From the NCBI GenBank assembly GCA_947628615.1, contig CANRAO010000004.1, positions 31,279 to 95,278 of the forward strand: a stretch of 64,000 bases of DNA, in the 5' to 3' direction. A program made the translations under genes and the position numbers. The DNA is from an uncultured Clostridia bacterium. Lineage in GTDB: Bacteria > Bacillota > Clostridia > Oscillospirales > Ruminococcaceae. How positions within the stretch are numbered: the first letter of the stretch is position 1; each line of letters opens with the position of its first letter. Of this stretch, positions 1-64,000 are shown piece by piece. The notes below the pieces were generated by a model. That model had not been told where the DNA came from and made no database searches. It was given only the letters and a program-made list of their open reading frames with translations.

Positions 1-396
1 TGGCAAAAGAACAAGCCTGTCCGCCGTTGTTTCAACATACTCCTGCAAAAATCCGTCAAAACCGCTGCCTCTGAATTTACTTGAACGCAGATAGTTTTCT
101 GCAATTATCTCGTCCACCTGCTCAGGAACATTAGGTATCATAACTACCTCGTCGCCTGTGTTGAATGTTCCTGTCGGGTCGTATACTACCTTTCCTATCC
201 CTTCGTGAATGAGCGCCATAGGCAGTTTCTTTGCAAGAACCTCTTCGCTTCTTGTTCCCTGATAATACCTCTGGTCTGCATTACAAATAGATAAATGTGT
301 AGGTCTTACTATAACGTGCTTGTCGTCCAGTGTAATATCCTTAAATAATATATCAAGCTGCCGCGGTCTTTTTAGCTGATAAACTGTATTAAGCAT
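1..396 (-). CDS. tarJ: Ribitol-5-phosphate dehydrogenase TarJ (N-terminal part, cut by window edge)
   Basis: The reverse strand from the ATG at 396 reads a zinc-type medium-chain dehydrogenase whose N-terminus closely follows TarJ. It has the family-like stretch IVRPTHLSICNADQRYY, with Cys38, and IHEGIGKV, with His64-Glu65, as candidate metal ligands. TarJ reduces ribulose-5-phosphate to ribitol-5-phosphate with NADPH in the cytoplasm, feeding TarI. The start lies one base after the tarI stop, with a GGAGG-like site inside the 3' end of tarI, so the two are co-transcribed and probably translationally coupled. Only 132 codons are visible and the coenzyme-binding half lies outside the window. 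The assignment rests on remembered TarJ sequence plus the adjacent tarI. Confidence 0.87.
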   Translation of the reverse strand, partial: MLNTVYQLKRPRQLDILFKDITLDDKHVIVRPTHLSICNADQRYYQGTRSEEVLAKKLPMALIHEGIGKVVYDPTGTFNTGDEVVMIPNVPEQVDEIIAENYLRSSKFRGSGFDGFLQEYVETTADRLVLLP

Positions 397-397
397 A

Positions 398-1111
398 TTA
401 CTTCTCGCCTCCTAACAGAGATTCGGCAACACGCAGATCATATGGATAGGTTATCTTTATATTGAATACTTCTCCGTCAACTAAATGTATCTCCTTGCCC
501 TTTAAAACAAGAATCTTACAAGCGTCTGTAAGAACAGTTTTTTCGTCCTCAGTAAGTGAATTATAAAGCTCCCTTAGCATTTTTGCCTTAAATGTCTGAG
601 GGGTCTGACCCTGATACATCTTTGAACGATCCGGAATATCGGTTATAAACTTATTATTTGTGCTCTCCACTATTGTATCTGTTGCAGGAATTACCGTGTC
701 GCAAGCACCGTACTCCTTAGCGAACTTTACATTTTCCTCTAAAATCCTGTGAGTTACAAACGGTCTTACAGAATCGTGAGTAACTATGATAGTGTCATCA
801 TCAAGACAGCCCTGCTCGTCTATATATTTAATAGAGTTCATAATGGTCTCGTTTCGAGTTATTCCGCCCTCTAAGACTACTACATTCTCACAGTTGGGGA
901 TATACTTCTTAATTAGATCCTGCGTATGGTTTATCCACTGCTTAGGGGATAAAACCAAAACCTTGTCAAACTCCTGGCAGACAACAAACTTTTCAATAGT
1001 ATGAATAATAATAGGCTTGCCGCCAATCTCCATAAACTGCTTGGGCTTTTCTACATTTCCCATTCTGGTGCCCTTTCCGCCGGCAAGAACTACTCCGTAT
1101 ACATTCTTCAT
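398..1111 (-). CDS. tarI: Ribitol-5-phosphate cytidylyltransferase TarI
   Basis: This 237-residue IspD-family nucleotidyltransferase makes CDP-ribitol from CTP and D-ribitol-5-phosphate. The N-terminal nucleotide loop LAGGKGTRMG is at residues 9-18, followed by KPKQF, and VTHDSVRPF is near residue 110. The stretches MYQGQTPQTF and LTDACKI are of the TarI/IspD type. I prefer TarI over IspD because tarJ follows directly and a CDP-polyol phosphotransferase gene precedes it (spacing 12 bp). Length is normal for TarI. An ATG start with GGAGGA just upstream supports 1111 as the start. The product should supply a ribitol-phosphate wall polymer. Confidence 0.9.
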   Translation of the reverse strand: MKNVYGVVLAGGKGTRMGNVEKPKQFMEIGGKPIIIHTIEKFVVCQEFDKVLVLSPKQWINHTQDLIKKYIPNCENVVVLEGGITRNETIMNSIKYIDEQGCLDDDTIIVTHDSVRPFVTHRILEENVKFAKEYGACDTVIPATDTIVESTNNKFITDIPDRSKMYQGQTPQTFKAKMLRELYNSLTEDEKTVLTDACKILVLKGKEIHLVDGEVFNIKITYPYDLRVAESLLGGEK

Positions 1112-1123
1112 TATATGTCCTCC

Positions 1124-2284
1124 TTATCTTTCATCTTTATTTCTTTCTTTAATATAATCTATTATTCTGTCTGTTGATTTTCCATCGCAAGCGGTCATAT
1201 ACCTATCAATAAAACATTGCATTTTACTTTCGTCAAACTGTGAGACAGCTTTTTCAACAGTCTCCAATGTAAGACTCTCCGCATCAATGATAACTTCACC
1301 GGGCAAACTGTTTATATCAATATAAAAACCCCGTTGAGATTTGTATTGTTCTAAATCCGGTGCAAATATTAATATCGGCTTTTTGAACAATGCGTATTCA
1401 TATATCACCGATGAATAGTCTGTGATAAGCAAATCAGCAACAGCAAAAAGCATTTCAGTCGGAATATCCGTTTCAGTATTCTCAATAACAGACTTCTTAA
1501 TGTGCGGATGTTGTTTTGTTATAAAGTACCAATCACCGCTTTTTGAAAGCTCATCTGCCAGTCTTGCAGCGGATTCACTGCCCTCTGTATAAGGGTTTGC
1601 TGGATTACCCCTGAAAGTAGGTGTCCATAATGCAACCTTTTTACCCTTTGCATTTGGATTCTCTTTATAAAATCTTTCTTTCGACCTTTCTATAAAATCT
1701 TCATTGAAATACATATCTGTACGGCTTACTCCGAGAGCTTTGAAAACGCTCTTGTCAAGCCTCATAGCACTTGAGAAGTGTTCAATGCACTCTTCTGACG
1801 AAACAGTTACTAAATCGTAATTCTTATAAACATTTCCTTTATAATATTTAGGAATATCCCCTGCCGTATCATATCCGAATTTCTTGAACGCTCCGCAGGC
1901 GTGCCATAACTGAATAACAGTAGTTCCCCTTCGCTTTACACAAGCGGATACCGGAAGAAAATTATCGCAGATGAAAACAAATTCCGCTTTTGCATATAGT
2001 ATCATAAACTGAATTGAGTATCTCAAACTTCCTATGCTTCCGCATCGGCTGAAATCGTGATAAAATTCTAAAATTGTAAAATCATCATCGCTTTTAATTC
2101 TGTTTAAAATACATTCCATACTTACAGGACATTTATCGTGATGAGCGTCTGCGAAAATAACTAATCCCTTTGTAATGGGTCCCGACCTGTAAAAAAAATA
2201 AGCAAGCGGTAATATGATATTCTGTACAGCCATTTTTAAGCACTGCTTTAGAAAAAATTTAATATCATCACCTGCTTTTCTCAA
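1124..2284 (-). CDS. CDP-glycerol/CDP-ribitol glycerophosphotransferase family protein (TagB/TarF/TarL-like)
   Basis: A 386-residue protein of the Glyphos_transf family, which moves polyol phosphate from CDP-glycerol or CDP-ribitol onto a membrane-linked acceptor. Family features are LWHACGAFKKFG (near 130), LWTPTFRGN (near 220), TKQHPH (near 260) and the C-terminal TDYSSVIYEYALF (near 290). The length fits TagB/TarB primases or short polymerases better than two-domain TagF. It is first in the visible operon before tarI and tarJ, so ribitol phosphate is the likely donor. The given start is TTG with no clear ribosome-binding site; an in-frame ATG about 17 codons later is possible. Whether it primes or polymerises cannot be told from sequence alone. 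Confidence 0.82.
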   Translation of the reverse strand: MRKAGDDIKFFLKQCLKMAVQNIILPLAYFFYRSGPITKGLVIFADAHHDKCPVSMECILNRIKSDDDFTILEFYHDFSRCGSIGSLRYSIQFMILYAKAEFVFICDNFLPVSACVKRRGTTVIQLWHACGAFKKFGYDTAGDIPKYYKGNVYKNYDLVTVSSEECIEHFSSAMRLDKSVFKALGVSRTDMYFNEDFIERSKERFYKENPNAKGKKVALWTPTFRGNPANPYTEGSESAARLADELSKSGDWYFITKQHPHIKKSVIENTETDIPTEMLFAVADLLITDYSSVIYEYALFKKPILIFAPDLEQYKSQRGFYIDINSLPGEVIIDAESLTLETVEKAVSQFDESKMQCFIDRYMTACDGKSTDRIIDYIKERNKDER

Positions 2285-2553
2285 AATTATGAAAATCTGG
2301 TTTTCTTTTCTAATGTATATACGATGTTATTATACAACAATTTATATTATAAGTCAACAAATTAGGATTATTTCCCTTGACCTGCCGTTATACATTGCAA
2401 ACTGCAAATATTATTAACAGCTATTGTATAAAAATTTATTGAATACTTCGCTTTGTTATTATTTGAATTTTAATTTGATAAATACTTTAAAATAAGTAAA
2501 AACACGCAAATACATACTGAGTCAACTAATATTATGTTATAAATTCAAATATA

Positions 2554-2582
2554 TTGACAAACGTAAAAAATCGGCATATAAT
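2554..2582 (+). promoter_or_regulatory. Sigma-A-type promoter of the mgtE leader
   Basis: TTGACA (2554-2559), a 17-bp spacer and TATAAT (2577-2582) form a consensus promoter. It lies about 25 bp before the M-box aptamer and points toward mgtE. The preceding 2285-2553 is AT-rich spacer between divergent transcription units, with no gene that I can support. Confidence 0.85.
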
Positions 2583-2604
2583 AATTAATGTAAAAAGTAA
2601 ATAA

Positions 2605-2758
2605 TTTCGGTAGGTGAGGCTACCACAGGGATAAGGGACGCTGCCGCGAAATGGTGGAGACACTGTTAGCTGGTCAACAGGAGATGTCGATTCAAGGCAT
2701 AACCTAACGCAGTTCCAACGCAAAGATCCTAACGCCCTGCGAAGCTGAAGCTTGAACG
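2605..2758 (+). promoter_or_regulatory. M-box (ykoK) Mg2+ riboswitch
   Basis: The leader carries the conserved blocks of the M-box aptamer in order: TAGGTGAGGCTACC, GGACGCTGCCGCGAAATG, AGCTGGTCAACAGGAGATG, a CGATTCAAGGCATAACC block, and CTAACGCAG. M-box RNAs sense intracellular Mg2+ and usually turn off Mg2+ transporter genes. The next recognisable gene is the Mg2+ transporter gene mgtE, which supports the call. The expression platform is not obvious. A GTTTCAG/CTGAAAC pairing near 2793-2850 and a 12-bp inverted repeat at 2892-2975 are candidates, but neither is followed by a strong T-run. Confidence 0.9.
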
Positions 2759-2894
2759 TCTGTGACAGATACTTATATTTTTTAGGGTATATGTTTCAGT
2801 TTATTATATCAAAATCTTCTGATTTGGTTCAAGCATTTTGCCTGAAACCTAATCATGGAGATTATTTTTATTTTAAATTAAAGGAGATGAGATT

Positions 2895-2984
2895 ATGGAC
2901 AGCGGAAGTAATAATAAGAATTCAAAGCCGCGAGGGAAACTTATGCTTTTATTATGGACCTTAGCTGTCCATAATTTGATATAA
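2895..2984 (+). CDS. Possible 29-residue leader peptide between riboswitch and mgtE
   Basis: A short ORF starts at an ATG placed 7-8 bases after AAAGGAGATG, a good ribosome-binding site. It encodes a basic, Asn/Ser-rich N-terminus with KPRGK, then a hydrophobic stretch LMLLLWTLAV. The start and end of the ORF lie in the two arms of a 12-bp inverted repeat (ATTATGGACAGC and GCTGTCCATAAT), so translation would open the hairpin. It ends about 50 bp before mgtE. I do not recognise the peptide. It could be a true small membrane peptide, a regulatory leader ORF, or chance. The ribosome-binding site and position are what support it. Confidence 0.45.
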   Translation: MDSGSNNKNSKPRGKLMLLLWTLAVHNLI

Positions 2985-3033
2985 GTCATACTCCGGCTAT
3001 CCTGATAACAATAAATTAAAGGAGGATATGCCG

Positions 3034-4401
3034 ATGGATGAAAAAACACTTGAATCGACTGCGCTTGAACTTATTGAAAACAAGCAGTATACAAAGCTGA
3101 AGGCATTCTTAAAAGACCAAAATCCATATGACGTCGCATCTTTGATGGAAGAGATAAACGATATGGATCTGACCCTTGTTTTCAGAATTCTCCCTAAAGA
3201 CAATGCGTCTGAAATTTTTTCAAATCTGCCAAGCGAGATTCAGGAAAAGTTGATAAACTCTTTTTCTGAAAACGAGCTTCGTAAAGTATTAGACGAACTG
3301 TTTCTTGACGATACTGTAGACCTTATTGAAGAAATGCCTGCAAATGTGGTATCAAGAATTTTAAAGAACACCGATTCTCAGACCAGAAAAAGAATAAACG
3401 AAGTCTTAAACTATCCTGACGACAGCGCAGGAAGTCTTATGACAATTGAGTACGTTTTCTTCGCAAAGGATATGACTGTTGCCGAAGCTATGAAAAAGAT
3501 TAGGCAGGTCGGCGTTGTTAAGGAAACGATATACACCTGTTATGTAACAGAGTATAGAAAACTTATTGGAACGGTCGAGCTTCTTGATCTTATCACAGCA
3601 GACGAAGAAGCAAAAATTGAAGAGATTATGGATACCAACGTAATCTATGCGAACACTCATGACGACCAGGAAGAGGTTGCAAACACGATCCGTAAATACG
3701 ATCTTATGGCAATTCCCGTTGTAGACAACGAAAACAGAATTGTCGGAATTATCACAGTAGACGACATTATCGACGTTATCCACGAGGAAACGACCGAGGA
3801 TATTCAGAAGATGGCAGGTATTTCGCCTACAGATGAATCGTATTTCAATACCTCTGTTTTCTCGCACGCAAAGAGCAGAATACCTTGGCTTTTATTTCTA
3901 ATGCTTTCAGCTACTCTTTCGGGAGCTGTTATAAACCACTATGAAAGCCTTTTAGTTTCAATACCAATACTCTTTTCATTTGTTCCTATGCTGACAGGTA
4001 CAGGCGGAAACTGCGGTTCACAGTCATCAACTATAGTTATTAGAAGCCTTGCTATGAACGAAATTGAATTCAAAGACTTCTTTAAAGTAATGTTTAAGGA
4101 GTTCAGGATTGCTCTTTTGGTTAGCTTTGTTTTAGCGGCGGTAAACGGCATAAGAATCTGGTTAGTATACAGAAACGACGCTGATATAAATTCCGCCCTG
4201 CTGGGTTTTGTAATCGGACTTTCAATCATCGCCACAGTAGTACTTGCAAAAACGGTTGGCTGCGTGCTTCCAATGATTGCAAAGAAGCTGCACTTTGACC
4301 CTGCAATTATGGCGGCTCCGCTTATCTCAACAATCGTGGACGCCTGTTCGGTATTTTTATACTGCAACATCGCAATAAAAATTTTTGATATTCTGGGATA
4401 A
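3034..4401 (+). CDS. mgtE: Magnesium transporter MgtE
   Basis: A 455-residue Mg2+ channel/transporter with the usual order: an N-terminal MgtE_N helical domain (about 1-125), two CBS domains (about 130-250, with TCYVTEYRKLIGTVELLD and IPVVDNENRIVGIITVDD), a linker helix, and a five-helix membrane domain with PMLTGTGGNCGSQSST typical of the pore region. It imports Mg2+ and is gated by Mg2+ at the CBS domains. An ATG at 3028 is only 2 nt from GGAGG, whereas the ATG at 3034 has 8-nt spacing, so I chose 3034. The gene is monocistronic behind the M-box leader and ends at a hairpin terminator. Confidence 0.95.
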   Translation: MDEKTLESTALELIENKQYTKLKAFLKDQNPYDVASLMEEINDMDLTLVFRILPKDNASEIFSNLPSEIQEKLINSFSENELRKVLDELFLDDTVDLIEEMPANVVSRILKNTDSQTRKRINEVLNYPDDSAGSLMTIEYVFFAKDMTVAEAMKKIRQVGVVKETIYTCYVTEYRKLIGTVELLDLITADEEAKIEEIMDTNVIYANTHDDQEEVANTIRKYDLMAIPVVDNENRIVGIITVDDIIDVIHEETTEDIQKMAGISPTDESYFNTSVFSHAKSRIPWLLFLMLSATLSGAVINHYESLLVSIPILFSFVPMLTGTGGNCGSQSSTIVIRSLAMNEIEFKDFFKVMFKEFRIALLVSFVLAAVNGIRIWLVYRNDADINSALLGFVIGLSIIATVVLAKTVGCVLPMIAKKLHFDPAIMAAPLISTIVDACSVFLYCNIAIKIFDILG

Positions 4402-4426
4402 AATATTTTATTAAATATTACTTATT

Positions 4427-4453
4427 AAAACCACTTCCAAAAGCGGTGGTTTT
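4427..4453 (+). terminator. Rho-independent terminator of mgtE
   Basis: AAAACCAC and GTGGTTTT pair around a short purine-rich loop, followed by a T-rich tail, 25 bp after the mgtE stop. Confidence 0.8.
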
Positions 4454-4484
4454 ATATTTTAGGTAAAAAAATCTTAAATAAGTC

Positions 4485-4513
4485 TTGACAACTCGGAAAA
4501 CTTAGGTTATAAT
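4485..4513 (+). promoter_or_regulatory. Promoter of the ylxM-ffh transcription unit
   Basis: TTGACA (4485-4490), 17 bp, TATAAT (4508-4513). It lies 89 bp before ylxM and directs transcription into the signal-recognition block. Confidence 0.85.
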
Positions 4514-4601
4514 ACATATTTGTAAAGGCTGTTTGCTTTACAATAATGCTGCTCACATCAGTTTTCAGCGTTTTTTAATAATTCAGAGGAGTTAGATTTC
4601 A

Positions 4602-5024
4602 ATGGCAAAAAATCTTGATATAACCATACTGATTGATATTTACGGTTATATGCTTACAAACAAGCAAAAAGACGTCCTTGAACTCTATTATTTTGATGAT
4701 TTGTCGCTTGCTGAAATCGCTGAAAATCTAGGAATAACTAGACAAGGTGTTCGTGACAGCATTAAGCGAGGCGAGGAAACTCTTATTGACCTTGAAGAAA
4801 AGCTCGGATATCTAAAAAAGATCAGAAAATATGACGACTTTATAAAAAATTTAAAGGAACAGACCAAACAAATCATTGAAGATTGCAAGACAATCAGTTT
4901 TACAAGAGGAATTGTTTCAAGGAGCGAGGCAATTATCGCTTATATTGACCAAAACAGCAATCTTTTTGAGATTGAGGAAAACACTGACGCTCCAAAAGAG
5001 AGCGGATTTAAGATCATACGATGA
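4602..5024 (+). CDS. ylxM: YlxM/p13-like DNA-binding protein (SRP-associated)
   Basis: A 140-residue protein whose first ~75 residues match YlxM (UPF0122). They form a helix-turn-helix of the sigma-70 region-4 type, with LTNKQKDVLELYYFDDLSLA, EIAENLGITRQGVRDSIKR and EEKLGYLKK. YlxM genes usually sit directly before ffh, as here, and streptococcal homologues modulate SRP GTPase activity. The C-terminal 50 residues are longer than in short YlxM proteins and are acidic. The start is ATG after GAGGAG. No terminator is evident before ffh, so read-through is likely. Confidence 0.88.
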   Translation: MAKNLDITILIDIYGYMLTNKQKDVLELYYFDDLSLAEIAENLGITRQGVRDSIKRGEETLIDLEEKLGYLKKIRKYDDFIKNLKEQTKQIIEDCKTISFTRGIVSRSEAIIAYIDQNSNLFEIEENTDAPKESGFKIIR

Positions 5025-5167
5025 GCCTCAATGACTCTGCCACTGGAAGTTAGTAAGATGTTAGCCTTTGCTCAAAGTCAGGCTTTATAAAGTGCGAACT
5101 TTACAATATACAATAAATCTTTATCCATTTTCAATTATCAACTGTTAATTACTAAAGGAGATTACTT

Positions 5168-6574
5168 ATGGCGTTTGAAGGTCTTTCGGAAAAATTAAAC
5201 GGCGTTTTCAAGCGTTTAAAAAATAAAGGTAAGTTGAACGAGACGGACGTTAAAACAGCAATGCGAGAAGTCAAAATGGCGTTGCTTGAAGCCGACGTAA
5301 GCTACAAGGTAGTTAAAAACTTTGTATCAAAGGTTTCAGAACGTGCTGTCGGCGAGGAGGTTTTAAACAGCCTTACTCCGGCTCAGCAGGTTATAAAAAT
5401 CGTAAACGATGAGCTTATCGCTTTAATGGGAGAGTCGAACGCAAAAATCAACTTTCCTAACAAGCCTCCGTGTATCGTTATGATGTGCGGACTTCAAGGA
5501 AGCGGTAAAACTACCCACTCTGCAAAGCTTGCAAAATACTTTAAGGAAAAACAAAGTAAACGTCCGCTGCTTGTTGCCTGTGACGTTTACCGTCCTGCCG
5601 CTATCGACCAGTTAAAAATCGTCGGTGAAAAAGCAGGAGTTCCAGTTTTTGAAATGGGACAAATTGACCCACGAAAAATCGTAAAGGAAGCCTTAAAGCA
5701 CGCAAACGATCACGGAAACGACTTGGTTATACTCGATACCGCAGGACGGCTTCATATTGACGAAGAGCTTATGAAAGAGCTTTCTGATATAAAGAAAATC
5801 GCAGAACCTGATGAGATCATACTTGTTGTAGACGCAATGACAGGACAGGACGCAGTTAATGTTGCAGAGAGCTTTGATAAAGCGCTAGGTATAGACAGCG
5901 TAATTTTAACAAAACTTGATTCCGATACAAGAGGCGGTGCGGCACTTTCAGTTCTGGCTGTTACGGGCAAGCCCATAAAGTTTGTCGGGATCGGCGAAAA
6001 ACTGGACGAGTTTGAGGTGTTCCACCCTGAGCGTATGGCTTCAAGAATTCTCGGAATGGGAGATATGCTCACGCTGATTGAAAAAGCATCGGAAACTGTT
6101 GATGAAGAGGACGCTAAGCGCCTTGCAAAGAAAGTTAAGAACCGAGGAAGCTTTGACCTCACAGACCTTTTAGAACAACTTAAGCAGATTCAAAAAATGG
6201 GTTCAATAAAATCTCTGATTGGAATGATTCCCGGATTGGGAAATCAGATAAAGGATGCAGACATAGACGAAAAGCAGTTTACAAGGCTTGAAGCGATAAT
6301 ACAGTCTATGACGCAAAAAGAGAGAGAAAAACCGAACATTATAAATCCTAGCCGAAAACGCAGAATAGCTTCGGGAAGCGGAACTAAAGTCGAAGACGTA
6401 AACCGTCTGCTGAAGCAGTACGAGCAAATGAACAAAATGATGAAGCAGATGTCGGGTATGGCAAAAGGAAAAATGGGCAGAAAAAAAATGCGGAATCTGC
6501 TCGGCGGAATGGGCGGAGGTATGCCGGGAATGCCCGGAAACAACGGTTATCACGGAAGCGGAATGCCGTTTTAG
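5168..6574 (+). CDS. ffh: Signal recognition particle protein Ffh
   Basis: The 468-residue SRP54 GTPase targets nascent membrane proteins to FtsY at the membrane. The N domain is about 1-95. The NG GTPase carries GLQGSGKTT (near 108), DTAGR (near 190) and TKLDSDTRGG (near 250). The methionine-rich M domain follows (about 330-450) with Met/Gly-rich repeats binding signal peptides and SRP RNA, and ends in a short Gly/Met/Pro tail. Length is normal for Firmicutes. The start has AAAGGAG about 7 nt upstream. It is followed by rpsP and khpA in the usual Firmicutes order. Confidence 0.97.
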   Translation: MAFEGLSEKLNGVFKRLKNKGKLNETDVKTAMREVKMALLEADVSYKVVKNFVSKVSERAVGEEVLNSLTPAQQVIKIVNDELIALMGESNAKINFPNKPPCIVMMCGLQGSGKTTHSAKLAKYFKEKQSKRPLLVACDVYRPAAIDQLKIVGEKAGVPVFEMGQIDPRKIVKEALKHANDHGNDLVILDTAGRLHIDEELMKELSDIKKIAEPDEIILVVDAMTGQDAVNVAESFDKALGIDSVILTKLDSDTRGGAALSVLAVTGKPIKFVGIGEKLDEFEVFHPERMASRILGMGDMLTLIEKASETVDEEDAKRLAKKVKNRGSFDLTDLLEQLKQIQKMGSIKSLIGMIPGLGNQIKDADIDEKQFTRLEAIIQSMTQKEREKPNIINPSRKRRIASGSGTKVEDVNRLLKQYEQMNKMMKQMSGMAKGKMGRKKMRNLLGGMGGGMPGMPGNNGYHGSGMPF

Positions 6575-6635
6575 TATTTAAGTTAATTATTGCAATAGCA
6601 TAATTTATATATTTTGATTTGGAGGTGAAATTAAA

Positions 6636-6878
6636 ATGGCAGTTAAAATCAGGCTTAGAAGAATGGGTGCTAAGAAAGCTCCTTTCTACCGTATTGTTGT
6701 TGCTGATTCAAGATACCCAAGAGACGGAAGGTTTATCGAGGAAATCGGATATTATGATCCAACTAAAGAGCCTTCTGTTGTAAGTGTTGACGGTGAAAAA
6801 GCTAAATCATGGATTGCAAACGGCGCTCAGCCAACAGATACGGTTAAAACATTATTAAAGAAAAATGGTATACTTTAA
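6636..6878 (+). CDS. rpsP: 30S ribosomal protein S16
   Basis: An 80-residue S16 with the canonical N-terminus [20 protein letters not shown] and [20 protein letters not shown]. It binds 16S rRNA in the small subunit body and is needed for assembly. A strong GGAGGTG lies before the ATG. It follows ffh by 61 bp and precedes khpA by 128 bp, the common ffh-rpsP-khpA order of Firmicutes. Length is normal. Confidence 0.98.
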
Positions 6879-6887
6879 AATCTGAAC

Positions 6888-6992
6888 AAAAGCAGGAGTT
6901 TTACACAAACCCCACATAACAACACCTATTACTTATCCTGCTTTTTAAGCCTGCCGCAAAAATCTGCGGAGGCTTCCTCTCGGTGGGGTGTT
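6888..6992 (+). promoter_or_regulatory. Structured rpsP-khpA intergenic RNA (candidate attenuator)
   Basis: AAAAGCAGGA (6888-6897) can pair with TCCTGCTTTT (6936-6945), a 10-bp stem followed by further Ts. A second hairpin, GCCT-GCCGCA with TGCGG-AGGC, occupies 6949-6973. CCCCAC (6910-6915), in the loop of the first stem, can pair with GTGGGG (6983-6988). The overlapping AACACC (6921-6926) can pair with GGTGTT (6987-6992), right before the khpA ribosome-binding site. The alternatives suggest control of khpA relative to rpsP. No known motif is recognised. Confidence 0.4.
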
Positions 6993-7006
6993 AAGGAGAA
7001 GATATT

Positions 7007-7249
7007 ATGAAAGAGCTGCTAAAAACAATAGTTGCTGAGCTGGTTGAAGATAAAAGCTCAGTAGAAGTTATTGAAGACGAACCTAATGATGAAGGCATTA
7101 TAACTTATCACCTTCATGTTGCGCCTGACGATATGGGCAGAGTTATTGGAAAGCAAGGCAGAATTGCTAAAGCTATCCGTATAGTAATGCGTGCAAAGGC
7201 ATCAAAAGAAGGCAAGAAAATCATGGTCGAAATTGAAGACAAAGACTGA
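7007..7249 (+). CDS. khpA: KH-domain RNA-binding protein KhpA (YlqC)
   Basis: An 80-residue single KH domain protein with the RNA-binding loop GRVIGKQGRIAKAIR. In Firmicutes KhpA pairs with KhpB/Jag and binds many RNAs, with effects on cell division and envelope. The C-terminal part is the usual short acidic/basic tail. AAGGAG lies 9 nt before the ATG. It sits after rpsP as usual; rimM and trmD, which often follow, are not present here. Confidence 0.93.
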   Translation: MKELLKTIVAELVEDKSSVEVIEDEPNDEGIITYHLHVAPDDMGRVIGKQGRIAKAIRIVMRAKASKEGKKIMVEIEDKD

Positions 7250-7360
7250 TTTTTGGTAAACTGAAATTGAAAATTTAGCATCAACTCTGTTTGTATAAAT
7301 GGTTTTGATGCTTTTTTATTGAAAGTACAACGCAGAAAATACTGCTATTTAGGAGATCAT

Positions 7361-8107
7361 ATGAATAGACAGGCTTTTTTAGACGCTTGCGACAGGATTG
7401 TCGGGAACAAGCGTGACAGGAAAGGTATAGGCACTTTAAGTGAAAAAACTATGCACGCCGTTTTAAAAGAATATTACCAGCCCTTTTCCGACAGTCAGGA
7501 GGTAAAGATAGGAAACTTTGTAGCCGACATAGTGAGTGAAGCAGGAATTATAGAAATCCAGACTCGTTCTTTTTACAAGCTTATTAAAAAGCTAGACTGC
7601 TTTTTAGAATTCTGTGATGTAACTGTTGTTACTGCCCTTCCCGCTGTTAAATATCTTTCGTGGCTCGACCCTGAAACAGGAGAATTCACAAACCGTAGAA
7701 AATCCCCTCATAAGGCAACAATTTACGACGCAATTCACGAGCTTTACTCTATAAAGTATGTACTTGACAATCCCAGAATGCACCTTAGACTTTTACTTTT
7801 AGAGGTTGAGGATATAAGATACTTAAACGGTTGGTCAAAAAACAGAAAGCGTGGCTCATCGAGATGTGACAGAATACCTATTGACATTATCGACGAGGTA
7901 GAGTTCAACTGCGTTGACGACTACAGACAGTTCATTCCAGATAATCTGCCAAATGGGTTTACTTCAAAAGACTTCGCCGCCTGTGCAGGTATTCACCTTA
8001 ATATGGCTCAGACAACTCTCAATATTCTTTCCTATCTTGAGCTTGTTGAAAAAGTAGGAAAATCAGGTAATACATTTATTTATGCAGTCAGAGAAAACAA
8101 TTTTTAA
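7361..8107 (+). CDS. Uncharacterised protein with PD-(D/E)XK-nuclease-like core and C-terminal winged-helix-like end
   Basis: I chose the ATG at 7361 (248 aa) because AGGAG lies about 6 nt upstream; an upstream TTG at 7319 lacks such a site. The N-terminal half resembles a restriction-endonuclease-like fold: LSEKTMHAVLKEYY with Glu28, then VKIGNFVADIV with Asp56, and IIEIQTRSF with Glu65-x-Gln67. That order (helix Glu, strand Asp, E-x-Q) is what PD-(D/E)XK enzymes show. The last 70 residues (TSKDFAACAGIHLNMAQTTL onward) look like a winged helix. Function is unknown. It lies at the end of the ffh-rpsP-khpA block. The nuclease call is inference from motif spacing only. Confidence 0.6.
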   Translation: MNRQAFLDACDRIVGNKRDRKGIGTLSEKTMHAVLKEYYQPFSDSQEVKIGNFVADIVSEAGIIEIQTRSFYKLIKKLDCFLEFCDVTVVTALPAVKYLSWLDPETGEFTNRRKSPHKATIYDAIHELYSIKYVLDNPRMHLRLLLLEVEDIRYLNGWSKNRKRGSSRCDRIPIDIIDEVEFNCVDDYRQFIPDNLPNGFTSKDFAACAGIHLNMAQTTLNILSYLELVEKVGKSGNTFIYAVRENNF

Positions 8108-8276
8108 CCTGAATAATTAATATACCATTATTTGTCAGTTAAACACATTTGCCAATTTAATTAAATTTTAAAAAAGCCCTTTTCAAAAGTCGTATTATTT
8201 GTTATAATGTATTAGTCTAATATTGATATGTTTAACGTATAATGTTTTTAGTATTTTAATTGTTGAGGGATACATA

Positions 8277-9644
8277 ATGAATAAATTTTATAAATATAAA
8301 AAAACTCATAAAGCACTTAATAAAATAGTCTTATTGGCAACAACTATAACCATCGGAATTTCAACGGCATCATACTCATTTGCATTGTCGGGGTCAGCTT
8401 ATGATTTCACTCCTGACGCTGAGGGCGTAAGACTGACATCAGAAGCCGTTTATATGGAAAATCTCGATACGGAAGACGTTATTTTAAACAAAAGTGCAGA
8501 CGTACAATATGCTCCTGCATCGCTAACTAAAATAATGACCTGCGTTCTTGTACTTGACGAGTTTAAGGACGATGTTGAAAGTCTTAAAAAGACAAAGGTT
8601 TCTGCAGGAAGTGAAGCTTTTAAAGAACTTGAAAATACTTTTGCCTCAACTGCCGGAATTAAAAAGAACGAAAAGCTGAGCTATTATGACCTTCTCTGTG
8701 CACTGATGATTCCGTCCGCTTGCGAAGCGGCAAATATAATTGCAGTAAATATCGGCGGTTCACTTGACGGTTTTGTTGAAATGATGAACGCCAAAGCGGG
8801 TTCGCTTGGAATGAAAAATACAGTCTATTACAACGCTCACGGTCTTGATCTTAATGGAAATGTAAATATGACAACCTGCCGTGATCAAGCTATACTATGT
8901 AAATATGCAATCAACAACTACCCTATTTTTACTGAGATAACTTCAAAGTACAGCTACACGCTGTCAAACGGTACAACTGTTGTAAACACAAACGCCCTGC
9001 TTGATGAAACGTCTGATTTCTATTACGGTTATGTAAACGGAATCAAAACAGGATTTTACGACGAAGCAGGAAGATGTTTAGCGTCAGTTGCAACGAAAAA
9101 CGGTTATACATATCTTATAGTTTCAATGAAAGCCCCTGCAAAAGACAAAAACGGCAACGATGTAATGTATAACTGTCAGGACCACAAAAAGCTCTATATG
9201 TGGGCTTATGAAAATCTTGATTACAGCGTCTTTGTTGAAGAAAACGAAGAAATAACCGAGGCGAAAGTACTGTATGGTAAAGGTGCGGATTTTGTTACGC
9301 TGAAGCCTGCTAATGAAGTTTCAAAAATCTGGCTTAATTCAATCGATATGAACGAGGTCGAGAGAAAAATAACTGTGGACGAAAATATTGTAGCACCTGT
9401 CTATAAAAACGACACTTTGGGAACTCTTGAACTTATTTACAAGGGTGAAACAATAGGCTCGGTAAAACTGGTTGCAACTACTGATATTCCTCGTGCTGCT
9501 GTTAAAGCGGAAGCCGCTGTTGCAAGCAAGTTTTTCTCCTCAAAGCAATTCAGAATTGCTCTTGTAATAATAATTTTTGCAGTTATAATTTATACCATTA
9601 TATTTAAAGCAATAACAAATAAAAACAAACGTAAAGAGCAATAA
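8277..9644 (+). CDS. D-alanyl-D-alanine carboxypeptidase, DacF/PBP5 type
   Basis: A 455-residue secreted, membrane-anchored serine carboxypeptidase trimming peptidoglycan pentapeptides. It has a signal peptide (about 1-36), the catalytic tetrad Ser82-Leu-Thr-Lys85, and Lys257-Thr-Gly259 in NGIKTGF. A PBP5 C-terminal beta domain (about 330-410) and a hydrophobic C-terminal anchor (FRIALVIIIFAVIIYTIIF) followed by lysines complete it. The second motif reads Ser147-Ala-Cys149 rather than SxN, a deviation. The start at 8277 gives a proper signal peptide; the upstream alternative start at 8223 adds 18 residues and is unlikely. It is monocistronic and ends at a strong terminator. Confidence 0.92.
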   Translation: MNKFYKYKKTHKALNKIVLLATTITIGISTASYSFALSGSAYDFTPDAEGVRLTSEAVYMENLDTEDVILNKSADVQYAPASLTKIMTCVLVLDEFKDDVESLKKTKVSAGSEAFKELENTFASTAGIKKNEKLSYYDLLCALMIPSACEAANIIAVNIGGSLDGFVEMMNAKAGSLGMKNTVYYNAHGLDLNGNVNMTTCRDQAILCKYAINNYPIFTEITSKYSYTLSNGTTVVNTNALLDETSDFYYGYVNGIKTGFYDEAGRCLASVATKNGYTYLIVSMKAPAKDKNGNDVMYNCQDHKKLYMWAYENLDYSVFVEENEEITEAKVLYGKGADFVTLKPANEVSKIWLNSIDMNEVERKITVDENIVAPVYKNDTLGTLELIYKGETIGSVKLVATTDIPRAAVKAEAAVASKFFSSKQFRIALVIIIFAVIIYTIIFKAITNKNKRKEQ

Positions 9645-9672
9645 TATATTGATAATAAATAAATTATAAGAA

Positions 9673-9703
9673 AAACAGCATTCCGAAAGGAGTGCTGTTT
9701 TTT
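9673..9703 (+). terminator. Terminator after the DacF-type gene
   Basis: AAACAGCA..CC-GAAA-GG..TGCTGTTT hairpin followed by a run of Ts. It may serve both strands, because the next gene converges from the right. Confidence 0.85.
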
Positions 9704-9727
9704 CCTAGTCATTGAATAATTTATCCC

Positions 9728-10291
9728 CTATTCGTCTTTAGATGCATACTCTTCATTTGGGTTTTTAACCCTCCAGTCAAGAACAGGATGCTTTTTCATA
9801 TAAACTGCATGAGCGATAACATATGCTATAAGGCACAGTATAAGTGTTATGCCAATGCTGATAAGCGCAGAAACCTCATAGGTAAGAGAGAACCTCTCGC
9901 TTATCCATTTGCACGGAAAATAAAATCCCTTAAAACCTGTTTCTGTATTTCCGGAAGTTTTGTTCATAAACAAAATCGGAACATAGTAAACCGCAAACAT
10001 GAGTATAAGAACTATTGAAGTCGATGTGCTGTCATAGCTTTCATATGCAGAATGTTTTACCCCGTCGTCAATAAATAAGATTACCAGAATAATCAATACT
10101 AGAATCCACGCAACAAAAGAATAGACCCCACCCTCAAAGAAAGCCTCCTTGATTTTGATTTTACCTCCGCTGCCTGTTACAAACAGGTTAGACACCCAAG
10201 AAACTAAGGTTATCGAAAGCACAGAGCAAATGACGTTTGCCATAAGCAAAATTCCGATTCTCGAAATTGTATAAAGTATTTTTTCTTTCAT
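9728..10291 (-). CDS. Multi-pass membrane protein of unknown function
   Basis: A protein of about 187 residues from the ATG at 10291, with about four hydrophobic segments. These are near 10-35, 60-80 (ending VILFIDDG), 92-110 (IVLILMFAVYYVPILFM) and 140-165 (VSALISIGITLILCLIAYVI). The C-terminus is short and polar. The only motif-like feature is the tail HPVLDWRVKNPNEEY. An alternative GTG start at 10300 adds three residues. It stands alone between the convergent dacF-type gene and the divergent HAD gene. I do not recognise a family. Confidence 0.7.
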   Translation of the reverse strand: MKEKILYTISRIGILLMANVICSVLSITLVSWVSNLFVTGSGGKIKIKEAFFEGGVYSFVAWILVLIILVILFIDDGVKHSAYESYDSTSTSIVLILMFAVYYVPILFMNKTSGNTETGFKGFYFPCKWISERFSLTYEVSALISIGITLILCLIAYVIAHAVYMKKHPVLDWRVKNPNEEYASKDE

Positions 10292-10433
10292 ATTAATCAC
10301 CGTATCTTTTTAGTGTGAACACTATTGTTAATAATATTATAACATATTAGTATATCTATCGCAACTCAATTTCCCAAATTAGACATCATTCACATTTTGT
10401 GTTATACTTACAATAATGAAATGGAGATAAATT

Positions 10434-11099
10434 ATGATTAAAGCAGTTATTTTTGATATGGACGGTCTTATGATTGACACCGAAAAGTTGCTTATGCGGT
10501 TCTGGATAGAATCTGCTGAGAGCTTTGGTTTTGATATGACAAAAGATGATGTTCTTTCTATAAGAAGTCTTGCAGGTAAGCTGACAGAGGCAAAGCTGAA
10601 AAAACGCTTCGGCGATGGATTTGACTATCAAAAGGTTCGTACTAAACGTATTGAGCTTATGAACAACTACATACTAAAAAACGGAATTGAAAAGAAAAAG
10701 GGTCTTGACGAGCTTTTAGAATATCTGAAAAATAACGGATATAAAACAGCAGTTGCGACTGCAACAGATTTAAAACGTGCGTCAATGTATCTTGAAATCA
10801 TAAACGTGACAAAATATTTTGATAAGATAGTCTGTGCTACTATGGTACAAAACGGAAAACCTCACCCTGACATTTATTTAAAAGCCTGCGAGGAGCTTAG
10901 CGTACTCCCCTGCGAAGCTATCGCTTTAGAAGATTCCCCTAACGGAATTATTTCTGCGCACAGTGCAGGCTGTAAAGCTGTTATGGTTCCCGACCTGTCA
11001 GAACCGGACGATGAACTGAGAAAAATTTTGTTCAGGCGAATCGACAGTCTTGACTTGCTTATTGATGTATTAGAAAATTCAAAAAAGCAGATTATTTGA
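10434..11099 (+). CDS. HAD-superfamily phosphatase, beta-phosphoglucomutase-like
   Basis: 221 residues with HAD motif I FDMDGLMIDTE (Asp9 nucleophile, Asp11 acid/base), a helical cap domain (about 15-90), motif II in VATATDLKRA, motif III Lys near KIVCATMVQNGKPHPDIYL, and motif IV ALEDSPNGI. This pattern fits subfamily IA sugar-phosphate phosphatases or beta-phosphoglucomutases, and substrate cannot be assigned. GGAG precedes the ATG. The promoter of the following LCP gene overlaps its stop codon, so the two are separately started. Confidence 0.88.
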   Translation: MIKAVIFDMDGLMIDTEKLLMRFWIESAESFGFDMTKDDVLSIRSLAGKLTEAKLKKRFGDGFDYQKVRTKRIELMNNYILKNGIEKKKGLDELLEYLKNNGYKTAVATATDLKRASMYLEIINVTKYFDKIVCATMVQNGKPHPDIYLKACEELSVLPCEAIALEDSPNGIISAHSAGCKAVMVPDLSEPDDELRKILFRRIDSLDLLIDVLENSKKQII

Positions 11100-11124
11100 C
11101 TTTTTTGTGTAAAAACTATATAAT
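11096..11124 (+). promoter_or_regulatory. Promoter of the LCP gene
   Basis: TTGACT (11096-11101), 17-bp spacer, TATAAT (11119-11124). The -35 box includes the TGA stop of the HAD gene. Confidence 0.8.
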
Positions 11125-11252
11125 GACGTTACTATCAGAAGCAAGAAGCAATGGACAAGAAGTCTAAAGCATAAAAATATATTCTTGTATCTTGCCTCTG
11201 ACATCTTTCATCTATAAAAAGACTTACTTCCTAATAAAAGCAAAAGGAGGAA

Positions 11253-12935
11253 ATGCTCGTTAAAGAGCGTAATCATATTATGAGATACAACGAAAACGAT
11301 TCCGTAAATAACGACGGAACATATCACATTAAAGGCGATAAAAACAAAGAAAACTTTACAGATTATTATGACAAAGCCTTTAACGAAGAGCCCCATGATG
11401 AGGAAGAACTCGGCGCTGAATTTGCAAAAGGATTTCACGAAGAGATTAATATAGATGTAGATCCCTATAGGGATACCAGAAAAGAAAACCCCTTCCAAAA
11501 TCCCAATTACAGACGTGTAAATAACGACAGATACTATGATGAGCAAAACGCTTATAATGATTACGAACAGAATTCGTATGACGATTACTACAGAGAAGAC
11601 ATACAAAACCCATATTATGGGCAAAATCAAAACAAAAGAAACGGACAAGCCAATATGAATAATAATGATTTCAGTTATGAAGACCGGTATACAAGACGCA
11701 GTCAGAATCAAGGCAGAGGCAATCAGAACAGAAACTATCCAAACAGGAACCAAAATCCTCCGCCAAGACAGAGCGGCAATTACAGAAATAATCAGAGTTA
11801 CCAGAACAGAAGACGCCCTCAGTCTAATAATAGACAGCAAAGAAGTTATAACAACAGAGATTATGACAGAGGTATTGATAGAGATTACAGACAGCGTGAA
11901 AGATATGACGATTTTGACAGTCATGAAAAGAGAAATAAAAAGGGCAAAAAGAAAAGAAAATTCACATTCAAGAAGTTTTTGTTTATCCTGATTTTATTGA
12001 TTCTCGTTATATTTGGACTGCTGTCCGCACTTATTCTGCATTATATCGGGCTTATGAATCTTGTAGATACAGGCGATAGAGTTGCAAACTCAGCAAGCGT
12101 TATTTCATCTGATAATGTTGAAAATATACTTATTATCGGCAGTGATTCAAGAACCGAAGACGAAAGAGCACGTTCTGATTCTATGATTCTTTTGTCAATA
12201 AATAAGGAAAGCAAACAGCTTGTGCAGACATCATTTATGAGAGATATGTATGTGGAAATTCCGGGATTCGGAGAAAATAAAATCAACGCCGCCTATAACA
12301 ACGGAGGTCCCGAGCTTGTTATGGATACCATTGAGCAAAACTTCAATATTCAAATTGACCACTATATACAGATTGATTTCTTCTCATTTATTGATATTAT
12401 CGACGCTCTTGGAGGATTGGATATAGAAATAACAGACGCAGAAGCACAGGCTATGACCGATCCATTAGGTGAGCAGAATAAATATCTTAAAAACGACAGA
12501 GGTACCGACTATCTCAAAGAAGGCGGAAAAATCCATATGAACGGCAATCAAGCTCTTGCATATGCAAGAATAAGGCATATTTCAGGAACTACCGGAACAG
12601 ATTTTGGCAGAACAGACCGTCAAAGAAAAGTGTTAAATATGATTATTGACAAAATCAAGGGAGCAGGAATTTCAAATATAAACAAAATGCTTGAGAATGT
12701 TCTTCCTCAAATCACTACTAATCTGACAAAGAACCAATTATACTTCCTTTCGCTTAGAGCACCGTTTATTCTAAGTTATGAGCGCATTGAGATGAGAATT
12801 CCTTACGGAGATGAGGACAGCGCATCAGATAAAAGATACTGGGAATACGGAACAGGCACAGGAGGCTCATCAATACTGATTGTAGACTTTGAAAAGAATT
12901 CAGCATTGCTGAGAAAAACTATCTACGGTTATTAA
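11253..12935 (+). CDS. LytR-CpsA-Psr family cell-wall polymer ligase
   Basis: A 560-residue protein. The first ~225 residues form an unusually long cytoplasmic region rich in Asn, Gln, Arg and Tyr, ending in a Lys/Arg cluster. One membrane helix follows (about 236-262, FLFILILLILVIFGLLSALIL), then an extracellular LCP domain with ILIIGSDSRTE, ARSDSMILLSI, FMRDMYVEIPGFGENKINAA, ALAYARIRH and GRTDRQRKVL. LCP enzymes transfer anionic polymers from lipid carriers to peptidoglycan, which fits the tar genes in the window. The ATG at 11253 is only 2 nt after AGGAGG; the ATG at 11280 has weaker context. A GCTC/GAGC hairpin lies between them, so the start is uncertain. Confidence 0.93.
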   Translation: MLVKERNHIMRYNENDSVNNDGTYHIKGDKNKENFTDYYDKAFNEEPHDEEELGAEFAKGFHEEINIDVDPYRDTRKENPFQNPNYRRVNNDRYYDEQNAYNDYEQNSYDDYYREDIQNPYYGQNQNKRNGQANMNNNDFSYEDRYTRRSQNQGRGNQNRNYPNRNQNPPPRQSGNYRNNQSYQNRRRPQSNNRQQRSYNNRDYDRGIDRDYRQRERYDDFDSHEKRNKKGKKKRKFTFKKFLFILILLILVIFGLLSALILHYIGLMNLVDTGDRVANSASVISSDNVENILIIGSDSRTEDERARSDSMILLSINKESKQLVQTSFMRDMYVEIPGFGENKINAAYNNGGPELVMDTIEQNFNIQIDHYIQIDFFSFIDIIDALGGLDIEITDAEAQAMTDPLGEQNKYLKNDRGTDYLKEGGKIHMNGNQALAYARIRHISGTTGTDFGRTDRQRKVLNMIIDKIKGAGISNINKMLENVLPQITTNLTKNQLYFLSLRAPFILSYERIEMRIPYGDEDSASDKRYWEYGTGTGGSSILIVDFEKNSALLRKTIYGY

Positions 12936-12962
12936 ACAAAATGTAAGTTCAAAAAAATCAAA

Positions 12963-12997
12963 GTGGGTGTACCTTCTGGCACACCCACATTTATTTT
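12963..12997 (+). terminator. Terminator of the LCP gene
   Basis: GTGGGTGT-ACC-TTCT-GGC-ACACCCAC forms a strong hairpin followed by ATTTATTTT. Confidence 0.88.
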
Positions 12998-13173
12998 ACA
13001 GTAAAGATAAAAACTTCACGCTGAAAGCTCCCCTATGGACATAAATGAACATAAATCCGCAATATTTCTCTTATGCCACTCCCTGCGCATAAGAAGTTTT
13101 TAAATTCACTGATAAAATATAATATTCCAAAAACTGATGTAATGTGACAAATTAAGACTCATAAAAGCATAAT
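12998..13173. other. Spacer without a supported gene
   Basis: I see no coding potential here. One hairpin, CTTATGC..GCATAAG at 13071-13094, is followed by TTTTT after a few bases and could be a weak terminator on the plus strand. Confidence 0.5.
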
Positions 13174-13204
13174 AAGACCGATACATTACTAATGTATCGG
13201 TCTT
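13174..13204 (-). terminator. Perfect 15-bp inverted repeat ending the mini-ORF transcript
   Basis: AAGACCGATACATTA and its exact complement are separated by one base (13189). The transcript side is followed by TTATTATG, only a short U-tract. The symmetry means it may act on both strands. Confidence 0.7.
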
Positions 13205-13261
13205 AGATATATATTCAATTTGTAATCTGAATCGCATTTAATTCTATTCAAATAATCGGTT

Positions 13262-13381
13262 TCACTCTTCCGAATATCCACATAGCCTTAAATCATTCAG
13301 TCTTAACACTTCATCCGCTAAGCTCCAACTTAATTTTGAATGTCTTTTCTTAATTATTTTTTTGATCTTGATAACTAACAC
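13262..13381 (-). CDS. Possible 39-residue ORF at the 3' end of the mini-ORF transcript
   Basis: From a GTG at 13381 the frame reads a lysine-rich start (KIKKIIKKRHSK) and then an amphipathic, protein-like stretch LSWSLADEVLRLNDLRLCGY ending SEE. The frame stays open upstream to a stop about 14 codons before the GTG, with a TTG adjacent. There is no clear ribosome-binding site, unlike the other mini-ORFs in this transcript. The composition looks more coding than random for such AT-rich DNA. It could be the tail of a decayed gene or a small protein. I do not recognise it. Confidence 0.3.
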   Translation of the reverse strand: MLVIKIKKIIKKRHSKLSWSLADEVLRLNDLRLCGYSEE

Positions 13382-13483
13382 CAATGTTGCTTGAAAATCA
13401 GTGACATTTACTTTAAATAAAATTTAAATCTTTATCAGTAGATTTATTCTGAACTTAGATTTCGTTAATACAGTACAACTAAT

Positions 13484-13519
13484 CTACAAGCGTCTCATTG
13501 ATGAATCCTCTATTGCCAT
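13484..13519 (-). CDS. 11-residue mini-ORF (MAIEDSSMRRL)
   Basis: ATG preceded by AAAGAGGTGAGTCCA, a good ribosome-binding site at 8-9 nt, with the same GTCC(A/G)ATG start context as the other mini-ORFs of this transcript. Function is unknown. Confidence 0.35.
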   Translation of the reverse strand: MAIEDSSMRRL

Positions 13520-13538
13520 TGGACTCACCTCTTTAATT

Positions 13539-13586
13539 CTAAATTTTAATCATTCGGCCTTGATAGGATTTAATTCTTTTTAACAT
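13539..13586 (-). CDS. 15-residue mini-ORF (MLKRIKSYQGRMIKI)
   Basis: ATG preceded by AAAGGGTGTGATAGGA. The peptide is strongly basic and could be amphipathic. It lies between the very short mini-ORFs and the 11-residue one, with about 19 bp to the next start. Function is unknown. Confidence 0.35.
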   Translation of the reverse strand: MLKRIKSYQGRMIKI

Positions 13587-13897
13587 TCCTATCACACCCT
13601 TTCGTTTTTTATTCTAATCAACAGGATTTCTCAGTCAAAAACTTAATAAACATAAATTTTAAGTTTTTCAAATATTAACTGTTCATTGGAACTTTCTCCT
13701 TTTTAAATTTGACCTGTTTTGTATTTTTCAATACCTTTAATTAGCACATCGGACTATCTTCCTTTCAATTAATGCTTAGGTTTGAAAAGGATCTTAACAG
13801 TTCATCGGACCTTTCTCCTTAATTAGAATTTGTGAATCAAGGCTTGAAATAAATAACTTAGCTCCCGCTGTTTTTATCTCTTCCTTTCTTCAACTAT

Positions 13898-13926
13898 AAT
13901 ATAACACAACTTATAGAGAATGTCAA
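13898..13926 (-). promoter_or_regulatory. Promoter of the mini-ORF transcript
   Basis: On the minus strand TTGACA (13926-13921), a 17-bp spacer and TATATT (13903-13898). Transcription would start near 13890 and run leftward. The divergent DUF1292 promoter starts about 60 bp away. Confidence 0.8.
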
Positions 13927-13984
13927 TAGTTTTTTTCAACTTTTTTATAATTTTTTTATTTAATTTTACTTTTACAAAATCTGC

Positions 13985-14013
13985 TTGACAATTGAAATTA
14001 TATATATTATAAT
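13985..14013 (+). promoter_or_regulatory. Promoter of the DUF1292 gene
   Basis: TTGACA (13985-13990), 17 bp, TATAAT (14008-14013). The leader before the gene is about 90 nt and carries a possible imperfect GTTGTGGTG/CACCATAAC stem followed by Ts. Confidence 0.82.
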
Positions 14014-14107
14014 ATAAATGTTGTGGTGATAATATTGTTTATTAAAACACCATAACTTTTTTATTAACCTGAGAATTCACATATAATACATCTTAGGAGG
14101 TTTATTT

Positions 14108-14488
14108 ATGAACGAAGAAATGGATATGCAGCCTGATCTGTATACGCTTGTTGACGAAGAGGGTCAAGAGCAAATGTTTGAGCTTTTGGATTCACTCGAG
14201 TATGAGGGGGAAACATATTACGCTCTAACACCTTATTTAGAAGATGCTGAAGCAATTCTTGCTGATGACGGCGAAGTAGTTATTTTGAAGTCAACATACG
14301 AGGGCGATGAAGAGGTTCTTGTTTCTGTTGACGACGATGATCTTTTCGACAAGCTGGGCGATTTGTTTATGGATCGCTTTGCTGAACTGTTTGAAGACGA
14401 TGATGACGAAGATTCTATTGAAATCGAAGGCAGCGACAGGGTTGATCTTGAAAACGGCGAGGTTGATTTGACTAATCTGGACGATTAA
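14108..14488 (+). CDS. DUF1292 domain protein (YrzB-like)
   Basis: A 126-residue, very acidic protein. The stretch LYTLVDEEGQEQMFELLDSL and EYEGETYYALTPY followed by VVILKSTYEGDEEVLVSVDDDDLFDKL is the DUF1292 pattern. In Firmicutes this gene usually lies near yrrK/ruvX and mltG, which are absent here. Its role is unknown. The last 30 residues are an Asp/Glu-rich tail longer than in B. subtilis YrzB. AGGAGG lies before the ATG with good spacing, and the promoter is well defined. Confidence 0.88.
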   Translation: MNEEMDMQPDLYTLVDEEGQEQMFELLDSLEYEGETYYALTPYLEDAEAILADDGEVVILKSTYEGDEEVLVSVDDDDLFDKLGDLFMDRFAELFEDDDDEDSIEIEGSDRVDLENGEVDLTNLDD

Positions 14489-14532
14489 TTATTATGCTCT
14501 TTATTGCATTTTAATTTGTCGAAAATTACCGC

Positions 14533-14561
14533 TTGTATACTCATTTTGCAAGTGGTATAAT
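14533..14561 (+). promoter_or_regulatory. Promoter of the 6S RNA gene
   Basis: TTGTAT (14533-14538), 17 bp, TATAAT (14556-14561). Start of transcription would be about 14568, just before the RNA fold. Confidence 0.78.
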
Positions 14562-14567
14562 ACTAAC

Positions 14568-14785
14568 AGAAAGAAACTTATTTGAAACTAAAGCTTTCTG
14601 CCTTGCGCGAACAAGCACAGTTTTTATAATCCAACACATAGAATAAGGGAACTAAGCTCTGACTGAGGATTGCAGACCTCCCGGCTTTTGCCGGACGAAG
14701 GGAGCGCGAGGCTTTCAGGCCGTTACCCACCTGCACAAGTGCGGGTTTTATTCACTGTGCGACGGCAAGGCGGATATATTAGAAT
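14568..14785 (+). ncRNA. ssrS: 6S RNA (SsrS)
   Basis: A non-coding, GC-richer stretch with its own promoter and terminator. The ends match the 6S closing region: TTTCTGCCTTGCGCGAACAA near the 5' end pairs with GACGGCAAGGC at the 3' end, and GCACAGT pairs with ACTGTGC inside it. These blocks resemble the TTTCT..GTTCGCAAGC and GGCGGCA blocks of known 6S RNAs. The middle has hairpins (CCGGCTTTTGCCGG and others) and an open region. 6S RNA binds the sigma-A holoenzyme and lowers transcription in stationary phase. SRP RNA, tmRNA and RNase P signatures are not seen. Confidence 0.78.
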
Positions 14786-14788
14786 TTA

Positions 14789-14830
14789 AAACTGCTCATT
14801 TGCTTTTGGCAAGTGGGCAGTTTGTTTTTA
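14789..14830 (+). terminator. Terminator of the 6S RNA gene
   Basis: AAACTGCTCATTTGC pairs with GCAAGTGGGCAGTTT (15 bp with two G-T pairs) and is followed by GTTTTTAAT. Confidence 0.88.
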
Positions 14831-14879
14831 ATATCAAGAAACCAAATGTGTTCAAATATCTTAAAAAGTTAAAAATAAC

Positions 14880-15458
14880 TCAGCATTGTTTTTTTAAAAC
14901 AACTACCAGAGCAGTTGTCACGACACCTATAACAGTTCCTGTCACAATCGCAGATAAAAGCAAAACGGGCGCATAAATAGAAATCCAAGGTGTTCCTGTT
15001 GCTATAACCGCAACCGCAAGCTGACCTGCGTTGTGAAATATCGCTCCCATAACCGAAGTTATCCATATTTTCTTTTCACCAAAAACATCTATCGTCAGAG
15101 CCATAATAGTATAAGCCAGTATTCCTCCAACTATGCTGAATGAAAAACTCAATACGCTTCCTGCAAAAATGCTCGCAAGAATAATTCTCATACTAAGAAT
15201 TATAAAAGCCTCACGCTTTCCTAGAATGACCATTGCTATAAGCGTTACAATATTTGAAAAACCGATTTTAACGCCCTGAATCGGTATCGGAGGCAGTGCC
15301 GCCTCTACCGTGAAAAGTATCAGTGAGACAGCTGTAAGTATTGCCATCGCAGCATATTTTTTAAGATTTATAGGCTTTCTGATTTTAGGAGATTTTAATG
15401 ATCTATCATTTTTCATACTATTCACTGTACCCTTCATAGGTTTGCGTTTGATTCGCAT
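14880..15458 (-). CDS. Gx transporter family membrane protein (heptaprenyl diphosphate synthase component I-like)
   Basis: A 192-residue integral membrane protein with five or six helices after a basic N-terminal 35 residues. The stretch LPPIPIQGVKIGFSNIVTL and MRIILASIFAGSVLSF, with VMGAIFHNAGQLAV, is typical of PF07456 proteins. These are annotated as HepI or Gx transporters and resemble ECF S-components. Their gene commonly follows a NusG-domain-II gene, as here, in clusters linked to quinone or flavin electron transfer. The real substrate is unknown. The start is 21 bp after the stop of the upstream gene, so they form an operon. The ATG of MKNDRS at residue 15 is an alternative start. Confidence 0.85.
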   Translation of the reverse strand: MRIKRKPMKGTVNSMKNDRSLKSPKIRKPINLKKYAAMAILTAVSLILFTVEAALPPIPIQGVKIGFSNIVTLIAMVILGKREAFIILSMRIILASIFAGSVLSFSFSIVGGILAYTIMALTIDVFGEKKIWITSVMGAIFHNAGQLAVAVIATGTPWISIYAPVLLLSAIVTGTVIGVVTTALVVVLKKQC

Positions 15459-15479
15459 AAAGTATTTACTGTTATAGAT

Positions 15480-15869
15480 TTATATTTCTGCGTCAATATT
15501 AATTTTCTTATCACCGTTGTCAACTCTTATAACCAGACCGTTCGGTACACATACTATTGGCAGCAGACTGTTATCAATCTCCCCCTGTTTGACGCAAATC
15601 TGATTTTTGCAGTTAGCTTCAATAACCGATATTTTACCGTTTCTTATGCGTATAATATTGTAATTATCACCGTTTTCGACAGTAAATTCATCGTCTGTAT
15701 CCAGACTTACAGTACGTATCAGATTATTATCTGAATATATTTCAGCAGTTTTCCCGGTCAATTTTCCAGAACGCATAATAAAAATTACAAGTATGGATAT
15801 AACAGCTAATAATAAAAACAGAGTAATCCATAATATATTAGAAGTTAAAATCTTTTTAGTATTTTTCAT
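15480..15869 (-). CDS. NusG domain II-containing membrane-anchored protein
   Basis: 129 residues from the ATG at 15869, chosen because GGAG lies 7 nt upstream; a TTG at 15881 is the alternative. One N-terminal membrane helix (about 12-35, ILWITLFLLLAVISILVIFIM) is followed by a small beta domain. This matches PF07009: EIYSDNNLIRTVSL, NIIRIRNGKISVIEANCKNQ, ICVKQGEI and VCVPNGLVIRV. Two cysteines in the CKNQIC region are conserved in the family. It is usually paired with a Gx transporter gene, as here. Role unknown, probably extracytoplasmic. Confidence 0.88.
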   Translation of the reverse strand: MKNTKKILTSNILWITLFLLLAVISILVIFIMRSGKLTGKTAEIYSDNNLIRTVSLDTDDEFTVENGDNYNIIRIRNGKISVIEANCKNQICVKQGEIDNSLLPIVCVPNGLVIRVDNGDKKINIDAEI

Positions 15870-16278
15870 ATTAATCTCCAACCTGAATTATGCATAATTT
15901 TTTGACCTGAAAATATAATACACTTTTCTTTTAACGTGGTCAATATAATTCTTAAAAAAATCTAATATTTTATACAAATATTTTTCAAATATACTTGATT
16001 TTCTCATTAATATATGCTAAAATATTGTAGACACTATTAATAGTAACTACCATATATTGAGAAATACCTTTGTGTAGTTTTTATATATAATATAAAATAT
16101 ATTTCTTAAAATTAACTAAAAAACTGATTGTTTTTACTAACATTTTTGACACATAGTAGAAATTACAATATATCCATTGATTTTTATTTATTTTACTGAT
16201 ATAATTGATAAGATGTGTTATGGCAAAGAATAGATAGAAAGAGACTCTTTGCAAATAGAACTTAAGGAGCGAAAAAGT
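15870..16278. other. AT-rich divergent spacer with murA promoter
   Basis: No gene is supported here. On the plus strand TTGATT (16177-16182), 17 bp, TATAAT (16200-16205) is a good promoter for murA. TTGACA (16146-16151) with TATATC 17 bp later is a second, weaker candidate. Confidence 0.6.
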
Positions 16279-17559
16279 TTGGATAAGTATGTTATAAAGG
16301 GAGGCACCCCGCTTAACGGCGAAGTCGTTGTAAGCGGTGCAAAGAATGCCGCCGTTGCACTTGTTGCCGCAACAATTCTTTGCGATGAACCCTGTGTACT
16401 GGAAAACGTCCCTGAAATAAGTGATATATCGATCTGCATCAAAATTTTAAAAGAAATGGGTGCAGATGTTAAAATATTAGGAAAAAATACCGTTAAATTT
16501 GATACTACACATATGACCAGTCCTGTTGTTCCGTACGAACTGGCACGTTCAATGAGAGCGTCGAGTTATTTTCTCGGAACACTGCTCGGAAGATTTCACG
16601 AAGCATATGTTCCGCTTCCGGGCGGATGTGATCTGGGCGACAGACCTATCGATCAGCATTTGAAAGCATTTGCCTGTTTGGGAGCTAATTATGCTATTGA
16701 AAGCGGTACAGTTCATCTAAAAACCGATACGCTTATCGGAAGTCAAATTTATTTTGATTTTATAACAGTCGGAGCAACTATTAACGCAATTTTTGCCGCT
16801 GTTAAAACAAAAGGTCTTACAATCATTGAAAATGCGGCAAAAGAACCTCATATTGTTGACCTTGCAAACTTCCTTAACTCAATGGGCGCTGATATAAGAG
16901 GTGCCGGCACTGATGTAATTAAAATACGCGGCGTTGATTATTTAAAGGGAATTTCTTATGCTATTATCCCCGACCAGATCGAAGCGGGAACATATATGGT
17001 CGCAGCAGCCGCAACAAAGGGTAATGTTCTTATCAAAAATGTTATCCCTAAGCATTTGGAATCAATAACTGCTAAACTCCGCAAGGTAGGAGTTACCGTT
17101 GAAGAGTTTGATGAAAGCGTTCGTGTATCGGTCGACGGACCGATTATGAAAACCAGCTTAAAGACAATGCCTCATCCGGGATTTCCTACAGATATGCAGC
17201 CTCAGTTTTCGACGCTGCTTACTCTTGCATACGGAACAAGCATTGTAACGGATGATATTTTTGATAATCGCTTCAGATATGTTGCCGAGCTCAGAAGAAT
17301 GGGCGCTGATATTTCGGTTGACGGAACTGTCGCAGTCATTCAGGGAGTAGGAAAGCTGACTGGCGCTCCTGTTAAGGCAACAGACCTCAGAGCAGGTGCC
17401 GCGCTTGTTATTGCCGGACTTGCCGCTGAGGGCGTTACAGAGATTGACGATATTTATCATATTGAAAGAGGATATGAGGCAATAGACGAAAAGTTAAGAG
17501 CGTTAGGTGCTGATATTAAGCGTATTTATTATCCAGAGCCTATCGTAATGACCAGTTGA
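16279..17559 (+). CDS. murA: UDP-N-acetylglucosamine 1-carboxyvinyltransferase MurA
   Basis: A 426-residue EPSP-synthase-fold enzyme for the first committed step of peptidoglycan synthesis, adding enolpyruvate from PEP to UDP-GlcNAc. Catalytic Cys117 is in PLPGGCDLGDRPIDQH, and the Lys22-Asn23 pair is in SGAKNAA. PGFPTDMQPQ and the C-terminal IERGYE match MurA. I chose the TTG at 16279 because AAGGAG lies 9 nt upstream and the protein then begins MDKYVIKGG like other MurA proteins; a TTG at 16249 is less likely. Since Cys is present, fosfomycin sensitivity at this site would be expected. walJ and rlmH follow. Confidence 0.95.
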   Translation: MDKYVIKGGTPLNGEVVVSGAKNAAVALVAATILCDEPCVLENVPEISDISICIKILKEMGADVKILGKNTVKFDTTHMTSPVVPYELARSMRASSYFLGTLLGRFHEAYVPLPGGCDLGDRPIDQHLKAFACLGANYAIESGTVHLKTDTLIGSQIYFDFITVGATINAIFAAVKTKGLTIIENAAKEPHIVDLANFLNSMGADIRGAGTDVIKIRGVDYLKGISYAIIPDQIEAGTYMVAAAATKGNVLIKNVIPKHLESITAKLRKVGVTVEEFDESVRVSVDGPIMKTSLKTMPHPGFPTDMQPQFSTLLTLAYGTSIVTDDIFDNRFRYVAELRRMGADISVDGTVAVIQGVGKLTGAPVKATDLRAGAALVIAGLAAEGVTEIDDIYHIERGYEAIDEKLRALGADIKRIYYPEPIVMTS

Positions 17560-17633
17560 TTTATGAAAATTCAGGGGGCGACAGTAAAGTCGCCTTTTTA
17601 TTTATGGGTATACAAAGCGAAAGGAGCTTATAA

Positions 17634-18425
17634 ATGGCAAGAATTTACCCCTTGTTTTCTTCCAGCAAGGGTAATGCAACCTTTATCGGCAACGAAAAGA
17701 GCGGAATACTGATTGATTCAGGAGTGAGCTGCAAGATGCTGACTCAGGCGCTTCTTGATAACGGGCTTAGTCCGGAAGCAGTGCAGGGAATTTTTATAAC
17801 CCACGAGCACACCGACCACATAAAGGGGTTAAAAATCTTTACTAAAAACTTTCACACTCCTGTTTTTGCAGGAGATAAAAATCTTGAATTTTTATTGTCT
17901 GCAGATTATATTTCTCCCAACTCAAGAGCAGAAAAAATTGATGTTGACGGCAAGCCTGCGGAATGCGGCGGATATAAGATATATGCATTTTCAACTCCTC
18001 ACGATACAAGACAAAGCAACGGATACAGAATTATTACTCCCGACCTTAAAACCATAACGATCTGCACCGATCTTGGAGAAGTTACTGAGAATGTACATAA
18101 AAACCTCTGCGGCTCCGATTTGGTGCTTTTCGAGGCAAACTATGACGAACTAATGCTTAAAAACGGAAGTTATCCGTATATGCTCAAAAAGAGAATTGCT
18201 TCAAAACATGGACATTTGTCAAACGACGCAAGCGCATCTGAAATTGAAAATCTGCTGAACACGGGAACAACACGAGTGATTTTAGGTCATCTCAGTCAGC
18301 AGAATAACACCCCTGTAAAAGCCAGAGAAACCATAGTGAACCATCTTTCAGGGTTTAAGTGCGGAGTAGACTACATACTTAAAGTTGCACCTGTTTTCAA
18401 CGAAGGCGAGGTCGTCACTCTATGA
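17634..18425 (+). CDS. walJ: MBL-fold hydrolase WalJ/YycJ
   Basis: A 263-residue metallo-beta-lactamase-fold protein. YPLFSSSKGNATFIGNEKSG and ILIDSGVSCKML are followed by the metal motif THEHTDHIKGL, then CTDLGEVTE, and HLSQQNNTP near the C-terminus with the final His ligand. It matches YycJ/WalJ, an exonuclease-like protein linked in Firmicutes to the WalRK region and to DNA mismatch repair in Bacillus. It overlaps rlmH by 4 bp (ATGA), so they are translationally coupled. The walR/walK genes are not next to it here. A GGAGC-type site precedes the ATG. Confidence 0.9.
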   Translation: MARIYPLFSSSKGNATFIGNEKSGILIDSGVSCKMLTQALLDNGLSPEAVQGIFITHEHTDHIKGLKIFTKNFHTPVFAGDKNLEFLLSADYISPNSRAEKIDVDGKPAECGGYKIYAFSTPHDTRQSNGYRIITPDLKTITICTDLGEVTENVHKNLCGSDLVLFEANYDELMLKNGSYPYMLKKRIASKHGHLSNDASASEIENLLNTGTTRVILGHLSQQNNTPVKARETIVNHLSGFKCGVDYILKVAPVFNEGEVVTL

Positions 18426-18907
18426 TGAGTATTAATATAATAACAGTAGGAAAGCTGAAGGAACGCTATCTGCGTGATGCGGCTTCGGAATACTCCAAAA
18501 GACTTTCAGGATTTTGCAAACTGAACGTCATAGAATTGCCTGAAAGCAGACTATCTGAAAATCCCGGTGAAAAGGAAATAAAAAACGCACTCAACAGCGA
18601 AGCAAAGATTATAAATAATTATATTAACAAAGGACCTGTATATAATGTTGCTATGTGCATTGAAGGCATACAGCTTTCAAGCAATGAACTGTCGGCAAAA
18701 ATAAATGAAACAGTTATAAGCGGTAAAAGCACCATAAATTTTATTATCGGCTCTAGCTTTGGAATATCACCTATAATAAAAGACAAAGCAGATTTTAGGC
18801 TTTCAATATCTAAAATGACCTTTCCCCACCAGCTTGCACGAATACTTCTGCTTGAGCAGATTTACAGAGCTTTTCAGATTTCAAGCGGCGGAAAATACCA
18901 CAAATAA
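18422..18907 (+). CDS. rlmH: 23S rRNA (pseudouridine1915-N3)-methyltransferase RlmH
   Basis: A 161-residue SPOUT methyltransferase that acts on helix 69 of 23S rRNA in assembled 70S ribosomes. INIITVGKLKERYLRDA at the start, FIIGSSFGIS (SAM-binding knot), LSISKMTFPHQLARILLLEQ and IYRAFQISSGGKYHK at the C-terminus are diagnostic. The walJ-rlmH neighbourhood is common in Firmicutes. The start overlaps the walJ stop, and ATGATG offers two adjacent starts. It ends just before a bidirectional terminator. Confidence 0.97.
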   Translation: MMSINIITVGKLKERYLRDAASEYSKRLSGFCKLNVIELPESRLSENPGEKEIKNALNSEAKIINNYINKGPVYNVAMCIEGIQLSSNELSAKINETVISGKSTINFIIGSSFGISPIIKDKADFRLSISKMTFPHQLARILLLEQIYRAFQISSGGKYHK

Positions 18908-18916
18908 AGTACAAAA

Positions 18917-18950
18917 AAAGACTATCTGAATTTTTTCAGATAGTCTTTTA
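18917..18950. terminator. Bidirectional terminator between rlmH and the convergent lipoprotein gene
   Basis: AAAGACTATCTGAA and TTCAGATAGTCTTT form a perfect 14-bp stem with a TTTT loop, with T-runs on both strands. Confidence 0.9.
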
Positions 18951-18965
18951 TTTTTATAACCGAAA

Positions 18966-20447
18966 TTATACGTTACTATTGTTGTTTTCTGCAATAAAAT
19001 CGTTGTAAATTTCCTCTATCTTTGAAGGAGTGTACTTTTCAAATGCCTTTTCATTCTTTTTAATCTTAAAGTCTTTCTCCCAATCTTTTATAAGTCCCTC
19101 ATATTCTTCATACTTCATTTCAGTTAAAATATTTTCGTAGTTATCACCGTTAATCATATAATCGGTTCTCTTTGTAGGATCATACTTAACTATTACATAG
19201 TAATTATTATCGTCCTTATATAAAACAGGTTGCTCGAACTTTTTAATGCTTTCTCTAATATGTTTTGATAAATCACTGGCAGTTTCTTCGTCAGCCAGGC
19301 TTACCATATTTTCATTTGTAGAGAATTTAGCATAAACAGATGTGTCTGAGGAAATTGCCTGATCAAAGTCAAATACACTGGTAAAGTTAGCATCTGAGTA
19401 CCAATTGTCAAATGTATAGAATTCTCTTTCAGGATCAGCAGGTTTTTCTGCCTTTTCACCGCTGTTTATTGTCTGTGCCTTTTGAGGTGTATCCTCTCCG
19501 TATTCCTCGTTGTTTTGATCGTAGAAATGAACGTGAATTTCCTTTGGCTCTTCTGCAGCGCTAGTTGTTGTTTCCTGTGTCTCAGTTGAAACAGTATTGC
19601 CTTGTGCGTCAGTTGCCGCTTCGGTGGTTGATGTTGCTACAGTGGTAGTAGTAGCAGCGGTTGTAGGCTTCTGAGTTTCTGCATTATACTGCGAAATTAC
19701 CTGGTCGAAATCATTATTTTCTTTTGCAATTTTTAAGTATTTGTTCGCAATTGACTTAGCTTCTTTGTCTGCCTTCTTTGAAGCTTTAGTCTGCTCCTCT
19801 GCCGACTGAGTTGTAGTAGTTTCACCTGAAACAGAAGTGCTTGCGGCTGTTGTAGCCTCAGTTGTTCTCGGAACTGATATCATCTTATATCTTATATAAT
19901 TATTGTTAAGATAATCTCTGATAGCATCGTCCGTAATAGCTTTTTCGCCGTCTGCTCCGTAATAATAATGGAATAAAAGCTCTTTTTGCTTTTCAGCAGT
20001 AAAGAACTTATTAACAGAATCTTTTGAAATTCCCTGCTTAGTTAAATATTCTTCAGACATACCCTCCATATAGTTTTTAACAGCAGCATTTACTTCCTCT
20101 GCATCCTCGTCTGAAAACTTTAGCTTTAGCTTATCAAACTGCTTGTTTACAGCAACCAGATCAAGCGTTTGCTCATAAGCATAATCAGGTAAATAATCAC
20201 CTAGCTTGACCTTTTCTCCTTCATGATTTTCAATTTCCTGATTCAGATAATTTGAAGCTGTAGATCCTGAATTTCCAAGCGAATATGTCTGCTCGGTATA
20301 TTCAGAAAGCATATAGTTGATATAAACTCCTGCGTTGACATCAACACCGTCAATAGTCATAATTTTGCTCATATCTGAACATCCGGCCATCGAAACAGCC
20401 ATTATAGACGCAACCGAAAAAGCTGCGATTTTACTTAATTTAGACAT
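18966..20447 (-). CDS. PrsA/SurA-like lipoprotein with inserted Listeria-Bacteroides repeat
   Basis: A 493-residue lipoprotein with signal peptide and lipobox SMAGC (Cys23). Residues about 30-190 resemble the helical SurA_N/PrsA chaperone region, ending ITDDAIRDYLNNNYIRYKMI, where the parvulin domain would begin. That domain is broken by two Thr/Ala/Glu-rich linkers (about 196-225 and 262-305). A VHFYDQNNEEYGEDTP..YTFDNWYSDANF..VYAKF module of the Flg_new/InlB B-repeat type follows (about 310-375). The C-terminal region (QPVLYKDDNNYYVIVKYDP) again looks PrsA-like. Likely an extracytoplasmic folding factor, but isomerase activity is doubtful. It has its own promoter. Confidence 0.72.
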   Translation of the reverse strand: MSKLSKIAAFSVASIMAVSMAGCSDMSKIMTIDGVDVNAGVYINYMLSEYTEQTYSLGNSGSTASNYLNQEIENHEGEKVKLGDYLPDYAYEQTLDLVAVNKQFDKLKLKFSDEDAEEVNAAVKNYMEGMSEEYLTKQGISKDSVNKFFTAEKQKELLFHYYYGADGEKAITDDAIRDYLNNNYIRYKMISVPRTTEATTAASTSVSGETTTTQSAEEQTKASKKADKEAKSIANKYLKIAKENNDFDQVISQYNAETQKPTTAATTTTVATSTTEAATDAQGNTVSTETQETTTSAAEEPKEIHVHFYDQNNEEYGEDTPQKAQTINSGEKAEKPADPEREFYTFDNWYSDANFTSVFDFDQAISSDTSVYAKFSTNENMVSLADEETASDLSKHIRESIKKFEQPVLYKDDNNYYVIVKYDPTKRTDYMINGDNYENILTEMKYEEYEGLIKDWEKDFKIKKNEKAFEKYTPSKIEEIYNDFIAENNNSNV

Positions 20448-20597
20448 TATGTTGCCTCCTGTTAAAAAATTAATATGTACAAATGTACTTAATTACCGTT
20501 CAATAAAGAGCCTGTCCGATACTAGAATACCGAAACTACTCTCCATTTTGATTGAATGGAACTGCTTATAAAAAAGCATTAAAATAACAACGATAGT

Positions 20598-20626
20598 ATT
20601 ATAAACGATTTTTCAAATAAAGTCAA
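20598..20626 (-). promoter_or_regulatory. Promoter of the PrsA-like lipoprotein gene
   Basis: On the minus strand TTGACT (20626-20621), 17 bp, TATAAT (20603-20598). It lies about 150 bp upstream of the start codon. Confidence 0.8.
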
Positions 20627-20694
20627 GTGTTTGCATTTACATATTATGTAGATAGTAAGTATATCACCTTACAATATGCTTTATAAAAACTCAA

Positions 20695-21615
20695 TCATTT
20701 TACCTCAGATGTACTTTGAGTTGTTTTTTCCTGCTGCTGTTCTGTCCCAACGCTCTTATCTATAGGTCCTTCAGCATTTGATTTTATTTCACCCCAAGTT
20801 GTAAGATAAACCCTTGTGAATTTTATATCGTCAAGCGGCTGATAATCGTCATCATCAATATCCTTTACCTCAGCACTTAGTATTTTATTATACGCTTCCC
20901 AACCGTCGCAGACTTGACCGAAAATCGTATACTGCTGTGAAGCCTCAGGAACTCCGCCGTAATTACACAGCTTCTCCGAAAGCTCATTATATACGCTCTC
21001 CATTGAAGAATCAACATTCTCACTGTTCTTAACTTCCTGCTTTTTCTTTTCACTCGTCACAGAATTGCCAAAGAACATCACACTGCTGCCTGCAACATTT
21101 TTCTTCCAGAAAAGCATTCCGTCAGTTCCCACAAAAGAACCAAGCGCACCTTTAAACGTCCACATATTCGGACTTATTTCCGCATTAATAGTTTCAGTGT
21201 TCGTATTATCAGTTGTTTCGCCGTCAGCAGTTTTAGCTCCTCCTGTAAAATACAGATGATCTCCCTTGTTTTCATCTTCATTTCCTGTAACGACCCCGAA
21301 AACATAAGTATTATTATAGTACCCTTTTTCAACAAGCTTTTTATAATACTTAACATAATTCGGAGCCTCGTCCTCAAACAGCACAGCCTTGAACGTTCCT
21401 AGAGTTGTTTCATAAACTACAACGTCCATATCGTCCGCATATTCATCATATTGAACAAACTTCACATCTTCAAACTTATTATCATCGCTTTTATTAAATG
21501 TGAGAAATATAAGCAGTGCCGCCAGAAAAATTATGGCTATAAGAGAAAATTTAAAATATTTAACAAATGCCGGACTGTGCATAGGATTTACTTTTTTACC
21601 GCCTTGATTAGCCAT
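20695..21615 (-). CDS. Membrane-anchored cyclophilin-type peptidyl-prolyl isomerase
   Basis: 306 residues: a short cytoplasmic start, one membrane helix (about 22-44, FSLIAIIFLAALLIFLTF), then an extracytoplasmic cyclophilin-like domain. Family signs are VVYETTLGTFKAVLFEDEAP NYVK (the usual strand-helix opening), GALGSFVGTDG, MFFG and QYTIFGQVCDGWEAYNKI. The loop residues of the active site (FHRII, Q-F-Q-GG type) are changed: here YNNTYVFGVVTGN. Activity may therefore be weak. The Ser/Thr/Gln-rich C-terminal tail is unstructured. With the preceding lipoprotein it forms an extracellular folding pair, though each seems separately transcribed. Confidence 0.8.
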   Translation of the reverse strand: MANQGGKKVNPMHSPAFVKYFKFSLIAIIFLAALLIFLTFNKSDDNKFEDVKFVQYDEYADDMDVVVYETTLGTFKAVLFEDEAPNYVKYYKKLVEKGYYNNTYVFGVVTGNEDENKGDHLYFTGGAKTADGETTDNTNTETINAEISPNMWTFKGALGSFVGTDGMLFWKKNVAGSSVMFFGNSVTSEKKKQEVKNSENVDSSMESVYNELSEKLCNYGGVPEASQQYTIFGQVCDGWEAYNKILSAEVKDIDDDDYQPLDDIKFTRVYLTTWGEIKSNAEGPIDKSVGTEQQQEKTTQSTSEVK

Positions 21616-21699
21616 TTTATCACCGTTCCTTTTGATTTTTGCGAAAGGGCATTAAATAATTGTCTCATCTTCGTATTCTATTAAAACTACCATTACTTA

Positions 21700-21850
21700 G
21701 GAAAAGTCCTCTCTCGCAGGGCTTCCTTTCTTAAAAAACAATCCACTGGATTGTTTTTTATTCACCCTTTTCAGAACACACTACATAAAGAGTTTCTCTG
21801 ACACAGGTCAGCGACAGGTCTCCGCCCTTGAGCGAAAACTTTTAGTTTTA
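21700..21850. repeat. Copy of a palindrome-rich intergenic repeat
   Basis: This spacer contains CGCAGGGCTTCC and, further on, GCGACAGGTCTCCGCCCTTG followed by AAAACTTTTAG. Closely similar blocks occur in the same order at 59905-60180 (GCAGGGCTTCC; GCGACAGGGCTCCGCCCTTG; CAAAACTTTTGG). The shared pieces suggest a dispersed short repeat family with local rearrangement. Confidence 0.55.
21733..21759. terminator. Terminator downstream of cysS
   Basis: AAAAAACAATCC and GGATTGTTTTTT form a perfect 12-bp stem with a 3-nt loop. It can act on either strand; on the minus strand it lies about 90 bp after the cysS stop. Confidence 0.75.
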
Positions 21851-23245
21851 TTACTTTTTCTTTATAGTTGTTCCCTGTCTGGTTTCTTCAATAATATATC
21901 CAAGCTCGGAAATCTTATCTCTCAAAGCGTCTGCCTTGACAAAATCCTTTTCCTTTCTTGCCTCTTGCCTTTCCTCAGCGAGCCTTTGAATTTCCTCTGG
22001 TATGGCACTCTCACTGTCATTGTTATAACAAATGCCCAAAACACCGGTCAGCTCGTCAAAGACTTCAGCACAGGCTTTAAGCTCGCCCTTTACGGCGTTT
22101 CCGCCTGACACTAATGTGTTGATCTCCCGAACAAGCTCAAAAATTGCAGAAAGTGCGTCGGCAGTATTCAAATCATCTGAAAGGGCGTCAATGAACTGAG
22201 TCTTTCTGTTGTCTAAAAACGCCTTGACCTCATCGCTCAGAGCGCCTTCAGGTGCAGATCCAATTGCCCTGTCAATGCTGTTTCTGCAATTATACAGCCT
22301 CTCCAATGACGCCTTGCAGGCATCTAAGAGTTCTATAGAATAGTTGATAGGAGAACGATAATGCGCCTGAATCATCAGGTATCTTATAGCCTCATATCCG
22401 TACTTTTCAGCAACATCTCTGGTTGTGAAAAAGTTACCGGCTGATTTTGACATTTTTTTATTATCAATATTGATATGACCGTTGTGCATCCAGTAATGTG
22501 CTAAAGGCTCGCCGGTTGCCGCCTCCGACTGTGCAATTTCATTCTCATGGTGAGGGAAAATAAGGTCAACTCCTCCGCCGTGAATATCAATAGTATCTCC
22601 AATATAGTGCTTGCTCATTGCAGAACACTCAATATGCCAGCCAGGTCTTCCCTTTCCCCAAGGAGATTCCCAGAAAGGTTCACCCTCCTTTGCCGCTTTC
22701 CACAAAGCGAAGTCAAGAGGATCTTCCTTAATATCATTTACATCTATCCTCGCACCCGACATAAGATCGTCTATCGACTGGTTTATCAGCTTTCCGTAAC
22801 CCTTGAATTTTCGGGTTCTGAAATAAACATCTCCCCCAGCCTGATAAGCATATCCCTTGCCAACAAGAATTTTTATAAGATCTATTATAATATCCATACT
22901 CTCAGTGACCTTTGGAGATATATCAGCCTCAAGAGCATTAAGTCCCCGAAGATCTGTGAGATATTCCTTTATATATTTTTCAGATATTTCACTTGCCTCA
23001 ACACCTTCTTCATTTGCCCTTTTGATTATCTTATCATCTACATCGGTAAAATTCTGAACAAATTTAACTTCATAACCGATATATTTTAAAAACCGTCTTA
23101 AAACATCAAAAACACAGATTGGACGAGCGTTTCCTATATGAATATAATTATACACCGTCGGGCCGCAGACATAAATGCCTGCCTTGCCCTTATTTATCGG
23201 CTTAAACTCTTCCTTTTGTCTTGTTAAAGTATTGTATATTTTCAT
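21851..23245 (-). CDS. cysS: Cysteinyl-tRNA synthetase
   Basis: A 464-residue class I synthetase charging tRNA-Cys. It has the HIGH motif (YIHIGNARP near 35), zinc ligands including Cys28 in YVCGPTVYN and WHIECSAM, HHENEIAQSE, and KMSKSAGNF (near 270). A C-terminal DALR-like helical domain ends in a helix-rich segment. Length matches bacterial CysRS. It is the second gene after cysE (26 bp gap), so both are governed by the T-box leader at 24050-24255, as in B. subtilis cysES. Confidence 0.97.
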   Translation of the reverse strand: MKIYNTLTRQKEEFKPINKGKAGIYVCGPTVYNYIHIGNARPICVFDVLRRFLKYIGYEVKFVQNFTDVDDKIIKRANEEGVEASEISEKYIKEYLTDLRGLNALEADISPKVTESMDIIIDLIKILVGKGYAYQAGGDVYFRTRKFKGYGKLINQSIDDLMSGARIDVNDIKEDPLDFALWKAAKEGEPFWESPWGKGRPGWHIECSAMSKHYIGDTIDIHGGGVDLIFPHHENEIAQSEAATGEPLAHYWMHNGHINIDNKKMSKSAGNFFTTRDVAEKYGYEAIRYLMIQAHYRSPINYSIELLDACKASLERLYNCRNSIDRAIGSAPEGALSDEVKAFLDNRKTQFIDALSDDLNTADALSAIFELVREINTLVSGGNAVKGELKACAEVFDELTGVLGICYNNDSESAIPEEIQRLAEERQEARKEKDFVKADALRDKISELGYIIEETRQGTTIKKK

Positions 23246-23271
23246 AAATAATTACCTCTTGATATTTATGC

Positions 23272-23946
23272 TTATTTTTTATTTTCCTTGCTGAGCTTTT
23301 TCTTCTCAGCCTTCAGCATTTCAATTTCATTTCTTAGTTCCTCTATCTTAACAAGCTGTTTACAAAGCTCCTGAGATACCGGATCAGGTATATGAACCTG
23401 ATCTAAATCCTGATTATTGTTTACCCTTTGACCTTCTATCCTTACAATTCTCGCAGGAACACCCACTGCAGTTGCATTTTCCGGAACCTCCTCTAAAACA
23501 ACTGCGTTAGCGGCTATTTTAGCATTATCTCCTACCTTGAACGGTCCTAAAACTCTCGCACCTGAACCTACCATAACATTGTTACCCAGAGTCGGATGAC
23601 GCTTTCCGCTTTCTTTTCCTGTTCCGCCAAGTGTAACGCCCTGATATATCAAACAGTTGTCTCCGATTTCGGCAGTTTCTCCAATAACAACTCCGCTTCC
23701 GTGGTCGATGAGAAGTCCCTTTCCTATTTTTGCTCCCGGATGAATTTCTATTCCGGTCATAAATCTTGAAAACTGTGATATCAATCTTGCTATCAGATAA
23801 AATTTTCTTAAATAAAACCAATGCGCAATTCTGTGAAAAATAACCGCATGAAGCCCGGAATATGCCAGCAAAATCTCAAGACTTGTTCTAGCAGCCGGGT
23901 CTTTTTCTTTTACCATTCTTATATCCTCTTTGATCTTCTCAAACAT
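23272..23946 (-). CDS. cysE: Serine O-acetyltransferase CysE
   Basis: 224 residues from the ATG at 23946, picked because AAAGGTG lies 6 nt upstream; a GTG nine bases earlier is possible. A short N-terminal helical domain precedes a left-handed beta-helix of hexapeptide repeats, with EIHPGAKIGKGLLIDHGSGV, VIGETAEIGDNCLIYQGVTL and GGTGKESGKRHPTLG. It acetylates L-serine to O-acetylserine for cysteine synthesis. The C-terminal tail is long and charged (KIEELRNEIEMLKAEKKK), probably a coiled coil. First gene of a T-box-controlled cysE-cysS operon. Confidence 0.95.
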   Translation of the reverse strand: MFEKIKEDIRMVKEKDPAARTSLEILLAYSGLHAVIFHRIAHWFYLRKFYLIARLISQFSRFMTGIEIHPGAKIGKGLLIDHGSGVVIGETAEIGDNCLIYQGVTLGGTGKESGKRHPTLGNNVMVGSGARVLGPFKVGDNAKIAANAVVLEEVPENATAVGVPARIVRIEGQRVNNNQDLDQVHIPDPVSQELCKQLVKIEELRNEIEMLKAEKKKLSKENKK

Positions 23947-23967
23947 AATATACACCTTTCATTCTTT

Positions 23968-24049
23968 TTCTGATTTAATTCTTATATCTAAAAAAAATAA
24001 TTTAAATCAATAGTTTTTCTAATTTAATTCTTATATCTAAAAAAATAAA
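23968..24049. repeat. Short direct repeat in the cysE leader
   Basis: Two copies, about 45 bp apart, of a sequence reading TTTTTCT(G/A)ATTTAATTCTT followed by ATATCTAAAAAA. They lie between the T-box terminator and the cysE start, a local tandem duplication of about 45 bp. Confidence 0.7.
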
Positions 24050-24255
24050 GCCTCCTAAGCAAATAATTGCTAAGGAGGCAGTTTAATCAAACTACGGTTC
24101 CACTCCGATTTATAACTCAAGCCTTTAACGCAGGATACGCAGACAGATACTCATAAAGCTAATTTGCTTTAATTTCCCCGCCCAAGCTGGCAGCCGCACT
24201 TCACTGTAAACCGCTTATGTGCCTTTCACCTTATACACACTCTCTGAAAAACTTT
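24050..24255 (-). promoter_or_regulatory. T-box leader (cysteine type) of cysE-cysS
   Basis: On the minus strand a long leader has a GC-containing stem I region (24160-24250), then the T-box sequence GAGTGGAACCGTAG (24105-24092). A terminator hairpin GCCTCCTTAGC-AATTATTT-GCTTAGGAGGC (24079-24050) with a T-run follows. T-box RNAs bind uncharged tRNA and switch from terminator to antiterminator. The downstream genes and a TGC triplet in the stem I region (AGTGAAGTGCGGC) point to tRNA-Cys, though the specifier position was not modelled. Confidence 0.88.
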
Positions 24256-24290
24256 ATTACAGTTACTCTGACTGTTACGCCTTTTAAGTT

Positions 24291-24319
24291 ATTATATTCC
24301 AAACTTTTTGATTTGTCAA
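24291..24319 (-). promoter_or_regulatory. Promoter of the T-box/cysES operon
   Basis: TTGACA (24319-24314), 17 bp, TATAAT (24296-24291) on the minus strand, a perfect consensus. Confidence 0.9.
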
Positions 24320-24360
24320 CCACAAAAGTTCAAAATCAGGAAATATAATGCGAAACACTG

Positions 24361-24927
24361 TTATTTGCTTGAATCAATATACTTCCAATAAGCTGAAAGA
24401 TATTGAATTCCCGATACAACAGTAAGGAGAACCGCTATCCATATAAGAATTTCATTTACCCATATATTATGAACTCCAATTCCTTCTAACAGCATAATAA
24501 CCACAATTGCAATCATAGTGAAAGCAGTTTTCAGCTTTCCCCATATACATGCCGCAACTACAACGCCTTCATTAGCAGTAACAAGTCTGACTCCTGATAC
24601 CATAAACTCTCGTGCAAGAATAAGAATTACCGCAACTGCGTCAATCCACATAGGGCTTCTTGCCAGAAAACAAATGAGAGCCGTAACTACCAATACCTTA
24701 TCGGCTAACGGGTCTAAAAACTTACCGAATGTTGTGACAAGACCGCGTTTTCTTGCGATCTTACCGTCAAACCAATCGGTGACCGATGCAGCTGCAAAAA
24801 TGACAAGTCCTATAATAATGAATATATCAACACTACCCGCATAAACTTTTCCCGAAAGCAGCATAGCCGCAACAAAAAACGGTATCAACGCCACTCTTAA
24901 AACGGTCAATTTGTTTGGAAGATTCAT
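24361..24927 (-). CDS. pgsA: CDP-diacylglycerol-glycerol-3-phosphate 3-phosphatidyltransferase PgsA
   Basis: A 188-residue membrane enzyme making phosphatidylglycerophosphate. The CDP-alcohol phosphotransferase motif is complete: TDWFDGKIARKRGLVTTFGK followed by FLDPLADK. Four to six hydrophobic helices follow (VLVVTALICFLA, AVILILAREFMVSG, TAFTMIAIVVIMLLEG, ILIWIAVLLTVVSGI). The N-terminus MNLPNKLTVLRV is typical. It is 58 bp after the secreted MBL gene and probably the last gene of the recA-recX-rimO-MBL-pgsA run. No terminator between them is obvious. Confidence 0.95.
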   Translation of the reverse strand: MNLPNKLTVLRVALIPFFVAAMLLSGKVYAGSVDIFIIIGLVIFAAASVTDWFDGKIARKRGLVTTFGKFLDPLADKVLVVTALICFLARSPMWIDAVAVILILAREFMVSGVRLVTANEGVVVAACIWGKLKTAFTMIAIVVIMLLEGIGVHNIWVNEILIWIAVLLTVVSGIQYLSAYWKYIDSSK

Positions 24928-24985
24928 AGTGTATAAATTCCTTTCTCAAATATTCCCTAGGAAATATCCTGTCTCTTGTTATGTA

Positions 24986-26857
24986 CTAAACTATTCTGAA
25001 GCTCTTTTTAACCGAAGCTCTGTAAAGACCTATGCCCTTGATTATAATAGTTGCCGTACCTCGGCTTGTGTTATTCTTATAGCTTATTTTATAATCTGTT
25101 CCTGCAACGAGTTTTTTCTTTCCAATCTTTACAACAACAGACTTCTGCGTTCTTGGTTTTCCGTTGTATTTTAGCTTTTTAATTTTACTTACCTTGCATT
25201 TACTGATACTCTTTTTATGCTTAAGACCGATAATAGTACTGTTATCCGAATAAATCTTTTTACCGTCAACTACTTTGTAAGAGCGGATATAGAAGTAGTA
25301 TTTCTTTCCGGCTGTCAACTTCTTAGTCAGTGACGTAACATCTACACTCTTGACGTTTTTAAAAGTTTTAAATTGTTTTTTATTATTTACCGAATATAAA
25401 ATCTGATACCCGTCAGCGTGACTTATTTTTTGCCATTGCAGCATAACTTTTCCTTTAGTCAGCGACTTCTTTAAAGTAATGCTTGTTCCCTTAGGCTTTA
25501 TAGTAAAATAAACCTTTTTAGAACCGGAATAATTACCTTTTCCCTTAACAGTTACAATTCCCTGACCAATATTAGTGGTTTTTGTATACGAAACCGTATA
25601 ATCTTTATCTTTTTTGAGCGTTGTGCTTCCGTCTTTAACCACAACGCTGGGAGATAGCTTTGAGCCCGTATATACCTTATCACTTACATGGAAATATGTA
25701 GCCTTTGATATTGACTTTTGAGTAATCTTAAAGTTCTTTGTTTTAGATCCGTAATAACTTCCTTTTCCTATAAAGGTCACCGATGCAGTTCCGACATTTA
25801 CATTGTCTTTGTATGAACAAATATAATCAATGCCCTCTTTGAGTGCTATTCCGCCTATTTTAATTGTGACATTAGGAATAATCTTACCGCCGGTATATGT
25901 ATATTCGTCTTTATCAAATGTTATCGCACCTGAGGGGAGATGAATATCCGCCTTCGGAGTTTTATTCATTGAAAAGCTATTGCCGGTCGATGTAGAAACG
26001 ATTGTACCAAGTAAATCCGTTCTGTAAATATCAGCCCCTGCTTCGTGAAGTCTTGTAAGTATTGCCTCTGCAGGAAGTCCAGAAGAGTTTACTGACGTAT
26101 CCGCAGTTATTACCGCCGCCTTTGGCATTACCGCATTTAAAAAAGCCTGTGAAGTACTTGTTTTTGCACCGTGATGTCCTACCTTTAAGACATCGCACTT
26201 CAAATTCTCTCCGCTTGCTAAAAGCTGCTGTTCTTCCTCTTCCTCCGCATCAGCCATAAATAAATATGAAACGTTTCCGTATTCCAGCCTCAAAACCATA
26301 GAGTTGTTATTGAGATTGCTATTATCCAACCTAAATGGAGCAATGCACTTTACTATCAGCTTTTTATCTCCAACCGTTGTATTAATTAATTCCGTTCCAG
26401 CTGTAACTTGCACCGGTTCAACTCTTATGGTATCTAACAGCTCTGTAAACTCAGTAAATTTAGGAACGCCGTCTGCAGAACTGGTCATATACATATAGAT
26501 ATTTCCCACTGTGAAGGTGTCTTTTTCAACAACTTCTTCCATAACCTTTACAAGTCCGCCTACATGATCATTATGAGGATGTGTGTTTACCATATAATCT
26601 ATATTTGTTATTCCCTGCTGTTTTAAATAATTTACAACAGTTTCACCATCTGCGTAAGTTCCGCCGTCTATCAGCATAACCTCATTATTCGGCAGGTCAA
26701 CCAGAATAGAATCCGCCTGTCCTACGTCAATATAGTGAACCTTTAATTCTCCGTTAACAGCATAGACGCTGTTGTGGGAAAAAACTATTGCCAATAATGC
26801 GAAAAATAGAATAAAAAATACTGAAATTCCAATTTTTTTGTTTCTTAATATACTCAT
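24986..26857 (-). CDS. Secreted ComEC-like MBL-fold hydrolase with Ig-like and fibronectin-like C-terminal domains
   Basis: 623 residues. A hydrophobic N-terminus (about 9-33) serves as signal peptide or anchor. An MBL domain (about 36-300) resembles the ComEC C-terminal hydrolase, with HYIDVGQADSILVD and the metal motif His93-Pro-His95-Asn-Asp97-His98, then LKVGHHGAKTSTSQ. The rest is three YTGGKIIPNVTIKI/NVGTASVTFIGKGSYYG-type beta repeats (about 315-395, 400-465, 560-620). A fibronectin-III-like region (about 470-555) lies between. It is probably a secreted nuclease or phosphodiesterase bound to the surface; the substrate is unknown. It stands alone from any competence gene. Confidence 0.82.
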   Translation of the reverse strand: MSILRNKKIGISVFFILFFALLAIVFSHNSVYAVNGELKVHYIDVGQADSILVDLPNNEVMLIDGGTYADGETVVNYLKQQGITNIDYMVNTHPHNDHVGGLVKVMEEVVEKDTFTVGNIYMYMTSSADGVPKFTEFTELLDTIRVEPVQVTAGTELINTTVGDKKLIVKCIAPFRLDNSNLNNNSMVLRLEYGNVSYLFMADAEEEEEQQLLASGENLKCDVLKVGHHGAKTSTSQAFLNAVMPKAAVITADTSVNSSGLPAEAILTRLHEAGADIYRTDLLGTIVSTSTGNSFSMNKTPKADIHLPSGAITFDKDEYTYTGGKIIPNVTIKIGGIALKEGIDYICSYKDNVNVGTASVTFIGKGSYYGSKTKNFKITQKSISKATYFHVSDKVYTGSKLSPSVVVKDGSTTLKKDKDYTVSYTKTTNIGQGIVTVKGKGNYSGSKKVYFTIKPKGTSITLKKSLTKGKVMLQWQKISHADGYQILYSVNNKKQFKTFKNVKSVDVTSLTKKLTAGKKYYFYIRSYKVVDGKKIYSDNSTIIGLKHKKSISKCKVSKIKKLKYNGKPRTQKSVVVKIGKKKLVAGTDYKISYKNNTSRGTATIIIKGIGLYRASVKKSFRIV

Positions 26858-26874
26858 ATGTATTCGTCCTTTCT

Positions 26875-28197
26875 TTATATCTGTTCTCCGAGTAAATCGT
26901 AATCTAATATATCATTAACTTTCACTTTAACATATTCACCAAGTGAAAGCCTATTTCCGCTTGTGAAGAAAACCTTTCCGTCAATATCAGGAGCGTCCAT
27001 GTAGCTTCTGCCGAAAAAGCACTCTGCATATCTGTCAAAGCCCTCTACAACTACCTCAAGCTCGTCTCCCAATAAGCTCTGATTGAACTCGTCTGAAATC
27101 CTCATCTGCATATCATAAATAATCTCGCATCTGCGTTCCTTTATATCCTCGTCGATCTGGTCTGGAAACTCTGCCGCCGCAGTACCCTCTTCCTGAGAAT
27201 AGGCAAAGCAGCCAAGCCTTTCAAACCGAACATCTCTGACAAACTCGCAAAGCTCCTCAAACTGTTCATCAGTTTCCCCCGGAAAACCGGTGAGAAGTGT
27301 GGTTCTTATCACAACACCGGGAATCCTGCTTCTGATTTTTATAACCAAATCAATTAGACTTTGCTTGTTCCCTTTTCTGTTCATTCGTTTTAAAACTTCA
27401 CTATTGCAGTGCTGAACAGGAATATCAAGATATTTCACCAGCTTTTCCTGATTGGCGATCGTGTCGATAAGTTCATCAGTAATTCGTTCGGGATACATAT
27501 AAAGCGTTCTTATCCATTTAGGACCGTCTACCTCGCACAGTCTGTTAAGCAACTCCGCCAGCTTTGGCTCTCCGTAAATATCTTCACCGTAACGTGTAGT
27601 ATCCTGTGCAACTACAACAAGCTCGGTAAAGCCCTGAGCAGCAATTTTCTCTGCTTCTTTTACTATTTCATCAATTTCTCTGCTTCTGAATCTTCCCCTT
27701 ATAGAGGGAATAGCACAATATGTACAGCAATTGTCGCAGCCTTCTGCAATTTTAATAAATGCAAAGCTGCCGGGCGTCGAAATAATTCTCTTATCATCAA
27801 AACAAAGACTTTCCTTACCGCCGTATGACGTTACTTGCTCACCCTTGCAGACATCTTTGATAATCTCGCATATCCTTTCATTTGAGCCTATGCCGACCAC
27901 AGCGTCGACCTCCGGGATCTCCTTTAAAACCTCGTCTTTGTATCTCTCAGCCAAACAGCCTGTAATTATAACAGCCTTTATTCTGCCTTCCTGCTTGAGT
28001 GTACAGAACTCCAATATAGTTTCTATTGCCTCTTTCTTTGCAGACTCTATAAATCCGCAAGTGTTTATAATAACAACGTCCGAAAGCGCAGCGTCTGAAA
28101 CAAGCTCGTATTCGTCTTTTCTCAAAAGGTAAAGCATTCTCTCAGCGTCAACCTGATTTTTAGGGCAGCCGAGAGATACCATTCCCACTCTAACCAT
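26875..28197 (-). CDS. rimO: Ribosomal protein S12 methylthiotransferase RimO
   Basis: A radical-SAM enzyme of about 440 residues that methylthiolates an aspartate of S12. It has the N-terminal UPF0004 domain (VGMVSLGCPKNQVDAERML with cysteines for the second Fe-S cluster, NTCGFIESAK), the radical SAM motif CDNCCTYC (CxxxCxxC), SIRGRFRSR, and a C-terminal TRAM domain. I prefer RimO to MiaB because of GCPKNQVD and the short TRAM. The ATG at 28197 has AAGGA 9 nt upstream; the ATG at 28206 is too close to it. It lies between recX and the MBL gene. Confidence 0.94.
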   Translation of the reverse strand: MVRVGMVSLGCPKNQVDAERMLYLLRKDEYELVSDAALSDVVIINTCGFIESAKKEAIETILEFCTLKQEGRIKAVIITGCLAERYKDEVLKEIPEVDAVVGIGSNERICEIIKDVCKGEQVTSYGGKESLCFDDKRIISTPGSFAFIKIAEGCDNCCTYCAIPSIRGRFRSREIDEIVKEAEKIAAQGFTELVVVAQDTTRYGEDIYGEPKLAELLNRLCEVDGPKWIRTLYMYPERITDELIDTIANQEKLVKYLDIPVQHCNSEVLKRMNRKGNKQSLIDLVIKIRSRIPGVVIRTTLLTGFPGETDEQFEELCEFVRDVRFERLGCFAYSQEEGTAAAEFPDQIDEDIKERRCEIIYDMQMRISDEFNQSLLGDELEVVVEGFDRYAECFFGRSYMDAPDIDGKVFFTSGNRLSLGEYVKVKVNDILDYDLLGEQI

Positions 28198-28241
28198 AAT
28201 AATCATTCCTTATTGAAATTAATCTGCTTTCATAAACAAAA

Positions 28242-28856
28242 TCAGTCGTCCGTCTCATTTATTACCTCCTCTAAGACAGCGTTAATGTCGTCATAGGAAT
28301 ACCCGTACCTGACCAATGCGTTCTTTACCTTCTTGACTCCCTTTTCATCATCAAGATAACGGTAATACTTTTTATTTATAAGCTCAAAAAGCCTTTCATA
28401 AACCGTATCCTCATATTCAGACAAGGTTTCTTCTATAATTTCCTTTGGTATTCCCTTATTTCTCATTTCAGCAGAGGCTCTATAATAACCGAACATCTTA
28501 ACTTCACTATAATGCATAGCTAAACGCTCTGCATATCTCCTGTCGTCGATCGTTCCCAGCTCTACCATTCGCTCCATAACCTTATAGCAAACGTCCTCGC
28601 TGTAGTTTTTCTCCAGCTTTTCAAAAAGCTCGGTATACGAATAGTCTCTGTAATCAAGCAGATATAAAGCACGTTCCTTTGCCTTTCTGAATTCATTTGA
28701 GAAAACAATATCCTCAACAGCACTTTGAGGAATTTCCATACCCTCTTTAAGATGATACTCGCATATAATATCAAAATGCCAGAAGTATGTATCATTGTTG
28801 TCAAAGTCAACCTGATAAGTTTTCCCTTTATATTTTTCAAGGCTTGTAATCTTCAT
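28242..28856 (-). CDS. recX: RecX family regulator
   Basis: 204 residues of the RecX type: helical repeats with AKERALYLLDYRDYSYTELF, EKLEKNY, VMERMVELGTIDDRRYAERL, GYYRASAEMRNKGIPKEII and ALVRYGYSYDDI. RecX binds RecA filaments and inhibits or modulates recombinase activity. The N-terminal 45 residues (KGKTYQVDFDNNDTYFWHFD) form a small extra beta region seen in many Firmicutes RecX proteins. The gene follows recA by 24 bp, the usual arrangement. Confidence 0.93.
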   Translation of the reverse strand: MKITSLEKYKGKTYQVDFDNNDTYFWHFDIICEYHLKEGMEIPQSAVEDIVFSNEFRKAKERALYLLDYRDYSYTELFEKLEKNYSEDVCYKVMERMVELGTIDDRRYAERLAMHYSEVKMFGYYRASAEMRNKGIPKEIIEETLSEYEDTVYERLFELINKKYYRYLDDEKGVKKVKNALVRYGYSYDDINAVLEEVINETDD

Positions 28857-28880
28857 AGATATGTACCCTTCACTAAAGCA

Positions 28881-30071
28881 TTAATTGACGTCAACTGGTG
28901 CAAACTCCTCGAAATCATCGTCAGGATCAACGACAATGCTGTTGTCTGTTGCCTTTGCCTTTTCAACGGCTTCAGCCGCCTTTTCAGCGGCTTCCTTAAC
29001 CTTAGCCGACTTCTTGTTCTTTTTGGAAACCATAACAACGGCGTCCTCATTTTCTTTGATTTTACTCTCAATTTCATTCATAATGTCGGGGTTAGAGAGC
29101 AAGAAATCCTTTGAATTATCTCTGCCCTGACCCAGCTTAACGTCGTTATAACTGAACCATGCGCCGCCTTTCTTGACAATTCCAAGTTCAACGGCAAGGT
29201 CTAAAATTTCGCCGACGCGGGAAATTCCCTGACCGTACATAATATCAAATTCGCACTCTTTAAACGGAGGAGCGACCTTATTCTTAACGACCTTGCACTT
29301 TGTTCTGTTTCCGATAACCTCTGCGCCGTTTTTGATCTGTTCTGCACGGCGAACCTCAATTCTCACAGATGAATAGAATTTAAGCGCTCTTCCGCCCGGA
29401 GTAGTTTCAGGGTTTCCGTAAATAACGCCTATCTTTTCACGGACCTGATTTATAAAAATAGCAACACAGTTTGATTTTGCAATAACAGACGTCAGCTTTC
29501 TCATTGCCTGAGACATCAGACGGGCGAGCTGTCCAACGTGAGTATCACCCATCTCGCCGTCGATTTCAGCCTTTGTGACCATAGCGGCAACCGAGTCGAG
29601 CACTATGCATTCTATAGCCCCCGAACGCACAAGAGCCTCGGCAATTTCCAAAGCCTGCTCGCCGCTGTCCGGCTGTGAAACAAGCATATTATCAATATCA
29701 ACGCCCAGCTTTTCAGCATATATAGGGTCAAGAGCATGCTCAACGTCAATGAACGCAACGTCTCCGCCTAGCTTCTGAGCCTCAGCTGCAATATGAAGCG
29801 CAACGGTCGTTTTACCTGAACTTTCTGGACCGTAGATCTCAACGATTCTTCCTCTCGGCACTCCGCCTATGCCGAGCGCCATATCAAGTGTCATCGAGCC
29901 TGTCGGAATTGCTTCAACATTCAGTGTTGAATGTTGTCCCAATTTCATAACTGCTCCCGCACCATACTGCTTTTCTATCTGCGCAATAGCCGTTTCCAGC
30001 GCCTTCTTTTTTTCTTCGCTGTTTTTCGGAACTGTTACACTCTTTTTTACATCATTCTTTTTACTTGCCAT
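28881..30071 (-). CDS. recA: Recombinase RecA
   Basis: 396 residues with Walker [10 protein letters not shown] (near 80), the Walker B region [30 protein letters not shown] (loop L1/L2 region) and [12 protein letters not shown]. It forms ATP-dependent filaments for strand exchange and triggers LexA cleavage. The C-terminal 50 residues are a Lys/Ala-rich then acidic tail (DPDDDFEEF), longer than in B. subtilis. AGGAGG lies before the ATG. The run recA-recX-rimO is likely one operon. No LexA box was identified upstream. Confidence 0.98.
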
Positions 30072-30141
30072 TGAAAAGCCTCCTAAAAATATATTTGATA
30101 CGCTTTTATTTTAACATTTCATCTGTCCGATATTCTGGACT

Positions 30142-30462
30142 CTATGTAACTCCATAAGGAGTAGCAGTAACATAAATTATCAGCGCTATATATAACACGG
30201 TTGCCAAAGGAACTATAATAAAAAACATAGGCTTTCTGATTTTATGACGAAACAGCATCATTCCTAGCAATCCCCCGAACGCTCCGCCTATAGCTGTCAA
30301 AGACAGCAAAACAGCTTCGGGCACTCTCCATTTTCGAGTTATGGCTTTATACTTATCAATACCGAAAAACACAAGCGTTACAATGCTCAGCATAATAATG
30401 TACAGTATAAATCTATTATAGTTCACTGATAAAAACTCTCTGACTAATTCAAGATCAATCAT
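30142..30462 (-). CDS. DUF1294 membrane protein
   Basis: 106 residues, four hydrophobic segments, with the DUF1294 signature FFGIDKYKAITRKWRVPEAV LL and GGAFGGLLGMMLFRHKIRKP. The family is found widely in bacteria and its role is unknown. I chose the ATG at 30462, which has AGGTGA upstream and overlaps the prmC stop (ATGATTGA), implying translational coupling; a GTG at 30471 is possible. Last gene of the regulator-prmC run. Confidence 0.88.
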   Translation of the reverse strand: MIDLELVREFLSVNYNRFILYIIMLSIVTLVFFGIDKYKAITRKWRVPEAVLLSLTAIGGAFGGLLGMMLFRHKIRKPMFFIIVPLATVLYIALIIYVTATPYGVT

Positions 30463-31300
30463 AAACTTCACCTGTTACAACCCTGTCTGCTCCGCAAAGA
30501 TCCTTTATGATACTTACATTCTTGTATCCGGCATTAATTAAAATCTGTGAGACCTCATTTCCTTGATTTATCCCAATCTCAAACATCAGTCGTCCGCCCG
30601 AATTTAATTTGCTTATATAAAGACCTGCCATTTCACGATAAAAATCAAGACCGTCCTCACCGCCGAAAAGAGCGTCTTTTGGCTCGAACTCAACCTCTCT
30701 TTGCAGATTTTCCATATCACTTGAACTCAGATACGGAGGGTTTGATACTATTAAATCAGCCTGAGGAAGCCTGTCAATAACAGCATTATCAAGCACACTG
30801 CCCTTGACAACCTCTGCCTTTGAATTATTTAACTTTACATTCTTTTTCAAGAATTCAATTGCTGCCTTAGAATTTTCAATCAAAACTATTTCTTTTAAAT
30901 CTAAATTTTTCTCAAGTGCAAGACCTATACAACCGCTCCCTGAACAAAGGTCAAGTACGGTTATTCCGCTAATGTCCTTATATAATTCAATTGCCGTATC
31001 AACAAGTGTTTCGGTGTCCTGACGAGGAATTAAAACACCCTCTCCTACCCTTATCGGCAGAGAATAAAATTCCCACTCGCCTAAAATATATTGAAGCGGT
31101 TCGCCGCTCACTCTGCGTTTTATAAGCGTTTCAAAAGCCTTATACTTTTCTTTATCAGCGTGAGCGTTCATATCAAAGTACACAGGCTCTTTGCCGAATG
31201 CCTTGCAAAAAAGTTCCTTTGTCTCAAAGTATGTGTTTTCTATTCCAATTTCAGAAAGACTTGCTTTTGCACTCTGAAAAAGCTCATTCAGCGTTACCAT
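30455..31300 (-). CDS. prmC: Peptide chain release factor N5-glutamine methyltransferase PrmC
   Basis: A 281-residue SAM methyltransferase modifying the GGQ glutamine of RF1/RF2. A helical N-terminal domain (about 1-85) with YILGEWEFYSLPI and VLIPRQDTE precedes the Rossmann domain with VLDLCSGSGCIGLALEK and the catalytic SNPPYLS. Length is typical. The start overlaps the end of the DUF1385 gene by 7 bp. prfA is often adjacent to prmC but is not here; instead the yqhQ-like gene precedes it, which is also common in Clostridia. Confidence 0.95.
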   Translation of the reverse strand: MVTLNELFQSAKASLSEIGIENTYFETKELFCKAFGKEPVYFDMNAHADKEKYKAFETLIKRRVSGEPLQYILGEWEFYSLPIRVGEGVLIPRQDTETLVDTAIELYKDISGITVLDLCSGSGCIGLALEKNLDLKEIVLIENSKAAIEFLKKNVKLNNSKAEVVKGSVLDNAVIDRLPQADLIVSNPPYLSSSDMENLQREVEFEPKDALFGGEDGLDFYREMAGLYISKLNSGGRLMFEIGINQGNEVSQILINAGYKNVSIIKDLCGADRVVTGEVYD

Positions 31301-32328
31301 CTGTCGTCTTCTGAATCCTTAGGAATACACGGTTTTAAAGCGGCAATCGCAACCTCAATAACGTCAAGGTCGGGCTCTCTTGTGGTAAGCCTTTGCAGCC
31401 AAAGACCGGGTGCTGATATTATCCTTGTAAAAGTATTGTTGTATTTTCCCGCAAGCCTGATTATCTCATAACCTATTCCCACAATTACGGGAAGCAGCGG
31501 CAGTTTGCATAAAAGTCTTAAGAAAATATTGCTCCACGGAAGTCTGAAAACAGAAAATACAATAATGCTTATAAACAAAACTATAAAGATAAAGCTAGTT
31601 CCGCATCTCGGGTGAAAACGTGTGTATTTCTTAACGCTTTCAGGAGTTAGTTCGTCTCCTGCTTCATAGCAGGCTATACTTTTATGTTCTGCACCGTGAT
31701 ACTCATAAGTACGTCTAATATCTTTCATAAGACCTGTAAGAGCCATATATCCTACAAAAACCATAATCTTAATAACACCCTCGATAAGTGTTTTCACAAA
31801 AGAATTCATAGGGATCAATTTACCTATGCCGTTTACGATCAAAGACGGAACCCACATAAATAACAGCAGTGCAATTATGACACCTAAAGCAGTACCTATA
31901 GTAGTTACAATAGGCACCAGTTTATCACCTATTTTTTCCTCAAGCCAGATTTCAAATTTCGATTGAGGTTCTTCGTCCTCAAACTCCATAGCTCTGTCAG
32001 CAGACTTTGAAAGACATTTATATCCTTCGCTAAGACTGCTGACCATATTGAATATTCCTCTTATAAATGGAGTCTTTTTATACCACGGTGCATTTTTACC
32101 GTTGTTTGCGTCCCATTCTTCAACCTCTATTTCACCGGTAGGAAGTCTAAGCGCCATTGCGGATTTGTCAATACCCCTCATCATAATTCCCTCAATAAGC
32201 GCCTGACCGCCGATTTTTGATTTGAATTTCTCCGACTTCACCTCACCCTGTGAGGAAGGTGTATTAAGATTGTTTTTCTGTTCAAAATCCTTTTGCAGAT
32301 TTTCATTGCTGTTAAATTGATTTGTCAT
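31294..32328 (-). CDS. DUF1385 membrane protein (YqhQ-like)
   Basis: About 344 residues with GGQALIEGIMMRGIDKSAMA near 45 and YEYHGAEHKSIACYEAGDEL near 215, plus RFHPRCGTSFIF, all DUF1385 hallmarks. Four or so membrane helices lie around 140-300. Family role is unknown. In Clostridia it is very often next to prmC/prfA and rpmE, as partly here. The ATG at 32328 lies inside the 3' end of the upstream kinase gene; an ATG at 32349 is an alternative, and neither has ideal spacing. Confidence 0.9.
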   Translation of the reverse strand: MTNQFNSNENLQKDFEQKNNLNTPSSQGEVKSEKFKSKIGGQALIEGIMMRGIDKSAMALRLPTGEIEVEEWDANNGKNAPWYKKTPFIRGIFNMVSSLSEGYKCLSKSADRAMEFEDEEPQSKFEIWLEEKIGDKLVPIVTTIGTALGVIIALLLFMWVPSLIVNGIGKLIPMNSFVKTLIEGVIKIMVFVGYMALTGLMKDIRRTYEYHGAEHKSIACYEAGDELTPESVKKYTRFHPRCGTSFIFIVLFISIIVFSVFRLPWSNIFLRLLCKLPLLPVIVGIGYEIIRLAGKYNNTFTRIISAPGLWLQRLTTREPDLDVIEVAIAALKPCIPKDSEDDRW

Positions 32329-33817
32329 TTTGTATTTCGTTCCTTTCATCCTCTGATGAGAAAATATTTACGTTAACACTTGTATCCTTTGCTTCCTTAG
32401 AAGACGACTGCGAAGCAACCGGAAGTACAATTACAACTGTCGTGCCTACGCCCTCTTCACTGTTGATGTCAAGGCTTCCGCCGTGCAGCGATATAATTTC
32501 GTTTGCAACAGCCAGTCCGATTCCTGAACCACGTCTTGTATGATTAGATTTAAAGAATTTTGTTTTGACCTTTGGCAGATCCTCTTTGCTTATTCCTATT
32601 CCCGTATCGGAAATTGATATAACAACTCCCCTCTCGTCCTCAAAAGCCTCAACCGAAACAGTATCTCCTTCGTCGGAATACTTTATAGCGTTATCTACTA
32701 TATTTATAAACACCTGTCTTAATCTGTTTTTGTCTCCGTAAATAAACGGAAGCATCTCAGGCTCGTAATAATTAAGAGTAATGTTGAGCGCTCTTGCCCT
32801 TTCCTTATATATCAAAACCGTTTCGCCCAGTTCTGCAAGAATATCAATTATATCCTTGCTTAACTGAAGTCTTCCGTCCTGAATCCTTGAGAAATCCAGA
32901 AGCTCTTCAACCATCTGGGAAAGCCTTTCGGTTTCGCTTGTTATTACTCTCATTCCCTTTATAAAGGTTTCCCGATCGTCAATGGTTTCCATAGTCTCGC
33001 TCCAGCCCTTTATGGCGGTAAGAGGAGTTCTCAGCTCGTGGGAAACCTGAGAAATAAACTCGTTTTTTATCTTCTCTGCGTTTGATAGTTCATCAGCCAT
33101 GTAATTGACACTTCTGCACAATTCAGCCAGCTCGCCGTCGCCTTTAAATTTTATTCTCTTTGTAAAGTCGCCTGTTGCAAACTGCTTTGCAGTTTCTGTA
33201 ATTTCGCTTATCGGAGAAACTATACTCCTAACAAACGAAATCCCGGATAGAAAAATAAGAATTACTATTCCTATTATCACAAAAGTGATCACCGCAAAGA
33301 TAAAATACATCTGAATGTTTACGTTGCTCAAAGAAGTTACCATTCTCATAGCGGAATACTCACTTCCGCTTTTTCCTATCATAACAGTATACGACATAAC
33401 CTTTTCGCCTGTTGATTCAAGTCTGAAGGTTTTATAAAGAGAATCTGCATTTGAACTTTTAGCCTCTTCATAATCAGAAAGATCCACATCTGATTCGGAA
33501 GAAAACCCCGAAGAACTTACGATAACGCGTCCTGCGTTGTTCACTGCCATAAGCTCAATTCTGTCCTTGTCGTCGAAGGTCTCAACAAGATTTCTTACCT
33601 CCGAGTTGTAGTTTATGTCATTGTTTTCAGAGTACCTCGTAACAGCAGAAGTGATAATATTCATTTTGCTTGCAAGATACTGCCTGATAGATGAGTGATA
33701 ATAGTTTCTGACAAAAAGCAGCGCTCCGACTTCGACAATCAAAAGGATAATAACCATCAAGCCGAAACTGTTAATGAGCCAGCGTTTTGTTATGCCCTTT
33801 TTAAATCTCATCTTCAA
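32312..33817 (-). CDS. HAMP-domain sensor histidine kinase
   Basis: 501 residues: membrane helix 1 (about 16-36), an extracellular sensing region (about 37-170), helix 2 (about 172-200), HAMP (about 200-255), HisKA with ISQVSHELRTPLTAIKGWSE, then HATPase_c with NIVDNAIKYS (N box), ISDTGIGI (G1), FKSNHTRRGSGIGLAVA (F/G2). It is of the WalK/PhoR-like type and works with the response regulator gene just upstream (50 bp). The start is TTG at 33817 with GGGAG about 10 nt before it; the ATG two codons later is possible. The C-terminal Ser/Glu/Asn tail is unstructured. Confidence 0.95.
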   Translation of the reverse strand: MKMRFKKGITKRWLINSFGLMVIILLIVEVGALLFVRNYYHSSIRQYLASKMNIITSAVTRYSENNDINYNSEVRNLVETFDDKDRIELMAVNNAGRVIVSSSGFSSESDVDLSDYEEAKSSNADSLYKTFRLESTGEKVMSYTVMIGKSGSEYSAMRMVTSLSNVNIQMYFIFAVITFVIIGIVILIFLSGISFVRSIVSPISEITETAKQFATGDFTKRIKFKGDGELAELCRSVNYMADELSNAEKIKNEFISQVSHELRTPLTAIKGWSETMETIDDRETFIKGMRVITSETERLSQMVEELLDFSRIQDGRLQLSKDIIDILAELGETVLIYKERARALNITLNYYEPEMLPFIYGDKNRLRQVFINIVDNAIKYSDEGDTVSVEAFEDERGVVISISDTGIGISKEDLPKVKTKFFKSNHTRRGSGIGLAVANEIISLHGGSLDINSEEGVGTTVVIVLPVASQSSSKEAKDTSVNVNIFSSEDERNEIQNDKSI

Positions 33818-33866
33818 CTATTATCGCTCCCTTCTTTTTAAAATTAGTATTCTAATTTTCTAAAAA

Positions 33867-34565
33867 TCAATTTGAGACCCATTTGTACCCGAAACCCCAG
33901 ATAGTCTGAATATACTTAGGGTTTGACGGTTCTTCTTCGATTTTCATTCTAATTCTTCTGATATTCACGTCGACTATCTTATCATCTCCGTAATAACTAT
34001 CTCCCCAAATGTGATTGAGAATACTTGTTCTGTCAAGAGCAGTATTCTGGTTGTTGAAAAAATACTCCATTATCTGATATTCAACCTGAGTCAGATCCAC
34101 AGGATTTCCGTTTTTGTAAACTGTCCTGCTTTTCGGGTTTATGGTAAATGGTCCCGACTTAATTGTAGTCGAGCTGTCTGTTTTCATCTGACTGTTATCT
34201 ACCCTTCTGCAAACAGCGTCAACCCTTGCTATCAGCTCAGAAATAGAAAACGGCTTTGTAATATAATCATCAGCACCCATCATAAGCGAAGATACCTTGT
34301 CCATCTCCTGACTCTTAGCAGAAAGCATTATAATTCCCATCGTGCTCGACCTTGCTCTCAGCTTTTTGCAAACCTCAAAGCCATCGATTCCGGGCAGCAT
34401 AATATCCAAAAGAGCAACGTCAAAGAACCCTCCGTTTTCATCAAACGCCTTTAAAGCGTCCTCGCCGCTGGCAACGTCGGTAACATCATATCCTACCCTT
34501 GCCAGATTCAAAACTATAACTTCACGGATAGAGTCCTCATCCTCACAAACAAGAATTTTTCTCAT
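33867..34565 (-). CDS. OmpR/PhoB-family response regulator
   Basis: 232 residues: receiver domain (CEDEDSIREVI acidic pair, LLDIMLPGIDG phospho-acceptor Asp near 54, Thr/Ser in IIMLSAKS, Lys in DDYITKPFS) and a winged-helix DNA-binding domain (about 130-230, TQVEYQIMEYFFNNQ, VDVNIRRIRMKIE, IQTIWGFGYKW). It pairs with the histidine kinase downstream. AGGATCAATATG gives a start with reasonable spacing. The regulon cannot be told. A lipoprotein gene precedes it by 62 bp and may be co-transcribed. Confidence 0.96.
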   Translation of the reverse strand: MRKILVCEDEDSIREVIVLNLARVGYDVTDVASGEDALKAFDENGGFFDVALLDIMLPGIDGFEVCKKLRARSSTMGIIMLSAKSQEMDKVSSLMMGADDYITKPFSISELIARVDAVCRRVDNSQMKTDSSTTIKSGPFTINPKSRTVYKNGNPVDLTQVEYQIMEYFFNNQNTALDRTSILNHIWGDSYYGDDKIVDVNIRRIRMKIEEEPSNPKYIQTIWGFGYKWVSN

Positions 34566-34627
34566 ATTGATCCTCCATTCCTGTACAATAACTGTACAGC
34601 TTCTCTTTTTTTGGATAACTTATTTTA

Positions 34628-35956
34628 TCAATCCGTTAAATACAGATTATTTTTTACAATATCAAAATCGATTCCGAGTTCATCATCAGAGTTGCTGATT
34701 TTAGCAATGTAAGCAATCTGATCACTGACGCTCACAGCTTTATAGCCCTTATTGATATATTCGCTTATTTCGCTGCTGTCAACAACATTAAGTCTTAAAA
34801 GCTCAGTTTTGCTTTTAATAAGACTATTACCGTATTTATAAAATACAGCCTCTCCTGATGCCTCATCAATTTTAACTGTAACCTTATTTTTCCAATTTGT
34901 TGGAAAAATAAAAGCATATCCGTCAGAAATCTTATAATATCCTGTATATTTATCTTCAAGCGAATAGCTGTCTTTGTATACCTTCCATGTAGTCAGATAC
35001 TGCTTGTTGTTATCCGAATCGTTATACTCCTCATAGCCGGGAGCGGCTTGTGTTTCAGGAATTTCAACAACAGAATCGCCGTCAATATCAGAACTCAGAT
35101 ACTGAGATGGTCTTGAAGTTTGCTTCATAAGTTTATTTGAAAATGTAACCATAGGATTCTGAAGTTTATCGTAGCTATAAGAAACAACCTCTGTCTGAAT
35201 TACTCCCGTAGACTTTGTTGCATCCACAAACAAAGCCGAGCTTCCGTCTGCAGTTTTACCTATAGCTGAAGAAACATATGCACTCGTACCGCTCGTCATT
35301 GCAATACTGTCAACAGAAACTATTTTTCCGCTTTCCGAACGCAGTAATGAAGCAGTTGATTTTCCTGTTTCAGTGTCAGTTGACACTGTTATTATATCGT
35401 TGTGACCATCCCCGCCTAAATCTATAATGTGCATTATAGAATATTCATCTGTATATATACTGCTCATCTGACCTTCGTTATAGCTGTATATCTGAAACTG
35501 CTTTTCCTCAAGATTCAACGTAGAATATCCAATTATGATGCTCGGCTTGTCATCATACCCGAGATTTTTTATGTTTATCTGATCAACAACAGGTCCTGCT
35601 CCCGGAAACTCATATACAGCTTTCCAATCGCCGTTTGAGTTCTGATCCAAAATCTCTACCATTACAGTACCTGTATCTTTTTCAGGATCATTGTACTGAA
35701 AAAATACTATTGCTTCCTCAGTGGGCTCATTATCGATATTTTCAACAACAAACGCCGAACGATTACCTCCGTTTTTCGGATACTTGAGCGAAATATCATT
35801 TCCAACATGCTGAATAAGCGCCTGATGGATTTCAGACTGCTCCTCGGTAAGCTTCGGCGCAGAAAGCAGACCGTCAATTCCGCTCTGCCCTATTGAACAT
35901 CCGCACAATCCGGAAATCATAAGAAAAGATATTATCATAACAGAAAGTCTTTTCAT
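34628..35956 (-). CDS. Lipoprotein of unknown function, possibly beta-propeller-like
   Basis: 442 residues from the ATG at 35956 (AGGAGG 9 nt upstream). It has a lipoprotein signal with lipobox LCGC. The body alternates strands with Asp/Gly turns, such as VDQINIKNLGYDDKPSIIIG, HIIDLGGDGHNDIITVS, LSSDIDGDSVVEIPE. The repeated D-x-D/N-G-D-x patterns resemble FG-GAP/VCBS-type calcium-loop propeller repeats. The C-terminal third (DGYAFIFPTNWKNKVTVKID) looks like a separate alpha/beta domain. It lies directly upstream of a two-component system, so it could be a sensor accessory or a target. No family is recognised. Confidence 0.75.
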   Translation of the reverse strand: MKRLSVMIISFLMISGLCGCSIGQSGIDGLLSAPKLTEEQSEIHQALIQHVGNDISLKYPKNGGNRSAFVVENIDNEPTEEAIVFFQYNDPEKDTGTVMVEILDQNSNGDWKAVYEFPGAGPVVDQINIKNLGYDDKPSIIIGYSTLNLEEKQFQIYSYNEGQMSSIYTDEYSIMHIIDLGGDGHNDIITVSTDTETGKSTASLLRSESGKIVSVDSIAMTSGTSAYVSSAIGKTADGSSALFVDATKSTGVIQTEVVSYSYDKLQNPMVTFSNKLMKQTSRPSQYLSSDIDGDSVVEIPETQAAPGYEEYNDSDNNKQYLTTWKVYKDSYSLEDKYTGYYKISDGYAFIFPTNWKNKVTVKIDEASGEAVFYKYGNSLIKSKTELLRLNVVDSSEISEYINKGYKAVSVSDQIAYIAKISNSDDELGIDFDIVKNNLYLTD

Positions 35957-36045
35957 TCGGTCATACCTCCTTACCAAAATTTACGTCATACATTTTTATA
36001 ATCACTGACTGTCACATATAAAACCGCATATGTATACAGTATGAA

Positions 36046-37428
36046 TTATTTTGCCGTCTTGCCAATATTTCTTTCGCTAATAGGTATGTACTCTTTTGAT
36101 TTCAGCACAGATTTATAAGCAGGTCTTATAATACGTCTGCCAGTAACAAGCTCTTCAAACCTGTGTGCACACCAGCCTGCCATTCTTGAAACCGCAAACA
36201 GCGGAGTGAACAAATCTTGAGGAATACCCAGCATCTGATATACCAATCCAGAATACATATCTACATTTGCACAAATATCCTTGCTGCGTCCGGTCTCACG
36301 CAGAATTTCAGGGGCAAGCCGTTCAACCGTTTCCAGAAGCTTAAACTTTTTTTCAAATTCCGTACCCTGAGCGAGCCTTTTTGCATTCGCTTTAAGAATT
36401 ACAGCTCTCGGGTCGCTTTTTGTATAAACAGCATGACCCATGCCGTATATAAGACCGGAATTATCATTAGCTTCTTTTCTTACGATTTTTCTCAGAAAAT
36501 CTGCAACTTCTCCTTCGTCTTCCCAGTTAGAGACGTTTTCCTCAATACACTTCTGCATTTCCAGTACCTTAGCATTAGCACCGCCGTGCTTGGGACCTTT
36601 CAAAGAGCCAATAGCCGCAGCATATGCCGAATAAGGGTCAGTTCCTGAAGATGTCAAGACCCTGCAGCTAAAGGTTGAGTTATTACCTCCGCCATGCTCT
36701 GCGTGGATCATAAGCATAAGATCTAAAAGCATAGCTTCCTCGTGGGTATATTTTCTGTCTGGACGCAGCGTTGAAAGAATAGTCTCAGACGTTGAAAGTC
36801 CGTGGATTAACGGGTGCATTATCATTGTTTTTCCGAAAAAGCTCCTCTGCTGAACCTGATACGCAGATACCATTATGCTGGGCAGCTTCGAAATTATTGA
36901 AATCGCTGTTGAAAGCTCATGGTTAGGCGACATATCCTCCGGATCATCATCATATGAATACAGTGCAAGAATTGACCTAGCCATTTTATTCATAATATTT
37001 TTGGACGGAGCCTTTAAAATCATATCTTCAAAGAACGCATTGGGAAGTTCTTTATTAGCATCAAGCAATTTCAAAAATGCTTTTAATTCATTGTTTGTAG
37101 GAAGCGAACCGAACAAAAGTAAAAATACTACTTCTTCATATCCAAATCTGTTCTCTTTTACCGCGTTTTCTACTATATCATTAATGCTGTAGCCTCTGAA
37201 AAACAGCTTTCCGTCTACCGGCTCTTTTTCACCCTCATTGACTACATAACCGTGTACATTACATATATTTGTTACTCCTGCCATTACTCCTGTTCCGTCA
37301 GGATTTCTAAGACCTCTTTTTACTCCGTACTGATCATAATACTTAGGATCAATTGCATTATTTTTTATAAACTGTTCTTTTAATGCTTCTTTAGGTGATT
37401 TTACATTTCTTTCTGACACTGTACTCAC
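36046..37428 (-). CDS. gltA: Citrate synthase
   Basis: 460 residues of the long type II-like citrate synthase seen in Clostridia. It condenses acetyl-CoA with oxaloacetate, here likely to feed 2-oxoglutarate and glutamate synthesis with GdhA rather than a full cycle. The active-site regions MIHAEHGGGNNSTFSCRVL, KGPKHGGANAKV, GMGHAVYTKSDPRA and GLVYQMLGIP are present with their histidines and aspartate. The N-terminal 30 residues are an extra charged segment. The start is ATG after GGAG. The gene is monocistronic and diverges from spoIID. Confidence 0.95.
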   Translation of the reverse strand: MSTVSERNVKSPKEALKEQFIKNNAIDPKYYDQYGVKRGLRNPDGTGVMAGVTNICNVHGYVVNEGEKEPVDGKLFFRGYSINDIVENAVKENRFGYEEVVFLLLFGSLPTNNELKAFLKLLDANKELPNAFFEDMILKAPSKNIMNKMARSILALYSYDDDPEDMSPNHELSTAISIISKLPSIMVSAYQVQQRSFFGKTMIMHPLIHGLSTSETILSTLRPDRKYTHEEAMLLDLMLMIHAEHGGGNNSTFSCRVLTSSGTDPYSAYAAAIGSLKGPKHGGANAKVLEMQKCIEENVSNWEDEGEVADFLRKIVRKEANDNSGLIYGMGHAVYTKSDPRAVILKANAKRLAQGTEFEKKFKLLETVERLAPEILRETGRSKDICANVDMYSGLVYQMLGIPQDLFTPLFAVSRMAGWCAHRFEELVTGRRIIRPAYKSVLKSKEYIPISERNIGKTAK

Positions 37429-37726
37429 TCCTTTTTACCCCTAATTTTTCTCTTATGTATTTTAATATATTGGATTTTATTATACTATATTTTCAAGAAT
37501 TAGTCAAGTCTGTGAGCGTTTGACTATGCGGATATAAAAATAATATGTACATATTAAAAATCTCCGAAGTCTTATCCTTACTTTATCTAACCTATGACAA
37601 TAACTGGTTGTAATATTTCTATTAAGAATTTGAGTATATATACAAAATAAAAATCATATGTTTATAATCACAAGCATAGAATATAAAAACGGACAAGACA
37701 TTTTTATAAATTCAAGGAGAAAAACA

Positions 37727-38710
37727 ATGAACAAAACTTTTCAAACGCTATTAATTTTCGCAATGTGCTTAATGCTTATTCCATCGTTCATATTGCTCGA
37801 CGAAGGAGTAACGAAGCTATTTGAAAACAGCGAAAAGGAAACTCTTCTTTCAAATGACTGCAAAGAGGTTACAATACTTAATAATGAAACGAAGGATATT
37901 GCAGTTATGGATATTAAGGACTATCTCATATGGAATGTTATAGCTCAGATGCCAGGAACCTTTGAAAAAGAAGCATTAAAGGCACAGGCAGTTCTGTCAC
38001 ACACATTTATAATGAATCGTTACATAAGCGAAAAGGAAAATCCAACAGAATCGCTTCTCGGAGCAATTATAAGTACCGACGACACCACCTATCCAAAGAG
38101 CTTCACAACCGATGAGGCAAAAGAATATTACGGTGACAAATATGAACCTGCTCTGAAAAATGTCACTGCTGCAGTCGAAGAAATTTTAAACGAAATATGT
38201 GTTTACGATAACAAACCAATAGTCGTTGCCTATCACACGATTTCCTGCGGAAAAACCGAAAGCTCAAAGGATATATGGAATGAGGATCTACCATATCTTG
38301 TATCTGTAGACAGCAAATCTGATGAAAAGGCACAGGGATTTTCAAAAACTACAACGGTTTCCGCAAAAGATTTCAAAGAGAATGCCGAGAAAACATTTTC
38401 AATAACGCTTTCAGACAACAGCGAAGAGTGGATAAAGGTTTTGAGCAAAACAGAAAACGGAACTCCTCTTACAATTTCACTCGGAGGGAAAGAAATTCAG
38501 GCAAGTGAGCTTTGCACAGCGTTAGACCTTCCCTCTCAGCATTTTGAAATAGAGATCAAAGACGGGAACATCAATTTTATAACCAAAGGGCTTGGTCATC
38601 TGGTGGGAATGAGTCAATTCGGTGCAAATTCTATGGCAAAAAGCGGAAAAAGCTATAAAGAAATTCTTAAATACTATTTTCCAAAAACAGAAATTTTAAC
38701 TCTTAAATAA
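37727..38710 (+). CDS. spoIID: SpoIID/LytB domain protein
   Basis: 327 residues from the ATG at 37727 (AAGGAG 7 nt upstream); an upstream ATG at 37658 has no site. It has a signal anchor (TLLIFAMCLMLIPSFILL), then a SpoIID domain with MDIKDYLIWNVIAQMPGTFEKEALKAQAVLSHTF and, at the end, GHLVGMSQFGANSMAKSGK SYKEILKYYFP. SpoIID is a lytic transglycosylase that, with SpoIIP, degrades peptidoglycan during engulfment. Some LytB-like homologues occur in non-sporulating bacteria. Catalytic Glu is expected in the FEKEALKAQ region. It is the only sporulation-type gene here. Confidence 0.88.
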   Translation: MNKTFQTLLIFAMCLMLIPSFILLDEGVTKLFENSEKETLLSNDCKEVTILNNETKDIAVMDIKDYLIWNVIAQMPGTFEKEALKAQAVLSHTFIMNRYISEKENPTESLLGAIISTDDTTYPKSFTTDEAKEYYGDKYEPALKNVTAAVEEILNEICVYDNKPIVVAYHTISCGKTESSKDIWNEDLPYLVSVDSKSDEKAQGFSKTTTVSAKDFKENAEKTFSITLSDNSEEWIKVLSKTENGTPLTISLGGKEIQASELCTALDLPSQHFEIEIKDGNINFITKGLGHLVGMSQFGANSMAKSGKSYKEILKYYFPKTEILTLK

Positions 38711-38712
38711 AA

Positions 38713-38750
38713 AAGCTGAATCGCTCAAAACATGAACGATTCAGCGTATA
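38713..38750 (+). terminator. Terminator of spoIID
   Basis: GCTGAATCG and CGATTCAGC pair with a 13-nt loop just after the stop. The following T-run is weak, so confidence is moderate. Confidence 0.6.
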
Positions 38751-38827
38751 ACTTTTAAACTTTGTCTGTTTATCGACAAAAAGATTTACAGAAATCCCTT
38801 TTTAAACAAATCAGTTTGCAATAAAAA

Positions 38828-39712
38828 TTACATCATATTAACTGTAACCTTTGAAGATACTGCAGCGTTAACCAGCTTTCTTACAGGATCATTCATTACA
38901 TTTACAACTGCACCTGATTTAATGTTCTTAAAGGCATTATCTTTTATTTCATTCAAAACAGTTGAAGTTATATTAATAGTATTCAATTTTTTACAATCTC
39001 TGAATGCTCCTTTACGGATAAGTGTAACATTTAATTTCATTCTTACCTTTGTAAGGTTTTTGCAATTCTTGAATGATTGTGCACCTACTTCAGTAATATT
39101 TTTTGAACAAATAACTTTCTTAATTGAGTTCTCACCTGTAAATGATCCTGTTCCGATTTTAACTACCTTATAGGTAACTCCATTATAAGCAATCGTATTC
39201 TTTACGGTAACCGTTGATAAAGAAACATTTTTAGCAAAACCCTTCAGTATTACAGTATCAGGTCCTTTAACCATATACGTATAATTACCTACAGTAAATT
39301 TAGTTCCTACAGGGAGAGAGTTAGTAGGATTCTGAGGAGTAGGTGTAGTTGTTGTTGCACTTGTTGGTTGTGTTGTAGGCTGTGAAGAACTGTTTGATGA
39401 GTTATCTGATGACGATTCTGATGATGAATTTGATGACGATTCTGATGAATTTGATGACTCGTTCGATGATGACTCTGATGAGTTATCTGATGATTCATCC
39501 GATGTTGACGTTGAAGACGATTCCGATGATTCATCTGACGAGCTATCGCCCTCAGCTACAGATGACGAAGAGGTGCTTGAATTCGTGTCTGAAGCGTCTT
39601 CATCACCATCTACTGCAAATACTGCAGTAGAAATTGCAGTTGCAAAAAACACTGCTGATAAAACAATTGCTAAAATCTTATTCGTTAATTTTCTTTCTTT
39701 TGTTTTTCTCAT
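38828..39712 (-). CDS. BspA-like leucine-rich surface protein with Ser/Asp-rich stalk
   Basis: 294 residues: a signal peptide (about 1-33), a low-complexity Ser/Asp/Glu/Asn stalk (about 35-115, many ESS, SSD and NSS repeats) and a Thr/Pro linker (PTTQPTSATTTTPTPQ). A short BspA-type leucine-rich region follows (about 135-294: VTVKNTIAYNGVTYKVVKIG, SFTGENSIKKVICSKNITEV, AFRDCKKLNTINI). It is probably exported and attached or released at the surface, with the stalk projecting the LRR head. No sortase motif or dockerin is seen. Transcribed alone with a GGAGG site before the ATG. Confidence 0.82.
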   Translation of the reverse strand: MRKTKERKLTNKILAIVLSAVFFATAISTAVFAVDGDEDASDTNSSTSSSSVAEGDSSSDESSESSSTSTSDESSDNSSESSSNESSNSSESSSNSSSESSSDNSSNSSSQPTTQPTSATTTTPTPQNPTNSLPVGTKFTVGNYTYMVKGPDTVILKGFAKNVSLSTVTVKNTIAYNGVTYKVVKIGTGSFTGENSIKKVICSKNITEVGAQSFKNCKNLTKVRMKLNVTLIRKGAFRDCKKLNTINITSTVLNEIKDNAFKNIKSGAVVNVMNDPVRKLVNAAVSSKVTVNMM

Positions 39713-39886
39713 AGTAATCCTCCATTCTGCGATTATATGTACATATTATGTGTTTTTTTATAATATATACAATTAATTTGGTTTTAATAATATTTTCTTG
39801 TAAAACCATATTTTATTATAAAAGCTAATAGTGTACAAAATGTGAAAACAATGTGAAAATAAGTGACATACTATTACTTTATAAAA

Positions 39887-41020
39887 TCAATCAATATCTT
39901 CATTGACACTTGCCTTTAAAAGATATATGTCGATCGGCGAATATGTTCCCTTAAAATAATCGGTATTAGGCACATTGACCTCATTCACGTCAATATCATC
40001 GGCACACGGAAGCATTAGCGTAAAGCTGGTGCCGCTTGTATCTGTTTGAAAAGTAATCGCACCGCCGAACTTATCAACAAATTTTTTTACAATAGAAAGC
40101 CCCAAAGACTCACGCTGACCTGACTTATTTACATTTGAAAAAGGTTCAAAAATTTTGTACGCTCTTTCATTCGGAATTCCTATACCGTTATCCGTTACAG
40201 TAAAACAAGCGTTATTATCAACTCTCTTAAACTCAACAAATATCATTTTCTTATCTGAAAGATTATATTTTATTCCGTTTGAAATTAGATTCATAGCAGC
40301 TACCATAAATCTTGAATAATCAAGTTTAAGATAAATGTCATCCTGAATTTCATAAGTAACCTTAACACTCATTTTCCTTGCAGAATGTTCAACAAAATGC
40401 ATAAGGTCGGTTACAAACTCTGAAGCGTTTGCCAAAATAATATTGAAATCATTTGCTCCGTAAATAAATATCTCTTCAAAATTCGCACAGCTTGAAAGTG
40501 CATTGTTAAGTATATAATTAATATTAGCATTTTTATCTATCAAATCGTATTCCTCTAAATCCTCTAACCGCTGATCTATAAGACCCGTGTTGAAAACAAC
40601 CTCGCTTGCGGTGTTTCTGAGCATTCTTAGAAACTTCTTGAGCACTATCGTAAAAGGCGAATTTATATGCTTTTCTATTTCCTCAAAAAGTCTGTGAAAT
40701 GTCATCACATAGCCTTCTATATTTTCGCTGTTCTCATCGTCAAAAACAGGCAGCACATTAACAGACGATACAAATTGTTCTGTATCGTATTTCAAGACCC
40801 TTTCAGTCTTTATCGGAAATTCGGCAATTAATTCATAATCCTGATCTGTGTAACCAAAATGCTTCTCATTTGATGCATTTAAGAAATCCGTTCTTTTGAA
40901 CATTTCAGGCATAGTTGAATCATTTGTCCACAGAACATTCAATTTCCCGTCGACAATTGCAACCTTCTCAGATGATGCCGAAAATAAGTTTATTAAAATT
41001 TTCAGTTTTCTAATCTCCAT
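39887..41020 (-). CDS. Cytoplasmic sensor-kinase-like protein (PAS-like region plus HATPase_c)
   Basis: About 377 residues from the ATG at 41020 (AGGG 6 nt upstream; ATG at 41035 is an alternative). No membrane helix is evident. The first ~110 residues look PAS-like (SEKVAIVDGKLNVLWTNDST). The C-terminal ATPase domain has NLISNGIKYN (N box), FTVTDNGIGIPNE (G1), IFEPFSNVNKSGQRESLGLS (F/G2) and GTSFTLMLP. In between, where HisKA would sit (NSPFTIVLKKFLRMLRNTAS), there is no H-E/D-x-R/N-x-P motif; only KHINSPF has a His near a Pro. No response regulator gene is adjacent. It may act as a non-canonical kinase or an ATPase partner-switch protein. Confidence 0.78.
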   Translation of the reverse strand: MEIRKLKILINLFSASSEKVAIVDGKLNVLWTNDSTMPEMFKRTDFLNASNEKHFGYTDQDYELIAEFPIKTERVLKYDTEQFVSSVNVLPVFDDENSENIEGYVMTFHRLFEEIEKHINSPFTIVLKKFLRMLRNTASEVVFNTGLIDQRLEDLEEYDLIDKNANINYILNNALSSCANFEEIFIYGANDFNIILANASEFVTDLMHFVEHSARKMSVKVTYEIQDDIYLKLDYSRFMVAAMNLISNGIKYNLSDKKMIFVEFKRVDNNACFTVTDNGIGIPNERAYKIFEPFSNVNKSGQRESLGLSIVKKFVDKFGGAITFQTDTSGTSFTLMLPCADDIDVNEVNVPNTDYFKGTYSPIDIYLLKASVNEDID

Positions 41021-41200
41021 AATATACCCTAACACTCATTATCCAAAATTATATTCCTACTAAAATTATCCAATTTATAGCTATTTTGTCAAAATATAAT
41101 ATATTATATCATATATACTCGAAAAATGCTATAGAAAAAAGAAAAAAGTGAAATTATATTGTCCACTATATTTTTGCGTCTCTTTTTTATTATACTGCAA

Positions 41201-41233
41201 CAAAAAAAGAACCTATACATTTCTGTACAGGTT
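41201..41233 (-). terminator. Terminator of the larger BspA-like gene
   Basis: On the minus strand GAACCTGTACA-GAAA-TGTATAGGTTC (one mismatch) is followed by TTTTTTTG. It sits 26 bp after the stop of the gene at 41259. Confidence 0.85.
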
Positions 41234-41258
41234 CTCCTTTTTATATAGTTGGTATTGA

Positions 41259-43208
41259 TTATTTTACTTTGACTTTTACAGTTTTACTCCATTTACCGTA
41301 ACTTGTATTACCATTTACGGTCTTATATGCTCTGACCTTTACAAAATACTTTTTCTTAGACTTTAACCTTTTCAGAGTTACCTTGTTTTTCTTTACCTTA
41401 ACCGTTTTCTTACCTTTGAATTTATTATTTTTAGCATACATAACCTCATACCCTGTTGCTCCGCTAACCTTTTTCCATTTTACATTCAGTTTCTTTTTCT
41501 TAGCGGTCAGCTTAACTGCTTTTACTTTGGCAGGTTTGGGGACGGTAACTTTGTTTGTGCTTGGGGTTGTATTTGTGTTATTTATTGGACTGGCGGTTTG
41601 ATTTGGTTTGGTTGAGTTGTTATTAAGGTTTTGAGATGGGCTGTTGCTGTGGTTTTGAGTTGGAGGTTGCTTAGGAGGCTTTACATCTGAACCTGATAAT
41701 AGCTCATATTCAAAATCGTTCTCTATTGCATATTGTTCACCTGCTGTGCCTGCATAACAATATATTTTAAAATTACTTAACTTATAAAATCCAGCAAAAA
41801 AATCAAAATCATATCCAAACGCATGTTCACCTATAAGTATTACTCTTTCTGGTATAGTTACACTTATTAAAGAACCACAACAAAATGCATTATAACCAAT
41901 ACTTGTTCCACTGTTAGGTAATGTTATATTTGTTATACTATCACAATACATAAATGCACAATTTCCAATATCTCTTACATTATTTCCTATTGTTACATTT
42001 GATAAATTAGTACAAGATTCAAACGCATATTCTCCAATACTTGTTACACTGTTAGGTATTGTTATGCTTGTTAAACTATAACAATATTCAAACGCCCCAT
42101 CTCCAATCCTTGTCACGCTGTTTCCTATTGTTACGCTTGTTAAACTACTACAACTTTCAAATGCACTATCCCAAATGCTTGTAACACTGTTTGGTATTGT
42201 ATAAGATGTTTGTGTTTTTCCTCTTGGATATTGTATCAGTTCTGTTTGTTCATAATTAAACAAAACACCATCTTGAGATGAATAATACTCATTATTTGAA
42301 TCAACATTTATTTCTAATAAACTATCACATCGAATAAACACATAAACTCCAATACTTGTAACGCTATTTCCTATTTTAACACTTATTAAACTTTTACAAT
42401 CACTAAACGCACCATCTCCAACACTTGTTACGCTGTCTGGAATTATTATACTTGTTAAATTATAACAATACTGAAATGCATTAACTCCAATATTCGCTAC
42501 ATTATTTCCTATAGTTACGCTCGTTAAATTCACACAATTCCAAAATGCACTGTCCTCAATCCTTATTACGCTATCTGGTATTATATAATCTGTTTGTGTT
42601 TTACCTGATGGATATTTAATAAGCTCTGTTTTATCAATATTAAATAAAACTCCGTCTTGAGATAAATAATACTTATTACTTGAATCAACCATTATTTCTA
42701 ATAATTTATCACAAGCATAAAACGCCGCATATCCTATACTTATTACACTGTTTGATATTGTTACACTTGTTAAACCGCCACAATTAGTAAACGCATTATC
42801 TCCAATGCTTTTTACACCATTTGGTATTGTTACGCTTGTTAAGCTATTACAATAATCAAATGCATTATTTCCGATGTTTATTATACTATCTGGTATTGTT
42901 ACGCTCGTTAAATAGTTACAATCATCAAAAGCATAATCTCCAATGCTTGTTACTCCACTTTGAATTTCAACTTTTGTAATATATTCATGATAATTATACC
43001 AATAGGAATAAACATAATCATCAAAGTTATCCATATCACCTGTTCCCGAAATCGTGAGTATACCTGTGTTTGTATCAAGCGACCAATTGACATTGTCTCC
43101 GCATTTTCCGCTGTATGTCTCCGCTGATGCCGTTACCGCAGGCAACACGCCTGCCAAACTAACCGCCATAATCAATGTTGTAAAAATTGATAGAATCTTT
43201 TTTGTCAT
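41259..43208 (-). CDS. BspA-like leucine-rich repeat surface protein, paralogue 1
   Basis: 649 residues: signal peptide (about 1-30, MTKKILSIFTTLIMAVSLAG), a short beta entry region (WSLDTNTGILTISGTGDMDN), and about 15 LRR_5 repeats of the form SVTSIGDGAFSDCKSLISVKI. The repeats are broken by two similar 35-residue inserts (LLEIMVDSSNKYYLSQDGVLFN and LLEINVDSNNEYYSSQDGVLFN). An Asn/Pro/Gln/Ser-rich linker (about 505-555) and a very lysine-rich fibronectin-III-like C-terminal domain (about 560-649) follow. BspA-type proteins bind host matrix or other cells. It is 21 bp downstream of paralogue 2, so co-transcribed. Confidence 0.88.
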   Translation of the reverse strand: MTKKILSIFTTLIMAVSLAGVLPAVTASAETYSGKCGDNVNWSLDTNTGILTISGTGDMDNFDDYVYSYWYNYHEYITKVEIQSGVTSIGDYAFDDCNYLTSVTIPDSIINIGNNAFDYCNSLTSVTIPNGVKSIGDNAFTNCGGLTSVTISNSVISIGYAAFYACDKLLEIMVDSSNKYYLSQDGVLFNIDKTELIKYPSGKTQTDYIIPDSVIRIEDSAFWNCVNLTSVTIGNNVANIGVNAFQYCYNLTSIIIPDSVTSVGDGAFSDCKSLISVKIGNSVTSIGVYVFIRCDSLLEINVDSNNEYYSSQDGVLFNYEQTELIQYPRGKTQTSYTIPNSVTSIWDSAFESCSSLTSVTIGNSVTRIGDGAFEYCYSLTSITIPNSVTSIGEYAFESCTNLSNVTIGNNVRDIGNCAFMYCDSITNITLPNSGTSIGYNAFCCGSLISVTIPERVILIGEHAFGYDFDFFAGFYKLSNFKIYCYAGTAGEQYAIENDFEYELLSGSDVKPPKQPPTQNHSNSPSQNLNNNSTKPNQTASPINNTNTTPSTNKVTVPKPAKVKAVKLTAKKKKLNVKWKKVSGATGYEVMYAKNNKFKGKKTVKVKKNKVTLKRLKSKKKYFVKVRAYKTVNGNTSYGKWSKTVKVKVK

Positions 43209-43229
43209 ATCTTTTCCTCCTGATGTGTA

Positions 43230-44819
43230 TTATTTTGTCTTTTTCTTAGCAACCTTGCTCCACTTACCGTAATATGTATTGCCGTTTACAGTTTTATATG
43301 CTCTGACCTTTACAAAATACTTTTTCTTAGACTTCAACCTCTTTAATGTTACCTTGTTTTTCTTTACCTTAACTGTTTTCTTGCCCTTTGTGAATTTATT
43401 ATTTTTAGCGTACATAACCTCATACCCTGTTGCTCCACTGACCTTTTTCCACTTTACATTCAGCTTCTTTTTCTTAGCGGTCAACTTAACTGCTTTTACT
43501 TTGGCGGGTTTTGCAACGGACACTTTTGTTGTACTTGGGGTTGTCTTTATGTTATTTATTGAATTGGTGATTGGAGAGGTTGTTGTATTTTGACTGAAAC
43601 TGTTTGGATTATTGGTTGTACTTTGAGATGAATTATTTGAACTATTAGTTGGATTTTGAGAGGGGTTATCACTTGGATTTTGTGAGGGGTTTTCGCTAGG
43701 GTTTGCATCTAAAAGTTCATAGTCAATTTCATTTTCTATTGCATATTTTTCGCCTGCTGTTCCTGCGTAACAATATATTTTAAAGTTATCATCTTTAAGA
43801 AAATCATCCCAAGAATAAGAATAATAGAAGCCAAACGCTTCATAACCTATTTCTGTTACCGTTTTGGGTATTATTATGCTTGTTAAGCTTGTACAATTAT
43901 AAAACGCCATTTCTCCTATGCTTGTCACATTGTCTGGCATTGTTATACTTGTTAAACTTTCACAATCCTCAAACGCACTATCTCCAATGCTTGTTACACT
44001 ATTTGGTATTGTTACATCTCCACTACAAGTTCTACCATCTATCAGTATTCCATTAATAATAACTAAAGGATTTTCTTTTCGTTTGTTTTCTAGCCAAGGC
44101 GTATACGTAAATGCCCCACCTCCAATGCCTGTCACACTATTTGGTATTGTTATGCTTGTTAAACTGGTACACGCCCAAAACGCCCCATCTCCAATACCTT
44201 TTACGCTATCTGGTATTGTTATACTCATTAAACTTTTACAATCATCAAACATGCTATCGCCAATAATTGTTACACCGTTCTCAATTATTACACTTGATAA
44301 ACTTTCACAACCAGCAAATGCACCATAATCAATACTTGTTACGCTGTTCCCTATTGTTACGCTTGTTAAACTGGTACACGCCCAAAACGCCCCATACCCA
44401 ATGCTTGTTACACTATTTGGTATTGTTATACTTATTAAATCAAAACAATGACAAAACGCATTTTGTCCAATGCTCGTTACACCATTTCCTATTGTTATAT
44501 TTGTTAAATCATAACAACTATAAAATGCTTCATCCCCAATACTTGTTACACTATTCGGTATTGATATGCTTGTTAAACTGTCACAAAAATAAAATGCACT
44601 GCTTCCAATACTCGTGACAGCTTTTTCGTCAATTTCACTAGGTATTTCAAGTTCTGTGTCAATGCCTGTATAACCTGTTATCTCAACTGTGCCATCGTCC
44701 AATATTTCATACTCATAACCCTCATAGGTTTCCGCTCCTGCCGTCACCGCAGGCAACACCCCAACCAAACTAATTGCCATTACCAATACTGTCAATAAAT
44801 TTAAAACTTTTTTTGTCAT
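43230..44819 (-). CDS. BspA-like leucine-rich repeat surface protein, paralogue 2
   Basis: 529 residues from the ATG at 44819 (AGGAGGTCAATT upstream). The signal peptide is nearly the same as paralogue 1 (MTKKVLNLLTVLVMAISLVG). About 11 LRR_5 repeats follow, with one insert containing NKRKENPLVIINGILIDGRT, then a Ser/Asn/Gln/Pro linker and the same lysine-rich C-terminal domain. The C-terminal ~90 codons match paralogue 1 almost base for base, while the LRR parts differ in number and order. This suggests duplication with continued sequence exchange. It is the first gene of the pair, and an AT-rich divergent spacer separates it from the small RHH gene. Confidence 0.88.
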   Translation of the reverse strand: MTKKVLNLLTVLVMAISLVGVLPAVTAGAETYEGYEYEILDDGTVEITGYTGIDTELEIPSEIDEKAVTSIGSSAFYFCDSLTSISIPNSVTSIGDEAFYSCYDLTNITIGNGVTSIGQNAFCHCFDLISITIPNSVTSIGYGAFWACTSLTSVTIGNSVTSIDYGAFAGCESLSSVIIENGVTIIGDSMFDDCKSLMSITIPDSVKGIGDGAFWACTSLTSITIPNSVTGIGGGAFTYTPWLENKRKENPLVIINGILIDGRTCSGDVTIPNSVTSIGDSAFEDCESLTSITMPDNVTSIGEMAFYNCTSLTSIIIPKTVTEIGYEAFGFYYSYSWDDFLKDDNFKIYCYAGTAGEKYAIENEIDYELLDANPSENPSQNPSDNPSQNPTNSSNNSSQSTTNNPNSFSQNTTTSPITNSINNIKTTPSTTKVSVAKPAKVKAVKLTAKKKKLNVKWKKVSGATGYEVMYAKNNKFTKGKKTVKVKKNKVTLKRLKSKKKYFVKVRAYKTVNGNTYYGKWSKVAKKKTK

Positions 44820-45040
44820 AATTGACCTCCTTTTAATATTTTCAACATTATACCACACCGCATTTAAAATTGCAAGTAAATATTAAATATTATTTATAAT
44901 ATATTATTGCAATTAAATAAATAATATATTAATAACTTTGAATAAAAGATATAATTATTGTGTAAATTTGAATTGTTAGTGCATTTGAATTTAACACTAT
45001 GAAAAGGAGGATTTGTTCCCCATCGGAGCATAAGATAATT

Positions 45041-45211
45041 ATGTTTGAAATAAGAAAAGTGCAGTCCTATAACAAAACGATAAGGATGCCCGAAGACCTT
45101 ATTGCAAGACTGGAAAATCTCGCAAGCAAAAACGACATCAGTTTTAATCAGCTTGTTGTACAATGCTGCGAGTATGCTTTGGAAAACCTAGGCGATAATA
45201 ATAAAAAATAA
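45041..45211 (+). CDS. Small ribbon-helix-helix (Arc/CopG-like) protein
   Basis: 56 residues from the ATG at 45041. YNKTIRMPEDLIARLENLAS KNDISFNQLVVQCCEYALEN fits an Arc-type fold: a short beta strand (KTIRMP), helix 1 (EDLIARLENLASKN) and helix 2 (SFNQLVVQCCEYAL). Such proteins are dimeric DNA-binding repressors, often antitoxins. No partner toxin gene is adjacent; gap lies 160 bp downstream. The strong AAAGGAGG at 45002 lies 30 nt before this ATG, so translation may begin earlier at a non-ATG codon, or at the ATG at 44999 which precedes it. Confidence 0.7.
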   Translation: MFEIRKVQSYNKTIRMPEDLIARLENLASKNDISFNQLVVQCCEYALENLGDNNKK

Positions 45212-45308
45212 GGAAACAAATAAATATTATCAAACATAACGCAATAAAACTTCAAAAAATGTTCAGGTAAAATTTAATTTAAAACCGAGTAATTTTTTTC
45301 TAAAACCC

Positions 45309-45337
45309 TTGCAATATCAATTATAATGGTGTAAGAT
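45309..45337 (+). promoter_or_regulatory. Promoter of gap
   Basis: TTGCAA (45309-45314), 17 bp, TAAGAT (45332-45337), 35 bp before the gap start. The boxes depart from consensus, but spacing and position fit. Confidence 0.65.
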
Positions 45338-45371
45338 ATATATATGAATTTTTTTAGGAGGTACATTAATT

Positions 45372-46409
45372 ATGGCAGTAAAAGTTGCAATTAATGGTTT
45401 TGGCCGAATAGGCCGTTTGGCATTCAGACAGATGTTTGGTGCAGAAGGATATGAAGTCGTTGCAATCAACGATTTGACAAAACCTTCAATGCTCGCTAAT
45501 TTATTAAAGTATGATACCGCACAGGGCGGATATTGCGGAACAATCGGCGAGGGACTTCACACAGTTGAGGCTGATGATGAGGCAAATACAATTACTGTTG
45601 ACGGTAAAACACTTACAATTTATAAAGAGGCAAACGCTGCTGATCTTCCATGGGGAGAGTTAGGCGTTGACGTTGTTCTTGAGTGTACAGGTTTCTACTG
45701 CTCAAAAGATAAGAGCCAGGCACACCTTGACGCTGGTGCTAAGAAGGTTGTTATTTCTGCTCCCGCAGGAAACGACCTCAAAACAATCGTTTTCTCAGTA
45801 AACGAAGGCACTCTTACTAAGGACGACAAAATTATTTCTGCTGCATCTTGCACAACTAACTGTTTAGCTCCTATGGCTGACACTCTTAACAAGTATGCAG
45901 AGATTCAGAGCGGTATTATGTCAACTATCCACGCTTACACGGGCGACCAGATGATTCTCGACGGTCCACACAGAAAGGGCGATTTGAGAAGAGCAAGAGC
46001 AGGTGCTGCAAACATTGTTCCAAACTCAACAGGTGCTGCAAAGGCTATCGGTCTTGTAATTCCTGAACTAAACGGCAAGCTGATCGGTTCTGCACAGAGA
46101 GTTCCTGTTCCAACAGGTTCAACAACGATCCTTACAGCTGTTGTTAAGGGCGATAACGTTACTAAGGAAGGAATCAACGCTGCTATGAAAGCCGCAGCAA
46201 GCGAGTCATTCGGTTATAACGAAGACCCGATCGTATCTTCAGACGTTATCGGAATGAGATACGGCTCACTCTTTGACGCAACACAGACTATGGTTGCACC
46301 TATCGGCGACGGTCTGTATGAGGTTCAGGTTGTTTCATGGTATGACAATGAGAACTCTTACACAAGTCAGATGGTAAGAACAATCAAGTATTTCGCAGAG
46401 CTTGACTAA
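45372..46409 (+). CDS. gap: Glyceraldehyde-3-phosphate dehydrogenase
   Basis: 345 residues. NAD-binding start [17 protein letters not shown], the active-site Cys in [13 protein letters not shown], the catalytic His region [34 protein letters not shown] stretch, and [15 protein letters not shown] at the C-terminus. It converts glyceraldehyde-3-phosphate to 1,3-bisphosphoglycerate in glycolysis. Codon use looks biased toward high expression, and AGGAGG precedes the ATG. It is monocistronic; the other glycolytic genes usual nearby (pgk, tpiA) are absent. Confidence 0.98.
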
Positions 46410-46434
46410 AATTTGATTTATGTAATAATAAAAA

Positions 46435-46467
46435 GGAGCTTACTCGTAAAGAGTAGGCTCTTTTTTT
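46435..46467 (+). terminator. Terminator of gap
   Basis: GGAGCTTACTC-GTAAA-GAGTAGGCTC forms a stem with one mismatch, followed by seven Ts. Confidence 0.9.
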
Positions 46468-46501
46468 ATAGAGGCAAGAAACCAGAGGCAAGAAGCAAGA
46501 G

Positions 46502-46529
46502 AAAAGCGTTCAGTGTCCTGAACGCTTTT
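46502..46529 (-). terminator. Terminator of the convergent secreted-protein genes
   Basis: AAAAGCGTTCAG and CTGAACGCTTTT form a perfect 12-bp stem with a TGTC loop. On the minus strand the T-run belongs to the stem end. Confidence 0.82.
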
Positions 46530-46577
46530 GCTGTCTATTATCTTAATATATTCACATTTCTGTGCCAATCATAAAAA

Positions 46578-47561
46578 CTACCCATTAATATTTTGATATA
46601 CAACCTTTTTACCAATCAAGATTTTTGCCTTTTTGATTCCACTGCCTTTTAACTTTTTCTTTAAATCTTTTGCTACTTTTTTATTTTGTACATAAAACTG
46701 TATATTATTTGCATAATCAAAAGCATTGTCATGAATTTTGGGCGCTTTCTTTTTATTTTTTAATATTATTTTAAGGTTTTTGTATGAACTGAAAGAAAGT
46801 CTTTTTAACTTTGTTACATTTTTACCCAAGGTTAGCTTTTTTATATATTTATTAAAAGAATCAGAAACTACTTTTACAGTTTTATAAACGGTAACCTTAC
46901 TTTTATTACCCACTAAATCAATTAAATTTTTTCCGTCCTTTGAAAGTATTTGGTTACCTTTTACCTTTAGATATTTATTATCTTTTGCTATTTTTACTTT
47001 CAGATTTGGCGTATCACTTCCTATTTTACAATATTTAAGCGTTTTAGGCAATGTTAATTTTTTCAATTTTGGACAGGACCAAATATATATTCTTTTTAAT
47101 ACGGAATCAGAAGCAAAATTTATACTTTCTAAATTGGGACAATAGTTATTTAAGTCGATCCATTTAAGCTTTGATCCAGTTGGAACGTTTATGATTTTTA
47201 AAGCAAAACTGTATTGTAAATCAAGGTTAAACCATATTTTTTCAGTGTTTTTCCCTGCATTTAATATCTCTATATCTTTAGCGTAACCGCTAGAACCCAT
47301 TCCTTCGTAATCATCTAAAAAGTCTACACCAGCAACAGGATATGTTACATCATTATGTGTAACTGTATCAGGAATGTTTAAAACTTTACTTTTTGAAACC
47401 ATATAACTAATAAATGCTTTTCCATTAGATACATAGTAAGAGAAATCACCCTCTTCAAACCACCAAATATCAGCCGCAAATGTGCAGATATTTGACGTGC
47501 AAAATACAGTTAATATTATCAGCACCATTAATAGGCTAAATAATCTTTTTAGGTTTTTCAT
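46578..47561 (-). CDS. Secreted protein with degenerate BspA-like leucine-rich repeats
   Basis: 327 residues. Signal peptide about 1-29 (LFSLLMVLIILTVFCTSNIC). The body has weak repeats of LRR_5 style, such as LKRIYIWSCPKLKKLTLPKT, LNIPDTVTHNDVTYPVAGV and YIKKLTLGKNVTKLKRLSF. A lysine-rich C-terminus follows (ILKNKKKAPKIHDNAFDYAN). Such proteins are usually exported. It lies 18 bp after the gene at 47580 and shares its direction, so both form an operon. A GGAG site precedes the ATG. Function is unknown beyond likely surface or secreted placement. Confidence 0.75.
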   Translation of the reverse strand: MKNLKRLFSLLMVLIILTVFCTSNICTFAADIWWFEEGDFSYYVSNGKAFISYMVSKSKVLNIPDTVTHNDVTYPVAGVDFLDDYEGMGSSGYAKDIEILNAGKNTEKIWFNLDLQYSFALKIINVPTGSKLKWIDLNNYCPNLESINFASDSVLKRIYIWSCPKLKKLTLPKTLKYCKIGSDTPNLKVKIAKDNKYLKVKGNQILSKDGKNLIDLVGNKSKVTVYKTVKVVSDSFNKYIKKLTLGKNVTKLKRLSFSSYKNLKIILKNKKKAPKIHDNAFDYANNIQFYVQNKKVAKDLKKKLKGSGIKKAKILIGKKVVYQNING

Positions 47562-47579
47562 AATGTTTTCTCCTTAATA

Positions 47580-48656
47580 CTATCCTTCATTGCGATAATT
47601 ACGATAATTAATTAACGTAACATTTGCATATGGTATATTATCTAAGATAGCAATATTAAACCCTTTACTGAACGTACGCATAAAATATTCTGCCATAGTT
47701 TCAGCGGATAATAATCTGTTGGGCACTACCTTTGGGTTATCTTCATATCTTCTTCTTATTTGGTGATAAATAGAATTCTTATCTTTCTGTGCTGCATCAG
47801 ATTGTCTATCTGGTCTTAGTTTCCGTTTTATTGCAGAAAAACATAATGTACCATTGTTAACTCCATCCACTATCTTTTGCCATTCATCATAATGAAATTT
47901 AGTCATATCAAATCTATTTTCACTACTTGCATATTTGGGGTCAGTTGCTCTGGCAACCAAAAATTTTGGTACAACCGTTCTATGAGCATTTATATCACCA
48001 ATAAGGTGTAAAATCATGCCCCAAATTAAATATTTTCTCTCTTTTGGTGTTTTAGTCTTTCCATAACAGTTTATTACTGCTTCTGCCCTGACAGCTAAAT
48101 TAACCAGCTCATTATAATCTGTTTTGTCTGACTTCCTCTTAATAACTTTACTATCAAATAACGCAAGTGATACCTTTCTAGCATTTGCACTTAATTGACT
48201 ATATGTACCGCTTATATTTTTATTACCAATAACCTGAGCATATTTCCATAAAAGTTTTAATGATGCAGCATAATTGTTACTTCCGTGCAAACATCTTGTT
48301 TTAGATATTTTACTTGGATCATCGCACCATTTGCATATTTTTACAACTAAATCTACATATTTTTTAGGTATATAACCAAAATTGTTATTAGTAATAATTT
48401 CTTCGTGTGTTCCCAAATTCCACATAGGTGTTATTTCAGAACTATCATTATTTTGATTAATAGGAGATGCTATAAAATCATCATTATTTATATCTTCGGA
48501 TTCACATGTCATTTTTTCTAAAATAAAACTTCCAAAGCTCTGACTTTCCTCAGTCTCCTGAATGTCCTCTGCAAAAATTGAAACTGATGAACTTAATGTT
48601 GCAGTAAATGCAATGGTTGTTGCGAGTGTTAAACATAAAAATTTTTTAAATTTCAT
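47580..48656 (-). CDS. Secreted protein with H-x3-D-x3-H motif, possibly zinc phospholipase C-like
   Basis: 358 residues: signal peptide (about 1-30), a polar Asn/Asp/Glu-rich segment (about 31-85), then a helical domain. Visible motif: WGMILHLIGDINAHRTVVP near residue 220, with His, Asp and His spaced as in helical zinc enzymes of the phospholipase C/S1-P1 fold (HxxGDxxAH). Other histidines (HGSNNYAASLKLLWKYAQ; MTKFHYDEWQ; IYHQI) could complete a metal site. I infer a secreted metal-dependent lipase or related protein, with low certainty. It is first of a two-gene operon with the LRR-like protein downstream. Confidence 0.6.
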   Translation of the reverse strand: MKFKKFLCLTLATTIAFTATLSSSVSIFAEDIQETEESQSFGSFILEKMTCESEDINNDDFIASPINQNNDSSEITPMWNLGTHEEIITNNNFGYIPKKYVDLVVKICKWCDDPSKISKTRCLHGSNNYAASLKLLWKYAQVIGNKNISGTYSQLSANARKVSLALFDSKVIKRKSDKTDYNELVNLAVRAEAVINCYGKTKTPKERKYLIWGMILHLIGDINAHRTVVPKFLVARATDPKYASSENRFDMTKFHYDEWQKIVDGVNNGTLCFSAIKRKLRPDRQSDAAQKDKNSIYHQIRRRYEDNPKVVPNRLLSAETMAEYFMRTFSKGFNIAILDNIPYANVTLINYRNYRNEG

Positions 48657-49044
48657 AATGTCACATCCTTGTTGTTAAATTTATTAAGTTTTATAGAATT
48701 CTATATTTATATTATATTATGTAAGTTATAGAAAGTAAAGTAAAATTTATGTAAAATTATTAATTCTGTAGATTTATACAAAAACGGTAGCCTTTCTTTG
48801 TACACTATAACATAAGTTCATCAAAAGATATTTATTAATTGCAAGAAGCTTTATATTAAACAACTTTCCAAAGACAGCAGAGCAATCAACGTCACGCTGG
48901 TGCATTGGTATCTTATCTCTAAGTACTAGTCCGCCTTATAGCAAACTATAACTTTTATCAACTAAACTATAGGCGGCAATGCGTGCAGGGGTTATCCACT
49001 GCCGAAAGGGTAGAACAAAAATTATGTAACTACTAATGCGAGTT
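48657..49044. other. Spacer without a gene, with a GC-richer repeat-like block
   Basis: 48657-48850 is AT-rich and unremarkable. 48860-49020 is GC-richer: CAAAGACAGCAGAGC (similar to CAAAGGCAGCAGAGC at 60124) and an inverted repeat CCGCCTTATAG/CTATAGGCGG (48930-48976). No ORF is credible. It may be part of the dispersed repeat family or an unassigned RNA. Confidence 0.45.
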
Positions 49045-49080
49045 TAAAAAAATCCACGTACTATTTCAGTACGCGGACTT
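49045..49080 (-). terminator. Terminator of the PAP2-M15 gene
   Basis: On the minus strand TCCGCGTACT-GAAAT-AGTACGTGGA is followed by TTTTTTTAAA, 10 bp after the stop. One mismatch in the stem. Confidence 0.88.
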
Positions 49081-49089
49081 GATGCAATA

Positions 49090-50250
49090 TCATTTTTGCC
49101 GTTGGAAATGCTGATAATCCTTTTCTTTTTCCCAATCTCCACCCCATTCAAAGCCAAAGCTCCTGAATAACTTATAGCAGTAGTCCTTCTTGTCAATCTT
49201 ATGACTAAAACTGCGGCTTCTATCAGCATACGGTTCTCCTGCGGCAGGCATAATTCTGCCGTTCGCAATGTACGGATTATATAAAGGATTTATGTCAATT
49301 GCCAATCCGTATGAGTGATTTGACATAATATCAGTATGCGCAATATTTCTATAGCAAAAGCAAGAAGAATTATTGTCAGTCATTGATTTTTCATCGTCAG
49401 CACCGTAGTTGTCAATAAGTCTTATCTTTTCAATCATATATCTGCGGTCATAAAGTCTCTTGAATATTCTGCAAAGGTCTTTTGCAATTTTCCTGCTGCA
49501 AACTATCTCCCCTACTTTAGTTTCGTTATCAAAGCCGAAATACAATACATTAAGGTAGAAAAGTTCATCTCTCGAAATTTTACAGCCCTTGCTCTTAACA
49601 GTCTCACTGTCAGGATAAGACTTGCCCTGCATATTATTCCATATCTTATCAGGTATAGGCTCATAGGTGAATCCGTGCGAAACGGTAATCTTTTCGTTTA
49701 TTCTTTGAAGTCTTGTATTGCGGATTTTATTGTAAATTCTCTCAAAAGCAAATGAAATAATCAGTGCAAGCAAAATCCCCTCGACTGCTCCTGCAATTAC
49801 ATCGCTGGGGTAGTGTACGCAAAAATAAATTCTTGAAAAGGCTATAAGTATTGCCGCCGCTAAACCATACAAACCGTTTTTTCTAAAATATTTAAGCAAT
49901 ACCACTGCCGCCGCAAATGATGAAGATGCGTGTCCAGACGGGAATGAGGTTCCCGAAGGCTTTGATATAATAGTTTTGATAGCTTCGTTTGAAATAAATG
50001 GTCTTGCTCTGTCAACAATTGTTTTTATTACAAAATTGTTTATCAGTGCAGTTATTCCAATCGTTATCAAAAGAATAACTCCTGCCTTTCTTGTTCTCCT
50101 GAAAAACAATAGTATAAGTGCTGTAACAATCCAAATGAGCCCTCCGCTGCCTATATGACTGAAAAAAGCAAAGAAATCGTTTAAAAATTCTGTTCTGACA
50201 GAAATCATAAAGTCTAACACACTTCTGTCAATGTTAAGTATCGCTTCCAT
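49090..50250 (-). CDS. Fusion of PAP2-family lipid phosphatase and M15 (VanY-like) D,D-carboxypeptidase
   Basis: 386 residues. The N-terminal membrane half (about 1-175, five or six helices) has the three PAP2 motifs: KTIVDRARP (76-84), PSGH (104-107) and SRIYFCVHYPSD (139-150), as in undecaprenyl-diphosphate phosphatases. The C-terminal half (about 190-386) is an M15-type peptidase with SNHSYGLAIDI (His312, Asp319) and DYQHFQ (His381) as zinc ligands, resembling VanY. Frame and codon use run through without a break. It may recycle the lipid carrier and trim wall peptides from one polypeptide. Monocistronic, with terminator. Confidence 0.88.
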   Translation of the reverse strand: MEAILNIDRSVLDFMISVRTEFLNDFFAFFSHIGSGGLIWIVTALILLFFRRTRKAGVILLITIGITALINNFVIKTIVDRARPFISNEAIKTIISKPSGTSFPSGHASSSFAAAVVLLKYFRKNGLYGLAAAILIAFSRIYFCVHYPSDVIAGAVEGILLALIISFAFERIYNKIRNTRLQRINEKITVSHGFTYEPIPDKIWNNMQGKSYPDSETVKSKGCKISRDELFYLNVLYFGFDNETKVGEIVCSRKIAKDLCRIFKRLYDRRYMIEKIRLIDNYGADDEKSMTDNNSSCFCYRNIAHTDIMSNHSYGLAIDINPLYNPYIANGRIMPAAGEPYADRSRSFSHKIDKKDYCYKLFRSFGFEWGGDWEKEKDYQHFQRQK

Positions 50251-50460
50251 ACTGCATTCTCCATTTACATTTATATGTTTTAGTATATTATCAAAGTTAC
50301 AATAAATAAAACTATACTGATAATCAGTATATCATATAATGGCTGTTTTCTCAAGTATTGATTGAAATGAGAAATAGTGGTATAATAATTTTATAAGGCT
50401 TTTAAAAAAGCATTGAATGTATATTTACTGCGAAAGCAATACAAAATCACGGAGAATTTT

Positions 50461-52203
50461 ATGTTCAGATTAGCGAGATTTTTAAAAAATTATAAAATTC
50501 AAAGCATTCTCGGACCTATTTTCAAAATGACTGAAGCCTCCTTTGAACTGCTTGTTCCAATAGTTATGGCAAAAATAATCGACGTTGGAATATACAATTT
50601 AGACAAGGCTTATATTTTCAAAATGGGCGCTGTTTTGATTCTGCTTGGAGTTCTTGGGCTTGTAAGCTCTCTCACTGCACAGTATTTTGCCGCAAGAGCG
50701 TCAATGGGCTTCGGCACTGCACTTAGAACAAGTCTTTTTTCTCATGTAAACGCATTTTCACACAAAGAACTGGACGAGGTCGGAATTGGGGCTTTAATTA
50801 CAAGACTTACCTCTGATATAAACCAAGTGCAGACAGGAGTCAATATGATTCTCAGGTTGTTTCTGCGTTCACCGTTTATAGTTTTGGGAGCAATTGTTAT
50901 GGCTTTTACTATAAATGTAAAGCTGACTTTGATTTTTTTGCTGTTCACGCCTATCATTTCTTTAGTAATATACATTATTATGTCAAAGACCATACCTATA
51001 TACAAAACTGTTCAGAAAAATCAGGATGAAATTTCAACAATAACCCGTGAAAATCTGTCGGGCATTAGGGTTATAAGAGCATTCTCAAAAGAAAAGCATG
51101 AGCAAAAACGCTTTGCCGAAACAAGCGAAAGCCTTTTAAAAGAACAGCTTTTAGCAGGTCGGATCTCTGCGCTTTTAAATCCTGCCACATATGTTTTAGT
51201 CAATATTGCAACTATTCTTATTATATGGTTCGGCGGAGTTTTCACCTTTAAAGGAGCGATAACTCAAGGCGAAGTGATAGCATTGGTTAGTTATATGTCG
51301 CAGATACTTCTAGCTTTGGTAGCGCTTGCAAATCTCATTGTAATCATCACTAAGGCACAGGCGTCAGCTGTTAGAATAAACGATATTTTTGAAATCCAGC
51401 CGAGTATTACAGATGATGGCGCATCAATTGATAATATAACTGACTTTGATAACAGTATACCTGTAATTGAATACAAAAATGTCAGCTATTCGTACTATGA
51501 GACCGCTGAGAAATGTGCCTTAAAAAATATAAGCTTTAAGGTGTCTAGCGGTGAAACAGTGGGCATTATTGGCGGTACGGGAGCAGGAAAATCAACGCTT
51601 ATCAACCTTATGCCCAGATTTTTTGACGTGACAGAAGGTGAAATACTCCTCTATGGAAATAATATAAAGAAATATACATTTGAGGCTTTGAGAAAAAACA
51701 TCAGTATAGTCGCACAAAAATCAATTCTTTTTAAAGGTACTATCCGCGATAATATAAAATGGGGTAAAAAAGATGCGTCAGATGATGAAATAAAAAAAGC
51801 TCTTGAAGACGCACAAGCCCTTGAATTTGTTAATGAAAAGGGACTTGACTTTGAGATTTCACAAGACGGCAAAAACCTTTCAGGCGGGCAAAAGCAGAGA
51901 CTTTCTATTGCTCGAGCGTTAATTGCACAGCCAAAGATATTAATACTTGACGACAGTTCCAGTGCCCTGGATTTTGCTACTGATGCAAAACTGAGAAAGG
52001 CATTAAAGAAAAATAATAACGAACGAACTACTTTTATTGTATCGCAAAGAGCGGCGGCAATTAAGGATACAGATTTTATAATTGTTCTTGACAACGGAGA
52101 AATCGCAGGTATAGGCAAGCACAAGGAGCTTTTAAAATCCTGTGAAGCATACAAAGAAATATGCCATTCTCAACTGTCGGAAGAAGAGATTGGTGAAGTT
52201 TAA
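50461..52203 (+). CDS. ABC exporter half-transporter 1 (permease-ATPase)
   Basis: 580 residues from the ATG at 50461 (CGGAG upstream); an earlier ATG at 50413 lacks a site. Six membrane helices (about 1-310), then an ATPase domain with Walker A GGTGAGKST, signature LSGGQKQRLSIARAL, and Walker B ILILDDSSSALD, where the catalytic Glu is replaced by Asp. That asymmetry is typical of the degenerate-site subunit of heterodimeric exporters such as BmrC or TM287. The partner gene follows by 12-24 bp. Substrate is unknown, perhaps drugs or lipids. Confidence 0.93.
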   Translation: MFRLARFLKNYKIQSILGPIFKMTEASFELLVPIVMAKIIDVGIYNLDKAYIFKMGAVLILLGVLGLVSSLTAQYFAARASMGFGTALRTSLFSHVNAFSHKELDEVGIGALITRLTSDINQVQTGVNMILRLFLRSPFIVLGAIVMAFTINVKLTLIFLLFTPIISLVIYIIMSKTIPIYKTVQKNQDEISTITRENLSGIRVIRAFSKEKHEQKRFAETSESLLKEQLLAGRISALLNPATYVLVNIATILIIWFGGVFTFKGAITQGEVIALVSYMSQILLALVALANLIVIITKAQASAVRINDIFEIQPSITDDGASIDNITDFDNSIPVIEYKNVSYSYYETAEKCALKNISFKVSSGETVGIIGGTGAGKSTLINLMPRFFDVTEGEILLYGNNIKKYTFEALRKNISIVAQKSILFKGTIRDNIKWGKKDASDDEIKKALEDAQALEFVNEKGLDFEISQDGKNLSGGQKQRLSIARALIAQPKILILDDSSSALDFATDAKLRKALKKNNNERTTFIVSQRAAAIKDTDFIIVLDNGEIAGIGKHKELLKSCEAYKEICHSQLSEEEIGEV

Positions 52204-52227
52204 TTTTCATAATAAATGGTGAAAAAT

Positions 52228-53988
52228 ATGATAAATAAAGCAAATAATTCTCAAAATACCGGTGAGATAATAAAAAAGCTGTTTAAATATATCAGCCCTT
52301 ACAGGCATTATCTGATTTTTGCACTTTTTTTATCGGTCATAACGGTAGCGTTTACTCTGTTAGCGCCCATACTTATGGGAAACGGTATTGATCTTATAGT
52401 ATCAAAAGGAAACGTAGATTTTCCTGCTTTAAAAAAAATCATCGTAAAGATAATTGCTGTAATATCAATAACGGCAATTGCACAGTGGCTTATGAATTTA
52501 TGTACTAACAAGCTAACATACAATACCGTTCGTGACATAAGACTTAACGCTTTTGCTAAACTTGAAAAAGTTCCGATAAGCTATGTTGACAATTCTCCCC
52601 AAGGCGATCTGATAAGCAGAATAGTTACAGATATTGACCTTATTTCTGACGGACTGCTTATGGGATTTACACAGCTTTTTTCAGGAGTTATTACAATACT
52701 CGCCACTATAGGCTTTATGATTTCGATTAACTTTAAAATTGCGCTTATCGTTATCCTGATTACTCCCCTTTCATTCTTTGTTGCGTCGTTTGTTGCCAAA
52801 AGAACATTCAATATGTTTCAGGCACAGTCAATTAAAAGGGGTGAAATGACAAGTCATATAAACGAAATGATTACAGGTCAAAAAATCGTAAAGGCATACT
52901 GCCACGAAAATGAATCAAAGGAAAAGTTCGAGAAAATAAATAAAGAACTTGAAACAGTCGGAGTAAAAGCACTATTTTTCTCTGCCATAACAAATCCTGC
53001 TACACGCTTTGTAAACGGACTTGTTTATTCGGGCGTAGGAATTTTCGGTGCAATTTCTGCAATAAGCGGTTATATAAGCGTCGGACAGCTTTCGGCTTTT
53101 CTTACCTATGCAAATCAATATACCAAACCGTTTAATGAGATCTCAAGCGTAATAACCGAACTGCAGTCTGCGTTTGCTTCTGCCAAGAGAGTTTTTGAGA
53201 TAATTGAAGCAGATGAAGAGCAAAGCGACAATGAGCTCTATACTCTTGAAAATGCTGACGGAACACTAAGCCTTAATAATGTTTCATTCAGCTACACACC
53301 CGACAAGCCGCTTATTCAAAACTTAAATCTTAAAGTCAGCAAGGGAGAGCGGATTGCAATTGTCGGACCTACCGGCTGCGGAAAAACAACACTTATCAAT
53401 CTCCTGATGAGATTTTATGACGTCACTGACGGAAATATAAAAATAAGCGGAAAAAATATAAAGAAAATCACTCGGCACAGTCTTCGCAGAAGTTTTGGTA
53501 TGGTACTTCAGGAGACATGGCTTTCAAAAGGTACAATAAAAGAGAATATTGCTTTCGGCAGACCAGACGCCAGCGATGAAGAAATAGTCGAAGCCGCTAA
53601 AAATGCACACGCTCACAGCTTTATACAAAGGCTTCCGCAGGGATATGACACAGTAGTTTCAGACGATAGTGAGAATATTTCAAGCGGTCAGAAACAGCTT
53701 CTTTGTATAGCAAGAGTTATGCTCACCCTGCCCCCTATGCTCATTCTCGACGAGGCTACCTCAAATATTGATACAAGAACAGAAAAGAAAATTCAGTCTG
53801 CTTTTGAAAAAATGCTCAAAGGCAGAACCAGCTTTATCGTTGCACACAGGCTTTCAACTATAAGGAATTCCGACTGTATCTTAGTTATGAAAAAAGGCCA
53901 TATCATTGAACAAGGCAGTCATAATGAGCTTTTATCTAAAAACGGATTTTATTCAAAACTCTATTACAGTCAGTTTGAGACAAGCTAA
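52228..53988 (+). CDS. ABC exporter half-transporter 2 (permease-ATPase)
   Basis: 586 residues from the ATG at 52228, with GGTGA just upstream; an ATG at 52216 is possible. Six membrane helices precede an ATPase with Walker A GPTGCGKTT, Walker B LILDEATSNID (catalytic Glu present) and H-loop VAHRLST. Its signature is changed to ISSGQKQLLCIARVM instead of LSGGQ. Together with the partner's D-for-E change, one of the two ATP sites is non-canonical, as in TmrAB or BmrCD pairs. The operon ends at a terminator; no regulator gene is adjacent. Confidence 0.93.
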   Translation: MINKANNSQNTGEIIKKLFKYISPYRHYLIFALFLSVITVAFTLLAPILMGNGIDLIVSKGNVDFPALKKIIVKIIAVISITAIAQWLMNLCTNKLTYNTVRDIRLNAFAKLEKVPISYVDNSPQGDLISRIVTDIDLISDGLLMGFTQLFSGVITILATIGFMISINFKIALIVILITPLSFFVASFVAKRTFNMFQAQSIKRGEMTSHINEMITGQKIVKAYCHENESKEKFEKINKELETVGVKALFFSAITNPATRFVNGLVYSGVGIFGAISAISGYISVGQLSAFLTYANQYTKPFNEISSVITELQSAFASAKRVFEIIEADEEQSDNELYTLENADGTLSLNNVSFSYTPDKPLIQNLNLKVSKGERIAIVGPTGCGKTTLINLLMRFYDVTDGNIKISGKNIKKITRHSLRRSFGMVLQETWLSKGTIKENIAFGRPDASDEEIVEAAKNAHAHSFIQRLPQGYDTVVSDDSENISSGQKQLLCIARVMLTLPPMLILDEATSNIDTRTEKKIQSAFEKMLKGRTSFIVAHRLSTIRNSDCILVMKKGHIIEQGSHNELLSKNGFYSKLYYSQFETS

Positions 53989-54029
53989 ATTAAGTATAAA
54001 TTAAACAAAAAACGCATTGTTAAAATAAA

Positions 54030-54080
54030 AAGACCGTTTTGAAATTTACACTATATAAAAATCAAACGGTCTTATTTTTT
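54030..54080. terminator. Bidirectional terminator between ABC operon and convergent secreted gene
   Basis: AAGACCGTTT and AAACGGTCTT pair across a 24-nt AT-rich loop, extended by TGA/TCA. T-runs lie on both sides. Confidence 0.75.
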
Positions 54081-55185
54081 ATTCACTTATTAATTGCTGA
54101 ATAGTTACGCTGTTTAAGGTATTTGTAAACCTGATATTATCGTAGCTGTATGAAAAGTTTTTCTTTCCTAAAACGCAAAACTTCTCGCATATGTAATCGT
54201 TACGTTCAGCACCCAGTCCGTGATACTTCTGCGAAACTGAAGCCTTGCGTACCTTTGCCTTTGATGACATCTCCATACCATTTGAGATCTTCAAATTCGG
54301 GGCTACTTTGGATTTACCCTTATTATTTTTACTTATCACTCGATTCCAAGCGGCAAGAGCCGTCAGATTTCCTTTTGCCTTAACATTTCCGCCCGATATT
54401 TCAAACGTCTTTTTTGCTACGCAGCCTATTCCGTAACTGTCATCAGCCTTGTTATTTGAATATCCTCTGAGTTTTCCTCCGCTTACATAAATATTTCCGT
54501 CACTCCATACACCGTAAGAGGTCTTTCCCTCAGCCTTTCCCTTTATACGTCCTCCGTATATGTAAATTTCCTTTCCTGCAAAAACTTCAATAGCATTATC
54601 AGCTTTTGACTCAGACACCAGCGTTCCCTTATAAATCCTGATAACCTTTGCAACCTCTATTCCGCTGTTGCTCTTGTGATTAGAAATATACATTGAGCCT
54701 CCGTTGACTCTAAGAGACTTATCTATAACCACTGGCGCTGAATACTTGGATTTTGTAGAAACGTAAATATTTCCTCCTTTTAGACGTAAACTCTTGTCAG
54801 TAGTAAGTGCTGTATCCTTCTTACTCTTAATATTTAATGTTCCGCTTCCCTCTATTACCATTGTTCCTCTGCACCACAGTGCAACACGCTCGGAGGAAAT
54901 CGTGTTATCTCCGCTGATCACAACTCTTGTTCCGTCAGGAACAACACAGCCGTATAATTCCTTTGTCTTTATTTTGCAGTTGTTAAGACTAAGCGTTAAA
55001 GTCTCTGCGTCCCAACTCCAGCTGCCGTTTGAAGATGCAGCGTCAATCTCAGCTGACAGTGTTCCGATAGACTTTTTGTCTGCCCCTTTAGCAGCAGCCG
55101 TAAACGGCAACATAACAGCAGAAATCATTACTGCTGCAGTAATAATTTGAATAAATTTTCTTAACGTATTGTTAATTTTAATCAT
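54079..55185 (-). CDS. Secreted repeat protein, probably right-handed beta-helix-like
   Basis: About 368 residues from the ATG at 55185 (ATG at 55200 possible). Signal peptide about 1-32 (FIQIITAAVMISAVMLPFTA). The body repeats short strands with G-G and N-I turns: MVIEGSGTLNIKSKKDTALT, LRLKGGNIYVSTKSKYSAPV, LRVNGGSMYISNHK, IYIYGGRIKGKAEG, NIYVSGGKLRGYSN, FEISGGNVKAKGN. The pattern of GG(x)IxVS rungs suggests a beta-helix or carbohydrate-binding-like fold found in many gut Firmicutes secreted proteins. No catalytic residues are assignable. Transcribed alone. Confidence 0.75.
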   Translation of the reverse strand: MIKINNTLRKFIQIITAAVMISAVMLPFTAAAKGADKKSIGTLSAEIDAASSNGSWSWDAETLTLSLNNCKIKTKELYGCVVPDGTRVVISGDNTISSERVALWCRGTMVIEGSGTLNIKSKKDTALTTDKSLRLKGGNIYVSTKSKYSAPVVIDKSLRVNGGSMYISNHKSNSGIEVAKVIRIYKGTLVSESKADNAIEVFAGKEIYIYGGRIKGKAEGKTSYGVWSDGNIYVSGGKLRGYSNNKADDSYGIGCVAKKTFEISGGNVKAKGNLTALAAWNRVISKNNKGKSKVAPNLKISNGMEMSSKAKVRKASVSQKYHGLGAERNDYICEKFCVLGKKNFSYSYDNIRFTNTLNSVTIQQLISE

Positions 55186-55287
55186 CTTCCTTCCAGTCAT
55201 AATAAGTAACTATTATAACTTTACTCCAAAATTTACACTTTAATTCTAATCTAAATTTTTAAAATCGGTAACCAGCCAATTTTTAGA

Positions 55288-56292
55288 CTAAAAATTATTC
55301 TTTATAAAATTCCAGCCGTCGGCTGTCATTTCATCAAGAGAGTGTTTAGCCTCCCAGCCGAAAAGCCTTTTTGCCTTGTCAGTGTTCGCATAACAGGTTG
55401 CAATATCCCCTGCACGTCTCGGCTTTATCTCATAAGGCAGCTCTTTTCCGCAAGCTTTTTCAAAGCTGTGAAGAACATCAAGTACGCTTGAGCCTTTTCC
55501 TGTACCTAAGTTTACAGCCTCAACGCCCTTATTCTCAAGAACATACTTTAATGCACATAAATGACCCGAAGCCAAATCGCAGACGTGAATATAATCACGC
55601 ACGCCCGTACCGTCAGGGGTATCATAATCGTCTCCGAAAACATTAAGCTGTGGCAACTGACCTACCGCTACTTTTCCAATATAAGGCAGTAAATTGTTAG
55701 GTATACCGTTCGGATCTTCGCCGATAAGACCGCTCTTGTGAGCACCTATCGGATTAAAATATCTAAGCAGAGAAACGCTCCACTCATTGTCTGAAACATA
55801 AACATCACGCAGGATCTGTTCTATCATAACCTTTGTGTATCCGTATGGGTTTGTAGCAGAAGTAGGCATATCCTCAACAAAAGGTACAGGGTTATTAACT
55901 CCGTATACTGTAGCCGACGACGAAAATACTATCTTTTTGCAGCCGTGCTTTTTCATAGCCTTGATAAGCATAAGACTTCCCGTTATATTATTGTGATAAT
56001 ACTCAACAGGCTTCTCGACCGACTCGCCTACCGCTTTCAGCCCTGCAAAATGAATTACAGCGTCTATTTTGTTTTCATCAAATATCTTTGATATGCCGTC
56101 TAAGTTGAGCAAATCCTCTTCATAGAATTTAAAATCCTTGCCTGTTATCTGCCTTATCTTGTCCAGAACCTCAGGCTTTGAATTGCTGAAATTATCAACT
56201 ATAACAACGCTGTATCCGCTATCCAAAAGTTCAACAGCGGTATGGCTTCCGATAAAGCCTGCTCCGCCTGTTACCAATATTGTTTCTTTCAT
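55288..56292 (-). CDS. galE: UDP-glucose 4-epimerase GalE
   Basis: 334 residues from the ATG at 56292, which starts KETILVTGGAGFIGSHTAVE as GalE should; a 28-residue upstream extension (to 56376) is not GalE-like. It has the NAD-binding TGGAGFIG, Ser in FSSSATVYG, the catalytic YGYTK pair in NPYGYTKVMIEQILRDV, and the C-terminal ARRAGDIATCYANTDKAK-type end (KPRRAGDIATCYANT). It interconverts UDP-glucose and UDP-galactose for galactose use or wall glycans. AAAGGACG lies about 10 nt upstream. Monocistronic. Confidence 0.96.
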   Translation of the reverse strand: MKETILVTGGAGFIGSHTAVELLDSGYSVVIVDNFSNSKPEVLDKIRQITGKDFKFYEEDLLNLDGISKIFDENKIDAVIHFAGLKAVGESVEKPVEYYHNNITGSLMLIKAMKKHGCKKIVFSSSATVYGVNNPVPFVEDMPTSATNPYGYTKVMIEQILRDVYVSDNEWSVSLLRYFNPIGAHKSGLIGEDPNGIPNNLLPYIGKVAVGQLPQLNVFGDDYDTPDGTGVRDYIHVCDLASGHLCALKYVLENKGVEAVNLGTGKGSSVLDVLHSFEKACGKELPYEIKPRRAGDIATCYANTDKAKRLFGWEAKHSLDEMTADGWNFIKNNF

Positions 56293-56434
56293 AAAAAATA
56301 CCCGTCCTTTTCCTGATTGACAAAAATGCGGTATTTTGTCTTTTGTTATTCTACCATAATACACATTATTTTGCAATAAGTTTTTTGTCTCTTGATTATG
56401 ATACTATGCAGAAAGATGTCTTTATACCAAAATG

Positions 56435-56457
56435 CCGGAGCAGTTAATCTGCTCCGG
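56435..56457 (-). terminator. Hairpin terminator after the GntR-ABC-lipoprotein operon
   Basis: CCGGAGCAG and CTGCTCCGG pair with a 5-nt loop. The minus-strand T-run (CATTTTGG) is short, so a moderate call. Confidence 0.65.
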
Positions 56458-56490
56458 TTCTTATCTATTGATTATATCCCTATTCTATTT

Positions 56491-57798
56491 CTATGTCGTC
56501 TTCCAGCCAGAGTCATCTTCCCGCCAGACACTATACGGATATAAATATATATCGTCAACAATGCACTGATTCTTTATCTTTTCAAAATTGTGCTTATCAG
56601 TTTCTACATCACGTACACTTGATAAATAGTAACACTCAAAACCATAATTCCCATCAAAAATATTATTTATACCATAATATGTAAAATTATAATTGTTATC
56701 TAAAAAGCACAAATATTTATCACCCAGTTTATATATAACATGGTTTATATCATTTTTAGCCCCTATATTTGTATTTAATTTTTCTGTATCTAAATTGAAT
56801 GAGTATAATTTTGAATTATCATATTTAACCAAGACGTTATTGTCTGTTAGGCTTATATAACTTATCTCTATATTACTATTGGAAATAATAGTTTTTGGTT
56901 TCTGATTAATTCTTGCAAGAAAAACATTGTTATATGCGCTCTTACAAATAAGAATATCATTATATACAGCATATATACAGCTATAATTAGAATTACCAAA
57001 GTTATATTTCAAAATACTGCGTTCTTTAGTATCATTATTTATTCTATAAACTCTGGATTTAACAATTTCACCATCATCATTATAGCTATAATAGTTTAAA
57101 TACAGATAAGTAAAATCGCTGTCACATTTTACTGCTGCAAGTTCAACATTATTTCCATTAAGAATACTTTGAAAAATACCTGTTTTTAAATCTATTTTAT
57201 ATATTTCATTAACTTCAGAATCAAAAGATGAATCGTAATTGTAATATCCAACATTAAATATCAAAGTATTATTCTGAACATATACATTTTTGATTGCAAA
57301 ATCTACCATTTCCCAATGACTGCCATTAACATTAGATTTAATTGTTGATATTTTTGTAATATCATCACCAACTAAATCAGTTCTGTAAAGCTCAAGGTTG
57401 AAATTTGTTTTTTCTTTATCATATGACTGCTTTAAGAAATATATCATATTCTTATATTCAAATGCAAAATCTATAAACGTTTGGAAATCATAATTTTCAA
57501 ACATTTCACTTTTTAAACCTTTAAAATAAATCGTATTGCTTTTATTCTTGCCATACTCCCAGAAATCTACCAGTTCTATATGATCTTCAAATCTTACCGA
57601 GCCCTTTTCAGAAAATGCCATACCAGTATCAATATCTATTTTAACACTTTCCTCATCGTATTCATCAATATTATACGAGCTGTTTGCACTTAGAGATTTT
57701 GCGTCATTTGTATTTGCCGTTGAAACACAGCCCGATATGCTGAAAAGAATTGTACAAATGCACAATACAGCTATTAGTCTTTTAAAAATCCTTTTCAT
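56491..57798 (-). CDS. Lipoprotein of unknown function in GntR-ABC operon
   Basis: 435 residues with lipoprotein signal and lipobox SISGC. The rest is beta-rich with many aromatic and Asp/Asn residues (IYFKGLKSEMFENYDFQTF; VYVQNNTLIFNVGYYNYDSS; FDSEVNEIYKIDLKTGIFQS; ISYISLTDNNVLVKYDNSKL). It resembles a beta-propeller-like lipoprotein (DUF5050-like in style) but no family is recognised. It ends the operon of a GntR regulator and an ABC-2 transporter, 12 bp after the permease. It may be the sensor or substrate partner for that exporter. Base composition is more AT-rich than its neighbours. Confidence 0.7.
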   Translation of the reverse strand: MKRIFKRLIAVLCICTILFSISGCVSTANTNDAKSLSANSSYNIDEYDEESVKIDIDTGMAFSEKGSVRFEDHIELVDFWEYGKNKSNTIYFKGLKSEMFENYDFQTFIDFAFEYKNMIYFLKQSYDKEKTNFNLELYRTDLVGDDITKISTIKSNVNGSHWEMVDFAIKNVYVQNNTLIFNVGYYNYDSSFDSEVNEIYKIDLKTGIFQSILNGNNVELAAVKCDSDFTYLYLNYYSYNDDGEIVKSRVYRINNDTKERSILKYNFGNSNYSCIYAVYNDILICKSAYNNVFLARINQKPKTIISNSNIEISYISLTDNNVLVKYDNSKLYSFNLDTEKLNTNIGAKNDINHVIYKLGDKYLCFLDNNYNFTYYGINNIFDGNYGFECYYLSSVRDVETDKHNFEKIKNQCIVDDIYLYPYSVWREDDSGWKTT

Positions 57799-57810
57799 TA
57801 TACTGCCTCC

Positions 57811-58629
57811 TTATTCCAGATTAAGCTTTGACTTTATTATCTTGTTTGTTACAAAGAAACAAACCAAACCGATAACAACTATTACCGCTAAAATAATCGC
57901 CAGCGTTATATTTATAACATTCACCATTAATACATTATCCCAAGTCAGCCAATCAACAAATACTGCAACGCCTGCACTTATAAAAGACAGCACATTGACA
58001 ATACCTATGTAAATTATGATAGAAAGCAGAACCTTTTTTCTGTTTGCCATATTACCTATTGCAAATGCAACATAAAACATAAGAATATTGAAAAATAAAG
58101 AAGCTATGATTAATACTGCAACAAGTGTAATAGTAAGCCTTAAATTAATAATACTGCTGAGTACAAAATCTAACAAACTTATCTGAGTATTCTCAATACC
58201 AAACGTGATCCTTAAACCGTTCAATGCGTTTGTAAGCAAATGTCCTGCTACCATTATAAATCCAGAAACCATCAGAACTAAATAGCTGAACACTGTATAC
58301 AATACGCCAACCAACAGCTTTGAAATTATTATCGAGCTTGATTTCACAGGCAGGGTGTTTGTAAGATAGCCTTCATCTGTAAACACGCTCTTATAAAACC
58401 GATAAATTGAAATAAACTGTCCCGAAACGCACACGCTTATTATAATAAGCACAAAAATCACGGTGATAACTCCGAACAATATATTAAGCACAAGAGATTC
58501 ATTTGATACACTTGTCTCAAGCTCTAACATAATACGCTCAACTACCGCAAAGAATATAACTCCTATAAACAAAGGAAGATAAAGCCTTCCCGACGCTTTA
58601 AATTCTGTTTTAAATAACTTTCCTAACAT
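57811..58629 (-). CDS. ABC-2 type transporter permease
   Basis: 272 residues with six hydrophobic segments: LPLFIGVIFFAVVERIML, LVLNILFGVITVIFVLIII, VLYTVFSYLVLMVSGFIM, ITLVAVLIIASLFFNILMFY, VLLSIIIYIGIVNVLSFISA and IILAVIVVIGLVCFF. It is the membrane half of an ABC-2 exporter paired with the ATPase gene, which it overlaps by 7 bp. In the YtrBCDEF-type arrangement, such transporters respond to cell-wall antibiotics or act in acetoin use. No substrate is assignable. The following gene is a lipoprotein. Confidence 0.88.
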   Translation of the reverse strand: MLGKLFKTEFKASGRLYLPLFIGVIFFAVVERIMLELETSVSNESLVLNILFGVITVIFVLIIISVCVSGQFISIYRFYKSVFTDEGYLTNTLPVKSSSIIISKLLVGVLYTVFSYLVLMVSGFIMVAGHLLTNALNGLRITFGIENTQISLLDFVLSSIINLRLTITLVAVLIIASLFFNILMFYVAFAIGNMANRKKVLLSIIIYIGIVNVLSFISAGVAVFVDWLTWDNVLMVNVINITLAIILAVIVVIGLVCFFVTNKIIKSKLNLE

Positions 58630-59321
58630 CTGAATACCTCCCTGAACAGCTCGTCAACTGATTTTCCGCTTTCCTCACGAATCTCGTCAACTGTCTTATG
58701 AATTTTTAAATTACCGTTCTGAATCATAATAACATCGTCCAGAACCGTTTCAATATCCTGAATCAGGTGGGTAGAAATTATTACAGCCGCCTCAGGATTG
58801 TAGTTTGTTATTATAGTGCGGAGAATGTAGTCTCTTGCCGCAGGATCAACGCCTGCTATAGGCTCGTCAAGCAGATAAAGCTGAGCCTCCCTGCTCATAA
58901 CAAGAATAAGCTGTAGCTTTTCCTTAGTACCCTTTGACATTGCCTTTATTCTCTGATTAAACTTGATCCCCAGATTGTCAAGCATAGTTTTTACCTTTTC
59001 AAGATTGAAGTCCTCATAAAAGTTCTCAAACATCCTTATTATGTCGACAACTCTCATCCAATCGGGAATATATGTACGCTCCGGCAGATAGGATACTATC
59101 TTTTTTGTGTTTATTCCTATCTTCTCTCCGTTCACCGTAAGCTCTCCCGAATTTTGCTTGAGCAGACCTGCTATCAGCTTTATAAGAGTTGTCTTACCGC
59201 TTCCGTTAGGTCCGAGCAGACCTATTATCTGCCCCTTATTTACAGACAAATCAAGATTGTTAAGTGCAACAAGACTGCCGTATTTTTTAGTCAATCCTGT
59301 ACATTTTAAAATTTCACTCAT
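58623..59321 (-). CDS. ABC transporter ATP-binding protein (YtrB-like)
   Basis: 232 residues. Walker A GPNGSGKTT (near 36), Q-loop in YLPERTYIPDW, signature MSKGTKEKLQLILVM (an SKGxK form common in this subfamily instead of LSGGQ), Walker B LYLLDEPIAGVD, and H-loop IISTHLIQDIE. It energises the ABC-2 permease encoded next (overlap 7 bp) and follows the GntR gene by 1 bp. The order regulator-ATPase-permease-lipoprotein is the YtrA-type operon of Firmicutes, often induced by wall-active compounds. Confidence 0.94.
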   Translation of the reverse strand: MSEILKCTGLTKKYGSLVALNNLDLSVNKGQIIGLLGPNGSGKTTLIKLIAGLLKQNSGELTVNGEKIGINTKKIVSYLPERTYIPDWMRVVDIIRMFENFYEDFNLEKVKTMLDNLGIKFNQRIKAMSKGTKEKLQLILVMSREAQLYLLDEPIAGVDPAARDYILRTIITNYNPEAAVIISTHLIQDIETVLDDVIMIQNGNLKIHKTVDEIREESGKSVDELFREVFRC

Positions 59322-59322
59322 T

Positions 59323-59682
59323 TTAGAAGTCCTCCTTATTGATTAATTCTATTGTTTCTTTTTTGGTTATCCCCAGCTTTTTTATCTTTCCGCAGAACTC
59401 TCCTACTTCATTGGACGCAAGCTCCGTTCTTAAATCTCTAATCAGCTTTTCGTCATCTGTTATATAGTTCCCCGACGTTCGCCTGGAATATATAAGCCCT
59501 TTTTTCTCAAGCTCGCTTAAAGCCTTTTGCATTGTGTTTGGATTGACCTGTGCCTCGCCTGCCAGATCCCTTACGGACAACAGCTTTGTTCCCACTGTAT
59601 ATGTCCCGTTGAGAATCCGAATCTCAAGCTCTTCCACAAGCTGAATGTAAACCGGCCTGTCGTTTTTGATTTCCCAAGCCAT
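59323..59682 (-). CDS. GntR-family regulator, YtrA subfamily
   Basis: 119 residues: a GntR winged helix (about 1-75, NDRPVYIQLVEELEIRILNG, LLSVRDLAGEAQVNPNTMQK, ALSELEKKGLIYSRRTSGNY) and a short C-terminal dimerisation helix pair of about 40 residues, with no effector-binding domain. That size is typical of YtrA regulators. It leads the ABC operon. A perfect palindrome overlaps the -10 box of its promoter (59767-59815), implying autorepression. The start is ATG with AGGAAGG upstream. Confidence 0.94.
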   Translation of the reverse strand: MAWEIKNDRPVYIQLVEELEIRILNGTYTVGTKLLSVRDLAGEAQVNPNTMQKALSELEKKGLIYSRRTSGNYITDDEKLIRDLRTELASNEVGEFCGKIKKLGITKKETIELINKEDF

Positions 59683-59766
59683 AATTAAACCTTCCTCTCT
59701 TATTAATGAAGTCTGTCTTTTGCTAAATACTATTCATATACAGTTCTATATCAAGCATCTCGTAAC

Positions 59767-59815
59767 TGTATTATTGATATAATACAATAATACACTAATA
59801 TTTTACCATTGTCAA
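59767..59815 (-). promoter_or_regulatory. Promoter and palindromic operator of the GntR operon
   Basis: On the minus strand TTGACA (59815-59810), 17 bp, TATTAT (59792-59787). A perfect inverted repeat, TGTATTATTG-ATATAATA-CAATAATACA (59767-59794), covers the -10 box and start site. Its placement suits steric repression by the YtrA-like product. Confidence 0.85.
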
Positions 59816-59884
59816 CCCCTTTTGCAAAAAATAATTGAAATTTTTTATTGTAAATTATGCAAAATTTATATTAGATTGAAATAA

Positions 59885-60180
59885 AAACTTTTTAGGTGAA
59901 GCCCTATCTTGCAGGGCTTCCCCTCTTTCGGAGCGTACTCCGTAAAAGGATTTCGCCGATGGCTTGTCGGCGACAGGGCTCCGCCCTTGACCCGCCCAAC
60001 GACGACGTTGGATCCAGTTCGTGTTTTAACTTTGTTAAATGTAAACACACTGTATCTCACGTTTGTTTTTTTGCAAATAATTTGAACTGCCGTTACTCAA
60101 TATTGAACATTGTGAATACTACCCAAAGGCAGCAGAGCCACCGACGGCTCGTCGGCTTGACCAAAACTTTTGGTCAATAA
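59885..60180. repeat. Palindrome-rich intergenic repeat element
   Basis: A GC-richer block in an otherwise AT-rich spacer, made of successive inverted repeats: GAAGCCCT/AGGGCTTC, CGGAG/CTCCG, GCCGA/TCGGC, GGGC/GCCC, CCAACG/CGTTGG, CCGACG/CGTCGG and GACCAAAA/TTTTGGTC. Parts recur at 21700-21850 and, for the CAAAGGCAGCAGAGC segment, near 48870. No gene is seen; the 60-90 codon frames across it lack ribosome-binding sites. Confidence 0.6.
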
Positions 60181-60259
60181 CTTATAATAAGAAAAATATG
60201 CAAAATTCAACATTATCTATCTTACTAATTAAATAAAATTGCAATTTTTTATTTTTCAC

Positions 60260-60288
60260 TTGCAAAAAGGAAAATTTTATGATAGAAT
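60260..60288 (+). promoter_or_regulatory. Promoter of gdhA and start of a structured leader
   Basis: TTGCAA (60260-60265), 17 bp, TAGAAT (60283-60288). The 85-nt leader that follows can fold TCAAA-AACCCG..CGGGCA-TTTGA between GC pairs (60306-60341). No known riboswitch is recognised. Confidence 0.65.
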
Positions 60289-60375
60289 AACTATATCGTG
60301 CTAAAGCGTCAAAAACCCGGTGTAATTACGGGCATTTGAGCAATCGGCATAAAATTAATAAATGGGAGGGCTTAA

Positions 60376-61731
<1,356 letters not shown>

Positions 61732-61763
61732 TCGGTCAGCTTTATTAATATTTGAAAATATTT

Positions 61764-61799
61764 GACACAGTGGATTTTACAGTCCTCTGTGTCTTTTTA
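61764..61799 (+). terminator. Terminator of gdhA
   Basis: GACACAG-T-GGA..TCC-T-CTGTGTC stem followed by TTTTTATTTT. Confidence 0.88.
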
Positions 61800-61812
61800 T
61801 TTTAAAATACAT

Positions 61813-62100
61813 CTATATCATACTTTTTAACTTATCAAGAATTTGATTGAGAAATTCTATTTCATTTTTTCTAAAACTAACTTCACCCTTAAGCTTTTTA
61901 TCTTCTATACCAAGAAGATAATCAGTACTTGTATGAAAAATGTATGATAATCTTATTAATACGTCAGGTGAAGGGTAACGCTCTTGATGTTCATAATAAG
62001 ATATTACAGATGTTGTAACTCGTAATTTTTGTGCTAATTGTTTTTGTGTCATTCCGGATTGTAAACGTAATTCTTTTAATCTAATTCCAAAATTAACCAT
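61813..62100 (-). CDS. XRE-family helix-turn-helix regulator (95 aa)
   Basis: A Cro/C1-type domain (about 5-62): FGIRLKELRLQSGMTQKQLA, QKLRVTTSVISYYEHQERYP, SPDVLIRLSYIFHTSTDYLL, then GIEDKK and a short helical tail (about 65-95). It is likely a DNA-binding repressor of its own or the divergent small RHH gene. In the divergent spacer TAAGTGTAC (62121) and GTGTACTTA (62157) form an imperfect inverted pair that could be its operator. No effector domain. Weak ribosome-binding site. Confidence 0.88.
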   Translation of the reverse strand: MVNFGIRLKELRLQSGMTQKQLAQKLRVTTSVISYYEHQERYPSPDVLIRLSYIFHTSTDYLLGIEDKKLKGEVSFRKNEIEFLNQILDKLKSMI

Positions 62101-62228
62101 AATATTTACCTCTAATCATTTAAGTGTACAATAACAAAATAGTAAACCTAAAACAGGTGTACTTATAACATTATAACATAAAAATATTGTAAAATATATA
62201 TAAAATATTAATTTTTTGAGGTGTTATT

Positions 62229-62423
62229 ATGAGAAATAAGGAAAACAAGCATATAAGTTTGGAATTAAATCCTGAATTGCATTATAAAATTCGTTATATA
62301 GCAGATTATAATGCACGTTCAATTAACAAACAAATGATATATTTAGCACAACAATGTGTAAAAGAATTTGAGGCTTCCGAAGGTAAGATTGAAGTTAAAA
62401 TTGAGGACAAAGAAATCACATAA
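62229..62423 (+). CDS. Small ribbon-helix-helix (Arc-like) protein (64 aa)
   Basis: Reads KHISLELNPELHYKIRYIAD YNARSINKQMIYLAQQCVKE FE, an Arc/MetJ-like ribbon-helix-helix: strand (ISLEL), helix 1 (PELHYKIRYIADYN) and helix 2 (SINKQMIYLAQQCVKEFE), then an acidic/basic tail. GAGGTG precedes the ATG at good spacing. It is divergent from the XRE gene and ends at a strong terminator. Role unknown; comparable size and fold to the RHH protein at 45041. Confidence 0.8.
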   Translation: MRNKENKHISLELNPELHYKIRYIADYNARSINKQMIYLAQQCVKEFEASEGKIEVKIEDKEIT

Positions 62424-62427
62424 AATT

Positions 62428-62458
62428 AGGACCGAGTTTTCACTCGGTCCTTTTTATT
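62428..62458. terminator. Bidirectional terminator between the RHH and second XRE genes
   Basis: AGGACCGAGT and ACTCGGTCCT pair around TTTC, followed by TTTTTATTTA. Its 3' side touches the stop codon of the convergent XRE gene. Confidence 0.9.
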
Positions 62459-62660
62459 TATTGAATTTAGGATTGTCTGTTCTTTCAAGAAGATAATCTA
62501 TTGAGACTTCAAAATAATCAGCTAACTTTATCAGCTCCTCATAGCCTGCCTCACGCTGTCCGTTTTCGTATCTGGATATAGTATTTTGACACATATCCAA
62601 ATCCATTGCCAACTTGAGCTGAGTAACTTTATATTTTTTACGCAATTCTTTTAATCTCAT
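62454..62660 (-). CDS. XRE-family helix-turn-helix regulator (68 aa)
   Basis: A minimal Cro/C1-type domain: MRLKELRKKYKVTQLKLAMD, LDMCQNTISRYENGQREAGY, EELIKLADYFEVSIDYLL, ending ERTDNPKFNK. It has no extra domain. The start codon region has GAGGTAATTTTTTATG, so a GAGG site is present. It is divergent from a small membrane protein gene. The shared spacer holds a perfect palindrome TATACCA-CAC-TGGTATA between the membrane gene's -35 and -10 boxes, so the regulator probably represses that promoter and possibly its own. Confidence 0.9.
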   Translation of the reverse strand: MRLKELRKKYKVTQLKLAMDLDMCQNTISRYENGQREAGYEELIKLADYFEVSIDYLLERTDNPKFNK

Positions 62661-62673
62661 AAAAAATTACCTC

Positions 62674-62702
62674 TTGACAAAAGTATACCACACTGGTATA
62701 AT
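62674..62702 (+). promoter_or_regulatory. Promoter with internal operator upstream of the small membrane protein gene
   Basis: TTGACA (62674-62679), 17 bp, TATAAT (62697-62702). The palindrome TATACCA-CAC-TGGTATA fills 62684-62700, and a half-site GGTATA lies at 62719, suiting binding by the divergent XRE protein. Confidence 0.82.
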
Positions 62703-62749
62703 TGAAATATCCCGATTTGGTATATTTTATGTAAAAGGAGAAAATACTT

Positions 62750-63211
62750 ATGAATAAAACAAAAAGAACAATTGAATGTGTTAATATCAAAGCTTTATTA
62801 GCATTGCTTGGAGAGATACTCTTATTTACTTGCCCACTTATAAAACTAAATTCCATTGAAAAAAGCTATACACAATATATTGAGGATTGTTTAGTATTTA
62901 ATGATTACTTATTGTTTTTTGTAAGTATATGTTTATTTATTGTCCCACTGTTTTATTTGCTTTATCCCCTATTATTTATGAAGTCATCAGAAAAACTTAT
63001 TAATTACCTAAATAATAAAAATAAAATAATATCATTTATAGCAAAAAAGGCATCAATAATATATATAATCATTCCTATTATATTTTTTGTTTTTTGCAGT
63101 TTAGATAGAGAAGGAGAAATAAACTTACATATGATTGAAATTATGGGGTCAGGATTTTATCTTTATATGCTGTGTATGATTATTCTGGTGATTCTAATAT
63201 TGAAACCTTAA
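62750..63211 (+). CDS. Small multi-pass membrane protein under XRE control
   Basis: 153 residues, four hydrophobic segments: ALLALLGEILLFTCPLI (about 15-31), YLLFFVSICLFIVPLFYLLYPLL (about 53-76), ASIIYIIIPIIFFVFCSL (about 101-118) and GFYLYMLCMIILVILI (about 135-151). Only short loops separate them. No enzyme motif is visible and I do not recognise a family. AAGGAG lies 9 nt before the ATG. Very AT-rich codon use compared with housekeeping genes here, which suggests a more recent or accessory origin. Its role may be membrane-active, e.g. immunity, stress or a toxin-like function. Confidence 0.75.
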   Translation: MNKTKRTIECVNIKALLALLGEILLFTCPLIKLNSIEKSYTQYIEDCLVFNDYLLFFVSICLFIVPLFYLLYPLLFMKSSEKLINYLNNKNKIISFIAKKASIIYIIIPIIFFVFCSLDREGEINLHMIEIMGSGFYLYMLCMIILVILILKP

Positions 63212-63302
63212 AATTCATCATTAAAAAATAATGAAAATCAAAATCCAAAAGATAAAACCGATACAGATAACAACTAATTGAGTAGTTTGGATAACTATAA
63301 TT

Positions 63303-63335
63303 AGAGCGTACCCTCAAGGTACGCTCTTATTTTTA
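63303..63335 (+). terminator. Terminator after the membrane protein gene
   Basis: AGAGCGTACC and GGTACGCTCT pair with a 5-nt loop, followed by TATTTTT. Confidence 0.9.
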
Positions 63336-63417
63336 CAAACTTCTCCTTGACTTTTTACTCAAATTATGGTATATTTGTAGTTACTCAAAAAACAAATGTG
63401 CTCAGGAGGTGGACTTG

Positions 63418-63867
63418 TTGGATTATAATAATGACGGGAAGTTGGTCGTTGTTAATTCAACGGTTTTGCCTGAGATAATATTAAAGGTGCTTGAAGCAAA
63501 GCGGATAAAAGCCAGAGGCGAGGTTAAGTCCTCCGCTGACGCTTGCAGAAAAATCGGAATTTCGAGAAGTGCATATTATAAATATAAGGACTCTGTTTTC
63601 GCCTATGAGGAAAAGCTGACTAATAAGATCGTTTCGCTTTATCTCGTTCTAAAAGACGAAAAAGGAGCATTGTCGTCAATTCTGACAAGTCTTTACGAAA
63701 TGGGTGCAAATATACTTACCGTCAATCAGAACATTCCCATTGATTCTGTTGCGACGGTAACGGTTTCTGTAAAACTCGAAAGCGATACGCTTAATGCAGT
63801 AAATATAAAAAACAAACTCTCAAAACTGAGCAGTGTTGTTGATATTAAAATTATAAGCGGCGAGTAA
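63418..63867 (+). CDS. ACT-domain protein, PheB-like (UPF0735)
   Basis: 149 residues from the TTG at 63418, chosen because AGGAGG ends 8 nt before it; GTG at 63409 and TTG at 63415 are less well spaced. The N-terminal half has a helix-turn-helix-like stretch (KSSADACRKIGISRSAYYKY) and the C-terminal half an ACT domain (VSLYLVLKDEKGALSSILTS, LYEMGANILTVNQNIPID). ACT domains bind amino acids and regulate metabolism. The protein usually precedes homoserine dehydrogenase, as here, so it may sense threonine, methionine or an aromatic amino acid. Confidence 0.9.
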   Translation: MDYNNDGKLVVVNSTVLPEIILKVLEAKRIKARGEVKSSADACRKIGISRSAYYKYKDSVFAYEEKLTNKIVSLYLVLKDEKGALSSILTSLYEMGANILTVNQNIPIDSVATVTVSVKLESDTLNAVNIKNKLSKLSSVVDIKIISGE

Positions 63868-63939
63868 CGAAATTTGATTTATAATAATCGGTAAAAATCA
63901 CCGTAATAACTAAATCGCAAATTTGAAAGGAAAATCAAA

Positions 63940-64000
63940 ATGAGTAAAATAGCAGTAATTGGATATGGTGTTGTTGGTTCGGGAACGGTCGAGCTGTTTG
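63940..64000 (+). CDS. hom: Homoserine dehydrogenase (first 20 codons, cut by window edge)
   Basis: The last bases encode SKIAVIGYGVVGSGTVELF, the start of the NAD(P)-binding domain of homoserine dehydrogenase with GYGVVGSG. AAAGGA lies about 8 nt before the ATG. It follows the PheB-like ACT gene by 72 bp, a common arrangement in Clostridia. The enzyme reduces aspartate semialdehyde to homoserine for threonine and methionine. Only the start is visible, so the call rests on the motif and neighbour. Confidence 0.85.
   Translation, partial: MSKIAVIGYGVVGSGTVELF

Follow-up and report, generated by a model that had tools for sequence, protein, structure and literature searches.

The window analysed here, a stretch of 64,000 nucleotides from an uncultured clostridial bacterium of the family Ruminococcaceae, contains a spacer without any open reading frame (ORF) of at least 60 codons. 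On the minus strand of this spacer an earlier note had recognized a promoter (TTGACA-17-TATATT) and a perfect 15-bp stem, with at least five ATGs behind Shine-Dalgarno sites between them; the promoter, the stem, and five such ATGs are present (Table 1). The three starts said to be followed by one or two residues after Met were found, as were the frames of 15 and 11 residues. The common context described for the starts, GTCC(A/G)ATG, holds in that the contexts are nearly identical, but one of them is GTTCCAATG and not GTCC. A frame of 39 codons exists mechanically, from a GTG at 13381, but it is unsupported as a gene because it has no evident Shine-Dalgarno sequence and its second codon is a stop in the close relatives L004, L005, and L006. 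The predicted RNA of 722 nt folds better than its own shuffles (z -3.4, with 0 of 20 as good). The CTATTGACA type of promoter also precedes tRNA-like genes in relatives, and AACTATTGACA promoters lie upstream of putative tRNA genes, identified by eye, in L019 and L020. We predict that the unit is transcribed from a promoter of the stable-RNA type to the terminator-like stem.

Table 1. Features of the unit and its surroundings in the window, and positions of ATG-less modules in other loci
Feature	Position	Strand	Sequence, product, or basis
Promoter TTGACA-N17-TATATT	13898..13926	-	sequence; CTATTGACA type
Start module and mini-ORF 1	13794..13820	-	AAGGAG, GTCCG, ATG AAC TGT TAA
Mini-ORF 1, frame	13805-13794	-	ATGAACTGTTAA; encodes MNC
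Start module and mini-ORF 2	13741..13765	-	AAAGGAAG, GTCCG, ATG TGC TAA
Mini-ORF 2, frame	13749-13741	-	ATGTGCTAA; encodes MC
Start module and mini-ORF 3	13675..13703	-	AAGGAG, TTCCA, ATG AAC AGT TAA
Mini-ORF 3, frame	13686-13675	-	ATGAACAGTTAA; encodes MNS
Hairpin TGATAGG/CCTATCA, loop holds start of 15-codon ORF	13561..13594	-	RNAalifold, 14 genus loci
15-codon basic ORF (frame 13586-13539)	13539..13586	-	MLKRIKSYQGRMIKI; counterpart in 14/14 genus loci
Module and 11-codon ORF (frame 13519-13484)	13484..13534	-	MAIEDSSMRRL
Conserved hairpin AAATC...TCAG/CTGA...GATTT, 3' of 11-codon ORF	13426..13463	-	alignments
Terminator-like 15-bp perfect stem	13173..13205	-	
Next gene beyond the terminator-like stem	11253-12935	opposite to unit	
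DUF1292 (yrzB-like) gene, divergent neighbour	14108..14488	+	PF06949 match at G000:C4:45434-45658
6S RNA, past DUF1292	14592..14780	+	RF00013, 50.6 bits vs gathering score 46.4
ATG-less modules, L054	rc 2004, 2386		
ATG-less modules, L120	767, 1176		
ATG-less modules, L116	1097, 1325, 1555		
ATG-less module, L123	754		
ATG-less modules, L127	569, 752		
ATG-less modules, L140	587, 707, 829		

Besides the window's own copy, the locus was recovered by a DNA search from 13 of 14 genomes of the same genus, the exception being G002, which is 84% complete. The promoter is kept in all 14 genus loci, and these fall into two architectures. In type A, to which the window and eight relatives belong, three to five minis precede an ORF of 15-17 codons, one of 11-23 codons, and a structured tail. 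Five genomes have type B, which opens with the two longer ORFs and carries two or three minis of the form start-AA(A/G)-stop at the 3' end. Tandem duplication has raised the number of minis from three to five in two of the type A genomes. The terminator stem is kept in six of the eight type A relatives, in a shorter form in L006, and L007 and L009 have a different G+C-rich stem at its position. These two loci were dropped from the module count because no sensible unit end could be set, so that the own-genus figures refer to 12 of the 14 loci. Their units contain 47 modules, compared to a mean of 0.37 in shuffled sequences (maximum, 2 in 30 runs) and none on the reverse strand. All 35 modules outside the longer ORF stop within three codons, and 17 of the 47 have exactly two codons. 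The +1 frame stops within three codons in 22 of 47 modules and the +2 frame in 1 of 47; as the +1 frame is also short, the short frames in the genus count mainly through their conservation between species. The content of the minis changes (MNC, MKY, MIC, MN, MC, MCY, MCC, MVH, MNS, MNR, and MK).

An alignment of seven own-genus species refutes the decayed tandem array that the earlier note had offered as one explanation, since the modules have a mean pairwise identity of 0.85, compared to 0.57 for the rest, and the ATG is invariant. The same note had asked whether the starts are conserved and the codons after them vary, and here the outcome is only mildly positive. The codons have an overall identity of 0.74 compared to 0.85 for the modules, and from the ATG on the values are 0.66 against 0.72 upstream for mini 1 and 0.65 against 0.70 for mini 2, but mini 3 shows the opposite trend (0.91 against 0.67).

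A covariance model of the two-ORF core (R1) matched the own-genus loci strongly and gave E values of 0.02-0.09 in 7 of 297 genomes for other genera. We followed the unit through its synteny with DUF1292 instead. A DUF1292 gene could be placed in 109 of the 119 genomes of the family, and the neighbourhoods were taken from 100 of these, all from outside the genus (two own-genus genomes and seven others were left out). According to a script, the promoter and a first module lie divergent from DUF1292 in 45 of the 100. Ten more loci among the other 55 combine a match to the promoter with one or more modules that end within four codons, and were not counted as positive (L099, L119, L133, L141, L149, L150, L162, L167, L171, and L178). 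The set of units used for the module statistics also numbers 45; it excludes L099, which is spurious, and includes L187. A second family of the order carries the unit in four of the five genomes examined (L028 and L230-L232, with L215 negative), and of 43 loci in the order's remaining families (two sets, of 27 and 16), not one shows the promoter-then-module pattern.

Genome contigs were also scanned for the first module in one of its forms, without regard to position. This returned 11 stretches, 10 of them with a divergent DUF1292 gene within about 1 kb, including one from Candidatus Soleaferrea massiliensis AP7 (L097/L189), a cultured member of the family. At least two of these 10 duplicate contigs of the family set (L189/L097 and L199/L154), and in five no promoter of the unit's type was found in the 350 nt preceding the module. 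L196, a contig assigned by its label to Bacteroides sp., has a module and a divergent DUF1292 gene resembling those of Clostridia and is possibly mis-binned or mislabelled. The DNA search also gave many promoter-only matches without a unit, several of which are, by eye, tRNA, rRNA-leader, or other promoters. 6S RNA was found in 16 of 20 loci with the unit, but 11 of 20 family loci that were scanned and lack the unit also have it beside DUF1292, and it occurs in 8 of 15 loci that belong to other families of the order or lack the unit. The DUF1292-6S linkage is thus spread more widely in the order than the unit, and as it occurs without the unit, the neighbourhood is no argument for a shared function and was dropped as evidence.

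The constant feature of the units is a Shine-Dalgarno sequence followed by (T/A)CC(A/G)ATG and, almost directly, a stop. The 45 other-genus units hold 119 such modules with ATG or GTG, 45 of which are first modules and part of the criterion by which the units were selected; dinucleotide shuffles gave a mean of 4.3 (maximum, 10 in 30 runs) and the reverse strand 2. Among the 74 non-first modules, 40 read exactly start-NNN-stop, whereas of the 596 remaining ATGs of these units 48 open two-codon frames (Fisher P ~4e-20), and 52 have an in-frame stop within three codons. With the first-ORF modules included, a stop within three codons occurs in 20 of 119 modules in the +1 frame and in 18 of 119 in the +2 frame. 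When TCC was not required, a Shine-Dalgarno sequence preceded 59 of 90 two-codon ATG frames; among frames with three to eight codons, 44 of 204 had one. Two-codon modules were also counted in stretches of fixed extent (at most 1.6 kb): the 45 positive loci have 58 on the forward strand and none on the reverse strand, and the other 55 loci have 20 and 4. A few counted modules may fall outside the RNA, because some unit ends were not found or were set too far downstream. The second codon is AAA 12 times, TAC 7, GCA 6, GCT 3, and GAA, AGA, and TGC twice each, with six others once. These differences suggest that the start and the stop are kept rather than one peptide. The stops of the family and genus minis together are TAA (62), TAG (22), and TGA (14). 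The module is not the ordinary start context of the organism, as GGA-N4-10-GTCC(A/G)ATG has eight matches in its genome, two of them in the unit, compared to two for a control.

Some units, such as those of L113 and L146, contain five to seven minis. In L146 (507-839), six closely spaced minis have ACC in place of TCC and the second codons GAA and GAC. On the reverse strand of L192 (~3130-3320) there are three near-identical tandem copies of the module with an 8-codon ORF, an array expansion, and the unit of L114 has, from ~900 and beyond the RNA, several tandem copies of a repeat of ~70 bp (AATAACCCTGGGCTGTTACCG...). In some other-genus modules (L054, L055, L120, L123, and L127), GGAGTGAGTCC is kept and the ATG is absent, so the motif must also serve something besides translation start. 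These ATG-less modules form a second conserved element, GGAGTGAGTCC or a close variant followed by approximately RCC(A/G)GAAA..TTTAG, and upstream of them there is often a short basic ORF ending in I, F, or K.

The predicted structures distinguish the longer ORFs from the minis. In the genus, none of the seven pairs of the TGATAGG/CCTATCA hairpin is broken in 14 loci and one pair has two-sided changes. The TCAG/CTGA pairs of the second hairpin are invariant in the 14 loci, so pairing is neither supported nor refuted there. In the family units, the start module of the first ORF pairs with a stretch near the end of the same ORF. Across 47 loci this pairing has a mean of -11.4 kcal/mol with the locus's own loop and -9.7 kcal/mol with the loops of other loci, and none of 5000 permutations reached the own value (L099, L131, L156, L180, and nine of the 14 genus loci were left out of this comparison). 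Arms of the types GAGUCC, GAUUCC, and GGUUCC pair more poorly with loops taken from loci with a different arm type. The result is the reverse for 60 family minis: they pair worse with their own downstream sequence than with foreign sequence in 4974 of 5000 permutations, so they appear to be kept free. The first-ORF start pairs with its own loop in a co-varying manner and the minis do not. A partner arm for each mini was likewise absent among 89 minis (mean z, -0.14 downstream and -0.27 upstream). In units of up to 1300 nt the predicted unpaired fraction is 0.36 for the first ORF, 0.48 for the minis, and 0.47 for all positions; the accessibility of the minis is thus only at background (0.483 compared to 0.473; P = 0.08). 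Taken locus by locus, the hairpin was stronger than its shuffles (P of 0.05 or less) in only 11 of 57 cases. In the window we treated the 11-codon ORF as the counterpart of the first ORF of the family units, and its hairpin is weak (-6.5 kcal/mol; z, +1.0).

The start sites of the minis are good but not exceptional. Their mean predicted pairing with the 16S tail is -11.8 kcal/mol in the family and -12.0 kcal/mol in the genus, compared to -10.4 kcal/mol for 45 genes of the window, each taken at its best in-frame start; the tail was that of relatives, its pattern being found in 8 of 20 genomes searched and not in the organism's own. CC at positions -3 and -2 occurs in only 2 of the 45 window genes, and in the modules it is unexplained by translation start. 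Pairing with the full 16S 3' tail was rejected as the reason for TCC, since the excess is modest and the variation follows it poorly; 18 of 66 minis have A rather than U at position -4, contrary to a simple 16S-pairing account.

The unit did not correspond to a known RNA family. There was no Rfam 15 match at the gathering score in the unit, either in the window or in two sets of 10 and 20 homologous loci, and no convincing match appeared at relaxed thresholds: no RF00013 match lies inside the unit, and the three weak matches to other families reach up to E 5, the best being E 0.26. The matches outside the unit were RNase P, tRNA, the neighbouring 6S RNA, and an M-box (ykoK) magnesium riboswitch (RF00380; 89 bits) at 2599-2771 of the window. 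A phage origin was not supported either, with no match in 50,697 phage records. No such RNA is described in the literature that we searched, as judged from titles and the openings of abstracts. The unit defines a conserved class of predicted RNA without an Rfam entry that is built from minimal ORFs, and such a class is missed both by ORF finders with a length cutoff and by Rfam 15.

The compared sequences show start modules with immediate in-frame stops, conserved at a shared position, and a co-varying pairing at the first ORF that is lacking at the minis. Among the readings offered by the earlier note, micro-peptides alone fail to explain the start-NNN-stop frames, and ribosome occupancy or a decoy appears to be the best reading left. 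The explanation that we tentatively favour is that the unit encodes a stand-alone RNA with an array of two- to three-codon start-stop ORFs as its core, which may capture ribosomes in repeated cycles of initiation and termination. We consider such a mechanism plausible. A ribosome would bind each free module through its good Shine-Dalgarno site, make a dipeptide or tripeptide, stop with the Shine-Dalgarno helix still in reach, and restart at the same AUG, so that each module would park one ribosome. The longer ORF, with its start covered, could be a gate that opens only when ribosomes are plentiful. In PMC8708949, a strong Shine-Dalgarno sequence is said to let a ribosome re-initiate on a minigene without dissociating, and transcripts with toxic minigenes stay engaged with ribosomes for longer; the minigene studied there acts in cis and is not toxic. 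For the RNA described here we infer transcription, abundance, ribosome binding, and an effect on the cell. An effect of the captured ribosomes on the cell, in trans, as opposed to one on the RNA alone through protection or folding, is the least certain part of this model. The far-reaching version, in which an abundant RNA with free start-stop sites would sequester ribosomes or 30S subunits in trans when growth slows, as a translation-side counterpart of 6S RNA with the hairpin-gated ORF as its sensor, seems rather unlikely to us.

It is somewhat unlikely, and yet the strongest of the rival explanations, that the minis act in cis only, with ribosomes protecting a long AU-rich RNA from nucleases or pacing its folding, while the RNA has some unrelated function or is the message for the two longer ORFs. 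PMC8708949 describes a two-codon minigene in the txe leader that works in cis, probably by message protection, and gives a like account of other leader minigenes. The units also hold conserved ORFs of 10-25 codons and hairpins, as such a role would allow. Against it, the minis reach five to seven in some units, their number varies within one genus, and their place relative to the longer ORFs has shifted from 5' to 3' between the types, all of which is more than one protective ribosome would need.

The ATG-less modules of several genera, together with an NCC at -4 to -2 that is kept beyond the needs of starting, would fit a sponge in which GGAGUGAGUCC is the binding site of some protein or of a second RNA, with the start-stop frames arising as a by-product or added for regulation. 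A by-product would not place the stop exactly one codon past the start in 40 of 74 modules, and the best known partner of GGA sponges, CsrA, was not found in the organism's genome (PF02599 in 0 of 1 genome, 93% complete; 3 of 14 control genomes positive). We regard a sponge as quite unlikely.

Minigenes of the bar type, in which release of peptidyl-tRNA lowers the charged pool of a few tRNAs and slows translation, are an improbable model for these units. AUG-AAA-stop, AUG-UAC-stop, and AUG-GCA-stop recur, several times in some units, and minigene toxicity depends on the rate of peptidyl-tRNA release according to PMC8708949. The second codons vary between genera, however, and the type A minis of the genus have two or three codons with Asn, Cys, Ser, and others, so there is no pointer to one tRNA.

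A polycistron of micro-peptides, with the 11- and 15-codon ORFs as its products and the minis serving to couple their translation, is more improbable still. The counterparts of the 15-codon ORF in all 14 genus loci have internal alignment gaps in multiples of three, and short basic ORFs recur in other genera, but between genera the first-ORF peptide is similar only close to its start (often M-D/Y/E/A-x-x-E), and the hairpin pairing constrains a part of its sequence. A decayed gene or chance array, suggested by the lack of longer ORFs in the spacer, is refuted by the conservation, the unit lying in the same place in 45 of 100 other family genomes with its modules more conserved than their surroundings.

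To our knowledge, two-codon minigenes have been described singly or as a pair, in leaders or a phage. In the units described here, start-stop minigenes are the conserved building block of a predicted stand-alone RNA in many genera of one family, and this suggests that selection acts on starting and stopping translation and not on the product. If the RNA captures ribosomes, it would represent a new level of translation control and a new kind of regulatory RNA, and even if it acts only in cis it would be a natural test bed for start-stop cycling.

The unit can be compared with several known systems. Leader-peptide attenuators also combine short ORFs with hairpins that cover a start, but in the unit no structural gene on the same strand precedes the terminator, and the next gene lies on the opposite strand. 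Type I toxin-antitoxin systems consist of a hydrophobic membrane peptide and an antisense RNA, and the unit's peptides are, by eye, polar or basic. Sponge RNAs such as CsrB and RsmY are alike in carrying many copies of a GGA-containing motif in one RNA, but in the unit most of the motifs are start sites followed by stops. 6S RNA imitates a start site and holds RNA polymerase; the logic proposed here is similar, a stable mimic of a start site that would hold a central machine, and the two are also chromosomal neighbours, but the proposed target of the unit is the ribosome. The closest likeness is to the two-codon minigenes, such as bar of phage lambda and those of the txe (mg2) and LEE1/ler leaders, which likewise consist of a Shine-Dalgarno sequence, an AUG, one sense codon, and a stop, the composition found in 40 of the 74 non-first other-genus modules and 17 of the 47 own-genus modules. 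The txe and ler type, with regulation of a downstream gene in the same transcript, does not extend to the window, whose unit ends at the terminator-like stem. The minigenes described in PMC8708949 are one or two elements in the leader of a gene, whereas the predicted transcript described here has several of them and no downstream gene, and the unit is kept across genera.
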